Assembly (NCBI RefSeq): GCF_963675165.1
Contig: NC_087389.1
Location: 406,001 to 470,000, forward strand
DNA: 64,000 nt
Direction of reading: 5' to 3'
Source of the DNA: Halichondria panicea
Lineage: Eukaryota; Porifera; Demospongiae; Suberitida; Halichondriidae
Position 1 is the stretch's first letter. Every line of letters starts with the position of its first letter. This document shows, in pieces, positions 1 through 64,000 of this stretch. A program made the translations under genes and the position numbers. A model generated the notes under the pieces. It saw nothing but the letters and a program-made list of their open reading frames with translations. It was not told the DNA's origin and ran no database searches.

Positions 1-90
<90 letters not shown>
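1..90. repeat. (CA)n microsatellite
   Basis: An uninterrupted CA dinucleotide run opens the window and reaches directly to the CCAG splice acceptor at 91-94 of the first visible polymerase exon. It therefore forms the visible 3' end of an intron whose start lies outside the window. Confidence 0.95.
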
Positions 91-92
<2 letters not shown>

Positions 93-94
93 AG

Positions 95-2166
<2,072 letters not shown>

Positions 2167-2546
2167 TGTGTCTAAAAGAGGACTTGTACAGTACTATAAT
2201 TATTATATATGTCCAATGCTATTATATGATGCATGTCAATTTGTTTTATTCCATTCACTGTTCCGCTTGAAGTTCGGCTCACTGCTGGCAAAATAATTAT
2301 CTCTCAAAGAATTCTAAAAGAGGTGTACAGTGTATATAATTATGCCATGAATTGATGCATGTCAATTTGTTTTATTCCATTCACTATCCTTTACCATGCA
2401 AGTGAATGCACCCATAGAGGGTCCCCTTGCTGCATGCACCGGATAGGTACTAGACACCCCTTAGCAACTAAATAGGTAGCTTGAGCTATATAGCTGTGTG
2501 CGCTGCAATCAACCCCTCTCCAACGGACAGTGTGTATATACCCTAA

Positions 2547-5451
2547 ATGGGAGCTTCTTCGAGCAAAAGGAGTGTTAAAAAAGAAGTTCGACCAAATCTA
2601 GATCTACCTTGGATTCTGCAAACTTCCGGTAATAGCGGAAGCGATAGTGCCCCTGGAACTCCAACTAATACTACAATGGCCGACAAGTCAGACGAAGTTT
2701 TTGAGAATGCTTGCTACGTTTTTGTAGTGTTTGGAGCCTCTGTGAGTTGACTACTGATATCTTGAGCTTCTGGATATAATTATTGCATTTAGTCTACTGT
2801 TGCTGATATCACTACCATATAAACCAAGTCCATAAACACAACACTCTGTTATGGTTCAGAGTTCACATATAAACTATGCACACACACACAGGGTGATCTT
2901 GCCAAGAAGAAGATCTACCCCACTCTATGGTAAGTACAGTATTATATAATAATGTTAACTCATACGTCCATGTTCTACAGGCGACTCTACCGAGACAATC
3001 TGTTTCCCCCGGGTACCAAGATTGTGGGCTATGCTCGCTCCAGTCTCACTATAGACAACATCAAAGAGAAATCTCAGCAATACCTGAAGGTGAGTGCACG
3101 TCTCCACACTACACGAGTTGTATACCATGACACTCCAGAGTAAACCAGAGGAGGCTGCCAAGGTGGATGCTTTCTGGGCTGTCAACTCGTACGTCAAGGG
3201 CTCCTACGATAAACAGGAGGATTTTGATAATCTGAACCGAGAGATTGGAAAGATAGAGAATGGGCTTATTGCAAGGCGACTGTTTTATCTTGCCCTCCCC
3301 CCGTCAGTGTTTGCCCCCGTCACCAGCTGCATCAAGGCAGCCTGTATGAGCCCCAAGTAAGAACACTGTGTGTTGAGTGTACAGTCATTGGAGCATTGTC
3401 CACTTGTATACTAGTAAATTCGTAATATCTATGGACTGGTGTACGTGTAAAGCATTGTGCAGTGTATATAATTATTATTGTGTGGTTGTTTTATTCCCAG
3501 TGGCTGGACTCGCGTGATTGTTGAGAAGCCATTTGGCAAAGATTCAGAGAGCTCTGCTACGCTGAGTCGGCATCTTGCTGGCCTCTTCAAGGAGGAGGAA
3601 ATCTATCGTATTGATCACTACCTCGGCAAAGAGATGGTCCAGAACCTACTGCTCCTCAGGTGAGTAAACGGTAACTTTTTATACAGCATAATTATGTAGT
3701 CTCAATAACTTAAAAGGATGTTCCTGTTTCCTTGTGTATTGTGAGTTAGTTTACATCGTAGCTTTATCCCAGTCAGCGTGTTACGTCCTTTCTCTTACTA
3801 CAGGTTTGCAAACTCCATGTTCCAGCCTCTCTGGAACCGCAACTCCATTGCGAATGTCACCATCACTTTCAAGGAGCCATTTGGCACTCAAGGACGTGGC
3901 GGCTACTTCGATGAGTTTGGGATGATTCGTGATGTAATGCAGAACCACCTCCTTCAAGTGCTCTGTCTCGCTGCTATGGAGAAGCCCGTGTCCACCGGGT
4001 CGGAGGATATGAGGGACGAAAAGGTGAGTGGAAGAATTTAGAGGTAGATACTATATAAACTACCTGTGTCTTAAAGCCATAATTATTTTGACTGTTTGAT
4101 GCGCCTTTGATAATACTATATATAATCATGATTTGCTCCTTTCAATATTCATTCAGCTACTTGTGTTACATTGTGTGTTTAGTTACATGCCCTATAGAAA
4201 TATTGTTGCTGATAATGAACTGTTCCCCCAGGTGAAGGTATTGCGTAGCATCAGTCCCATTACCCGAGACAACATTATTCTGGGCCAATACGCGGGTGAC
4301 CCTAATGGAGAGGGAGATGCCAAACTGAGTTACCTGGACGATGAGACAGTACCCAAAGGCTCCATCACTCCCACCTACGCCATGGCTGCCCTCTTCATTA
4401 AAAATGAACGCTGGGACGGAGTGCCCTTCATTGTCAAGTGTGGAAAAGGTAAGACACTATGCTGTGAGCTTTATACTGTATACAGTGCTCTCTGCCATTT
4501 AGAAGTATACTTTTCGCAAGCACTAAATTCCTGGGTAGACATGGTAATTTTTTACCTTCTATCATAACTAATCATTATTGCTTGTTGCCACACAGCCCTC
4601 AACGAGCGTAAGGCTGAAGTGCGTATCCAGTTTCGTGATGTGCCTGGTGACATCTTTGATGGCAAGTGTCGTCGCAATGAGTTGGTGATTCGTCTGCAAC
4701 CTGACGAGGCTATGTACCTCAAGACAATGACCAAGCAACCAGGAATGTCCTTTGAACCCCTCGAGAGTGAACTGGACCTCACTTATGCAGCTCGCTATGC
4801 GGTGAGAGTGATTTACATGACATTTGCACAGTGCATGCACTTTATAGTTAGGTAAAGATCATTGATTTAATTTACCAACTGCATACTGTGTGCCAATAAT
4901 GAGACTATCATCCCCCTATACCTATATACTGTGTGTGCAGGATATCCATCTCCCTGATGCCTACGAGAGATTGATTCTAGATGTGTTCAATGGGTCCCAG
5001 GCTCAGTTTGTGAGAACGTAAGCAGCTACTATATTATTGTGTATTAGAGTCAATGCCGCAAGCTACCCCTGTGGTCCGGTCTCCATCCCGAGGATTGCTG
5101 TGTATCATAAATTATACTCCTCTCTCCTTCAGTGATGAGCTGGCCGAGGCTTGGAGGATCTTCACTCCCATTCTACACCAGATTGAGGCAGACAAGATCG
5201 CACCAATCAAATACAGATATGGATCGTAAGTGTAGCAACAACCATGTTACTTAATTTATAATATGGAATAAAGATGGAGCACTTTCATACTCCATGTCTA
5301 CAGTGTGTTGTCAAAGCACTCAACCAAAGTTTACCATTATTTCTGTTTTTTTTTCTCCAGACGAGGACCTAAGGAGGCTGATGAGTTTGCGGCAAAGCTG
5401 GGATTCAAGTACTCGACCACGTACCAGTGGCGACCCAGCTCCTCCTCCTGA
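2547..5451 (+). CDS. G6PD: Glucose-6-phosphate 1-dehydrogenase
   Basis: This enzyme oxidises glucose 6-phosphate with NADP+ in the first step of the pentose phosphate pathway. Eleven exons: 2547-2741, 2892-2929, 2981-3089, 3139-3356, 3501-3659, 3804-4023, 4232-4448, 4596-4801, 4941-5017, 5133-5225, 5361-5451; 540 residues. Seen are the nucleotide-binding start [14 protein letters not shown], the catalytic and substrate motif [20 protein letters not shown], and the end [14 protein letters not shown]. Human G6PD is about 515 residues; here the family homology begins near residue 44 at a second Met (2676), so the first Met adds 43 residues. That extension starts MGASSSKR, which fits an N-myristoylation signal (Gly2, Ser6, then basic). 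Translation could begin at either Met. Identity is very sure; the start is less so. Confidence 0.95.
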
Positions 5452-7769
5452 GAACACCCCCCTCCCCCCATATAGACCCTGCTAGCCTAGCCTAGTACAG
5501 AACTCTAGTCAGTCGCTGTCAATTATGTGTCTGTTATGTAGGGTTGATTCAACCTCTTTACATTTTTATGCAAGATTATATTTGCCTACGGTTATAAAAG
5601 TTGTGGTATTGTGTGGAGGAGTGGAATTGACACACCCATTATCTGTAATCATATTACATATTCATGCCAACAAAGATGCCGGTCGAGCCTCTCTGCTGAG
5701 CTGAGCTCTGTAGCGTAAACGATATAGGTATTTAATAGTGAGTGGAGTGGAGTGGACTAGAGCCCTGGTCGGTGTGCCCCGTGTATCGAGCAGCAGTTTC
5801 TGGAGAGCCCAAACATCTAACCAGAGCTAGCTAGGTGAGGATATTAATAAGATTATTATTATGCATGTACAGATTGATGTCTTTATGCATGCTCCAGATA
5901 TGACAGTATGTGTATTTGACCATAGCTTATGATGCACGTCCATAGAATGGATACAAGTATTGTCGCTAGGTGAACATATTAGTGTTAACGAAGTACCCAC
6001 ATGCAAAGAACCCTGTCAGGCACTCTCTCTGTATTCAATGATACTACCTACTTACCTTACCTTGTAGTGATAGCTAGTAGCTAATACTGCTGTGTGTGTG
6101 TGTACCATAACGCACCCAAATATGAGCAATTATAGTAACAGGAAATGTAAGCTTTTTCCCATGACCACCATTAATAGTTCAAGGTTAGGTTAATTATCTT
6201 AATTGCTTGAGGCAGGTGCTTTGTCATTGTGAATATTGTACGTGTGTGTGTATGCTGTCGGGTCCATAAAGGTGGGGCAACGGTATTTGGAATGGCTCGT
6301 TTAATCAGGAGGTCTTTATTGCATGCCAGACTGTGTAGGGCCAGGCAACTCACTCAGTCATGTTACTCTATTATCGATTGTACATTTGTATTGTTTTGAG
6401 GTATTGTCGTGGTGTGTGCTCTCCCTCATATTGTAAAGCCTGGTGATGTCACTAATCCACCAGTGGTCATGTTCATGTATGTTTTCTTGTGATGGTTCTG
6501 CTTTGTTTTGTGATGACAATGGTTGTGGGGATTCAAGTGATGGTGTTTGTGTGTGTGAGCTCAGTTCTCAAGGTTTCACTTTTTCATTACCTTGTTGATG
6601 ATTGATAAGCATATACAGCTTTGTTTCTGTTTGTTTGTTGCTTAAGGCAATACCCACGCGTACAGGTGTGCTTGTCTTTCTGTTGGAAACAAACAACACA
6701 AGTGTGCCCATAATTATTCAAAACCTTAGACACAACAGGTGCTCCCTCATGGCAGAGGCAAAGCTCTGCTATGATTAGCAAACCTGGTAACCAAGGTTTT
6801 GTGGATAGGTAACTAAGGTTGTGGATGCGGGGCTGGCTCTGAATGGGATTAACATTCCAATGTAAATTCGGCTGTTTCCATTTCCATATTAGCATTATCT
6901 CTTGTACAGGTCAGTGGATACTCCATGCATGCAGTCGTTACTAGTCATGTGTACACTAATACTGGTCCTCTATTGTAAGACTGTCTTATATAGCAGAGTA
7001 CATTCTAGTACATCTCTTGAAGCTGATTCCACAAACTTTTTATAGAATATCAGTAGCTGGCTTCAACCCTGTTAGTATAGCCGTACTCTGTTACAGTAGT
7101 CTATCGTTCTCTACAGGGATTTTGTGGGACATAAACTAATGTCCCCATGTATTGCATTGTATTGTCTCACATTCTTGTTATAGCTGATTATTGCTTCTCC
7201 ATACCAAGCAACGGTTTGTTTACAGAGCCTTATATAGGCAGGCCATATTGGATTTGTTTCAACAATAAAAATTATCACATCATAATGTGTGATGACTACC
7301 ACCTCTATAAGCAAGTGTGCATTGTGCATAGGTGTGTGGAGTGTGGAGTGGGTGGGTGTGTGGAGTGTGGGTGTGTGTGTCGTGCAGCTACAGTAGTGTA
7401 CACAGTAGGAATGTCATGTGTTGAGTAGTCTCTGTACTAGCTCTCACTGAAATGTTCCGACCAGCTGCCAAATTTCCAAGGTGACCAGTCTACTTAGCGT
7501 GGTTTCAGTTGACATGTGAAACATGCCACTTGCCAATTCTCAAAGCATGTTTGACTATTCTTCATGGAGCTAGGAATGTTTAAATCTCACTACACAAGAG
7601 TATTAATTTACCCCATGGATAGAATTCACCATATTTGGTCAATTCTCCATTCTATAATAACACTGAGTGGAGATATGTGTGTATGTATATTGAATGGCTT
7701 AATGTCATCATAGTTGCTGTACTGAGATGCATGGTTTGGCTTACATGACACACACCCAGGAGTTGAGCC
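5452..7769. other. Gene-free interval, 2.3 kb
   Basis: I see no coding exon that joins with splice sites. A stretch near 5700-5840 ending in CTAGCTAG|GTGAGG could be a noncoding first exon of the downstream FERM gene, but nothing proves it. Short G/T-rich low-complexity sequence lies at 7330-7385. Confidence 0.4.
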
Positions 7770-9248
7770 ATGTCGGAGGACACGCCCCTTATACAAGTCA
7801 ACGATGGTGAGGAGGAGGCAGTAAACGATGAAGAGAAGATTGACTTCAAGCAGATGGTCTGGTTCCACGGGAAGGCAAGTGCTCCAACCCTAGCTCTCTG
7901 CCACACCATGTTTCCTAGGAGCTGTGTCGGCCATTTCTATTGTATAGCTAGCTGTTGAATTAATGCATGGAGGCCGGTCGTCGTGTGATGTTTGTGTGTC
8001 CCTTTATCCCCCTCTCTCCCTGTGTACCATTATCCCATACTCTCTCTCACTGTGTACCATTATCCCATACTCTCTCTCCCTGTGTACCATTATCCCATAC
8101 TCTCTCTCCCTGTGTACCATTATCCCATACTCTCCCTCCCTGTGTACCATTATCCCATACTCTCCCTCCCTGTGTACCATTATCCCATACTCTCCCTCCC
8201 TGTGTACCATTATCCCATACTCTCCCTCCCTGTGTACCATTATCCCATACTCTCTCTCCCTGTGTACCATTATCCCATATTCTCCCTCCCTGTGTACCAT
8301 TATCCCATACTCTCCCTCCCTGTGTACCATTATCCCATACTCTCCCTCCCTGTGTACCATTATCCCATACTCTCTCTCCCTGTGTACCATTACCATTATC
8401 CCATACTCTCCCTCTCTGTGTACCATTATCCCATACTCTCCCTCCCTGTGTACTATTATCCCATACTCTCTCTCCCTGTGTACCATTATCCCATACTCTC
8501 CCTCCCTGTGTACCATTATCCCATACTCTCCCTCCCTGTGCACCATTATCCCATACTCTCTCTCCCTGTGTACCATTATCCCATACTCTCTCTCCCTGTG
8601 TACCATTATCCCATACTCTCTCTCTCTGTGTACCATTATCCCATACTCTCTCTCCCTGTGTACCATTATCCCATACTCTCTCTCCCTGTGCAGGAGCTGG
8701 TCAGCAAGAAGTCCAGTAGTCTGGTTCGTCTCGGTGTGGGGAAGGAGGGTGTGTACAAGCTGGACAGTAAGACAGCCAAGGTACACACACACTGTGGATA
8801 TATAATTATATATAAATGTACAGACAGACTAAACATTTCATGTACTGGCTTGTAGTATGCCAACCCCCATTGTGGCACTTATACACTATAATAGTGTGTC
8901 TTGACCTTCTGTCTTCCTTTGTGTGGTGTGATTGTGGTGTAATATGAGCGTGTGCTAACTGACCACGAATACTGTCATCCAATTAACCAGTCTCTAACTA
9001 TAACCAGTCTCTAACTAGTCGCTTGTACCGCTCTGTGAGTGTTCCCCTGTACTGTAAGATGAGCAGTGCGTAACCTTACCAACAGCTGTCTCCGTTGTGT
9101 CACAGCTAGCATATGGTCCTGAGCTTTGTATTAACTGTGCCAAGTTCTGTGGGTGTTCTATATCTCCCCCCATTCAGATTCTATATACCATTGCTATACT
9201 ATCCATGCTCTTCGTTCCATATTCCGCATTCCACGTTTTACAACATGC

Positions 9249-9283
<35 letters not shown>

Positions 9284-12200
9284 GTGCTTAACCACTGGAG
9301 GTTTTCTGAGATCAAGGACTGCAACTATTCCGGCTACTCCTTTACACTGGTGAGTGCTGTGTGCGGTGTGGGTGTGTGTGTGTGTGTGACTGATAACTTT
9401 ATATTATTCTCCTTACCTCAGCAACTGAAAACAGAGGCAGACTATTTCGTGCGTACAGACGATGGGGAGGCCATTTGCTTGTACATTGAGGCTTTCCAGA
9501 AGGACCCAGAAGCTGCCCTCGTGAGTAACCCCACCTAGCAACACAACTCCTCAGAATGCTCTTAGTAGGATGAGTGTGTTTGTATCAGTGTACGGTTGCA
9601 TAGAGATGGTCATATGATGATTTCTGCCCCCCCCCCCTCGCAGGAGCAAGCTTTGAGCAACCCCCCAATGTCCCAGGTCCCAGATAGTGGAGTTCTCACG
9701 CTCAGGAAAAAATTTTCTTCAGGTGATTTAATATCATATGTACGGTCAGTTGCATCTTTGGTATACCAACGTAATGTACATGATTATGTTGAAGGCACGT
9801 TTATGCCTATATATGGAATTACAAAGCCTATTATTCTAATACCCCCTACAGAGCCTAAGTCGTCCGCTGCAAATGACATCAAGTCCTTCACTCTGAACAG
9901 ACGTTCCAAGAAGAATGCATCTACAGCCGATCCCCTCAGGGAATTTACACAAAATATTGAAGTGGACAGTCGACTCAGAGCTAATTACAATCTAAAATCG
10001 GGCATTGCCGTGACACCGAAACGCATCAGGCCATTTTCATATGGTGCCAAGTTGGATAGTGATTCAAAATCGACCAACGAGATTCGTCGTCAGCGATCCC
10101 TCGAGGGGTTTCTAGACCAAACCCCAGTAAACGGCGTGAAAGAAGGAGAGAAAGAAGCCGCCAGAGACCTACTCGGTAATAAGATTGCTTTGAATGACAA
10201 GAGACATTCAAACGGAATTCTAACGAGCCCAGTAAGCACTAAGGGGGAGGTCACAATGACCCAGTCCACGAAGTCCTCCCCACACACCACCTCCCCTCTC
10301 ACTGAACGAAAGATGCAACCTCAGCACGAGACTCCCCCTCCATTAGCGATCACACACAAGGAAAGCCCTCCACCTGGTGAAGCAAAAACCGCTAAAAACC
10401 AACCAACAGAGAAGAAGTTACCACCAAAATCGATTTTGACCGGTAGCTTTGGCAGTGACGAGATGACCCCTTTGCTGAGACGCGACAGTAGTTCAAGTTC
10501 GGGTACCCGCTCCCCTTCCAGTGAGCGCATGATCATCAAGCAAGGCCCCTCCTCCAGCCGAGAGGGTAGCATGGAACCGCCAGACCGAGTCAGCAATGCT
10601 TCCGACGACCTCTACGATAGACTGGAAGAGCGCACTTCATCGATGGCCTCTTCTAGCTCGGACCCCACCAACTCTCGTTCAGCCTCAGCTCAGCTCATGT
10701 TACGTGCTAGTACCAGTCCTGAATCAGAGGGCTCTGTCTACGATCATCTTCCTGCCGCCGACAAGTCTGACCCTGAAGCTAGCACTCCAGAACTAGTAAT
10801 TTCTCTCTCACCATCGAATTTCGTACTGCCTCGACGGAATATTTCTCAACCGGCTTTGAGCACACCCGTGTCTGCAAGGGAAAGTCCCGTTGATCATGAT
10901 CGGAGCACCCCCTCCATTTTAGAAGAGTCCAGCGATGAAGCAGGCACACCCACCAACAGGTAAGTCATCATTATGACTCATAAGTTTTGTATATACATTT
11001 ATGATGAACAACTGCCTATACCGTTTGTACGTACAGCTATTAGAATGTTTTGCGAGCATCAAACATAATTATGTGAACTTTGTGAACTTTTTGAGGATGA
11101 TTGATTCGCAACCATAATATTGCAATTTTTCTGCTGATTTGGTTCATTCGTAAAAGTTTTTCACCAGCAAAGTATTGTAATAATACGGTTACATGTATGT
11201 ATGTTACTGATGTTTACTGTGTGAGTGTGTCTCTGCAGTGATGATGAGATCAAGATAGGAAAGGACGAGGGAAAGGCGCACTTTGAGCAGGTCAAACTCA
11301 GAGATAAGAAACGACCTCAGCATGACCCCTTTGCCGATCTCCTCAGCCCTCAATCCAACGCTCGTTTGAGATGGTCCCAAGAACTGAATCCACTCTATGA
11401 CTACATCAAGGGCTTCAAGATATCTGATGGAGTCAAGTTGTACGACACACCCAGCAAGCTGCTAGAGAGCACCAGAGCCAGCAACATTGTCGGCGGTGCA
11501 CACTCTGAGAGAGCCAGTTACAAGTCCTCCCCTAGCGTGATAGTTGAAGATGAGGGCGAGTATGACCCTCAACCCACCAATCCGCCTGAATCAGTCCCCT
11601 ACTCTCCACCAGGGGAGACTAGTCGTCCCACCTCCTCATTCAGTGAAGACACACCCCTTAGCCCCACCCACTATGCTCGTAAACATCACCTGTACGAGGA
11701 CATTAAGATACTATCAGACCCTAAGGAGGAGGAGCCCCACCACCCGGCTCCACCACGACTCAAGGGAACCAGTCTCATTCAGCACATGAAGAGGAGTGTC
11801 GTTGAACCAGCCGACACTGCCAAGAGACACGGTACATGTCACTGTCTGTATACCCTTGTGTTTGTATGTCAGTATGCTACTTGTCTGTACAACCCTGTAT
11901 TTCAGTATAGGTAGACTTGTTTGTATGTCAGTATAAGTGTTTGCGCTGTTTGTATGTCAGTGTACTATGCTCTTAGACTAGTGTTTGTAGCATGTTAACT
12001 CAGTGTTTCTGTGGTTGAACAGTCATGTCTATATCTCGTATGTGTCTACTACTGCCTATCTGTGTGTAGGTGTGCGTGCATCCACTCTGAACTTTGGTTC
12101 TCTGGAGGCCCGTTCCCCGGAACAGATTGGACGGAGTCCTCGTATCGGGAAGAGAGAGCTCCAGCAGCAGCGGCGCAGTCGCACCATTGGCTCCCTGGAT

Positions 12201-14791
12201 GACACTGAGACTGTTAAGAAGAAGCAGAAACCAGTGAGAGCCTCTGATGAGCTCAAGGTAAAGCAGAAAGGGGGAGGGGCAAGCTCAGCCTGCATCATAA
12301 TAGTGTATGTGTTGTACTTTGTGGTTTCTCTTAAGTTCCTAGTACTGTACGTACATTTTTTCTTTCTTACAGGACTTTTCGTTTGTTATGAGAGAGTACC
12401 GAATGTTTTTTATCAAACTGCCTAATGGCCTCCTTCATCGTCAGATCTTCTCCATCAGTAAGCCCGTGTCTGAGCTCAAGGAAAGACTCTGCGATGTCCT
12501 CGGATTGGGTGAGCGCAACTGCCTGTAGTGTTGCAATATGTACAAAAAGCTACAAAATTAAGTGGGGTCCCATCTAGTTAAAGCCAGTACAATGTGTGAC
12601 ACCTTGCTTTGATATTGCTCCGTGGTAAAGTACTTAAATTCTTGGTTTCCTATACCATGTTGTTAGGACATGCATGACGTGCGATGTATATCCCTCCACC
12701 CAGTGTGACGCTAAGTACATGTAACGCACGTACAGCTTTTATATATATATACATTGTTGATACCACTGTGACATCATAACCACGCCCACGCACAGACAAC
12801 CTGGACAACTACTTGCTCTATGTGGAGGGAGCGTGTCTAACGACAGTGAGGGAGACAGATGGTGTCTCAGGTGACCTGTCTCGTATCAACCGCACCGGCT
12901 CACTCACTCACCTGGTGGACAGTCAGAGTCTACCGGACCAAGGGTCAGAAGCTATACTGCTCAAGTCCAACCTCTCCCTCAGAATGCAAGGAATCACCAC
13001 CAGCAGGATATTCAACCTACTGTGAGTTCAATAGACCAAAACAAATGTATGGTCAAACTTTATAGCCATTTTCTATAGGAGACCCTGTATATTTAATTGG
13101 CACGCTCATTACTTATCAGGCCTCTTAGTCTACTGAAACTGCTAAAAAAAACAAAAAAAGTGAAAGACTTTAAAAATAGCTTCATTTTAAAAAGTAATAG
13201 CTTCATTTTAAGCTTAGTTCATGAGTGCACTCTCTCACACACAAACACAGTCCAGACGATGAAGCCACTGACAGCAGCTTTGCTTCCCCTAATGAGATGT
13301 GCGCTGACCCTGACGACGAGTTCCCCAAGGACTGGCTGTCCATAGTGCAGGGGATCACTCCCGTTAACCAGGACGATGCAGTCAAACTGGCCGCTCTGCA
13401 GTACCAGGCCTACTTCCTGGACCGGACGGCAGTGCACTCAACTGTCGGCTTCTGCAGGTACAGTACGGTACAACTGAAATTGATTCTTAAGACTATTATT
13501 ATCGTATTAGAATGTCTACAATGGCTCATTTGAGGGCATTAACGTTTTGAATGGTCCCAGTTCTCTGATGTAAACACATCACGTGAATCTTAGAATAAGC
13601 AGCTCCAAATTACCTATACTTGTATTACTCTCCTCCAGGCCAACTGAGTTCCTGCCAATGGAGTACGCTGGTATTCGAGGTCTGGAGCAGAAAATGTACA
13701 AAGAGCAAGAAACCCTCAAGGGCAAGAGCCACAGCGAAGTCCATGAGGCGTACTCCAATCACTGTGCTAAACTGGCCACCCACAATGCTATCTTCTTTCC
13801 AGCCAGGGTGAGTGAATGAGAACTCAATAGTTTCTCTAAGGTGTTGTTTTCAAATCATGCTGTCTATTGTGTCATTGTATTGTGCTGGCAGCAGTCAGCT
13901 TACTGGCTAGAGTTACATTACTGCCTAAGAATGACCGACATTACCCTCACATAATGTTCCTCTCATTTGTAGGAGCCTCGTAAGAAGCTGCTTCATAGCA
14001 CCAAGCTGAAGCCAGTGCTGTTGGGAGTTAGCTCCAAAGGCATTCTGAGGGTGGACCACAAGACAAAGGAGGTGCTGGACTTCTGGGACTTCATGGTCCT
14101 CAAGAATTGGGCCTACTCCAAGAGAACATTTGTTCTGGTCAGTGAGTGTGTGCGCTAGCTGTGTGGGTGTGCCTTGACAGAGGGGGGATCCCCACCCACC
14201 TTGTAGTGTACCTTTGGGCCCATTCATGATAATTATTGTACTTTATACATTATTGCCATCATTCCTGTGCACCATGAATATAGACAGGGAAACTTGTACA
14301 CACTTCTTTGAATGGACTGAATGATCTTCTTGGAAACACATTTTTGTACACATTTCTCTGAATACCCACTTCTGAATATTCTGCTATCCGCTTTTTGTTT
14401 GTCATGAATTTATGTTATTATTATCCCCTCAGGCCTTTGCCAACAAGAACTACCCAGTGGAGTGCAACCAGTCCCAGTGGATCAGCCAGCTGGTCGACTT
14501 CTATGTTGACTCCATTGTCAATGTCACTGAGGTACGTGCATGTGTGCTAGTTGCCACCAGTGATAAAAGAATATGAGCTGCAGTTTTAGTTGCTCTCCTT
14601 ATATATATATATAATAATAGACAGGTACTGAAATTAATGATGTGGTGTACTAAGTTTTGCATTCCCTTTTAGAAATACTTAGCGAAATCGTACTCTCTCT
14701 TAATTCCATGTAGTACAATGTCACAAGGTTTAATCCATTCCTCTCTCCCTTGCAGCCAACTGGAGCAGAGGAGGAGGTCCAGAAATCCTAG
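7770..14791 (+). CDS. Talin-head-like FERM protein with a duplicated F3 module
   Basis: Fourteen exons: 7770-7874, 8694-8780, 9284-9349, 9422-9520, 9644-10959, 11239-11831, 12070-12257, 12373-12508, 12796-13021, 13251-13457, 13639-13807, 13973-14137, 14433-14531, 14756-14791; 1163 residues. Residues about 820-1155 form a FERM unit: an F1-like part (YRMFFIKLPNG...LKERLCDVLGL), an F2-like part (KLAALQYQAYFLD) and an F3/PTB part (LLGVSSKGILRVDHKTKEVL, WAYSKRTFVLAF) closest to talin F3. Residues about 25-118 hold another F3-like module (RLGVGKEGVYKLDSKTAKVL). Between them is a long Ser/Pro-rich, probably disordered linker mostly in one 1.3-kb exon. There is no talin rod. F3 modules bind NPxY tails and phosphoinositides, so a membrane or adhesion adaptor role is likely but inferred. 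The first intron uses a GC donor (AAG|GCAAGT). Not a canonical talin or kindlin. Confidence 0.75.
8021..8693. repeat. 30-bp minisatellite in the first intron of the FERM gene
   Basis: About 22 copies of a 30-bp unit (TGTGTACCATTATCCCATAC followed by a ten-base pyrimidine run) fill the intron. The last unit changes TGTGTAC to TGTGCAG and so supplies the splice acceptor at 8691-8693, directly before the exon at 8694. Copies vary mainly at TCTCTC versus TCCCTC, and one unit (about 8388-8400) carries a six-base insertion. Confidence 0.95.
11036..11200. mobile_element. MITE copy in a FERM-gene intron
   Basis: The segment starts ATTAGAATGTTTTGCGAGC and ends near TTTTTCACCAGCAAAGTATT. It matches, in order, the two sequences that flank the retroelement at 39.8-41.2 kb. 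It lacks that insertion, so it shows the unoccupied form of the same repeat family. It sits in the intron 10960-11238 and does not affect coding. Confidence 0.65.
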
Positions 14792-16019
14792 ACCAGTTAC
14801 CATTGTAACGCTTGCAAACAATTGAATTACTTGTTTTTTTAATCACGGTTTCGTTAGAAATTTGCTAGAGTCAATTTTCATGTGACTAGGAACACAATGA
14901 GACAACAATCATGAGTTGTTTGTGTAGTAGGTTCTTGTCCTTGTGTATTTTCATACTTCTTTGTATTAATTGTATATATGTACTTGTCTTGAGATCACTG
15001 TATGGGGGTCTAAATGACTACTCTCAGACAATGAATTTATTGTAGTCATGTGAGGAAATGTGGGGGTGGGGCTGTTTAGCAATGAATGCTGCCAAGGGAG
15101 TATAAAAGAAGCTTGTACTATGGTTGCACCAAAGATCAAAGGCTTCAGTTGTAGTTTATACTACTTATACAACCTGTCTGACCACAGCCATGGTATATGG
15201 CTGTTATACCCTAGTGTATAACAGCCATATACTGTGGCTTGTGGTCAAACTACATGTACAGCTAGAACTGAATACAGTATCCCACCTTTGCAATAAAATT
15301 GGGTTTTTTGACACACTGTTTCAATTAAAACAATGACACACTAGATCTACTCAATTCAATCAATATTAGAGCTAGAGAGAATTCAATACAAAAAAGGGTC
15401 TACTAATGTTTGAGTCAACATAAAAAGAGCCAAGTTCGAGCGATGAATAGTTCCAAAAAGGAGGCAAATTTGGAAGAACTCCGTGAACCGAACGATACTG
15501 GTTTGTTTGTGTTGCTTTTTTTCAACTTTCAACATTAGTTGTCACAACCTGCTTATTGCATTGCTGCATGGGACCAGGAGCAGTAAGAAGGGTCCAGACT
15601 GCCAAGTGTTTCTCAGACTAAAGAGACTGCACTGCACTGGGCCAGTACAGTAGGCTTGTGGAATGATATTTTCGGGTACATTTGCACTCTTTGTAGACAA
15701 GTAGCACCAGTGTACTTTCTTGAAGTGCCTTCTATAAAGATGCAGAAACACAGCCTTCACAATTGCTTGCTTGAATCATAGACGCTTGCTTGAATCAGCC
15801 ATCGCGCTTTTTAAAAAGATAGCAAATTCATTGCATAGCTATAGCAACAGTGACGTCAAATAGTAGTTATAAGCATATTCATTGAAGAAGCATGACAGGA
15901 AGTAGCTAAACATAGTAGTACAGTTCTAAACATAGTACAAGCCAGTTAAACTAACTATAACTTAGTGCATGCATGCTGTTATTGCAATTGCCAGGCGTTA
16001 AGTTGTCTTTTTATCTATT
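14792..16019. other. Intergenic interval with a strong hairpin
   Basis: No coding exon was recognised. The segment 15180-15245 is a near-perfect palindrome: GACCACAGCCATGGTATATG pairs with the reverse complement ending in GGCTTGTGGTC, with a loop of about five bases. It may be a small foldback transposon. The rest is AT-rich and presumably holds the 3' UTR of the FERM gene and the promoter of the next gene. Confidence 0.5.
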
Positions 16020-18510
16020 ATGGGAGTCCAAGGCCTGCTCAAGTTCCTCCGCACCAACCCCAAGACAAGACTGCAGAACAAATCTTTGGCTGGACTTGCT
16101 GAGAAGAAACGACAAGAATCTGGAAAGCGTGCAAAAATTGTCTGTGATTTTCTCAGTGTTTTGCTTTGGCTATTAAAACTTTTTCATGAAGCAAAAATTA
16201 CAGAAGGTAGCTATAAAAAGGAGAGCTATTTATTCGGAGGAGATTACGTGGAGTATTCCAACAGATTTATTGCACTATTGCGAGCACTGCTATGTTGTCA
16301 TGCTGAGCCCATTCTTTTTGTTGATGGATCCCGAGGTTCTTCACTGGATGATTTGGAAATCAAAATGTTGACTTTAGAAAGTAGAGAATATGAGCGCTTG
16401 AAGTTTGTTGAGAAATGTGTGCAGTATTGCAATTACGATCCTACGTTAGACCCCGAAGATGTCAGGAAATGGAGGAAGTATCCACTCATTATCTTACACG
16501 TTCTTATGGCGGTGAGAAAAGAAGTTCCTGATGTTCAGATAATTCATTGTGAAAGTGAAGCCGATTCTGAAATGGCTGATTATGCACGAATGCATCCGGA
16601 GGTGTGTGGTATTCTGTCCACTGACACAGACATGGTTATGATGAGGAGGTGTACTATTATTCATTGCAAGTTCTTCGATCGTGAAGACATCCTCGGCTTA
16701 CGAAAACCAACTTTCAATGAGATGCCGCCAGATGTAATCTGTGATTTGATAACACCCAGGACTCTAGCCAACGCACTCGAAATTGAAGTGGAGAATCTCA
16801 AAATTATATCAATAATTTGTGGGAATGATTACACAAGATCGTACAAAATTTACCGACAAATGGATTTGGGGTACCCTTTCATAAGACACGCTGCTAAGTG
16901 GTTGGCTGATTATTCAGGAGTATCTCAGCACTTCTTTGAAATTCCAACATTTCAGGCCATTTTATTGCAATCCCCGGAATTCTTTGATGCAGTTCAGCAT
17001 ACGTACGAAGCATATGGAGAAGCGGAATCATTTGTTGAAATGTGCAAAACAACAAAAGTTGTTCGTGGTGATATTCAAAGACACCCCAAAGTGCCATCTC
17101 GGCCATTGTCCGAATCTCCTGTGGTAGACATGGTACGCCGTGGCATCAAAGAAGGGAGGATATCACGTAGACTCTCATCTGTCGCACATAGCGGAATTCT
17201 TTGGCGAACCAAGTATGTGGAAGGTCAAACATCGAGCACTCAAACCTTTGTATGTGCATATGATTTGACGTTTCTCTTGAGAAGAGTGATCTACATGCTG
17301 CTTGGCCTTACAAAGGTTCGTGAATACGGCAATTTCACAGAAAGTATTTCTGTTGCGGTGAGGTTTAAAGATTTCAAATTTACTTGTGACAGCTCTTCAT
17401 TACTGCTTGAAATTCGTGAAATGCAAGACCTGAGCAAAGTGCTATATCTCATTCCCTTCATTGTGAAAGCAAAATCACTAAGGCATTTGAGACGCCTACC
17501 ATTTGGCAGTGCCACTATCCCTACAGGCTACAATCCACATGTAGCAAGCCAACTAAGACCGGTTTTACTTTGTGCCTCACTTCTCCATGCATGCTCTCTC
17601 AAAGATGACTCCAGTACTTTCGAAAATGTTGAGGTTGTAAAGAATGTATTCCTTGCTACATGCTTGATGAGTGCCTGTGAGAATCCTCCCCTTGAAGTGT
17701 TTGAGAGACCTACTGTCGATTCGATGAATATGAATGCAGGACTTGCGTGTATTATCCACCATGTGTACGAACTTGCCTCTCTGTTTGATATGCTCGATAT
17801 TTTGTCGCCTCCTGGATGTTGCTATCAACCTTCTGCACTTGTGGCCTTCCATCAAGTAGCTATAGCTGGTAAAGACAGAGTGAAAACAAAACGGAGAACG
17901 GACAGACATTTTGTTTCGCTTCATACAACATACACTCATCTGATACAGCTAAGAAAATTTCTGGAGCTCAAAAAAGTTCTTCGAGAATTTGATCAAAAAT
18001 GTGAAAATGATCAATTGGATGCAATGGACCTGGTTCGCTTGGCTAAGGCTTTCTATGACGTTCTTGGACAATTCCACACTAGTGCGGCAGACCTTGCAGG
18101 GAAGATAGAGGAATTACAGGCTAAAGTGATTACAAAGGAGCTGCCATCCAAGACAAAAGGTAAGACCAACTGGCAAGAGCTTGCTAATTAGTCTAGATCT
18201 GTACATATTATGTGTATAGACATAATACTTTTTTCTGTATTACAGGAAAGTCTAAAGCATCAAAGCAGACAAAGTCCGAGCCTCGGGCTTCTAAAAAGGA
18301 GATGCCTAAGCCTAAGCCCTTAGGTAAGTGTACATTGTTTTTTATGTGTGGCTGTAAGTAAATATCTTTATCCCATTAGTGAAACCATTCATGAAAGACA
18401 TGGAACATATTGAAACAGACATGATACAGTTACAACAATTGTTGAGTACAAAAGTGGCTGTAGAAGATCTACAAGAAATGGCAATAGCTGAACATACAAC
18501 TGAACAATAA
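16020..18510 (+). CDS. ASTE1: Asteroid homologue 1-like PIN/FEN nuclease
   Basis: Exons 16020-18159, 18246-18323, 18380-18510; 782 residues, with more than 90% of the coding sequence in the first exon. It begins MGVQGLLKFL, the N-terminus typical of FEN1/XPG-type nucleases in which Gly2 lies near the active site. Acidic residues expected of the PIN-like fold are present: VCDFLS, GGDY, FVDGS, CESEADSEMADYA, STDTDMVMM and GNDYT. The spacing and the phrases GGDY, PLII...VQ...CESEAD and GILSTDTD resemble asteroid/ASTE1 more than FAM120 proteins. ASTE1 acts as a structure-specific nuclease in human double-strand-break repair; that role is inherited by homology only. The last two small exons encode a Lys/Ser/Pro-rich link and a helical tail. 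It converges with the LYRM7-like gene, with 36 bp between stops. Confidence 0.75.
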
Positions 18511-18546
18511 TTATATAATAATATTATAGTCATTTTGTTTATTTTG

Positions 18547-19048
18547 TTAGTGGAACGTTGTCATTGAGTACTGTGTCTTCTCTGATCTTGACTCCTGTGT
18601 AATAATTTTTGTGATTAGCGCAATACTACAATGTTTGAGTTTACTGTATGTGTCTTGGTTGGTTTGAACAAGCTGCACAACATTCTGCCTTAGAAACCTC
18701 TCCGCTTCAGTGGCTTCGTCAATCACCTGTGAATTGTTGAATCATTAATAGTATACACAGCACATTACTCTAACGTTACACCGAACCTTAGTGAGTTCCT
18801 CTTTCTCTGTCATGTGACGATTCTTCCAAAAGTCATCTTTGATTCTCCTCCTAAACACTGAGGAGGATGGAATGAATAACTGAGCTAGGTTATGCAACGC
18901 ACCATTCAGAGCCTCGACGTCGTCCACAAATACTTTCCTACATGTTCTGTGAAGCTTCCTGTACAATCTCAATATCTGAAAAAGAAAAATGAGAATGTAG
19001 GCACATCTCTGAGCCCGTCACATAACAAACCTCACTCCTGGAAGCCAT
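18547..19048 (-). CDS. LYRM7: LYRM7-like complex III assembly factor (LYR motif)
   Basis: Exons on the minus strand: 19031-19048, 18787-18975, 18547-18726; 128 residues. After MASRSE it reads ILRLYRKLHRTCRKVF, an LYR motif in the position seen in LYRM7/MZM1 (human LYRM7 has LQLFKTLHRTRQQVF there). A second helical part, EAERFLRQNVVQLVQTN, matches the end of the LYRM7 fold. LYRM7 chaperones the Rieske iron-sulfur protein in the mitochondrial matrix before it joins complex III. The first coding exon is only 18 bp. A donor at GAG|GTTTGT was chosen because the alternative AGGA|GTGAGG donor leads to an early stop. The C-terminus after residue 105 is longer than in human. The start lies 83 bp from the MIA40 start on the other strand. 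Confidence 0.75.
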
Positions 19049-19131
19049 GTTGATCGAGTTGGTAAACGTCGTCACTGGTGCCCCTCCCACCCACGTGTTT
19101 GTCTCCTCCAGTCTCCCCTCAAGGTAAAAAG
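19049..19131. promoter_or_regulatory. Probable bidirectional promoter, LYRM7-like / MIA40
   Basis: Only 83 bp separate the two divergent start codons. The stretch is relatively GC-rich, contains CCCACGTGTTTG with an E-box-like CACGTG, and has no obvious TATA box. Both genes encode mitochondrial biogenesis factors, so shared control is plausible. This is inferred from spacing; no transcription start is visible. Confidence 0.55.
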
Positions 19132-20027
19132 ATGTCTTATTGCAAGAAAGAAGGCAAGTGTACATCTACTCTTGTAATGTGTTTACGGTATCCCAGCTAC
19201 TTCTAATTACTAGGCCTAAGTCTGTTATATCCTAGCTAAAAATACGTTGTCTAGTGGTAAATTAATATTTTTATTCCATTCTGAAAATGTGGGTGTTGTC
19301 TGAAATGCATCAGAGCTAACTTTAACTTTATGCATTTAGTACTAGCATGACTACCCTGGTGATGTGTGCTGCCAACCCCCCCCCCCCCCACACACACACA
19401 CAGGCAAGGATGTGTCCATATTTGTGACCAAAGAGGACATAGAGAAGCCAGAGATGGTGACAAGCTTGGCAGAGGATGACCTGTACGGGGTGGTCCTACC
19501 CAACGGGGAGCTCAACTGGGACTGTCCGTGTCTGGGGGGTATGGCACACGGCACCTGTGGACAAGAATTCAAGGATGCCTTTTCATGTTTTCACTACAGG
19601 TGAGTAGTGAACACATCCAAATACTTACCACTGTCGATTAAAACTGTAATTATGGTATGTGCAATGAACCCAAGTAAATTTCATAGCTCTCAATCACTCC
19701 CTTAATTATTAATTTGGAACCCGGCACATTTTCACCCGCTTGTGTGCAAAATAAAAAAAAAAATCCTAACTATGATTCCATACCTCCTCTCCCCCCTCCA
19801 GTACAGAGGAGGAGAAGGGCTCCGATTGTATCTCCCACTTCAGAGGCATGCAAGAGTGCTTCCTCAAGTATCCTGAGGAGTACAGTCGCTACAATGATGA
19901 TGAGGACGAGGAGGAAGGAAATGAAGAAACAGAAGATTCCCAGCCTCCGCAGACAGTATCAAATACTGAACCTAACTCTGTTGATAGTAGTACTGAATCA
20001 AGTTCTCAATTGAAAGAAACATCTTAA
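19132..20027 (+). CDS. CHCHD4: MIA40 / CHCHD4 intermembrane-space oxidoreductase
   Basis: Exons 19132-19153, 19404-19599, 19802-20027; 147 residues against 142 in human. The protein starts [19 protein letters not shown], very close to the human start. It has the redox-active CPC (NWDCPCLGG) and the twin CX9C helices ([12 protein letters not shown] and [12 protein letters not shown]). MIA40 oxidises incoming small Cys-rich proteins and traps them in the mitochondrial intermembrane space, with ALR/Erv1 recycling the CPC pair. The C-terminal tail is acidic and Ser-rich as in animals. The first exon is 22 bp, and its intron begins GC (GAAG|GCAAGTG), a GC-AG intron; exon 2 itself starts GCAAG. A GT reading of this donor would not join an acceptor in frame. 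Confidence 0.95.
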
Positions 20028-20089
20028 TATTTTGTTTATTGTGTTCATGGAAAATATTTTGTTAACAATTGTGACATTGAGATAAGAGA

Positions 20090-23000
20090 TTATATGATTT
20101 TTGATTTCACAGTTTGTAGAAATGAGACAGTTTTTCGTGAGAGAGGGTTACAGCCTGTTAGTACTTGCTTGCACCTTGTGACACTTATATAGTATCTGCA
20201 AGGAATGAATGAATGGAGAGACACAATCAAGACATGTGTACATGATGACAATAGATGTATAGTAGCTAAGCCTGTGTGGTGAACAGATGGACAATACACT
20301 GGCTGTACCTGAAGTTGTCTCCTAAACATTGCTTCATCAATCTCATAGAGTCGTTAGAGCAATGTTGAAGCAAGCAGTGAAGTACAAAGCTCGTGTGATG
20401 TAGTGACACTCGATTCTTTGCTGCCACCTCAATCACAGACTCAGACTTCAACCCAATTACATCACACATATAGGTACTCATTCTGCCTAGGAAATCCATC
20501 TGTACAAATCCAACAGTTGAAATAATATCATGGAGCAGCCTTCTCATGTACTTAATTACAAATGTAACCTAGGCCGCAGTATAAGGACACACACTGAGTG
20601 ATGGTAGTTGCTCACCGAGCCTGGTAGTTTGATGATGTCATCCACAACCTTAGTGATAACGAGTGAGGTCTTGTCAGCCTCAGGCCATCGTGTCTGCAGA
20701 CACACTTGAAGCAGCTCGTATAAAATACCACACGACTTCTCCATCCCTTCTCTCTCCAGTGAGGCCAACTGAAACGAGAGAGAGAGAGATAGTTATGGAA
20801 TGCAGACAGCTAAGAGTTCAGGGGCGGATCCAGGATTTAAGGAAGGGGGGTTCTTATAGTACTTCTTGTCCGCGCAAATGTTTGTGACCACGCCCCTTTT
20901 AAAGTACCACGCCCACTAATTAACCCTCATGTTCTCCCTCATGATTTATAAACACAGGAGATGGTTGTGACTGGAGGAGAGATGGTAGGAAAGACAGACG
21001 GTGGTGGCTGGTGAAGAGGAGACTTCTATAGACTTGTAGAACTTGACCATCAATATATTAATGATTATAGCAATTATACATGTAAGTATGCAGTGTCATT
21101 CAATATGCAGTGCCATGCACTCTCCCTTACCTGAAACTTTCCTCTTCTTACACCAGGAGTCAAGGATTCATGGCTAGATATAATAATATTATCGCTTGAC
21201 CACGGTGCAAATCAATGTGGCTGCAGTAGCCAGCCCCACCCTCTTGTTATGTAGAGAGAACTAGCCCCACCCTTTTATTATGCAAAGAGAACCAGCCCCA
21301 CCCTTTTATTAGGCAGAGAGGACGTACTTTGTCACGACAGTACAGCTATAATATAGCTAGCTAGCTAGCTAATATATACTAGCTGGAAGGGTAGTTCGTA
21401 CGAACCCAACGAACTACCTCTGGATCCGCCCCTGCAGTTAGAGAGCTTACCTCAGGGTGAGGTGTGTTGAGGGAGTTGCTGATGATGACAGTAGCTAGAG
21501 AGATGAGTACATTTCTTGTCAGGGTAACCATCTTCTTCTTTATGTGGTACGTCTCCTTGAGCATTTGGTACACCATGTCCATCAAGATAACTGAATATCT
21601 GTACCCACACACACAATCCGTGATGATCATACACACACTGTAACAGTAGTGGTTATTACTCACTCCATTCTATCGGTCATAGAATGTTGTAATGGCGTTG
21701 TGAGATTTAGATGAGCCTCAAGTTGATGCACACAAAAATCCAGCAACTCACAATCCTATGTTGTAAAAGTACCACAAATAATTATATGTACACAAAATGC
21801 CGTTGCTTTTTAACTGACCTCCCAGAACAGACGTTTGATGACACTGTATCTCTGTGCAGCAGTGGACAACTCTAGGGCCAGTCCAGCGGCTACCTCGAGC
21901 TGGTGGGGGGAGCACTGTAGGAGGTCTTGCTTCAAAGATAGGTAGCGCTGAGAGAAGTGGTCCCTAAGCGCACACAAAGTGAAATATGTACAGCAAATTA
22001 ACACATACCTTTGTGTTAGTGGTGATCTATGCTTCTGCGTGTCGTCAGTGTCACACAGTTGATTCTGTAGAGAGAAGCACAACTAGACAGTTATATGGGA
22101 CCAGTGTGAGCAGCTTACAATGTTCCAGTTGTCCCAGGCTACACAAAGCTGGTGGTAAAAGTCTGACACCGGCTGTAGAATATAGAGGTCCATTACTCCT
22201 AGTGCAGACCTATCTGAAGCTGTCCTCTCCTGTTCTGTACTCAGGCCCATTGCATCTGTTATACTCAATAAATTGTGCTGTCTCTTAGACTCAGTCAGAG
22301 GGGAGGTGGCGTATAGGTTATTGGATGAGCTAGATCGTTGTTGAACTGTTAGCGGACCAGGAGCAAAGAGTGTGTTTGTAGAACGTGAGCGATGATTGGA
22401 GGTCAGCCTAGAGGGAACTTGTGGAGACCGTGGAATTGCAGTTAGAGAAGAGGGTTCATCAATATTGACACTGTTCAAGCTTCCATGTATTGGGGATGAA
22501 CGAAATTTAATGTCTGCGGCTCTCTTTGGTGACACAAAACTAGGTAGAGGCCTGGCTTGAGGTGATGATTTGGTAGAGAGTAGAAGAGGGCTCTTGGGAC
22601 TCAGCGATTTGCTTCTTGGTCCGGGGTGAGTTTTGCTACCGGGGGGTGGAGAGGATGGTGGTGTGAGGGATATGGGTGTGGGGGGTAGGGTTATGGTCGT
22701 TAGGGGGTCAGTTTTTGTTTTCCTGAATACGGAAGGAGACCGTTTTACGATGGACGAGAAAATGTCTGATTTTTCTTTAGCTTTCATGTGGTAGCGCACT
22801 TGAATGTGAACTGTGTTCTCACTATCTTTGCGGTTGAGGAATCCTGGCAGGTCATCGAGCTGTGTATACATACGTGTGTGGATAAGTGATAAATATAACG
22901 TTATTCATGTTATTTATCATCGGAGGGATTGAGATTCTAAATTCATAGCAACTGACTGCTAGCAATGCATTTTTAAGCATCTACAGGTTGTTGCATACGC

Positions 23001-23366
23001 ACAATGAGCTAAATTAACATTATGCTAATATGCAATGAGTGGCGGTGCTGCACACACTAGCTCTATTAGCTCTGTAGATTGGGCCGTGTGAACATAATCC
23101 TTTTTCCTCACCATCTGGACGGACTGCACATCTCGGAGATGTACGGCCACCTTCACATTCTTGGGAGGCACGTCAGCGAGATAGACACACTTGTGCCCCA
23201 GTATTGCATACTTGTGCTTGTTCAGAACGTCCCCTGTTAGAGAGGCGACACACTTGACAGAGGTGGAGATTCTGTCATGATCTTGAGGGGAGAGAGTCCT
23301 CCGCAGATAGGCATCCAATCTGGCATCAAACCGCCGCCTTAGGCCCTGTCTCTCTGAGTCACTCAT
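20090..23366 (-). CDS. C12orf56-like protein of unknown function
   Basis: Exons on the minus strand: 23112-23366, 22119-22859, 22009-22064, 21819-21963, 21664-21755, 21451-21598, 20616-20768, 20309-20499, 20090-20195; 628 residues, near the length of human C12orf56 (about 622). The N-terminal block RLDAYLRRTLSPQD, YAILGHKCVYLADVPPKNV and AVHLRDVQSVQMLDDLP matches the conserved start of that family. It is followed by a Ser/Pro-rich linker and a helical C-terminal half. No enzyme motif is visible and the family function is unknown. The initiator is ATG at 23366. An intron (20769-21450) contains a complete hAT-like MITE. The gene model is in frame throughout; the family assignment rests on the N-terminal block and on length. 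Confidence 0.65.
20819..21434. mobile_element. hAT-like MITE in the C12orf56-like gene
   Basis: The element begins CAGGGGCGGATCCAGG and ends TGGATCCGCCCCTG, inverted termini of the hAT style. It contains no transposase. Inside are three imperfect copies of an AGCCCCACCC-containing unit (21228-21304). Flanks do not show a perfect 8-bp duplication, so the insertion is probably old. Confidence 0.8.
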
Positions 23367-23772
23367 TGATACCAATAGAGCTAGCTAGCTGTGCTGAGAG
23401 TCTAGCTAGCCAGTGAGTACAGTGGGCCTGGATAAGGTCAAGTTGTTGCTGTGAGGTGTTGCTAAGCATCAAACAATTGAGTGGGTGTAAGATCAATGAT
23501 TGATAGAGGAGGTATCTGCGCAGAAAATGAAAGCATCAAGATTGATACATGTATGAGTAAAAACTGGATGGGAAATTGTTTGGTGCATCTAATGATTCTA
23601 CACAGCTAGCGTAACAGTTCGTGTCCACATTCCAGGCTGCTTCTTCCCACTCCAATTCAGAGGAAAAGCTGTTCACAATAATTTTACAGTCAAGGTTTAA
23701 CATAGACAAACACAATTATTTGCTCAATAAAATTGGCCTAGGAACGAGGCTAATGTAGCTAAGCAACAAACG

Positions 23773-24489
23773 CTATAGACGTGTACATTGTATGCAATGG
23801 TCATTCTGTATATATAAAGGATACAATTCCATCAGTGATGGTCCACTCTCTTCAGTGGATGACTTGACGGGCATCTTTGTTTTCTTCCTGCAAGGTTGTG
23901 CAACCACACTCTCATGATCACTGACCTCCACTGAGACCAAGTTAGAGTAGCGAGTAGTATGCCTGGGTATGTTCACCTCCTACAGAATATAAATACAATC
24001 ATTAAGATCTGATGTGATGACTATCACTCCACTCACTGTCACAGGTCTTTGGTTGAGAACACCTTCCAAGTCGGATAATACGGCTATATTATCTTTGACA
24101 ACTGTCGGTAGCTTCTTCTCAGTTTCAGGGTCAGAGTAGTGCAAGTGTTGAGTGGGGTCCCTACTAGGCTGTAGCTTGAGCTGCTGGATCTGACTGCACA
24201 GCACGGCCGTCGAGTTGAGTTGGGGAATGGATAGAGCAGGGGCTAGAAATCAGACACGGAGGATTAAATTACAGTGAAGAGATAACATTGATGTAGTACC
24301 TTTATCAGCAAATCCTCCATCATGAGCTTTCAATCGTCTAGAACTAGGGGCTTTTAACTTTCTCAGTCTTTCTCTGGGCTTCACATCTCTCTCTGGAGTG
24401 AGGTCTAGTCCCCATGACGCTTCTAACATTTCTCTTGATGGCTGAGGAGATGGCAGAGGGTAGCTTCTCTCAGGCAGTGGTTCTGCCAT
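23773..24489 (-). CDS. Unrecognised protein, three exons
   Basis: Exons on the minus strand: 24300-24489, 24037-24242, 23773-23979; 200 residues in one frame. I do not recognise the family. The start MAEPLPERSYPLPSPQPS is Pro-rich and the first exon is rich in Arg/Lys (ERLRKLKAPSSRRLKAH). The second exon is moderately helical (LCSQIQQLKL, NIAVLSDLEGVLNQ). The third contains a basic patch, RKKTKMPVK. No signal peptide, transmembrane segment or zinc-binding pattern is seen. It starts head to head with the small RIIa-type gene, 172 bp away, and follows the C12orf56-like gene on the same strand. The last exon could splice further downstream rather than end at the TAG I used. Confidence 0.5.
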
Positions 24490-24661
24490 TGCATTCTTGT
24501 GATGGTATGCTTCAATTAGATATAAGATTTAATGAAATCCCAAACACGTGGGTGGCTCTGTTGCATAGCAATAAGCTGCTACAAGCAAAAAACATGCAAG
24601 CCTTGTTGCAAGATCAAAGGATTTAGCTCGCTCCAGCTTGTAGAAAGCTTGTATTGTGTAC

Positions 24662-25058
24662 ATGTCCAAGAAATCCAAAAAGCAAACAGAAACAGAAGCT
24701 TATCTGTCTAAAATAAAGCTGAAAGAAGTCTTCCAGGTAGGTCCTAGCAAAGATAATATATCTAGCCATTCCAACAGAAAATTATGTGCTTACAAATAAT
24801 TATGGAAATAACATTGCAGGGATTGCTTACACATGTGATGACACACCAACCTGATGACCCAATCAGCTATTTTCGCGAGGAAATCGCCAAGATAAAGAAA
24901 GAAATGGAGGAATCAAAGGTATAGTTGTGACTTTGTCGTCTCTTTATATCAATAACTCAGCATTTAATATCCTTCCTTCCCCGATCGTGCAGATTGATAT
25001 TGCCTCCACTGCATTTCTCACAAGCACTCAACCATCAACAGAAGTTTACAAACTCTGA
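24662..25058 (+). CDS. Small RIIa/DPY-30-like docking-domain protein
   Basis: Exons 24662-24736, 24820-24918, 24993-25058; 79 residues. After a basic start (MSKKSKKQ) comes YLSKIKLKEVFQGLLTHVM, then HQPDDPISYFREEIAKIKKE. The pattern of a hydrophobic helix, a [RQ]P[DE]DP[ILV] turn and a second helix is the hallmark of RII-alpha/DPY-30-type dimerisation-docking domains, which bind amphipathic helices of A-kinase anchors, radial-spoke and related proteins. Nothing else is in the protein. A ciliary or scaffold-binding role is a guess. Too short for most gene finders, but all three exons have clean GT-AG borders and stay in frame. Confidence 0.65.
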
Positions 25059-25157
25059 ACATAATTATTTGTTAATAATAAGTGTCATTATAATAATTAA
25101 TTTTGTTTGTTCAACTTTTTTGCACACTGAATGAGAAATGAGACTGTTAAAAGAAGA

Positions 25158-25310
25158 AGGAGAGTTACAGAAACAAACAGCCAACAGGCCTCAAATTGAA
25201 ATCCAGCAATTTGCAGGCCCAAACTAAAAATCACCAAACAGAAAAAGATCTTCACAGCCAGTACAAAAAATGAACTGGCCATTGCACACATGCATACAGT
25301 TGTATACATG
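25158..25310 (-). repeat. 153-bp segment downstream of DD3-3-like gene A (inverted copy of 34541-34693)
   Basis: Read on the minus strand from 25310 this matches 34541-34693 with only about four mismatches. It lies 72 bp past the stop of gene A in the sense direction. Both copies can be read as a small hydrophobic open frame beginning MYTTVCMCAMASSFF, with differences at three residues in the shared part. I treat it as a 3'-flank repeat rather than a gene. Confidence 0.85.
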
Positions 25311-25381
25311 AAAAAAAAAGCAGAAAAAATGAACTAAGTTTGAGTTTTAAATACTATCTAAATCACAAGTTTATTGTCTTT

Positions 25382-28300
25382 TTAGATTTGCTTGGCAAAG
25401 CTCCTCTTGATCTTCATCTGTGTCTTCTGCACATTCTCTTTGGCTGACGACCACTTCTCAGGGCGAACACGGAAATAGATGACCAGTAGTAGTGCAATTA
25501 TAGCTACGAGGAGAATCACCACGATGGCGACCGGAATACCCACCACAAGACCGTACTGGAGTGGAGTAGAAACCACAAAGTAACCACCGCTGTCTGTCTG
25601 TGCTACAGCCCGTCCGTCAACGATCTCAGTCTCTAGTGGCTCAAACACCCAGAAGTTATTTTCATTAGCTTGCAAGATAACAGCACTCGTTGTTGTAGGA
25701 TCGTCCAGATCAATACCCACTGTTGCCATCATACTACGGGAGGTCTGAGGAAGTTGTCCGGTTGGGTCGATCTTCTTGATCCCACTGGCCTGGTTTTCGG
25801 GTAGGTTAACTTCCATGTCGTCACCACCAGCTAGACGCTGAATGTCAGCTATTGCAATATCGGGGCTAGCAATGTCTGTGACACGGAACTCTACGGCCTG
25901 GCTCAGTGTACCCAGAGGAACAGTAAGTGTTGTTCTATGAGGAGAAAGAGAGAGAGAGGCATATAATCATAAAGTACAGAGTACACAACAATACAGCACA
26001 CTGTATCACATGTACAGTAACAGTTCTCATGACGATCAGATAATTATGTAGAAAATGCAGTCAGTTAATCAACTTACTGTGGTGTTTCCACGACACCGCC
26101 TGGCCAGCCGATTCTCTTGAGAGATAGTGGGTCGGTCTGTGCAATGATCTTGCCCTTCTGTCCTCTGTTGGTGAAGTTGTTGTTCCTCGTGCACATGTAG
26201 TAGTAGGTTCCCTTCATAGTGATCTTACGGGGACCAAGGTCAAAGTACGTTCCAGCATCATCCAACTCAGACATCTCTCCTCCGTATTGTTCTGCAGATA
26301 ATGAACTTAGTAACTTCCTGAACACTCAATATACTTCCACACAAAGTTCTATTATCCAATATTGGGCATATACTCCCACTTACTTGTTTCCAGAGTGGCC
26401 AGTGCCTGTCTGTCTGCACGAGAGAGACCGAGGAAAGAGGTGTTAGTAGTGTCGAGGTCCTCTGGGTAGCTATTGCCCCAGTGACCGAACGTGTCAGTCT
26501 TGACCATCCCCTCAGCGTAGTTCTGTGCATGGAGGAGCACCACGTTGCTCCTGTCTGTACCGGCCCTTCCCTGTCCATCGTTGTTGTTGGGGTTGGTGTT
26601 GGAACCTGTCCATCTGCAAGCAACATAAAATAAAGTTGAATACTGCCCAAGATGTCGTACAGTCAAGACACTATACATGCATGGAAAATATATACTCACT
26701 GGAAATGAACGCAGTCACCGACGGCAGCCACAAGTCTATTGGGCACAAAGTCATACTCCACTCCAGGATACACTTGAACAATATTTCCACGCTTTCCACG
26801 GACATTGAGGTTATGGATGGTTGGACACTCACTGCTTAGCTCTTCTGATTGAGATCTGATGGCAAAGGAGTGACCTCTGTGTTTGTGTATGTGTGTGTGG
26901 GGTGGGGGTTAAATGTGGTGTATGTTTGTGCATGTGATGAGATGATTTAGGCATAATTATGATCTAACAATCACTAGTTATGTAAAATACAAAAAGGACA
27001 CAATAAAACTTGTATGATATAAATTAGGAATTTCATGACACCCCATATTTGAGACAGATAAAGAGATGATGATATTAATATGGGAATGTGCCACCTAACA
27101 CCAGCTGTCTAACTACCAGTCTGAAGTCTAGCTGCTATAGAGGTCAACTGCTGTTAGGCATGGTCATATTAGGCATGAGAGGAACGTGGTTGTGTTCCAC
27201 AAGTATTCATGACCTAGTGGGGGGTACAATGACTCACGTTATCTAACAAGATTCATGCATCATGTGAGCCAGCTTATTATCTAACAAGATTCATGCATCA
27301 TGTGAGCCAGCTTATTATCTAACAAGATTCATGCATCATGTGAGCGGCTGGTGGAATTATGATAAGTTATGCAATACAAATGAGATTAAAGCCTGACCAT
27401 ATAAGGTAATGAAATTGCATCACACCTCAGAGTGCAGACAAAAAACATCAAGCTACTTTTAATTACCAGCTTAGAGATTTATCCAATCTACACGCATTTT
27501 CACACAGGCTATTACAATTAACACACCTGTCTTGGAAGGTCCTGCCAAACTGGTTGGTGTTGATGGCTAGCTGGAGTCCAAAGTTGTTGTTGCCAGGGCT
27601 GTCTGGGAAGATCTTCACCACTGGGTTCTGCCGGAACACGTAGCCTCTCTGTAGATGTACACAAAACACTCTTACATACTGAAACTACAAACACAGACAA
27701 CCATGCGCGTAGCTATTATTATAGCATATACGTATGAGGAAACCTCGTAACAAAATGAAAGCAAGACATGCATATACAAATTCCCACAAAACAGAATGCA
27801 GTGTTTTCACTGACCTCCTTAGCTTCGTCAAAACTAAAGTTGAATCGCTCATACACTGAGGGTATAGGAGAGATTCGTCTTCTCTGAAGGTTGTCCTGGT
27901 TTCCATTGTAGACTTGCTCGTTGCGAGAGGCTTGCTCTGCACTCACGCCCTCCCAAGCTTCATAGTCAGTGGTTGTGATGTTGTATCTATGGGGGGTAAT
28001 TGAAAAGGCTTACAATGTATATATATTATAGCGAGTGAAATTATAGGCTTGAAAACACATTTTGCTAGCCTGACCAATCAAACCTTCCCTCAACTTACCT
28101 AATCCTGATGGTGCAGTGCTCATGTGGGAGATTGGGGATAGTCCAGTTGTAATTAATGGGGAAGCCCCCTACAGTGTTACCAAGGTGATTGTCTCTGCTC
28201 CAGTGAGCCTCCACGCACTCTGGTGCTCCCACACTAGGGTCTGGAGTGAACTCTCGCCAGACACCAGTTGTTCCATTCTCAGTACCATCGTCATGCACTA

Positions 28301-29485
28301 TAGCCTGGGGGGAGACAACACAATCATCACAGCAAGTCAAAAATTGGAAATGAAATAAAATTGCTTTATAAAATTATTGTTTTTTCTCACCTCACACTCC
28401 TCTCGGGTGATGGGGATGATGAAGTTGTTGCCACGGTTTCTGTTGGCCATGTTGATGTAGTCGGTGGGGAGGACGCACGCAAAGCGTGACTTGACATTCT
28501 CAGACTCGGCCAGATAATAGGGACAGCGGGCCACATCCGTGGTGAAGATCACAATATCCTGCACACAGAGAAAGAAGCAGTTTGTAAGTTACCATACAAC
28601 AAGAGGCCTTTTGGTATAACTTTTATAGTCAGATTATGATTGAGCTTACCCTCCAAGGAGTGGGGTGCCAGTAAGGATAGTAGTCCCTCTCCTCAGGGCA
28701 CTCGTAACCACGTCTGTTCCCGTTGTTGTTCTGACGAGTGTACTCTGCCGTGTTGCCACGGAGATTTCGGTCGGCTGTGAAGAGGCCCATGTTACGACTC
28801 CTCAGTTCACAGTTGGTGTAGTAGTCAAAATCCTCGTGCATACCAAATTCAAGATCAGTGTTGCAATCGTAGTTATTACATCGGGTAGGGTTGTCAGGAA
28901 TGGTGCTAGTGGGTGGGTGGAGGGGAGGTTGATTAAAGCCCAACAATTATTATTCACAATTAATTAAGATTTCACATTAGTACATGTAAGACATTTTTAT
29001 TTCGAATTCCACCTACTATTGCAGAGATACTTACTTGGTTGATGATCCGTCCCTCAAACGATCGTCACACATGTACTGGATGATCTGCTCACAGTCGGCG
29101 TTCTGATCACCGCAAGTGTGCTGATTGGTCCACTCCAAGCTGAGGGTTGAGTTCTCGTAATAGTACACACTGCCCACATTGTAACCTCCTCTGTTGTTGT
29201 TCTGCGAGTCAAACAGTCGGTTCGCGTTGTTACGCTCTCTGTTGGCCTCATCTAGACGATTGTTGGAACCTCTGCAAAATAAACAGAGCAAAATGATTTA
29301 AAATTGCAGAGAATCTTCCCCAATTATCAGTTTTGCTGCACTACCCAAGACACGGAGTTTGCACCAAAGCTTACTAGACATAATGTGTATGTCTAGCTCT
29401 CACACACGTACCTAGGGTTGTGCAGGTAGATGTCGGCTTGGACAAAGGTGATGACCAAAGCCAGAGTTAGGATGGCTGCCTTCAT
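25382..29485 (-). CDS. DD3-3-like protein A, membrane-anchored
   Basis: Exons on the minus strand: 29412-29485, 29035-29271, 28650-28905, 28391-28558, 28099-28304, 27815-27986, 27527-27648, 26700-26876, 26384-26613, 26078-26291, 25382-25934; 802 residues. It has a signal peptide ([17 protein letters not shown]), then the family start [17 protein letters not shown], and the hallmark [19 protein letters not shown]. These are the signatures of proteins annotated as DD3-3-like after the Dictyostelium DD3-3 gene; the biochemical function is unknown. Further blocks include [30 protein letters not shown] and [18 protein letters not shown]. The last exon adds a transmembrane helix near residues 750-775 ([17 protein letters not shown]) and a short basic cytoplasmic tail. 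It is divergent from paralogue B. Confidence 0.8.
27241..27344. repeat. 38-bp tandem repeat, about 2.7 copies
   Basis: Units start at 27241, 27279 and 27317, each beginning ATCTAACAAGATTCATGCAT. The array lies inside an intron of DD3-3-like gene A (26877-27526). Confidence 0.9.
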
Positions 29486-29809
29486 TTTGTCTTGTCTCGT
29501 CTCTTTTCTGATAGAAGTTTTGCTTTGCAGGACTTTGTTTCTGTTTTCTAAGCCTCTCCGCAATAGCCTGATCTCGCAAGTGCAGGACGTTTTGTTCGCT
29601 GCAAAATGTTGAAGTTCAGCTCCAAATAAAGCAAGAATGTGGTCATGTGAATCCTCCCCCACACACCATAATCTGCCTTTGTTTGGACAAAACCAAGCTA
29701 AGTTTAGACTCCTCCCCTGCTGCAAAAGCACAAACTAAAGGATAAAATCTCTCCACGAAGCAAAAAAGCTCTGCATTTCTGAAGCTCCAATCCAAGAGAA
29801 GTGTTGAAG
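29486..29809. promoter_or_regulatory. Divergent promoter region of the two DD3-3-like genes
   Basis: The start codons of paralogues A (29485, minus) and B (29810, plus) are 324 bp apart with nothing coding between them. Both flanks contain related words in opposite orientation, for example TTCAGCTCCAA near 29614 and GAAGCTCCAATCC near 29780, and CTCCCC words near 29653 and 29711. Shared regulation is likely from arrangement only; no TATA box is convincing. Confidence 0.5.
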
Positions 29810-32800
29810 ATGACAGTAGGACTGCGACTTGCTTGTCTGCTCGGACTTGTTGCACTGGTTACCAGCGATGTGTACATGCACAACCCCAGAGGTAGCAACA
29901 ATAGGCTCAACGAGCGCTCAGCTAACAGGAACAATGCAAACAGGCTGTTTGACTCACAGGTACTAGATCTAGCAGCTAGCTAGCTAGCTTGAAATGTTCA
30001 TGTAGATCTTAATTAATTATTTTTAGTATGCATCACAATATAAAATCGTTGCCCTTCTCCAGAACAACAACAGAGGAGGTTATAATGCAGGGGACCAGGA
30101 AACTGGAGCGTTTAATTCAGAGGACGAAATCTATTACATGGTGAGCCTTTCTAGTTAAGTTCTAGTTCTTGCAGCGAATATTCTTTCGTTGGATGAAGCC
30201 ACAATAATGTGTTATGCTAATTAATCAATTTCCACCTGCTCCACAGAAATACTTCCAGAGTGGCCCTGAGGCTGAGACCCAGCTCACAATCGAGTGGACC
30301 AATCAGCACGGTTGTGGTGGCAACGAGGACACCGATACTCACAAGCTCAACTGTAACCTCGTCATTCAGTACATGGTACAGGACTACGAAGACTTTGGGT
30401 CCACTCAAACCCGTAAGTTGGGAGCACCCCCCCCCCCAATCAGTGCACACACTCACAAACTTATACCTACCCCCCCCCCCACATACAGCACCCACTGATT
30501 CAGAGGAAATAGCAACAAAGATGCGAAATGGAGCCAATACTGGGACACAAAATCACCAGAGACCTCCCAATGGCGAGACTTATGCTGCATATATGAACAG
30601 AAGGAACGACAATGTACAGGCTAACCGAGGTCTGCACGAGAGTCACAGCTACTATGACGACTGCACCAGAAGGGACAGGAATGAAGGTAATGGTGTTATC
30701 ATTGCAGCAATGCCTGATATCTTTGCATTTCATTATACTGATGACATGATGTAATGGCCTTCTCCGTTAGTTACATAGAAGGGCGAAGGTGGAAGTTGCT
30801 AAGAACTTGTGAAATATCCTTATTTAGTAATTCATACTTACCTAAACCCATGCTGACCCTCAACCTTAACCATTACTGACCTAAACCCATGCACAAGTGA
30901 CCCTCAACCTTAACCATTACTTACCTAAACCCATGCTGACCCTCAACCTTAACCATATAAGTACTTGGTGCTGACCTGTATATACCTGTGAATATTAGAT
31001 AGACTGTCACGTTGGTTGTGCATGGGGGAGTGACCCTCGGGCTATTCCGTTCAAATAATATTCATGTTGCAAATGATCCCATGGTTCAATATAATTATTC
31101 ATATGCGAACAAGCTGTCACAGTCAGCTAAACTGTCTTGCAACTTTTGCATGCAACATTCATCCACCAAAAACTGTTGTGCAATCTTTCTTGCAACATTA
31201 ATTTTGCTGCCTACTAGTTTTCAACAATGCATACGATTATGCATTCTGATGCGTTTTTCACAACACTCCCCCTGTGTTATTTGTATAGTTGTCAATGTCA
31301 GCTCTTATTTTCGTGCAGGTCTGTTCACAGCCGATCAGAATCTCCGTGGTGACTCAGCCAAGTTCACTCGCCAGAACCCCAACGGGAACAGACGTGGTTA
31401 CGAGTGCCCTGAGGAGAGGGACTACTATCCTTACTGGCATCCCACTCCTTGGAGGGTGAGCACTGGCACACACATACCATGATGTGATTGTTTCGCACGT
31501 GTGCTCTAGTAACATTGTATGATGCAGCTATGCATAAACTTTGCCAGTGAAGTGTGATACGATTATGACATCATTATTATGAATGATCCGATTATGACAT
31601 CATTATTATGAATGACCATTTCTCCACAGGACATTGCTGTTCTCAGTGACAATGTGTCGCTGTGTGAGAGCTTCTATCAGAAGGAGAGCTTCAACGTTGC
31701 CCCCAAGCAGATCTGCAAGGAGAGGTACCCCACTGGTGAGGTCAAAGGTCACTCCGATTTCAATAACCAGGCAGATTGTGAAGCAGACAACGCAGGTACG
31801 TGCGTCTGTTTGTACCATGTTCATCAGAGGCACTACTTTGTTAGGCCTCAGTGCACATACTCTTTCAGACATGATAATCTTTATCTTTAAGACTCTTGAT
31901 AGTGTTTTAATCATACCTACCACTTGCAGATCCAGATGTAGAGAGGATATGGTTCACTGAATATGCCTACATCGACATCGATACACCTACGAATCAAGGT
32001 GCCTGTGACGCAAGGAACAGCACGGACGGCTACAGACGTGTGTGGGCGGCCCCATCATTTGGAGAGCCCTTCAGTTGTTTAGTACTCCCCAATGCACCCG
32101 ACTGTATGCAAGGTGGTTGGTCGCGAGACAATCACCTTGGTAACGGCAGAGACGGAGTAACTCTGAACTACACATGGACACTTCCTTACTTTCCAAGTGG
32201 AAGAAGCAAGATTGCCATTTTGAGACTGAGGTGAGCTGCTGTTTGGTGGTATAATTATAGTAGTTAATTATTGGCATAAGATAGTGCTGTTGGTAGTAAT
32301 GCCAGGTCTTCTGGTTTGGGAAAATGGAGGTAAAGTTGATTGTGAGCTGCTAATGTTTGTGACTGTACCCCATCACCTCTATATTGAGACTGATGTTGGC
32401 CTTAATCAAGACACGTGTTTTCTATATAAGGACGGCTATTAATCAGCATACATACATATGCAGACAGGGTTTTCATCCATTAGCATTGCAGGACATGGTT
32501 TGCATCTCACTAAGTGTATGTTTCCTATCCCATTGAAGATCTGAATAGATAGAACAGGAACACGTACAGCAATCAGTTTAAGAAATGTGCATACATACAT
32601 TCTCAGTAATGGTTAGGCATGCAAGCCCCTTAGTTATCACTTTTTGGACAACCAAGAGTAGATAAGAGTAAGAGTATTGAACTCCTGTAGTAATCGTGGA
32701 AACCCGCTATCCACTCTTGCTATAACATACGTTGTCATTGTTGTGGTTGAATTAGCATCCTAGCTACTGCTGTGTAATAATAATATAATGAGCTCAGAAA

Positions 32801-34411
32801 GACTGGCTTCTGTGTTTTCACCTCCCACGGTACAATTTGGCTGGTGTGGTGCTCAGTTTCTGTGACTGATGGCTTCTGTAGTATCATCTCACTCCTAGCT
32901 AATGTTTTATTGGTATCCTGGTATCCTGATATGGGAACTTGATCGCTTGCTTTCTTTCTGATCATGAGACAATGAAATATTATCCTTATTTTTATTCCAG
33001 GGAGGTGTGCAAACATGCCCCATAATAGGTTTGAGTTACTCCCTCTGTGATTAGCATTAGAACAGCTTCTGTTGTCCCGCATTCCTCAGAGCACCTGGGT
33101 GTGTGGGATGTCACATATTGTTAGCAGATCCTGGGAATAAACAATCCTCAGGGCATATTAGGAGGGTGGACCAGGTGGTCAATTATGCCATCTAATTAAC
33201 TGTCACAGCCACCCAGAACACTGACCTAATAAAGTAGCAAGTCAGTTTTATTGTCATGATTATATTCCTGCAGGTACAACATCTCCACTGACGACTATCA
33301 GCCGTGGGTCACTGACGCCAGCTTCAACCAGCAACTGTAAGTAAATGGAAAGGTTCCATATGCTTTTTGATAAATTATGTTAGCTTAAGCTGTGGCAAGT
33401 ATGATATCTTCACTGTTTACACTCTGTAATGACTTCCACAGTGGTGCTGGAATTCTCTCCCCTGTGGAGCAAAACCCCAATGTTGACATCAGCTCTACCA
33501 CTAACAAACCTCTTCGTCTGGCCATCAACACCGCTCAATTTGGTCGTACCTTCCAAGACCGCACCCACGTCATGGAGCTCCGCCCTCGCAGTGCCCTCGG
33601 AAACGCTGATGCCGAAGCTTGCACCATCCATAACCTCAATGTCCGTGGAAAGCGTGGGAACATTGTCCAAACATATCCTGCCGTGGAGTACGACTTTGTG
33701 CCCAATAGACTGACCATCAACCAGGACGAGTGTATCCACTTCCAGTGGACAGGGTCCAATACACACAACAACGGAGCCCCTGGCGGTGACGGACAGACTG
33801 GTGACGCTGGCGAGGGAACTGGAGGTCAGTATTATATCAGATACAGTTGTAATGTACTGCAATGGATATACGTACACAATTGTGTGAGTATACCGGTTTA
33901 CATTGCTAGTGTCTGTGTCTGTTTGAAAGGCTGTTACATACTAGGTTGCTCACTGTGCTTCATGTACTAGTATAATTATAATGATTATACTCCTCTCACT
34001 CTCTACAACTACACAGGTACTGACAGGACCAACATTGTTGAGATCCCTGACGCTAACAGCAGCTACCCCATCCCCGTTGGCCAATCCCTTGGCATGTTCG
34101 GTGCTGCTGAGCTGCTCTATGCCCCCCCGGGTGTTACAGTCCAAAACCCGGCTTCTGATGTGGCTGTTCAGGCTATTGACAAAGCTGCATACTTTGGTAG
34201 CATTGGGTACTATTCCTGCTTTTATAGAACAACATGTGGAGCCAATTCTGTGGAGGATAAGGACCAAATGAATCAGCTCCTCAACAATGCTCCAGCTTCA
34301 TTCGAAGGTGCCGTCTTGAGGTACAGGCAGAGAGCAAACTACCATTACATGTGCTCTAGGAACAACAATTTCACAAACCGCAGTCAAAAAGGACAGCTCA
34401 CTGTAAAATAA
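29810..34411 (+). CDS. DD3-3-like protein B, secreted form
   Basis: Exons 29810-29959, 30063-30140, 30247-30412, 30489-30686, 31319-31455, 31630-31795, 31930-32230, 33274-33336, 33442-33824, 34017-34411; 678 residues. It has a signal peptide ([15 protein letters not shown]), [20 protein letters not shown], an extra segment rich in [15 protein letters not shown], and the hallmark [19 protein letters not shown]. Later blocks match paralogue [31 protein letters not shown] and [18 protein letters not shown]. It stops directly after the last shared block, so it lacks the transmembrane tail of A and should be fully secreted. Start ATG 29810 gives the signal peptide. The paralogues differ widely in sequence while sharing block order, so the duplication is old. 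Confidence 0.8.
30830..30958. repeat. Imperfect tandem repeat, three copies
   Basis: Three copies of a unit of about 40-46 bp containing CCTAAACCCATG and CCCTCAACCTTAACCAT lie in an intron of DD3-3-like gene B (30687-31318). The middle copy differs by CACAAG insertion. Confidence 0.85.
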
Positions 34412-34540
34412 ACTCTAGGACTGTGCATGTACGTACTTATGTGGTTTTGTTTTGTTTTGGTATGTAATTATTTATTGTTTCAGTGTCTCTGTTTTTAGTT
34501 CATTGAGTAAGATAATTCATTCCAAAAAATAATATGATAA

Positions 34541-34693
34541 CATGTATACAACTGTATGCATGTGTGCAATGGCCAGTTCATTTTTTGTACTGGCTGTGAA
34601 GATCTTTTTCTGTTTGGTGATTTTTAGTTTGGGCCTGCAAGTTGCTGGATTTCAACTTGAGGTCTGTTGGCTGTTTGTTTCTGTAACTCTCCT
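34541..34693 (+). repeat. 153-bp segment downstream of DD3-3-like gene B (inverted copy of 25158-25310)
   Basis: This starts CATGTATACAACTGTATGCA and lies 129 bp past the stop of gene B. It matches the segment behind gene A almost base for base in opposite genomic orientation, so the two DD3-3 genes are bracketed by it. Beyond CTCTCCT the two copies diverge into different pyrimidine-rich tails. Confidence 0.85.
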
Positions 34694-34813
34694 GATTTCA
34701 TCCCGTTATTTTTTTTTTCAATCTTAACTGTTTAAAAATGAGCACTTCAAATGAAAATGTCAAACATGATTGTAGTATGGAAACTAAACGTAGTAAATAC
34801 ATAGCTAGCTATA

Positions 34814-37374
34814 TTAATGTTCTGTGGGACACCTCAGTCCCTTGAAATCAGTCTTTCGAACTAGCACCAAAATCTTTTCTTGCAGTGAAATTTTGACAGG
34901 TGGAAAATGGTGTGTGTTAATTGAGAGTCCCGAGAATCCCTCCACTGATAACAAGACCTCATGTGTATCCTTGTAGTGGGTGTGGTCAGGGGCGGATATC
35001 AGGAGGAACGTGAACGAGGCCATCTCCGTTGAGTTTGCCTCCAGACCCTCCAATTTAGAGTAGCTGTAGAGGGGAGTGTGTGTGTGTGTGCAGAGTAAAC
35101 ATGTTGTCAACACAATGCATGAGTGATCAGAGTGTTTACGGTAGCTAGGGTGGTGTGCTTTAAGTACCTACACTTCCACTTATAGTTTGAGTAATTCAAA
35201 GGGCATGTTATGAGCACCTAAACTTAGCCATCAAAACAGGCCAAGGTTACAATCTTTTTCAATCACTGATCCAATAGACCTAGTAACCCTGGGATCTCAC
35301 TCACTTCCAGTTTGGTTCCAACTCCCCAAATCTCGACACTCCAGTCATCGCTGCCTCTACTCCAATATGAACTTTGATATCTCCACTACCAGTCCGGTCG
35401 GCCATGAGCTCGTGCAGTCGTGTGAAGGCCACGCCTCCTGGGTAGTTATGCCGAGAGATGGCGAGTAGACAGAGGGAGGCCCCCAGACTCAGACAGAGAG
35501 TGGACAGTACCAGGAGGGGGGCAAAATGGGGAAGCTTGGACCGGTTGAGCCAACTGCAATGTGAAGGTGTTAAGGACACACATTATAGTCTGTGTATTGC
35601 TTAGTTACATGTAATAATGTACAGTAAATGAATACATGGAATACTTTCAGAGTAGAGTTCCGGTGGTCTAAATTCACAATTAATTTGTTTGAAAGCTTAG
35701 AAGGAGCCCGTTCAGATGGCATGCTCAAATATCAAATTTGGGCATAATCAATTTTCGGAAAATACAATGGGATATAATTAGCCCACATGTGGTCTTTTAT
35801 CAAAAACAGGTCCAAACATCATCTGAAATGCCTATCTCAACAGAACTAACGTTATAGGCGTTCAAAGATGCTGTATTTAACGCTGGGTAGCTCAACTGAT
35901 GGTTTATGGGTATTATGTACAGGCTATACTTACATGTTAGCCATCCCCATGGCAATGACAAGATTGAGCAGAGGAATGGCATAGACGATGAATCTCAGTT
36001 CCTTGTGGGGGAGGAGTGAGTAGACCAGCACAAAGGTGAGGGCGGGAGCAGCAAGTGTGAGGGCCCTTCGTTTGTCTCGAATAATAGCCCAGGGGATAAA
36101 GAGGGAGGTGAAGAGGAGACAGCGAGGCAGGGCAGAGTAAAAGTACCAGAGAAATGGAAGTGTCTGGGAGGAGTCAGGGAGTCCGTATGTACATGTGTAT
36201 ACAATGTAGTTTCATACAGGATGCAATCTGCCTACATTATGTGCTATATTAGATTGAGGATACGCCCCACAGGTGGCTCTTGTTCTTGACTGTGTTGAAC
36301 CAGAGCACCTCCCCCTCTGGCCACACCCACCTCCTCCATAGCACTGAGTCCACCAGCACAGTCAGCGCTACAAGGAAGGGATAGTTTAGCAACAACTGTA
36401 TTATTGATACAAAATGCCTAAATGCGTACAAATCAATGGTGTAATAGGGACAAATGTTATATTTGCACATGTATACACAAGCGTGCCCACCTAGTAGAGG
36501 AACGGCAGCGGAGAGAGTGGTCATCACCGTCCTCCATACAGTCATACGTCCATTGAGCAGCTCCATGATAACTATGATACCAAGCAAGATGGAGAGCTCG
36601 AACCTAAACCACACAATGGCTGCTCCAGAGAGACAGATGAATAGTGTGTGCTGTCCTAGAAGCCAGCATCTGAAGCACAGCAGAGCTGCAGGGAAATACA
36701 AGAGTTGTAATAAGGTTGAGTGCACAAGCATACGGAATAATACTGACAACCTAGAAGAAGTTATTCATCAAGTATTACATGTTACACAACAGGTGATCTT
36801 ACCTAAGATGAGTGCAAATGTGTTGGGTAGAGGTCTTGAAGCATAGAATAAGAAATGGAACTGAGAGCAGGTGGTGAGGGTGAGGAAGATGGCCACTGGG
36901 CCACCAAGCTTCCTCTGAACAGCTCTTCTGAATAGTGCAAACGCACCACACACCATTCCTCCCAACACCGCACGAACTGCATGATGATGAATGCTATCAT
37001 TAATACATCAGGTATGTACGCGTGTACATGTGCACATGCCTAGTATCTGTGATGTGAACTTTGATCCGACGTTAGTGTGTTTGGCCAGGGTTACCATGGG
37101 AAACGAGAGTGCTGACAGAGCAAGTGGTCCGATAAAGGTCCGTGGAACAACTCCAGGGAATTCCAGATGATCATACTGCAGGAAAAATCATATACAACAT
37201 TTCATAAAATTTTCCCACAACTTTGGCTAGGTCTGTGCAATGGTAGAGGACATCATGAGTGGCCTGCAGGTTGAAGCTCTCCTCCACCTTGGTATAGGGA
37301 CAGAGGAGCAGGTAGAGCCAGCACACGGCTAGGGGAAGGAGGTCTAGAAGAGGAGATGGCAGGCTACCCATCAT
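34814..37374 (-). CDS. ALG12: Dol-P-Man:Man7GlcNAc2-PP-Dol alpha-1,6-mannosyltransferase
   Basis: Exons on the minus strand: 37222-37374, 37040-37175, 36803-36976, 36491-36685, 36264-36367, 35934-36163, 35305-35553, 34814-35063; 496 residues (human 488). ALG12 adds the eighth mannose to the lipid-linked N-glycan precursor in the ER lumen. The GT-C family luminal motif [16 protein letters not shown] is followed by [14 protein letters not shown]. Also seen are [38 protein letters not shown] and [14 protein letters not shown]. Many hydrophobic segments fit a multi-pass ER protein. The join of exons 2 and 3 needs a GC donor (CTAG|GCATGT) to give SQILVRAVLGG as in human. A GT donor 12 bases further on also keeps frame but inserts four residues. 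The start may be either of two adjacent Met codons (37374 or 37371). Confidence 0.92.
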
Positions 37375-39720
37375 GCATCAAGGTAGATCTACATTGAAAT
37401 GGTAAGAATCGTTCTAGTACCTACTAGAACATCTGTTTTGCAATAGTAAAGTATGTGCCATGATCTTTACCTAATGTACCCACATGGCTTTTTCTTTGCA
37501 GTGCAGAACATTAATTGTCATGTCTGGATACTCTCAAGATGAGGTGACTACCATAGATATAAGAAGGGAGAGGAGGGAAACGCTACGTAAATAGCTAGTC
37601 TCATGAATCAGCCGCACCTTTGGTGTCCAGCGGCTGATTCATGAGACTACGTAAATAGCATTGACGATCCGCATTTCGGTCAATGTTTTCTTCTTTATTT
37701 CCTCCAGCCCAGAGGAGGGAGGACACGATTAACTTTAGCTCTAATTAGCTAATTATCGCGACCTTTTAATTACATTCTTTGAACAATTCATCTTTTCTTT
37801 CTTTATAACCTCTACATATTGGGACACACAGAACAGTACTGTGGTATGAGTGACAGGCAATTCTTGCAGGCACAGAGCAAACCATACAAATAAAGGGGTG
37901 CTAGAAGCTGAGACTGTTAGTGTCATTGATGTTCTTCATGTTGGAGACACTCTGAACTAAACAATTCCATGTTGCAGCTTTATCACAGAGACAGGAGTGC
38001 CTGGGGTGCTTCTCACAGGGATCTTGGAGACAGGAGTGCCTGGGGTGCTCCTCATAGGGATCCTGTCTCCAGGATCAAGAGTGCTTCTCACAGAGATTAG
38101 ATCAGAGTGCCTGGGATGCTTCTCACAGGGATCTTAGAGATAGGAGTACTTGAGGTGCTTCTTATAGGGGTCCTATTACCTTCAGGTCCTGACAACTTGG
38201 CCATAGGGGTACCTCCAGTAGGAGAAAAGGCTTACTTTGCTTAGTTGGGCGGAGTCCAACCAACGCTTCGCTCATGGTTGGGTATCAGTACATGTAGCAG
38301 TTTTGTTCCCACTGCAAGAAATTTGCAGCCCAATCAGATTGCTGCGTTCAAGTGGGAAACCTTACAGCTCAATTTAGCTGACAAGGCGAGCTGGGACACT
38401 GTATTTCTCTGGAGAATGCAGAAACAGCTCCTGCTGGATATCTAGGCTACTAGAAAAGAAGCATAGTCTATCTTAGCATCTATGAATGAAGCTTGAACAG
38501 TATGTATTAATTAATTAAAAGGACTTGTCTTTGTTTTAAGTTTTGTTGTGCTACCAATAAGATTAGATCATTAGTTTGGACAAAACCTGTGTTATGTATG
38601 CCTTCTTTGGTCTTCGAAAAGCTTCTCAGAAGCCTTGGGGTAGTCTTATAGCTGGCTGTACCTCTCCTTGTGCTAGATGTCTAACTATTATGAAAAAGTT
38701 TATTTCTGCCTGTACTAAATCTTATATTACAGGCTAAAGTATTCTTCTACTTTCTCTAAGAGTCTGAGGTCTTTCTTGAATTCCAAAACAACTATAGCTA
38801 GATCCAGTCAGCTAGAATAGCCATCCAAATAGTTAATTGATTTCTTTATATCGCACCCCTGAGCCATGCGGTTGTCAGCCACTTAAAGATTAAACAATAT
38901 TCATACTCTGTCTCAAGTACCGGTGGAACAAAACTGCTACGTGTACTGATACCCAACCCAGAGCGCAGCGTTGGTTGGACTCCGCCCAACTATACTTTGC
39001 TCTAGCTCTTGTGTCCAATATGTAGAGGTTATAAAGAAAGAAAAGATGAATCGTTCAAAGAATGTAATTAAAAGGTCGCGATAATTAGCTAATTAGAGCT
39101 AAGGTTAATCGTGTCCTCCCTCCTCTGCCTCCAGCCTATGCTTTTAGCTAGCTAGTACTAGGGTATAAACTAGCTACTGAGCTCCATGTATTAGCACGTT
39201 TGAACTCTGCTCATATAGGAGTTGCATGCCCTCTCTTCTTTTATACGCCCTTGGTACTACCTACTAGCAAGTACTACACGTGGCTCATGGACTAGGCGTG
39301 TTATACTGTATAGTGCGAAATCTTTGAGGCACTTATATTTCGTAGAATGGCCTCTAAAAGCATTTCGTTGCACAATGTTCGTGGAATAACTGCTTACCGG
39401 AAGCCACGCCTTTAATCTTTACACGTTATAGCAGATAATTCTTGAACAATTTTCGTGGACTTAATTTTTGTGTAGGATTGTTAACCGACGAAATCCGCAA
39501 AAATTAAGCCCCTTGAAAATTTTGCACTATACAGTAAATTGCTGAAAGAGATGATGTCTCGAGTAAACACAACTTTCTTATTTTGAGGGAGTTACCCGGC
39601 AAAAATGTTCTCGTTCATAGGGCGTAACGCGAATACTTTTTGAGGCTCCACTGCAGATTCAATGTAAATTCATCACATGCACCACTCCGTTTCCTATCCC
39701 TCTAACTCTTTAATCTATGG
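37375..39720. other. Gene-free repeat zone with foldback element
   Basis: No gene was recognised. Nested inverted repeats are visible: outer arms 37710-37827 and 39011-39127 (118 and 117 bp, near reverse complements), and inner arms 38243-38311 and 38923-38991 containing GTTGGGCGGAGTCCAACCAA and its complement. Degenerate tandem units with CAGGAGTGCCTGGGGTGCT lie at 37985-38175. A short palindrome at 37597-37648 lies between direct repeats of CTACGTAAATAGC. The segment 37457-37556 resembles the Twinkle 5' region. Confidence 0.75.
39306..39534. mobile_element. TA-flanked MITE
   Basis: The element starts CTGTATAGTGCGAAA and ends TTTTGCACTATACAG, with TA on each side, as expected of Tc1/mariner-type non-autonomous copies. 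It is 229 bp long and has no coding capacity. Confidence 0.75.
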
Positions 39721-39749
39721 TTGTACTTGTACAGCCATAAAATTAACTA

Positions 39750-41345
39750 CCGTATTACTAGAATGTTTTGCGAGCATCAAACATTTGTGAACTTTGCGAT
39801 GGTTGATCAATTAGAAGAACTGAAAAGCCTCTCTTCAATAGCCACCACCCAACCTCACAGTGCTTTCGCTGCTTTCACACATGGTTTCGCTAGTAAATGG
39901 ACATATTTGGCTCGAACCACCCCAGGCATTGCTAACCTCCTTAAGCCACTAGAAGAAACAATAAGGACAGTCTTTTTGCCAAAATTGACTGGACAGAATG
40001 CCTTTGGTGATCTGGAAAGACAGATAATGGCACTCCCAGCCCGCCATGGGGGACTTGGTATAGCAAACCCGTGTGAAACAAGCCCTGGTCAGTTCACGAT
40101 GAGCATGTCAATCTCAGCACCACTAGTCAGCCTGATACTTGACCAATCCGATATATACGAACCTACAATGAAGCAAGAGCAAGCCAGACTGAGGAACAAT
40201 GCCAAAAAATTCCGCCGACAGATGGAAGCCAGGACAGCAAGTGAGCTAAATGAAGAACTATCAAACAATTTGAAAAAAATGGTTGGAGTATGCTCAGAGA
40301 AAGGTACCTCAAGCTGGATAACAGCGCTGCCTATTGCAGAGCATGGTTTCATGCTACACAAGGGAGCCTTCAGAGATGCTCTTTGCCTCAGGTACGGCTG
40401 GCGGCCTCAGAACCTACCCTCTCACTGTGTCTGTGGACTTCACTTCACAGTAGAGCATGTACTCAGCTGCTCTAGGGGAGGATTTCCAACAATAAGACAT
40501 AATGAAATACGCAACATCACAGCAAATCTTATGAGCGAAGTATGTCCAGATGTGGGTATTGAACCAACCTTACAGCCTGTGACGGAAGAGCAGTTCCAAC
40601 TTAGGACAACCAACCGCGAGGATGGGGCTCGCCTTGATGTTGTGGCCCAGAGCTTCTGGAGCAACGATAGACAGAGTGCATTTTTTGATGTCAGGGTCTT
40701 CAACCCGTACGCACCTACCTATCGCCGCTCCACCATGGCCCAGAGCTACAGAAGAAACGAGATGGAGAAGAAGAGAGCTTATGAACAGCGTGTAAGAGAA
40801 GTCGAACATGGATCGTTTACGCCTTTGGTTTTCTCTGCTGCTGGAGGTATGGGTCCGGCTGCAGATATTGTCTACAAGAAACTAGCTTCAATGCTGGCAG
40901 AGAAACAGGACAAAACATACAGCACAACTCTGAATTGGATGAGGTGTAGGCTAAATTTCTCCCTCATAAGATCAGAGATTATGTGCATCAGAGGCTCTAG
41001 GAAGTCATTCACCACCACCACACCATGGAAGGCCTTAGACACTGGCACTATTGACCTAGCAACTCAAGAAGGCCGGGTGCTATCGGTCTGAAACATGTGT
41101 TTTCACCCAGGAACTTTATAAAATTATGTCACATGTTTTTGTTGTTTTTTCTTGGTTTGTTTTTTTGTTTTGTCTTTTGTCTTCTCACTTGTAAGTATAG
41201 TTGATCAATTCGCAACAATAAAATCCGCAAAACCTAAATTATTACCGCATGATCCTTGCCAGAACACAATAATTAAATTGCAAAGGGTCAAATTTTCTGC
41301 TGATTTGGCTGATTCGCAAAGGTTTTTCACCAGCAAATATGGTAT
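39750..41345. mobile_element. MITE split by a retroelement insertion
   Basis: The left half (39750-39812, with GAATGTTTTGCGAGCATCAA) and the right half (41200-41345, with TTTTTCACCAGCAAATATGG) together match the intact copy at 11036-11200. The interruption is the retroelement 39813-41199. Confidence 0.7.
39813..41199 (+). mobile_element. 5'-truncated non-LTR-type retroelement with restriction-like endonuclease
   Basis: The insert is bounded by an 11-bp direct repeat, GTTGATCAATT (39802-39812 and 41200-41210), a target-site duplication. Its reading frame continues open to a TGA at 41091. It starts inside the end of a reverse transcriptase (LPARHGGLGI at about 40040). A Cys/His cluster follows, CVCGLHFTVEHVLSC, then DGARLDVV and AFFDVRVFNP, resembling a PD-(D/E)XK nuclease, and a conserved end REVEHGSFTPLVFSAAGGMG. 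The order thumb, CCHC, nuclease fits restriction-like-endonuclease elements of the R2/NeSL type. The reverse transcriptase core is missing, so the copy is dead by 5' truncation, although its remaining frame has no stop. The 3' end is T-rich rather than a clean poly-A tail. Class is moderately sure. Confidence 0.7.
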
Positions 41346-43025
41346 GTGTAAGTATTAACTGTGTGCCTTCTATAGTGGCAAGTGCTCTCTTTAAACCATC
41401 TCAGAGGAATTCATGGCATGTAAGTATCATTTAATCAGGCCTGCGATTACTAGCTGACCTTGTAGCAACATAAATTTAATTATGGGATTGGCTTATAAAG
41501 GCCTTTTCAACTTCAAAAGTATAATTCAACACTCTAGTGGTTCCTTGATATTATCACACTACTGTCTGTATGTTTGCCCCAGTAGGTAACCGTGAGCGAT
41601 TGTTCTCTGCCCAAGCGGTACAGTCAACTCGTCTTCCTAATTCCACCGGCACATGATATGCCCCATCAGAACATTACTGACCTATGCATGAGCACCAGTG
41701 CAATATGCCAGATATTGGCTCAGTAGTAATCAGTGGTCTGAGGGCCTAGTTGAATGCTTTAGTACTTACAGCAGTTTTAAGCACCTTTGCAACACACACA
41801 TACACACACACACAAATGGGTAAACCACAATGTAAATGATAAGTAAACTGTGGTCTGTGGTTTGTAATCACAGCATGTGCGTTTCTGGGAAGTGTTACTA
41901 ATCAGTACTGATTACTATCAAGTGATGACACATGTCAAGGAAATTGCTGTTACTAGCAGTTCAACACTCTTACTCTTAATCTACTCTTGTTTTAGTACAC
42001 CACTGGGCAGTACTGTACTGCAGGGGTGGTGATAAAACAGGGAATGAGAAATGAGAAATAGGAAATGAGGAAATGAAGAAATGAGAAACAAGCTGTTAGG
42101 CAGAGCATATCTATGGGCAGAGCAAGTCTGAAGACGAAGCTAACATCTACTGAGCTACAGGTACCTCCTGGTGACAAGTCTCTTGGTGCTCTGCCACCAT
42201 ACAGAACTTATGTTCCTCTGGTACACGGTGTGACACTCTCTACCTCCATCTACTTGTGTGCCATGTATACGACTGGCATGGTTCAGACATCAGATCTACC
42301 TACGTAACGGTACTTACATGTACTGTCCTACAGTCCCACAGTCTCAAACAATTTACCTATGCGTGGCTATATACTGGCAATACATTCACCGATTTCACAA
42401 TCCGGTGGGCAAGTGATAGTCAATGGACTGGACTCAATGTCAATATCTATACATGTAAGTAACAGCAAAGAAACTTCCAAAACTGTTTGTCAAACCAAGC
42501 AACTTCTAGAGAAATCTGCCAGTCCTGTCGTAAAGCTGCAGGAAGTAATGACATTAGTACACTGTACTGGTATCATATCCAATCTCGCTACAAGGTGAAG
42601 AAAGCAATTCCCATTACCATTCTCACAAGCAATGCCTAGTGAAAGCTGATGCTAGCTACCTTTAATGAAGAAAGCTCACTGTGCCATCTGAAGTGATGGT
42701 AAAATTTAATTCTCATAATGTGTCTGACAACCTGTGCTGTGTGGAGGTGCCACTATAATTATATATTTGATAACTAAATACTTATAAAGACATGCGGATG
42801 ACACACGGATGTCGTACCTCTTCTGACCCTGTACTGCAGATGGTCTCCCCATTTGAGTAACCCAACTTACATAATTATTATGAAGTATTATTTTACATTG
42901 ACTTTGCTTCTACAATGTAGTTCAGATTCCAACAAAAATTGTCAACTTTGAGTACATGACATGGTGCAAAATTGTAGCAAATTTAAAAGATATAAATTCT
43001 GTCAAGTCAAGTTCTAATAAATTGA
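41346..43025. other. Gene-free interval, 1.7 kb
   Basis: No spliceable coding sequence was recognised. A purine-rich stretch of AAATGAGAAAT-like units lies at 42039-42090. Short open frames near 42113-42598 have no homology I recognise and no consistent splice sites. Confidence 0.4.
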
Positions 43026-43298
43026 TCATTTTTTCTCCTTCTTGGCAGGGGTAGCTTTTTTTGCCTCTTTCTCTGGCTTCACCTTTTGCACCAGGGAGGA
43101 AAAAATGATTCATAATAAAAGGTGCAAATGTTCACACACTGATGATAGACTCACGTCCTTTTGTCCCTTTTTTTCAGCAGGTTTTTTTTCAGCAGGTTTC
43201 TTTTCAGCAGATTTCTTCGTATCACCTACACAAAAAAAATTGATGAACACAGTACAGGTAGGCACCAATGGCTGTTCACTCTCACCCTTTCCAGACAT
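43026..43298 (-). CDS. Tiny lysine-rich protein, three exons
   Basis: Exons on the minus strand: 43286-43298, 43155-43225, 43026-43082; 46 residues. The product starts MSGKGDTKKSAEKK, contains three (P/S)AEKK units in a row, and ends PAKKEKK. More than a third of residues are Lys. The composition resembles HMGN proteins or histone H1 tails, but I see no HMGN nucleosome-binding core, so only a nucleic-acid-binding or nucleolar role can be guessed. First and second introns have normal GTGAG donors. The last acceptor is the unusual GCAAAAG, the first AG after the pyrimidine run. It is head to head with Twinkle, 575 bp away. The exon with AEKK units could also be simple-sequence expansion. Confidence 0.5.
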
Positions 43299-43873
43299 GC
43301 TTGCTCTCAGATCAGATATATAAAACGGCTTTCAGGAAAATGATGTATTGCAGACAATAGACAGCTGTAGACTACTAGTAAGAGAAGTGTGCTCTCTTTA
43401 TATAGTAGCACTCGCCCATCTCTGTCATCCTTAAAACCTGATCTTTTCTGGACTGGCCTAGTTGAACCAGTTAGGCTAGTCAGCCGTGCATGGCCGACCA
43501 GCCCACAACCTAGTATTTTACCTGCCTGTACAGCTTTAAATTGCATACACGTAGGGACTCTGCCCAAACTAGTATAGTAAGACATCGTTGAACAATATAC
43601 CTGTATACCTAGTTGGGCGTGGCCCCACCCTGGACTCAGCTTCCTGGTTACAGACCAGACTCTGGGTTAGCCTCGATCCCAGGCCGCACGAAGTGAAAGG
43701 CCGGTGAAGGAGGCTAACTCTGGGTCAGACTTGTAGCACTTGCAGCAATAATAATACTATGTCTCTGCCATGATCTTTACCTAAAAAATATACCCACGTG
43801 GCTTTTCCTCAGGTTTTTCCTTTTTTGCAGTGTGCAGAAGATGTATCTGGATGCACTCAACTAGTCAGATATC
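43299..43873. promoter_or_regulatory. Divergent 5' region, lysine-rich gene / Twinkle
   Basis: The region holds the 5' flanks of two divergent genes. A short hairpin, GTTAGCCTC near 43668 pairing with GAGGCTAAC at 43709-43717, brackets a GC-rich loop. The segment from 43767 to the first Twinkle exon resembles 37457-37556 upstream of ALG12 (shared CCATGATCTTTACCTA and TGGCTTTT words). Confidence 0.45.
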
Positions 43874-46800
43874 ATGATGAGGTGAGAGATTTATTTGTAG
43901 ATCTACTATCACTCTCCTTACAGTGTGTTCAGAAGGGTGGAGCAAGCTTGGGTGCAAGTGGTCTCTTTCAGACAGACTAGAGCATTGCAGACAGTCAGTC
44001 GCACCAAAATACAGTCTTTACTCGACTCGAAGAAGTACTCGTACAAGTTAGGCCAGTCTTCGTTTGTTCTCCAGTGTCCGTTCTGCAAGAGAGGAGATGG
44101 AGCCTCGAGCAGCAGCAGCACTCTGGGAAGTATGTTTGTTAACTATAACACTGGCGGCGTGGTGTGCAAGCCCTGTGCAGTGAGAGGTGGGCGGGAATAA
44201 TGGCCGCTTGCGTAAATTATGTATCCTCCACTGTAGGAACGTGGAGTAACTTCCTGGAGTGGTCAACGGAGGGGAAATCCCCCACAGCACCCGTCTCTTG
44301 TGACACTGACTCAGCAGTAGTAGACGGAGTAACAACCGCTACAAAGGTTCCTACTGAGCATGCTCAGAAGGTTTGGTCGGGCACGAGGAAGTGGGAGGAG
44401 TCGTCTACCGAGACAACGGACAGACTGCGAGAGATGTTTGGAATTGAGGTGAGTAATTGCTGCAACAGTGATCCCATGGTGATCTTGTTCTCTGTGTGTT
44501 AGGTGTTAACCAACCCTGCTCTGGAGAAGTACCAAGTTCATACTGCTACCTCAGCGGTACGTTATCTGTGATAAATTTACACTACTTGTTTTTCAATGCT
44601 CAACAAAATGTGTGCCTCTAGTTTGTATAATTGTTATTGTTCTGTATCCACTCATACAGTCCTCCAGTTTGCTGTCAGACTCTGCGCTGCCGTGTGTGGC
44701 GTTTCCATGGTACCACGGCAAGGACCTGGTGAAAGTGAGGTTAGAGACAATACCTCCCACAGAGGAGCTCCAATCATCAGGGGAGGGTGTATGGGGGGTC
44801 TTCGGATGGGGTACTGTGGAACCAGCAAGCAGGGAGGTGAGTGATGTAATCTTCCCCAAATTTGATTTTCCTTTGTTATTATTATTGTAGATAGTGATTG
44901 CTGGTGGGGAGTTGGACGCCATTGCAATTCACCAGAGCACGGGACTACCAGCTGTTGTTCTTCCCAGTGACATCACTAAGCTACCCTCCAAAGTAAGTAT
45001 TTCATACATGTAAGAACCTATGGTCGTTTCTAAACGGAACTTTTTCTTGCAGTTTCTGTCTGAGTTCGATCAGTTCAAGAAAATCAACTTGTGGTTGGGC
45101 AGCTCTGGGCCTGCCAAGCACACTGCCACACACCTGGCTAACCAACTCGGGCTGAAGAGATGCTATCTGGTTAGGTAAGAAGTGAGACTCCATCTTATCG
45201 AGAATCCGTATATACGTATATTTTCCTCCAGCTCTCAAGAGAGAGGTCGACCACTGCCCACGGCTTTGGGGGCTCTCTCTAAGGAGGGAGATTTGGCAGC
45301 CATTATTTCACGATCCAAGCGATTTGCTCACGACCAAATCTTCAGCTTCAACCAGGTAAGTACCACCAATAAAAGATTGAGTGTTGTGCGTGAGTATTAG
45401 ACCTTGTGCCTTGTAGCTGCGTGGTGATGTGTACGGGGAATTTAGCAACAGAGAGATGGTAGCAGGAGTGAAGTGGAGACGGTTCCCTCAGTTGACCTCT
45501 TCTCTCAAAGGTCATCGCTCGGGGGAACTAACTGTTCTTACTGGACCCACTGGACGAGGCAAGACCACTCTGCTCGCTGAGATGTCCCTGGACCTGTGCT
45601 TACAGGGGGTACGCTATGCAGGGGGATGTATTTGTGTACTGCACAGCTATAATGTGTACTTTACTTTCTATCTTTGTTCTTGCAGGTGTCTACACTGTGG
45701 GGAAGTTTTGAGATCAAAAATGTTCGATTGGCAAAGACACTTCTAAAACAGTATTCTGGGTAGGCAGTAAATTATTGCTATACATGTCTTAACAATATTG
45801 AAGTTACTGATTCAGTGTTACACTGTATGCACTGTGTTGCAGAGTGGACATAGAGAGGCACTTGCACGACTATGACAGCTGGGCTGACAAGTTCCAACAT
45901 CTCCCTCTCTACTTCATGGGGTTCTATGGCTCTGCTGACATCAGCACTGTCATTGAGGTATGCAGTACATGTACTGTCCTCTATGTAGCCACTGCTTTAA
46001 TCAGGAACTGTCCTCTATGTAGCCACTGCTTTAATCAGGAACTGTCCTCTATGTAGCCACTGCTTTAATCAGGAACTGTCCTCTATGTAGCCACTGCTTT
46101 AATCAGGAACTGTCCTCTATGTAGCCACTGCTTTAATCAGGAACTGTCCTCTATGTAGCCACTGCTTTAATCAGGAACTGTCCTCTATGTAGCCACTGCT
46201 TTAATCAGGAACTGTCCTCTATGTAGCCACTGCTTTAATCAGGAACTGTCCTCTATGTAGCCACTGCTTTAATCAGGAACTGTCCTCTATGTAGCCACTG
46301 CTTTAATCAGGAACTGTCCTCTATGTAGCCACTGCTTTAATCAGGAACTGTCCTCTATGTAGCCACTGCTTTAATCAGGAACTGTCCTCTATGTAGCCAC
46401 TGCTTTAATCAGGAACTGTCCTCTATGTAGCCACTGCTTTAATCAGGAACTGTCCTCTATGTAGCCACTGCTTTAATCAGGAACTGTCCTCTATGTAGCC
46501 ACTGCTTTAATCAGGAACTGTCCTCTATGTAGCCACTGCTTTAATCAGGAACTGTCCTCTATGTAGCCACTGCTTTAATCAGGAACTGTCCTCTATGTAG
46601 CCACTGCTTTAATCAGGAACTGTCCTCTATGTAGCCACTGCTTTAATCAGGAACTGTCCTCTATGTAGCCACTGCTTTGATCAGGAACTGTCCTCTATGT
46701 AGCCACTGCTTTGATCAGGAACTGTCCTCTATGTAGCCACTGCTTTGATCAGGAACTGTCCTCTATGTAGCCACTGCTTTGATCAGGAACTGTCCTCTAT

Positions 46801-49377
46801 GTAGCCACTGCTTTGATCAGGAACTGTCCTCTATGTAGCCACTGCTTTGATCAGGAACTGTCCTCTATGTAGCCACTGCTTTAATCAGGAACTGTCCTCT
46901 ATGTAGCCACTGCTTTAATCAGGAACTGTCCTCTATGTAGCCACTGCTTTAATCAGGAACTGTCCTCTATGTAGCCACTGCTTTAATCAGGAACTGTCCT
47001 CTATGTAGCCACTGCTTTAATCAGGAACTGTCCTCTATGTAGCCACTGCTTTAATCAGGAACTGTCCTCTATGTAGCCACTGCTTTAATCAGGAACTGTC
47101 CTCTATGTAGCCACTGCTTTAATCAGGAACTGTCCTCTATGTAGCCACTGCTTTGATTAGGAACTGTCCTCTATGTAGCCACTGCTTTAATCAGGAACTG
47201 TCCTCTATGTAGCCACTGCTTTAATCAGGAACTGTCCTCTATGTAGCCACTGCTTTAATCAGGAACTGTCCTCTATGTAGCCACTGCTTTAATCAGGAAC
47301 TGTCCTCTATGTAGCCACTGCTTTAATCAGGAACTGTCCTCTATGTAGCCACTGCTTTAATCAGGAACTGTCCTCTATGTAGCCACTGCTTTAATCAGGA
47401 ACTGTCCTCTATGTAGCCACTGCTTTGATTAGGAACTGTCCTCTATGTAGCCACTGCTTTAATCAGGAACTGTCCTCTATGTAGCGAACTGTCCTCTATG
47501 TAGCCACTGCTTTAATCAGGAACTGTCCTCTATGTAGCCACTGCTTTAATCAGGAACTGTCCTCTATGTAGCCACTGCTTTAATCAGGAACTGTCCTCTA
47601 TGTAGCCACTGCTTTAATCAGGAACTGTCCTCTATGTAGCCACTGCTTTAATCAGGAACTGTCCTCTATGTAGCCACTGCTTTAATCAGGAACTGTCCTC
47701 TATGTAGCCACTGCTTTAATCAGGAACTGTCCTCTATGTAGCCACTGCTTTAATCAGGAACTGTCCTCTATGTAGCCACTGCTTTGATTAGGAACGTCCG
47801 TTTGCAAAAGTAAAACATTCATTTTGTAGCTCTAACTATACACCTAATATGTCCATTGCTCCTCCCCTCCCCAGACAATGTCCCACGCTGTGTATGCTCA
47901 CAATATCCATTGCTCCTCCCCTCCCCAGACAATGTCCCACGCTGTGTATGCTCACAATATCCATTGCTCCTCCCCTCCCCAGACAATGTCCCACGCTGTG
48001 TATGCTCACAATATCCATTGCTCCTCCCCTCCCCAGACAATGTCCCACGCTGTGTATGCTCACAATATCCATTGCTCCTCCCCTCCCCAGACAATGTCCC
48101 ACGCTGTGTATGCTCACAATATCCATTGCTCCTCCCCTCCCCAGACAATGTCCCACGCTGTGTATGCTCACAACATCCAGCACGTGATAGTGGACAACCT
48201 TCAGTTCATGCTGGGAAGTACCAACATCTTGGATACATATTCTGCCCAAAACCAGGCCATTGGAGCACTGAGGAGGTTTGCCTCAGCTGAAGATGTGCAT
48301 GTCACTGTGGTGATTCATCCCAGGAAGGTGAAGGGGGGGTACTCTGTCTGTGTATGTCCCACTGTTGCATTGTAGTGTGTGTTCTCTCATTATACTATTT
48401 GACTGCACATCATGTGTGCATTCATATATACTGCTGTTCAGTGTTTGTGAACTCAGTGTCATATCTGCTATGTACCACCACCACCACAGTCCATCTGATT
48501 ATCATTATTTTGTGCAGGAGGATGACAACAACCCACTTACCACTGCCTCCATATTTGGCACTGCCAAGGCAGCCCAAGAGGCGGACAATGTCATCATTCT
48601 GCAGTGCCCTCACGGCAAAGACAAATACATACAGGTACAAAGGTTGTGTAGGAGTGGTCTAATTATGTGTTTATTGTGTTCAGATCAAAGATACATACAT
48701 GTACGAATGACAAGTTGATCTAGCTCGTTTACACGCAAAGCGTTTTGTCAGGAAGCGCTTTCAAATGCTTTGATTGAATGTTAAGCGTAAACAGGGCCCA
48801 TTTTACTGGCTCTTTGATGCATTTTGTACTACTAGCTGTTTTACAACAGTTTTATTTCTCCCTCCAGGTGACTAAGAACCGTTTCGATGGCGACCTCGGT
48901 ATGGTACCTCTGTCCTGGGACAAAGAGAGTTGTACGATGTCTGGCCACTTCAACCGCCCTCCTCCACAAACTGTTGCTGACAACAAAACTATCACTGCTT
49001 CTCCAGAATTACCGTCATCGCCACACCCTCAAACTGTTAAGAAGCCTGCTTTTGGTGTTTATCGGCCTCAAGGCTCAAAACTGATTGGACGAGTTCAGAG
49101 TACACCTGGAAAGGGTACGAATAGCAGCTCCCCCTTGATCAATCAACCAGGACGGGTTCAGAGTACACCTTTGAAGGGTACAAATAGCGGCTCCCCCTTG
49201 ATCAATCAACCAGGACAGGTTCAGAGTACACCTTTAAAGGGTACAAATAGCGGCTCCCCCTTGATCAATCAACTAGGACGGCTTCAGAGTACACCTTTAA
49301 AGGGTACGAATAGCGGCTCCCCCTTGATCAATCAAGCAAGCCCCGCATCATACGATCCATCACGCCGAACTGTTTGA
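43874..49377 (+). CDS. TWNK: Twinkle, mitochondrial replicative DNA helicase
   Basis: Exons 43874-43881, 43924-44186, 44237-44448, 44503-44556, 44660-44836, 44891-44992, 45053-45174, 45232-45355, 45417-45608, 45686-45759, 45843-45957, 48145-48327, 48518-48634, 48868-49377; 750 residues in one frame (human 684). Twinkle unwinds mtDNA 5'-3' as a hexamer. The first 8-bp coding exon plus a 42-bp intron gives an Arg-rich start, [14 protein letters not shown], a likely mitochondrial presequence. A primase-like half has [14 protein letters not shown] and [12 protein letters not shown]. The RecA-type helicase has Walker [14 protein letters not shown], then [15 protein letters not shown], Walker [11 protein letters not shown], and VTVVIHPRK. 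Residues about 670-745 form a tail of four roughly 20-residue repeats ([17 protein letters not shown]). The exon at 48145 has five in-frame tandem acceptors before it. Confidence 0.93.
45973..47793. repeat. 34-bp minisatellite in a Twinkle intron, about 53 copies
   Basis: The unit runs from GAACTGTCCTCTATGTAGCC to CTTTAATCAG and recurs head to tail for 1.8 kb. Variants cluster: six consecutive TTGATCAG units at about 46679-46860, TTGATTAG at about 47155, 47430 and 47785, and a truncated unit at 47485. There is no unique spacer between copies. The array fills most of the intron that starts at 45958. Confidence 0.97.
47850..48174 (+). repeat. 54-bp tandem repeat carrying Twinkle splice acceptors
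   Basis: Each unit contains the pyrimidine tract and acceptor CCTCCCCTCCCCAG followed by the first 30 bases of the exon (ACAATGTCCCACGCTGTGTA onward). Acceptor-exon junctions fall at 47875, 47929, 47983, 48037, 48091 and 48145. The unit is 54 bp, a multiple of three, and reads [18 protein letters not shown] without a stop. Only the last copy runs on into the conserved helicase sequence. Confidence 0.95.
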
Positions 49378-49655
49378 ATATTGCCAAATCATATTCATTT
49401 TTTCACTTTTGTCAAATCAGTGGCGTGCTATTAACATTCATGAATCCTCTCTCAAGCATGTCAACTGTGTGTGATGAATTTGTCACATCTATTGTCTATT
49501 CTGAGCACCTGCACTCATTCAAACTCATTATACCCAATCTCTATTTTTGTCTGTAATAATTATTTTGTCGAAAAAATTGGATCCATTAATCAAATGAAAT
49601 GAGAGTTACAATCAAAACAATGTATTAAGCCAAATGTGGATTGCTATGATTATAG

Positions 49656-51315
49656 CTATCTTCCAGGTTTATAGTTGTCACGGTTTTGAGTTCTGTCTGG
49701 CTGTAATGGGTGGAGTACTGATCTGTAGTGTTTCTTCTTGCTGTGCTGCACAGTCTGTCTGCTGCTCACGTCAGGGAAGGGGATGCTGATCACATGGAGG
49801 GAACTTCGCTCGTGGGTGGGGTAGCATTTGGTGGTGGTAGTGGTGGGTGGTTTTCTGAGAGGGTGTGTAGCGTACTTGTGTTCCTGTGGAGAACAGTATT
49901 CGTTTTCCATCTGTGTGTGTGTGTGTGTGTGTGGGGGGGGGGGGACTAGTGGATGGACGGGTTCATAGGGTACAAACAATGTTTACCTTTGGTGTTGTAG
50001 TTGTCTTATGTTGCTTGAAATGAGATGTCTGAATATGAAGAAACAATTTGTAACGAGCATCAAACACTTCAAAGCAGTCTCTCCACCGGCATATCAATTG
50101 ATGACCTCTTGAACTGTGAACCTTGTACTTTGAGTGATACAAAGGCAACACCGAGATATGTTCGTTCTGCATATGCTCAAGCAGCTCTTTACTCGAGGAG
50201 AACCTGACTGAACAGTTGCCCCACTCGCAACAACGTGTGTCTTGGAACGTATCTTGTCGAACAGCCTGGTTATAATAAAACGAGTTCTTGTGTAATATCG
50301 AGGGAGGCTCGGCTCTGTAGTAGCCAGTCGATGAGAGGAAGGGGAGGAGCTCTGAAGTGACACCAGGAGGATAACCTGTGAGGGGGGGGTTGTCTAATCA
50401 CATACTCAGCTAACAGTATTCCCTGTGCCTACCTATTACTTGCGCTGATTCGATGTCCCTCAAGTTCCTACTAGATAAATGCGTCTCTCCCTGTCTGCCC
50501 ATCTCCTTCCGAGCTTGATGCTCCTGCTTCACCTGTATAATCAATAAATAAAGTCACCTTGCTACACACTTTTAAATAGCCTAATATGAGCAACCAATAC
50601 TATTCAGAGTAAACACAATGCATTTACATGAAGTTGCCTGAAGAGGTCATCGAGGCGTGGCTGTCCCATGTCTATAGGGGGTGGTGTGCCCCTCCCATGA
50701 GTCCCCCTCTCACTCTCACAGTACGATATTGATGTCTCATAGCCAACAGTTGATACTCGCGTCATCGGAGGCTGTGGGAGGGGTACGATACGACCACGTT
50801 GGGGGAGGGAGGTGAGGGTCTTGAACACCGGATCCTATATACGGAATATACAATACAAGTCAGTGAGCTAGTAATGCAGATTATCTGCTACGTACCTTGG
50901 TCCACTCCACAGGTTGCTGATACAACCATCCTTCTGTTCTGGCCACAGGATCACACTTGGGCAGGGTAGTTAAGAACATCTCAAAGCTGGTCTTCCTCTT
51001 GTTGGAGTGTCCAACCTCTAGCTCTCCACTGGGACCCCTACCACCTTTTCTTTTGGCCCCCAGAACAATCCCACCAGCTCTCCTCTTCTCTGGAGAGATG
51101 ACTACAGACTGCCTCTGAACAACTGTCTCCTTTCTCTTTGCACTGTCCTTGTAGTTGCTTATTTTTCGGAAACCTTCTTTGATAGAGTCAACAAAAGTAA
51201 ATCTCCCTGGTCTGGTTTGCAAGGGAGGTTTCTTCTTTCCCTGAGGACTACTGTTGCTGTGGACCTCCTTCGTCGTGGCTGTAACCACGCTGCCAGCTGG
51301 GTCAGACTCGCCCAT
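49656..51315 (-). CDS. Protein with two GLI/ZIC-style C2H2 zinc fingers
   Basis: Exons on the minus strand: 50896-51315, 50628-50834, 50433-50532, 49987-50375, 49656-49883; 447 residues. The N-terminal 140 residues are basic and low in structure (GKKKPPLQTRPGRF, GAKRKGG). Fingers near residues 290-365 read CEWGNCSVRFSSSKELLEHM...H and CRWRDCFEVFDARYKLFLHI...H. The CX4C spacing, the Trp before the second Cys and a long gap between fingers resemble fingers 1-2 of GLI/GLIS/ZIC factors. Here fingers 3-5 are absent and a basic tail follows. The protein is probably nuclear and possibly DNA-binding or chromatin-linked, but two such fingers alone may serve as a protein-binding pair. Family not identified. 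It converges with Twinkle (278 bp between stops). Confidence 0.65.
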
Positions 51316-51812
51316 ACCTCATACCTTAGCTACAAGCATCTTAGTTAGCTCAGTGTCTTTGTTGCATGCATACTGGAGCTAGCAACGAGCCCCACCCACT
51401 TATTTTAGCTGACTAAGCAAACATTATAATTTATGATGACATTGTGGGTTCGGGTGGCCCAGCGGTTTTCAAGTCATCACTATACATGTAGACACGTTAT
51501 ACCTTACAGGGTAAGGTAAAGGTAAGTAAGGTTTATACAAGAAAAAGATAAAATTAATAATGAACGACACAGAAAGTAAATAATCGTAGATCGGAATACA
51601 CAAAAAATTAAAAAAAGAAGTTTTCAATCTTTTGTACTTTTTGATTAGCTCTTAACTCCAGGGACTAGGATAGGATCAATGACTGAGCCGCCCCATTTGT
51701 TTTAGCTGACTAAGCAAATATTAATAACAATAAGATATCCAATAGTGTGCACGTGTACAAAGACGAAGTGTAATAACTAGAACAGAACAGAACAGTTATT
51801 TACATGTCCTTT
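51316..51812. other. Intergenic interval with a repeated flank
   Basis: TTTTAGCTGACTAAGCAAA occurs at about 51402 and again at about 51701, bracketing some 280 bp. The intervening part starts near GGGTGGCCCAGCGGTT, which resembles a tRNA A box, and later has an A-rich stretch. It may be a tRNA-derived SINE or a local duplication. No gene is seen. Confidence 0.4.
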
Positions 51813-54131
51813 TTACTGATTTTTGCATTGGTCTTTCGTTGCAGCCACCTGTAGAAATAAATGGGAGTTAATATAAACCATTATGCACTACAACAATGCA
51901 TTATTCACACGAACCTGTTTCTCTAAACCATCATCATCCCCTTCTAAGTCATCATCGTCCTCATCATAGTCGTCATCAAACTGTAAACAGTGGTACAATG
52001 CATTGAATCACTGTAGTTGCTCAGAAAAAATTTTTTTCTGATTTTATTTACAGAACGGTATGCACATTCTCATAACAGACCATTAAATATGACATTCCTC
52101 ATCCCACCCCCACATGACACATACACACACAAACTAAGGCACTCACATCTTCATTATCACCGTCCACCCACTCCACCCCCACACAACACACTCACATATT
52201 CACCATCCACCCACTCCACCCCCACATGGCACACCACCACACAACACACTCACATCTTCATCATCACCGTCCTCCTCCAGTGCCTCCCCAGTGAAGAACA
52301 AGACGGCCTTGGGTACTAGTCTGTCACGAATAAATTCAGCCCTTGTATAGTCATCACTGAGAGCCTGAGCTATGTCCTCCTCATCCTCAGCTGCTTCATC
52401 CTGTGGGAAGGAGGGTGGTCAGTGAGCTGTTTCGCAAATTTGAGATATATTATTAACTGTTCAAGAGCTTGATACTTACCTTTGAGTTAACTGTGGGGAT
52501 GGCCAAGTTTCATAGAAGAGAATTATTATAATTATATTCGTGGCACCATTTTTGTCGAGACTTACTGTTTGGTGGGGAGAAGATGTTGAAGAAAGACTCA
52601 CTGGGGACAGTTTTTGTCACCATACGAGCTTGCTGGCCCTTAGCTGTAGTGGGAGGTGGTTTTAGATAACAAATGCACACACACACAAATTTCGGCACTA
52701 CCTTTGTGCTTTTGTTTCTTCTTGATGGTTTTAACGGTGAGATTTTTGCCTTTCTTCCAGTCTATGCTACATCTGAAACAAAACAGTGGGAGATAGTGGG
52801 GTCAATGGGGTCAATGCTATACACCAATCATAAGTTATGAAGCTATAGTTCTAGTCTCTAGAGGATCTAAACCACGCCTACCACTCACCCTTTCCCCTCT
52901 GCAATGGCCGCCCCCTCGAATGCCCAGGGGTCGTCTTTGTTCACTTCACACGTCACTTTGTAAGATTTGGTGAGCACTTTGTTAGTGAACCACTCATTAT
53001 CAGAGAAGTGGAACTCAAGAGAGAAGTCCTGCAAACAAACAAACAGTTGTTTCAAATAATTATATAGTAATTATTAACAGACTAACCATTCCAGTGTCGT
53101 CAGTGTAGAGGACCTTCAAGTCAATCAGGTGTTTGAGAACAGACTCATCTTCTTCCTATGTACACCAGAGGAAGAAAGTCAATATATCAACTGCCCAAAT
53201 ACCTCGAATACCATCACCTTAATAATATCAGTGAATATCTCACAGTTCTTGAAAGCAGTCAACCAGAATTCCTCAACGCCTGTGCTTGGGTCATCATCAC
53301 CTGGGGGACAAATAGTGATAAGAGGATAAGAGGGGGCGGTACAGTGTGGGGCTCACCATCTTTACTAGGGCCTGCCTCGGCTGGTCTGTCCACGTCTGTC
53401 CCATTGTCCTTAATGCTATCTGCACAATAAATTATAAACACACATTGAATATGGACGCAGTGTTAAGAGTGGTTTCCTTGATTACCTGCAGCCTTAATAG
53501 CCAAGACATCTTCCTCCTCGTTATCCTCATCGTCTGACCAGTGGGCTTCCTCGTCTGTCGGCTCATGTGATCCACTGATGATATCACGCCTCTTCTCAAA
53601 CAAGGGTTGATTCAGAACAAGGTATTTGGACTCCAATTTCTGAACCTCAATGTAAAACTGGGCCTCTAGGTTCGTGGACTCCAGCTGGAGTTTCTTGAGA
53701 GCTCGTATCCGTCTCATTTCTTGCTTGTCACGTGGAGGAGGAGGTGCTCTGTAAGATGAACACTTGTTATTCTGACCATAGTTACGACTGAACTTACAAG
53801 GCATTTCCGCCCCCCAGTGCTTGGTTGATTTGAGCGGCTAGTTTCTGTGAGAGTCCCGACATGGCTGTGCCATCAGACAGTATCTTCTTAATGTCATCTG
53901 CAACCAGAGAATAGGTTAAGATTGCTTACTTTCCTACACAGCAGGATACCAGTACAGTATTGTGAATGTGCATTCCAACCATGACACTCCCACATATAGT
54001 ACATATATCCATCAATCTCTAACTGGCTATATCAAACATCCACAAGTGGTATTATACACACACTAACCTTCTTTGAGGCCACTCAAAGCTTGCTCTGCTA
54101 CATCTGAAATCTTATTGTCCTGGTCTGCCAT
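51813..54131 (-). CDS. NAP1L: Nucleosome assembly protein 1-like histone chaperone
   Basis: Exons on the minus strand: 54068-54131, 53798-53897, 53486-53748, 53357-53419, 53203-53300, 53087-53155, 52889-53028, 52702-52772, 52566-52643, 52480-52490, 52254-52400, 51915-51980, 51813-51848; 401 residues (human NAP1L1 about 391). NAP1 proteins shuttle and deposit H2A-H2B. The long dimerisation helix reads RALKKLQLESTNLEAQFYIE...YLVLNQPLFEKRRDII. The core includes VEEFWLTAFKNCEIF, LKHLIDLKV, FSLEFHFSDNEWFTNK, CSIDWKKGKNLTVK and SFFNIFSPP. The C-terminal tail is strongly acidic (FDDDYDEDDDDLEGDDD). One exon is only 11 bp (52480-52490). The donor region of exon 52254-52400 is copied twice downstream. 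Starts head to head with the next gene, 174 bp away. Confidence 0.92.
52141..52260. repeat. Tandem copies of an exon-donor boundary in NAP1L
   Basis: Three imperfect copies of CACTCACATCTTCATNATCACC occur at about 52139, 52192 and 52247, spaced about 53 bp and separated by CCACCCACTCCACCCCCACA-like sequence. The one at 52247 holds the real minus-strand donor and the end of the coding exon; the others lie in the following intron and keep a GTGAGT-like word. Confidence 0.75.
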
Positions 54132-54305
54132 TGTAATCTGACTTTCTAATTCTAACAACTTGATTTAATATTGCCACATGGCATGGTTAGGTATTTTGAG
54201 CATGCGCAATAAAAGAAAAGACTGTGCAGCTGTGAGGTAAACTTCTTCTTTGTTGCCTCTAGCATAATAGTCTTAAACACGTGCCATCACAATTATAGTG
54301 CCGCC

Positions 54306-54866
54306 ATGTTCCCAGGCCGATTTTTCTCCAGCTTTAGACAGCCTCAGCTGCATTCCTGTCTAAGTGAAATGGCTGCAAAACTTTATAGCTTGAAACTTAA
54401 TTTAAATGCTACTAGTGGCGTACATCAACTCCCTTTCAGTGGAGGAGGACCTTTTCGCATTACCACCTTGAAATGGCCAGAGTGGTTTGTCTACATGCAG
54501 GACAACAAAGAGGGTAATGTCAGGGGATGGCAAACTACTCCAGGAAATCAAGGCGAATTTTTGTTTGAACGGATTGACAGCAATTTTTTTCTCATTTCAA
54601 CTATGCGTTGGAAAAATTGGTATCTGTACATGCAGGACAACAGTGAAGGAAATGTTCGAGGATGGGAAAAGGATCCAGGCCTTCAAGGACACTGGCAGCT
54701 CACTCCTAGAGATGATGGATCTTTTCTTCTATCCACTGAGAAATGGCCACACTGGTACATATACATGCAAGACATTGCCTCTGGCAATATCAAAAGCTGC
54801 AATGGAGACCCTGGTCCGCAGGGCCACTTTATGTTCTCTTGCGACCTCAAGCTCTGCAACGAATAA
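54306..54866 (+). CDS. Intronless three-repeat protein, possible beta-trefoil
   Basis: A single exon encodes 186 residues (165 if translation starts at 54369). The first ATG has a perfect GCCGCCATG context. Three repeats of about 44 residues follow, each with W(P)xWxxYMQDN...GN(V/I)(R/K)...DPGxQGHF (YMQDNKEGNVRGW, YMQDNSEGNVRGW, YMQDIASGNIKSC). Three-fold internal repeats of this length with Trp and Gly turns suggest a beta-trefoil or similar lectin-like fold; this is inference. The N-terminal MFPGRFFSSFRQPQLHS is Arg/Phe-rich without acidic residues and might target mitochondria. No classical signal peptide is seen. I do not recognise a named family. Last repeat ends in a Cys-containing tail (CDLKLCNE). 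Confidence 0.7.
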   Translation: MFPGRFFSSFRQPQLHSCLSEMAAKLYSLKLNLNATSGVHQLPFSGGGPFRITTLKWPEWFVYMQDNKEGNVRGWQTTPGNQGEFLFERIDSNFFLISTMRWKNWYLYMQDNSEGNVRGWEKDPGLQGHWQLTPRDDGSFLLSTEKWPHWYIYMQDIASGNIKSCNGDPGPQGHFMFSCDLKLCNE

Positions 54867-55120
54867 CACTAATAGAGCTCAGGAATAGCTGTAATGTAGT
54901 ATTGTACAAGTTCATTTTACCCCATTATAATTATACTTCATATCATAAATTAAGCGGCCTACTAGCTCCTGTGCTGGATACAGTGTTCACACATGCACAA
55001 TAAAGGAATTTCCAACCGAACCACTCACAAAACTGAAATAAACACGTATACTTAACACAAACATACTAATGAAAAATGATAATTTGTTGGTGTTTATCAG
55101 CTAAATAATAGTGTCCTTGA
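54867..55120. other. 3' flank between convergent genes
   Basis: This AT-rich stretch separates the stop of the three-repeat gene from the stop of SLMAP. AATAAA-like words occur at about 55000 and 55036 on the plus strand. No gene is seen. Confidence 0.4.
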
Positions 55121-57443
55121 TCATGTGAGCCAAGATGCCAGAGCTACTCCTATTGATACCAGTGCAATTATTGTCAGAAGCTTCACACGCTACAGGGGAG
55201 GAGAGGGGGAGTATTGGATTAAGGGTATCACAACAAGATAATTATTTCATGTGATTTGATTAAGTGATGAGAGAGACAATCATGTATAATGAAAGTGATT
55301 TTATTTGTGGGTATCTATCTACATTTCATGTGTAGTTGCTAGTACTAAGAACTGGTCAAATAAACAAGCAATTTAACATCCTGTGAGCTGATTTTGAGAA
55401 AAACAGATCTAGGGAGAGAGGGAAAGAGCGAGATGAAAGAGCTGTTATCTGAAGAGTGATATCTGACAGGCGATACAAAGTGACCACAACACAGTCACCA
55501 ATACCTGGTCTTCATCTTCAATAAGATGTAATGTTCTGGGGGGAGGGCACTCAGTCAAACCAACCTTCTCACGAGGTCCAGCTGTCTCTAGCTGTTGTTT
55601 CTCCTGCTCATCCATTGTTCTCCTCAGCTCTTCCATCTCCTTTATCAAGTTGGTGTTCTGAACAAGGGAAACAATCATAATGCACCACATATTGTAGTAC
55701 TGAAAACCACGTGTGCCACAAGATACCATAGCAACAATAACTTACTTCGGCTTTCACTCGCACTGTTTCAGACAATTGTTTGACATATTTGCCCTTAAAC
55801 TTGTCCATCTCTCCCCTGAGTGCTGACTCATCAGAGCTGCTAGATGAAATCTCCGTCCTGTCCCTTCTAGCTCTCTCTACTTCAGCTACAGAGACAACAC
55901 ATACCAGAATAATAGCTAAGCACACAGACATACATATGTTACTTGTAGACATCGTACGGATGTACGTACATATACATAATAAATTGCTCTAAATACCTGT
56001 TACTGAGTTAATTTCTCTTTCTTTGGCTTCTAAATACCTCTGTCTATCGTCTAGTTCAGCTGAAAGAAGGATAAGGTGTCGTGAATACCCACGATTATGT
56101 TGAAACACTTCCCTACCTTGTTTGTCTTGTAGTGCAGACCTCAGTGATGCCTCAGAAGTCAGTTGGTCTGCCAGGAAGTTAACGTATAGTAAAAAGAATT
56201 AAGCAATTCTCAGAGACAAACCTTGTAGGTGTTGCACCTTCTCCTCGGCTGCTTCCAGAGATAACTGCAACAAATCTATTTTACCTGTATAATTATACAA
56301 TGTTCAATAGCAGTGACACAGACAGTAACAGCATGTACACATACACAGCATGTACACATACACAGCACTCATGTAATTGTACACATACACAGACAGTAAC
56401 AGCATGTACACATACACAGCACTCATGTAATTGTACACATACACATACAGTAACAGCATGTACACATACACAGACAGTAACAGCATGTACACATACACAG
56501 CACTCATGTAATTGTACACATACACAGACAGTAACAGCATGTACACTGTACACATACACAGCACTCATGTAATGAACACATTACAATGCGTACTTTTAGT
56601 GATAGCATTGCTGGCCATCCGTCGGCCCAGTTCCTCGATTGTTAGCTGTTTCAAGGCAGCCTCATTCTTGACATAGCCCGCCAACTGTGTCTGTAGGTTC
56701 CTCACTGTCTTCTCTGACTCCCCCAGCTCCTCCTCCAGATCTTGGACCCTCACTGGAGAGTGGGTAGGGGATAATCAACAGTCGGTACATCAAGCTATGT
56801 CTACTATGTACACGTACTATAGGGATAAAATATGACAAACAAGTGTTTGCTTAGCCTATAGAGCCACAAAGGAATGGTAGCTTTATACAGTATATGTAGA
56901 GGCTAGATCAATACATGTACATGTACACACAGTACTGATACACATACATGCTCGACACAGGTTCTCACCCTCCCATTCTCTCTGCTTGTCCTCTATCTGG
57001 TTTTCGGAAGCGAGGAGAGTGCCTCGTCTTGTGAACGCAGGGTGAGGTAGAGGGGCATTCCCCTGACGATCTGTGAGATCACCACTGCTGACTTGTACCA
57101 AAGGGGTGGCCCCCTGTGCCACAAAGATCTGTTCAGCACCATTGTCCACGGACTGGGAGGTGGGGACACCTGTCTGTCGTTGCTTGTCTGTTTCCATTGT
57201 GATCTTGAGATTGACCAGCTCTTCTTCTGTTTCTTCCAAACGCTCTATACTCAAAAAGAGAGAACAACTAATTTAACTATCGTATGAATATGTATGGATG
57301 CTTACGTTTTGTTTTTAACAGCTGCTCCTCCTTGTACTTGACATCGCCCTTGAGATGGTCCAGGTCTGCTGCAAGTGCTTCTTTCTTTTCGTTGAGCTAC
57401 ATAACAGAGGAAAGTTAGAAGTACATGTACGACAATGTCATGC

Positions 57444-57512
<69 letters not shown>

Positions 57513-57782
57513 ACTGTACCTCATCTTGAAGGGTTTTCTTCTCTAGTTCTGCTTGCTTGAGTTGCTCTGACAGTTTGGCCACATCTTGTGTGTGCTGCAA
57601 AGAGAAATGAATGGTCTGCATAAAACGACCTTTACCCACTCACCTCTTGTTTGCTGTTGTCGTAGAGAGTCTTGTATTTCTGACACTCTTGCTCAGCCTT
57701 GTCATAATCTCTCTGTGTGTGGAGGGGGTGGGTTAGTGCTCAAGTAAGGAACATAGCTTTGGCCTCTTAAAGAGTTAACCTA

Positions 57783-57831
<49 letters not shown>

Positions 57832-57838
57832 ACACCCA

Positions 57839-57875
<37 letters not shown>

Positions 57876-59469
57876 GTAACTGATTAACTTTAGAGACGTA
57901 CTCCAGCTTCTCATGTAAGATATTTCTCACTGAGTTCTGAAGGAAAAGATATTCGTCATAATGTGATCATAGCATAGACATATACTATATTACTGTACAT
58001 CATGCATACACAGTTAGAAAGGCCTACTGTTTAAAGGGGTGTTGCCTCACCAAAGCAGGCTAGTCTGACTGCACACACTATTATAATAATTGCAGTTACC
58101 TTTGAAGTGAGATCACTCTGGTGTCTCTCCTCATAAGCCTGGGCCAGCTGCTTCTTTAGCTCATCCTCTGGTGAATTCTGTACAATAATGATTAATTGAA
58201 GTTTGTAACAACACGATAATCACAGTCAGCCATCAAAGCTAGGCCTAGTAGTAGTAACACAAGAAGACCTTCTGTGTACTCAGTCACTGACCTCCCACAC
58301 TCATCAGATATCTGGTATTAATCACACTAACAAAACCGAATACACATTTCCTAAACAAACAGCTTCTATGCACAGTGCACAGTACATGGAATATGTGCAG
58401 TGTCTTACCTTGGCATAGACTTGCAGTTGGTTCTCAAGCATTTCCAATCTTGACAAGAGTTCATCTTCATTCACAATGGCCTGCACACACATAAGACTTC
58501 AATAGTACATATCAGCTTCAATATTGAGAAGCTACACATAGGCTCTAAGAGTCACACATCTAACAGGAGGTCTTCTTTGTATAACTACAATAGCTCACAA
58601 TCATACTCTCGTTGGCTAGTTGTCTAGACCCCTCAATGGCAGTTTGCATTGAGACTAGCTTCGTCTCCAGCTCCAGTTCCCGTGCCAACGCATTCTGTAG
58701 TGAGTGACAATCAAATCACACCACGTAACTATTATTTGTTAACAGACACTGAGTTGTTATACATCTGATTTAGTCTGCTAACACACACGCACACACACAC
58801 GCACACACAACTATAAGATACCTGCATGATCTGCAGCACTTGCTGGACGGGAGGCTCCACTCCAGGCAGTTCCACATCATTGATGAACAGCTGTACCCGA
58901 GCAATGATACACCCATGCGCTACACGTGGCATACATGATGTATACAACCAGTACGCTAATATTCAGATCATTACAAACCTTTTTTGTCGACATTTACGTT
59001 GACACCAAACTGAACGATGTCTTTCGATCGTAGCTCTCTTGGAGCACTCTCCTCTCCAGAGGGACTCAGTCGGGTCTCATTTACAAACGTGCCATTACTA
59101 CTTTTTGTGTCCTTGATAAAGAACTGGAGGGAGGAAGATTACTTAATTAATGTCCTTCAACCCTTTCATCGTTTGTGATATGAGAGACCACATTCAAACG
59201 TTTAAACGTCGGAAGACTCATTATTTGGTCTACCGTATTCGAAGGTAAACAAAACTCACCTTGCCATTTTCAAACCATATCAAAGCATGATTTCTGGACA
59301 GGACTCTACAGTCAAATATCAGGTTGTTTTGAAGTATTCTTTTCTTGTCTACTGATCTACCGACTTTCTGAGGCTCTGACATGGCACATTCTCTCTTGTT
59401 GAAGAGTATGCTTCTTTCGTGAGGCACTACAACGATCTTAGGAACGTCAACAGCCTCGGCCATAGCCAT
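55121..59469 (-). CDS. SLMAP: Sarcolemma membrane-associated protein (FHA, coiled coil, tail anchor)
   Basis: Exons on the minus strand: 59260-59469, 58979-59123, 58822-58919, 58599-58694, 58409-58480, 58100-58177, 57874-57936, 57644-57712, 57520-57594, 57306-57396, 56969-57244, 56594-56752, 56222-56284, 56117-56167, 55997-56059, 55746-55885, 55505-55657, 55121-55189; 656 residues. The N-terminal FHA domain has [23 protein letters not shown] and [15 protein letters not shown], the phospho-threonine-binding surface. A long coiled coil follows ([32 protein letters not shown]). The last exon encodes a hydrophobic tail ([20 protein letters not shown]). SLMAP anchors the STRIPAK phosphatase complex, recruits phosphorylated MST/Hippo through its FHA domain, and sits in ER, outer mitochondrial or centrosomal membranes. 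Reading through the last donor gives another hydrophobic tail ending at 55445. Confidence 0.9.
56325..56575. repeat. Minisatellite with ACATACACAG units in a SLMAP intron
   Basis: Imperfect units built from GTACACATACACAG, CACTCATGTAATT and ACAGTAACAGCAT alternate for about 250 bp inside the intron 56285-56593. They create spurious open frames on both strands. Confidence 0.9.
57447..57511. repeat. (GT)n microsatellite in a SLMAP intron
   Basis: About 32 GT units lie in the intron 57397-57519 of SLMAP, within ten bases of the minus-strand donor at 57519. Confidence 0.95.
57784..57873. repeat. (CA)n microsatellite forming a SLMAP splice donor
   Basis: A CA-rich run with CG and CCCACA interruptions ends exactly at the exon border 57874. 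On the minus strand the donor reads CAG|GTGTGTGTGT, so the splice donor is itself the first unit of the repeat. Confidence 0.92.
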
Positions 59470-59650
59470 TTTGCTTCTAAGCTTTTTACTACGTAATTTA
59501 CGTAATTTTCTTAAGTACAGTATTGGCCTATGTTTCCTCTAATGGAACGCAAGGTAGAATCTAGGGGCCTTCCACTCAGTTCAAAGCCGCGGTTGAAACA
59601 TGACATTGACATAAATTATCTAGTACAGTATGCAAACACAAAAATTAATT

Positions 59651-61087
59651 TCAAAAAACACAAAGGGCAGCACCAGGCCCAGGCTTTGTAACAAACAAAC
59701 TAGCGTCCAAGTTCTCCATTCCGTTGGAATGACCCTTATAGTACTCCTCTTGAAGTGTCTCCATCAGCTCTTTGCACTTATCCTCTCTCACCAGCGACAC
59801 TGTACACCCACCCCAGCCAGCACCAGTCAATCGCGAGCCCAGGCTTCCAGCAGACTTGGCAATAGCCACAATTTGATCCAGCTCAGGACAACTGCACTCA
59901 TAGAGATCACGACAGCTTGCATGACTATCATCCATGAGCTTACCCAACTTCACGGCAACGTTCTCTCCATTTGGATCGTTAGCAATGTCCTTGAATTGGT
60001 AGACTCGACTAGCTTCATTGTAGACATGCTCGACTCTGTAGTAAAGCTGGAACTCCTCAATCGACTTTGTTTGCTCGTTTAGAAACTCCTTCCAAAGATA
60101 TTGTTTGTCCACGTCCATGATGCTACATAAATCGGATTGGGTGTAGGGATCGGAACGCAAATGCTTTGTCACCACTTTCGTCATTATCTCCTTCAGCTCA
60201 TGACCTGAAGCATACTCAAGCGTTAGGAGCTTCCTCACTTCTTCCCAACGCTTCACTCCAAGCTGGTAGGCCATCACAAGAGAGGCCAGGCGACATTCAG
60301 CAACTCGAACATTAAAGCACGAAGCGGCAGTAGCCTTCTCTGCAGGGACAAGAGTATTGGCTATCACAAATACACAGCCTTTTGGGATCTTCACTTCAGT
60401 TGTACGAATCGGATCGAATTCAATCATCATAGCTTTTCCTTGCTCGCCTAGGAAGCTGATGGCCTGGTCCATTCCACCTCCTTCGGTACCAATGTAGCGC
60501 TCACACTTGGCACACATTTCAGCAAAAAAAGCCTTGGACGGTAAAGCTATTTTGTTAGCATGAGCAGTAGCCAGGGCAGAGCAACAAACAAGAGCAGAAG
60601 AACTCGATAAACCAGATGCAGGGGGAATGTTTCCATCGACTAGCAAATCCATTCCAGTGAGGTTATCAATATTGCAATAGTCTTCGGCACCTGCAATACC
60701 ACACAGAATGTAGTCGTACCACATCATTCCTCTTTTGGTGATATTCAGCTTTCTGTTTATGTTCGACTGATGGTCAAGATACTTGGGGTTGGTGTTGGAA
60801 ATGTTGATGACGTCTTCGTTTCGCGTACGACATGCGATTGCAATATCCAGCTCAATGGCCATGGGTAGTACAGCATAGCCAGAGTAGTCAATATGCTCTC
60901 CAATGATGTTGACCCGACCAGGAGCTCGAGCAATGAACTGTGGCTCAGTTCCATACTTGGTCTTGAATGCTTGCACAAGGTTTTGGTATCGTTTGGCGTT
61001 TGTCTCACTGCCCTGGCTTAATTCATCGAGGGATGAGAAGACAGGGGGTGGGTCACTGGACGGCTTCTTGGCAGGAGTCTCAGCCAT
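59651..61087 (-). CDS. GALK2: N-acetylgalactosamine kinase (GHMP family), intronless
   Basis: A single uninterrupted frame of 478 residues (human GALK2 458). GALK2 phosphorylates GalNAc at the anomeric position for salvage. The sugar-binding motif RAPGRVNIIGEHIDYSGYAVLPMA is near residue 60. The ATP-binding motif 2 is IPPASGLSSSSALVC, followed by RYIGTEGGGMDQAISFL, which has the Asp that acts as base, and motif 3 is SRLTGAGWGGCTVSL. The phrases CSCPELDQ and SHASCRDLYECS favour GALK2 over GALK1. I chose ATG 61087 (MAETPAKK) because it resembles the human start; an in-frame ATG at 61114 would add nine residues. The lack of introns is unusual among intron-rich neighbours and may reflect retroposition or intron loss. 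It lies behind LRGUK and ahead of SLMAP on the same strand. Confidence 0.95.
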   Translation of the reverse strand: MAETPAKKPSSDPPPVFSSLDELSQGSETNAKRYQNLVQAFKTKYGTEPQFIARAPGRVNIIGEHIDYSGYAVLPMAIELDIAIACRTRNEDVINISNTNPKYLDHQSNINRKLNITKRGMMWYDYILCGIAGAEDYCNIDNLTGMDLLVDGNIPPASGLSSSSALVCCSALATAHANKIALPSKAFFAEMCAKCERYIGTEGGGMDQAISFLGEQGKAMMIEFDPIRTTEVKIPKGCVFVIANTLVPAEKATAASCFNVRVAECRLASLVMAYQLGVKRWEEVRKLLTLEYASGHELKEIMTKVVTKHLRSDPYTQSDLCSIMDVDKQYLWKEFLNEQTKSIEEFQLYYRVEHVYNEASRVYQFKDIANDPNGENVAVKLGKLMDDSHASCRDLYECSCPELDQIVAIAKSAGSLGSRLTGAGWGGCTVSLVREDKCKELMETLQEEYYKGHSNGMENLDASLFVTKPGPGAALCVF

Positions 61088-61406
61088 CTCTCTGGATGCA
61101 TGTATGGGTGTCATATATAATGTGTCAGTATAGAAATCAATAGTCTATAGCTAGCATGCATTCACACATAGCAGCATCATAAAGCTTTTTCTTGTACCAA
61201 CCTGCAAACTATATTGGGGACAGGGAGATCTGTTTATAGTATAAAGGGCATGAAGGGGTGTCAGCTTTCAGTCCAGTTCCTTTGTGTCAAAAAGTGGGAG
61301 GAGGTAGATAGACTAGTAACTGTATTCATAGTGAACCATAAAATTAATGTCCATAAAAACACAAGTGATACATTTGCTTTTCATAATGCACAGCCCTAAT
61401 ATAATG

Positions 61407-64000
61407 TTAGTCATTGAGTTCTGATGGATTGTCAGGTGAGAATACTCTCTCTGAGGAGAGCTTAGACAGCGAGGACTCGGCAAGAGAATTGTCATCCTCT
61501 TCAGAACTTGACTCTTCACTCCGCGTCTCGTCCAATGGTTGATGTTTCATCACAGCATGACTGTTTAGGCTAGTACCAGGCCTACTAGAGCTGCATACAA
61601 GAAAGATAGTACACATTGTGGACCTTGTAACATTTTATAATCACCATACCTGACCACTGATCCTTCACATGAGATGCTCTCTCTGCCGGCTACAGCAGCC
61701 TTCACAATCGAGTGCTTCCTCCCTCCTTGATCAGACAGCTAGAGGAACACATTATCAAGAATCAATGGAATACAACCGCACACTTTGTAAAATACACAAT
61801 AATAATCAGAGACGTGCCCACACTGGTGGGTGAGTAGACTGGCGGCGACAGCCCCTCGCGTGCGTAGCGCGAGGGACTGGCAAACTGTCTATCAGTCACT
61901 CGTCTCAGCTGCAACGAGCATTGCAGCCTATCAAATTGCTCAACGTCATATTAGCCCTAACCGCACTTACACTTCAGGGGATTCAGTGCATTCCATAGTA
62001 GCTGAATCTCATAGCAAAATTTAACCACATTATCTATAACGATATTCATGTTTAGTAGTGTCATACGATCTATTACACTTCCGCTGAGACGAGTGATCAC
62101 TGATAGGCAGTTTGCCAGTCGCTTGCGCTACGCGCTCGGGCGGCTATCGCCGCCAGTCTAGGTGGGTGAGGTGGGTAAGAACCACTGTCTTGCTACAGGC
62201 AATTTTGTATTTGAATTGAGATAGGATCAAGAATTCTGGGCAGATCACTGACACTACAACCAGTACTCACAGGTGTTCTAGATCCATGCCTCTGCTGTGT
62301 GTCTCCTCCAGATATTGGTCTGCTATCTCCCAGCTCAGACTGGGAGGAACCTCGTCTGAACCAAGTCTTGGACATATTCTGAATGCTCTCAAGTGTGCCT
62401 TTACCCAGTGCTGCATACGGATAGTCATGTGGCTTCTCGAACGGGTTGTACAACAGTGAAGGAGTGTCGGTGTTTGGTTGAGGAGTGGTTCTCTCTGAAG
62501 TGGAGGCGGAGGTGGTTGCTTGAGTAGTCTGCTGTGAGCCAGAGGTGAGGGAGAGGGGGGACTCGGGGGATATGTCACCATAGGCCATCACCACAGCACG
62601 CAGGTAGTTGTAGCCCTCATTCAGATTGTCTGCACAAAACAAAATCAATTAACGTCCTTACATCAGATTATGGGGAGGGATTATGGGGAGGGATTATGGG
62701 GAGGGATTATGGGGAGGGATTATGGGGAGGGATTATGGGGAGGCTACAGATTAAAGATCTATACTGCTTGAAAACTTTCTATTAGAATGACTTCGCATGT
62801 ACAGTCACAATATGCACATACCCGTGTTGAGAGATGTGTCAAAGAAGCCAGGATGGTTCTGATGGATCTGTTTGTAGTAGTCCACTTCATTCAAGATAGT
62901 CTTGATCTGCTCGTTGCTATAGCAACCCTTCTCTCTGAGTCGCTGCTTGTGGATCTGATTTAGGAAATGAAACACTATCCAATAAATACTGAGAGAGAAT
63001 CAAATAAGTTCACCTCTGGTGTGAGTGGAAGTGTCAAGATGTAGCGTGGCTCAAAGTGAGTTTTCTTCAAAGTCAGTACACCCTATGGATGACAAGCAAG
63101 CAGGTACAATAAAGCATCACACACACAAGGCAGGCAGTTACCTCAATGCTCATGTGAGTGACACAGGCCAATCCTTGTTGGGCCACTTGCTCTATGGCAG
63201 CCATTGTTAGACCATACATGCTCCTACTTCTGCCTGACCTCTGGACAAACTCTCCCTGCATCCAAAACATGAGCACTAGGACATACAGTACATGGAGAAC
63301 CGGACGTACAGATTTTGCTGCCCTTGTGAAAGTACTCTCATCAATAAAATAGTAGTCTCTCCCATGGCTCTCCCTGTCCCTCTGTGGGCGTGTAGTATGG
63401 GACACACTGGGGGGAGCATAAACACACATGAATGAATCACTAAGTCAAGATAGATAACTGTTTCATTTCAACTCACCCTAAGCCAAAGAAGCTTGGGAAC
63501 TCCTCCACTAGTAGTTGAACAAATTGTCCCTTGCCTGTTCCCGATGGACCACACAGTATCAGCATGGGGTAGGGCTCCTCAGCACATGTCAACGTACTGC
63601 AACAGTCATAATGTGCTGTATGTACACAACATATAGTGTTCATTTACCTGAATCTAATCCTAGCTGGCTTCTTAACTGATCCCATGATGTTGATCCTGTG
63701 ATCAAACGAAGCTGTTACCTCCAATGAAGGAGCAAACCTGTTCAGAGCTGACACCTACACAATCATATGCGTAGAAAAGAAGAGTAAATCACTTGATTGA
63801 ACCTTCTCTGATCAATCATAGTACACAGGGCCCACCTTTTCCTTGGCATCAATTGCTCTGTGGTCGAGTGTTGTGATAGAGTGCAGGTAATGGACCACCA
63901 TGGCACGGTACTCGGCCATTGTCTGTCAGGATATGAAACAACATCATGTCAGAGTGGTCACATTAGTAACATTAACTCCACCCTAGAGAGGGCCTTACCT
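61407..64000 (-). CDS. LRGUK: LRGUK-like protein, guanylate kinase half (5' end outside window)
   Basis: Exons on the minus strand: about 63999-64000, 63837-63922, 63648-63754, 63477-63596, 63310-63406, 63142-63255, 63014-63082, 62822-62954, 62271-62629, 61650-61738, 61407-61590. The guanylate kinase-like domain shows the P-loop ILCGPSGTGKGQFVQLL, then VSHTTRPQRDRESHGRDYYF (GMP-binding region) and STFTRA, and continues through IHKQRLREKGCYSNEQI. The order, with sequence continuing upstream beyond the window, fits leucine-rich repeat and guanylate kinase protein LRGUK, needed for sperm-tail assembly in mice; leucine-rich repeats would lie outside this window and are not seen. The C-terminal 200 residues are Ser/Thr/acidic and probably disordered (ESSSEEDDNSLAESS). 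Other membrane-associated guanylate kinases would carry PDZ or SH3 domains just upstream; none is seen. Confidence 0.75.
61835..62160. mobile_element. MITE with 75-bp inverted termini in a LRGUK intron
   Basis: The left arm 61835-61908 starts TAGACTGGCGGCGACAGC, and the right arm 62084-62160 ends GCTATCGCCGCCAGTCTA. The arms match over about 75 bp, with CTCGCGTGCGTAGCGCGAG-like GC-rich inner palindromes. TA lies at both ends, suggesting a Tc1/mariner-type non-autonomous element. It sits between exons 61650-61738 and 62271-62629. Confidence 0.8.
62666..62743. repeat. 13-bp tandem repeat in a LRGUK intron
   Basis: About six copies of ATTATGGGGAGGG follow one another in the intron upstream of the exon ending at 62629 on the minus strand. 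G-rich tracts of four and three might form a G-quadruplex on the plus strand. Confidence 0.92.

Follow-up and report, generated by a model that had tools for sequence, protein, structure and literature searches.

In the closest described case, an RdRp gene of potato, a two-copy duplication over an intron-exon boundary is reported to have become a new intron, with RNA-seq support for the resulting splicing (PMC4974935). Several published rules bear on the choice among neighboring 3' splice sites. One account holds that the first AG downstream of the branch point is used (PMC1431707). Another, drawing on human data, describes the upstream, intron-proximal 3' splice site as the winner in short introns, whereas human genes with a long upstream and a short downstream intron are described as behaving as if under exon definition (PMC9225289). 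Modeling of human Twinkle, as reported, suggests that I367, in the linker of the adjacent subunit, sits in a pocket formed by Y508 and that V507 likely interacts with the neighboring linker; both residues are disease sites, and the A359T variant is classed as a linker change in the same source (PMC7231222). Here, we describe a locus in the sponge Halichondria panicea in which these lines meet, namely, a real tandem duplication that has multiplied a 3' splice-site region to six copies within a conserved and apparently single-copy Twinkle gene; the published precedent has two copies.

The Twinkle gene and its genomic setting

The window, a 64,000-nucleotide stretch of DNA to which all positions refer unless otherwise noted, lies on a 6.57-Mb contig (C13) of a eukaryotic genome assembly of 131 Mb in 39 contigs. 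On its plus strand, at 43874..49377, we built by hand a coding model of 14 exons, whose start codon is uncertain, with GT-AG introns and a frame that is open throughout, giving a protein of 750 aa when the last acceptor of exon 12 is used. The original prediction had assigned this gene to Twinkle (TWNK), and the assignment stands: the model protein retrieves the Twinkle structures in the PDB (8e2l, E = 9.8e-100; 7t8b, E = 3.1e-94), with far weaker matches to T7-type helicases, and among Pfam domains, AAA_25 and DnaB_C score above the cutoff, with AAA_22 slightly under it. A Walker A motif (GPTGRGKT at residue 397) and a Walker B motif (VIVDN at residue 495) lie within the open 14-exon frame. 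On sequence grounds, the locus is an animal-like Twinkle, a member of the SF4 mitochondrial replicative helicase family.

When the helicase part was searched against the 131-Mb genome, all six matches fell in this gene, so no second Twinkle was found. A profile search of the unspliced genome with Pfam DnaB_C (PF03796) returned no match, presumably because the gene is divided into short exons; the Twinkle protein query did match. Exon 11 (45843..45957, plus strand) ends in phase 0 at GAG|GTATGC, and intron 11 follows. Elsewhere in the gene, the 12 introns measure 42 to 233 nt, the one 3' of exon 12 being 190 nt long. The last exon carries a 63-bp in-frame coding array (49087..49335, plus strand) of four copies, each encoding 21 aa of the protein's C-terminal tail; it is the third minisatellite in the gene.

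A 54-bp array across the intron 11-exon 12 boundary

TRF reported a tandem array at 47852-48179 (plus strand, 328 bp in total) with a period of 54, 6.1 copies, a 99% match, and a score of 649, that is, a minisatellite in the usual sense of head-to-tail units of some 10 to 100 bp. It straddles the junction of intron 11 and exon 12 of the Twinkle gene, and each of its six units has the composition TCCATTGCTCCTCCCCTCCCCAG|ACAATGTCCCACGCTGTGTATGCTCACAATA, with 23 intron bases (the pyrimidine tract and CAG) followed by 31 exon bases. The TRF boundaries and the junction positions confirm the claim of a 54-bp repeat with acceptors every 54 bp from 47875 to 48145; the unit had been described as the tract, the CAG, and the first 30 exon bases, which holds for the tract and the CAG, with the exon part now refined to 31 bases. 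Units 1 to 5 are identical, unit 6 differs by a single base (AATA to AACA), and the tetranucleotide TCCA stands at both ends of the array (47852-47855 and 48176-48179). Taken from the sequence, such near identity indicates recent expansion or homogenization.

A 25-base pattern spanning the junction occurs six times genome-wide with up to three mismatches, every time in the 54-bp array, and the same pattern reversed occurs nowhere in the genome. The exact 35-base junction sequence had no match in collections of genome contigs and viral contigs, from which the genome of the window itself is possibly excluded. Five identical copies adjoining a 1.8-kb minisatellite are the kind of sequence in which an assembly error might inflate or otherwise falsify the copy number; we consider such an error very unlikely here, given that the array is merely 328 bp on a contig of 6.57 Mb and that its last unit carries a variant of its own.

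The array had also been called very unusual. We surveyed 234 kb of the 131-Mb genome (the window and 17 stretches of 10 kb) with TRF and obtained 53 non-overlapping rows with periods of 20 to 300, in which the 34-bp array of intron 11 counts as two. Judged on their repeat units, 2 of these 53 arrays have acceptor-like units, and the one other than the 54-bp array (4905-5046 of the sampled stretch L013) proved to be a minus-strand coding repeat. Under the looser criterion of pyrimidine-rich units, the count rises to 8 of 53, and one more of these (8012-8690) abuts an apparent acceptor, on the intron side only. The claim of rarity is only modestly supported by the survey; a two-copy case has been published in potato (PMC4974935). 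Beyond that case, the open-licence papers listed in our searches, judged by title and the start of the abstract, included no minisatellite or duplication carrying acceptors.

Six in-frame acceptors and their predicted products

The six acceptors, each reading AG|ACAATG (47875, 47929, 47983, 48037, 48091, and 48145), face one shared donor after exon 11. All of them have the same 23 intron-side bases and the same 29 exon bases flanking the junction, so that a single donor is offered six AGs with identical pyrimidine tracts; acceptors 2 to 6 share far more upstream sequence with each other because the bases preceding them are the previous copy. The longest version of exon 12, from the first acceptor (47875..48327, plus strand), measures 453 bp and includes five extra 18-aa units; the next starts at acceptor 2 (47929..48327), further versions start at acceptors 3 to 5, and that from the last acceptor (48145..48327) measures 183 bp and includes the Walker B strand. 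All six versions, from 453 down to 183 bases, are multiples of 3, in phase 0, and open, and the expectation that a phase-0 upstream exon and a stop-free unit would allow an intact protein from each acceptor is thus borne out. The predicted products are 750, 768, 786, 804, 822, and 840 aa, depending on the acceptor, and Twinkle may accordingly be made in up to six lengths.

The insert consists of zero to five copies of the 18-residue unit placed after residue 481; residues 482 to 494 (13 residues) then lead to VIVDN at 495, in agreement with the claim that the copies stand just before Walker B. The alignment of the 48145 product with both solved Twinkles (8e2l and 7t8b) is gap-free across the junction, and for this reason we take the form without an insert to be of the ancestral length. 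Because the units arose by duplication, the original segment is restored in full by the first copy, and the last continues into the Walker B strand as before; the insert can thus be viewed as units added between that segment and Walker B.

From the general architecture of RecA-type folds, we take the repeated segment before Walker B to be a helix. On the assumption that the numbering of 7t8b is that of the human protein, which the residue types fit, human V507 and Y508 align with the A and H of HAVYAHNI in the repeated segment; neither residue is conserved in the sponge segment in this alignment. The process most plausibly affected by extra copies would be ring assembly, and the longer forms may be harmful, since contact of residues in this segment with the neighboring subunit is suggested by the human model (PMC7231222).

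Origin of the array and the meaning of its frame

To place the preserved frame against chance, we enumerated 3,690 distinct single duplications across the Twinkle acceptor, with 20 to 60 intron bases and 1 to 120 exon bases. Microhomology of at least 4 bp accompanies 18 of the 3,690, the one with TCCA included. The duplications that are in frame number 1,213, and those both in frame and open number 295 (8.0%); in the class with 20 to 25 intron bases, 183 of 574 (32%) are in frame, and all of them are open. With a chance of 8 to 32%, the openness of the array supports translated use of the upstream acceptors at most about 3- to 12-fold, and we regard the preserved frame as mild evidence that these acceptors are or were used. 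The period as such is unremarkable in this genome, since 31 of the 53 TRF rows in the 234 kb have periods divisible by 3.

Splice signals and the choice of acceptor

The 17-nt tract common to the six acceptors has a pyrimidine fraction of 0.88, a value above those of the gene's 12 remaining acceptors (0.59 to 0.82), and all six junctions read CAG|AC. For the first acceptor, two branch-site candidates lie in 47830..47849 (plus strand), CTCTAAC (A at 47835, -40) and ACCTAAT (A at 47847, -28), proposed from a match to the consensus only. Acceptors 2 to 6 each have TGCTCAC at -29, a fit to yUnAy, and at all six acceptors no AG intervenes between each yUnAy candidate and its acceptor. The U2 hexamer duplex energies are -2.2 (CTCTAAC) and -1.2 (ACCTAAT) kcal/mol at acceptor 1 versus -1.0 kcal/mol for TGCTCAC at acceptors 2 to 6; the best U2 pairing at acceptor 1 (ACTATAC at -35, -2.7 kcal/mol) is not at a yUnAy site. 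An AG-free yUnAy site is present in the scanned range of 3 of the 12 other Twinkle introns, and its absence from the remaining 9 means that the motif has little predictive value in this gene.

Intron 11 extends over 1,917 nt to the first acceptor and 2,187 nt to the last, a length due to a minisatellite that fills it with about 54 copies of a 34-bp unit (45973..47799, plus strand; two TRF rows of 44.5 and 9.3 copies). This array, which the original prediction did not mention, affects how the locus is to be read; by arithmetic, the intron up to 47874 would measure 90 bp if the array were absent. The minisatellite holds 54 occurrences of TATGTAG and 44 of TTTAATCAG, so that dozens of weak acceptor-like AGs lie in intron 11 upstream of the 54-bp array.

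The original prediction had offered two readings, a length-variable helicase or a tolerated array in which only the last acceptor works. Published rules on acceptor choice, as far as the sources used here set them out, conflict when applied to exon 12. The combination of a long upstream intron (1,917 to 2,187 nt) and a short downstream intron (190 nt) places it in the class that resembles exon definition in human genes, which favors 48145 (PMC9225289), and an intron of 1.9 kb could leave the last acceptor as the sole one in use. The other five copies would then be silent intron, the protein would have its ancestral length, and no longer form would duplicate the segment thought to contact the next subunit (PMC7231222). 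We consider exclusive use of 48145 rather unlikely: acceptors 1 to 5 have a tract and an AG identical to those of 48145, the branch-site candidates of acceptor 1 pair better with U2, and a silent array would have had no need to remain in frame and open, a state with a chance of 8 to 32%.

The first-AG rule (PMC1431707) and the intron-proximal preference (PMC9225289) instead favor 47875, where the CTAAC and CTAAT branch candidates are followed by AG-free sequence up to the acceptor, and the sizes of the 12 other introns (42 to 233 nt) suggest that this gene is spliced by intron definition. Dominance of 47875, with an 840-aa helicase bearing five extra units as the main product, nevertheless seems to us less likely again, in that it would lengthen the only Twinkle found by 90 residues ahead of Walker B and that the 1.8-kb minisatellite should weaken the intron-proximal preference (PMC9225289).

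Each unit further contains a donor-like GTATGC (47892..47897, plus strand, repeated at 47946, 48000, 48054, 48108, and 48162), which is identical to the six bases that open intron 11 at its true donor. Together with the next acceptor, it could in principle excise 37-nt introns and leave 17-nt pieces, ACAATGTCCCACGCTGT, in the manner of the potato RdRp gene, where a like duplication over an intron-exon boundary is reported to have recruited a donor from the exon (PMC4974935). We judge such intron gain highly improbable. By energy estimate, this best candidate for a recruited donor (TGT|GTATGC) forms a U1 duplex of only -0.5 kcal/mol versus -4.6 to -11.6 kcal/mol for the 13 modeled donors of the gene and looks too weak; a 37-nt intron would be shorter than the smallest Twinkle intron (42 nt), and every 17-nt exon piece would shift the frame.

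Proposed explanation and significance

The reading that we favor, with a probability of roughly 0.55, is a recent, TCCA-seeded tandem expansion that kept the frame and is tolerated, in which more than one acceptor is used and 48145 gives the helicase of ancestral length. The expansion would have begun as a duplication between a pair of TCCA tetranucleotides that took in the entire 3' splice-site region of intron 11 together with 31 bases from the start of exon 12, making every 54-bp copy a complete candidate acceptor. With no in-frame stop in the unit, a full-length protein would result from any of them. If, as we infer, splicing draws on more than one acceptor, the 48145 product would supply a helicase of the ancestral length, and longer products with one to five extra helix-plus-loop units would be made and at least tolerated. 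This tolerance would be due to the fact that every acceptor keeps the frame. The array is more likely neutral or slightly costly than an evolved regulator, and it is probably the outcome of a recent copying error that is tolerated.

A more elaborate proposal would see the 750- to 840-aa ladder as regulated or variable among individuals, with zero to five extra subunit-contact helices tuning ring assembly and the length of the 34-bp array deciding whether the locus is spliced by intron definition, which selects the first acceptor, or by exon definition, which selects the last. We regard it as very improbable, and nothing found here speaks specifically for an adaptive, length-tuned helicase.

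With their tract, AG, and exon start in common, at a fixed spacing and all in frame, the six acceptors amount to a natural competition series for 3' splice-site choice, which bears on the role of order, distance, and branch site. The array also illustrates how a conserved gene, apparently present once, can gain coding sequence from a minisatellite with its frame intact, and it is relevant to whether a ring helicase can accommodate additional helices ahead of Walker B.

Other features of the window and genome

The pyrimidine-rich minisatellite at 8012-8690 consists of 22.4 copies of a 30-bp unit, CTCTCTCCCTGTGTACCATTATCCCATACT, and ends exactly at the apparent acceptor GTGCAG|GAGCTGG; no AG dinucleotide begins within 8005-8691, and the exon would start at 8694. 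The stretch 3' of this array has one frame open to a GT and no Pfam match at an E value of 0.001. A 15-bp array of three copies at 43171-43217, with CAGCAG after runs of T, appears acceptor-like on the plus strand; we rejected it since, by eye, the minus strand encodes a KKPAE-type coding repeat that runs to a donor-like GTGAGT site.

On the minus strand, an open frame of 497 aa (59654-61144) contains the galactokinase family domains GalKase_gal_bdg and GHMP kinases N and C and is apparently intronless, versus 13 introns in Twinkle. A single open frame of 729 aa (16002-18188, plus strand) has no Pfam match at an E value of 0.001; by eye, we take it to resemble a 5'-3' exonuclease of the XRN/asteroid-like type. 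Part of a glucose-6-phosphate dehydrogenase (G6PD_C, E = 3.4e-20) is encoded in an open frame at 4100-4567 (plus strand). Elsewhere in the assembly, the only match to COX1 is a 64-residue piece with two TGA codons on an 18-Mb contig (C1:5280527-5280718), which is probably nuclear mitochondrial DNA.

Comparison with known systems

As in the potato RdRp gene, so far as that report describes it, the duplicated segment carries a putative branch site and a pyrimidine tract and extends past the 3' splice site into the first part of the exon (here, 23 intron and 31 exon bases), and the upstream intron holds another tandem duplication (PMC4974935). The two differ in that Twinkle has six copies rather than two and in that a cryptic GTAAG donor led to a new intron in potato, whereas the donor in Twinkle looks weak and alternative in-frame acceptors are to be expected (PMC4974935). 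The in vitro assays of Reed and Maniatis, as cited in PMC9225289, likewise had similar acceptors compete for one donor; the competition there was constructed, whereas Twinkle offers a natural series of six within a coding gene, regularly spaced at 54 nt. NAGNAG acceptors, as described in PMC3250501, also give in-frame isoforms via neighboring acceptors but consist of two AGs 3 nt apart; the Twinkle acceptors, 54 nt apart and with a separate tract each, are not of this type. Closest in the protein is the known in-frame duplication in the linker region of Twinkle, which concerns the same helicase and a linker that is the reported partner of the V507/Y508 contact. That duplication is fixed and coding and is reported to give rise to mtDNA deletions in cells and mice, whereas the sponge array would be optional via splicing and lies before Walker B.
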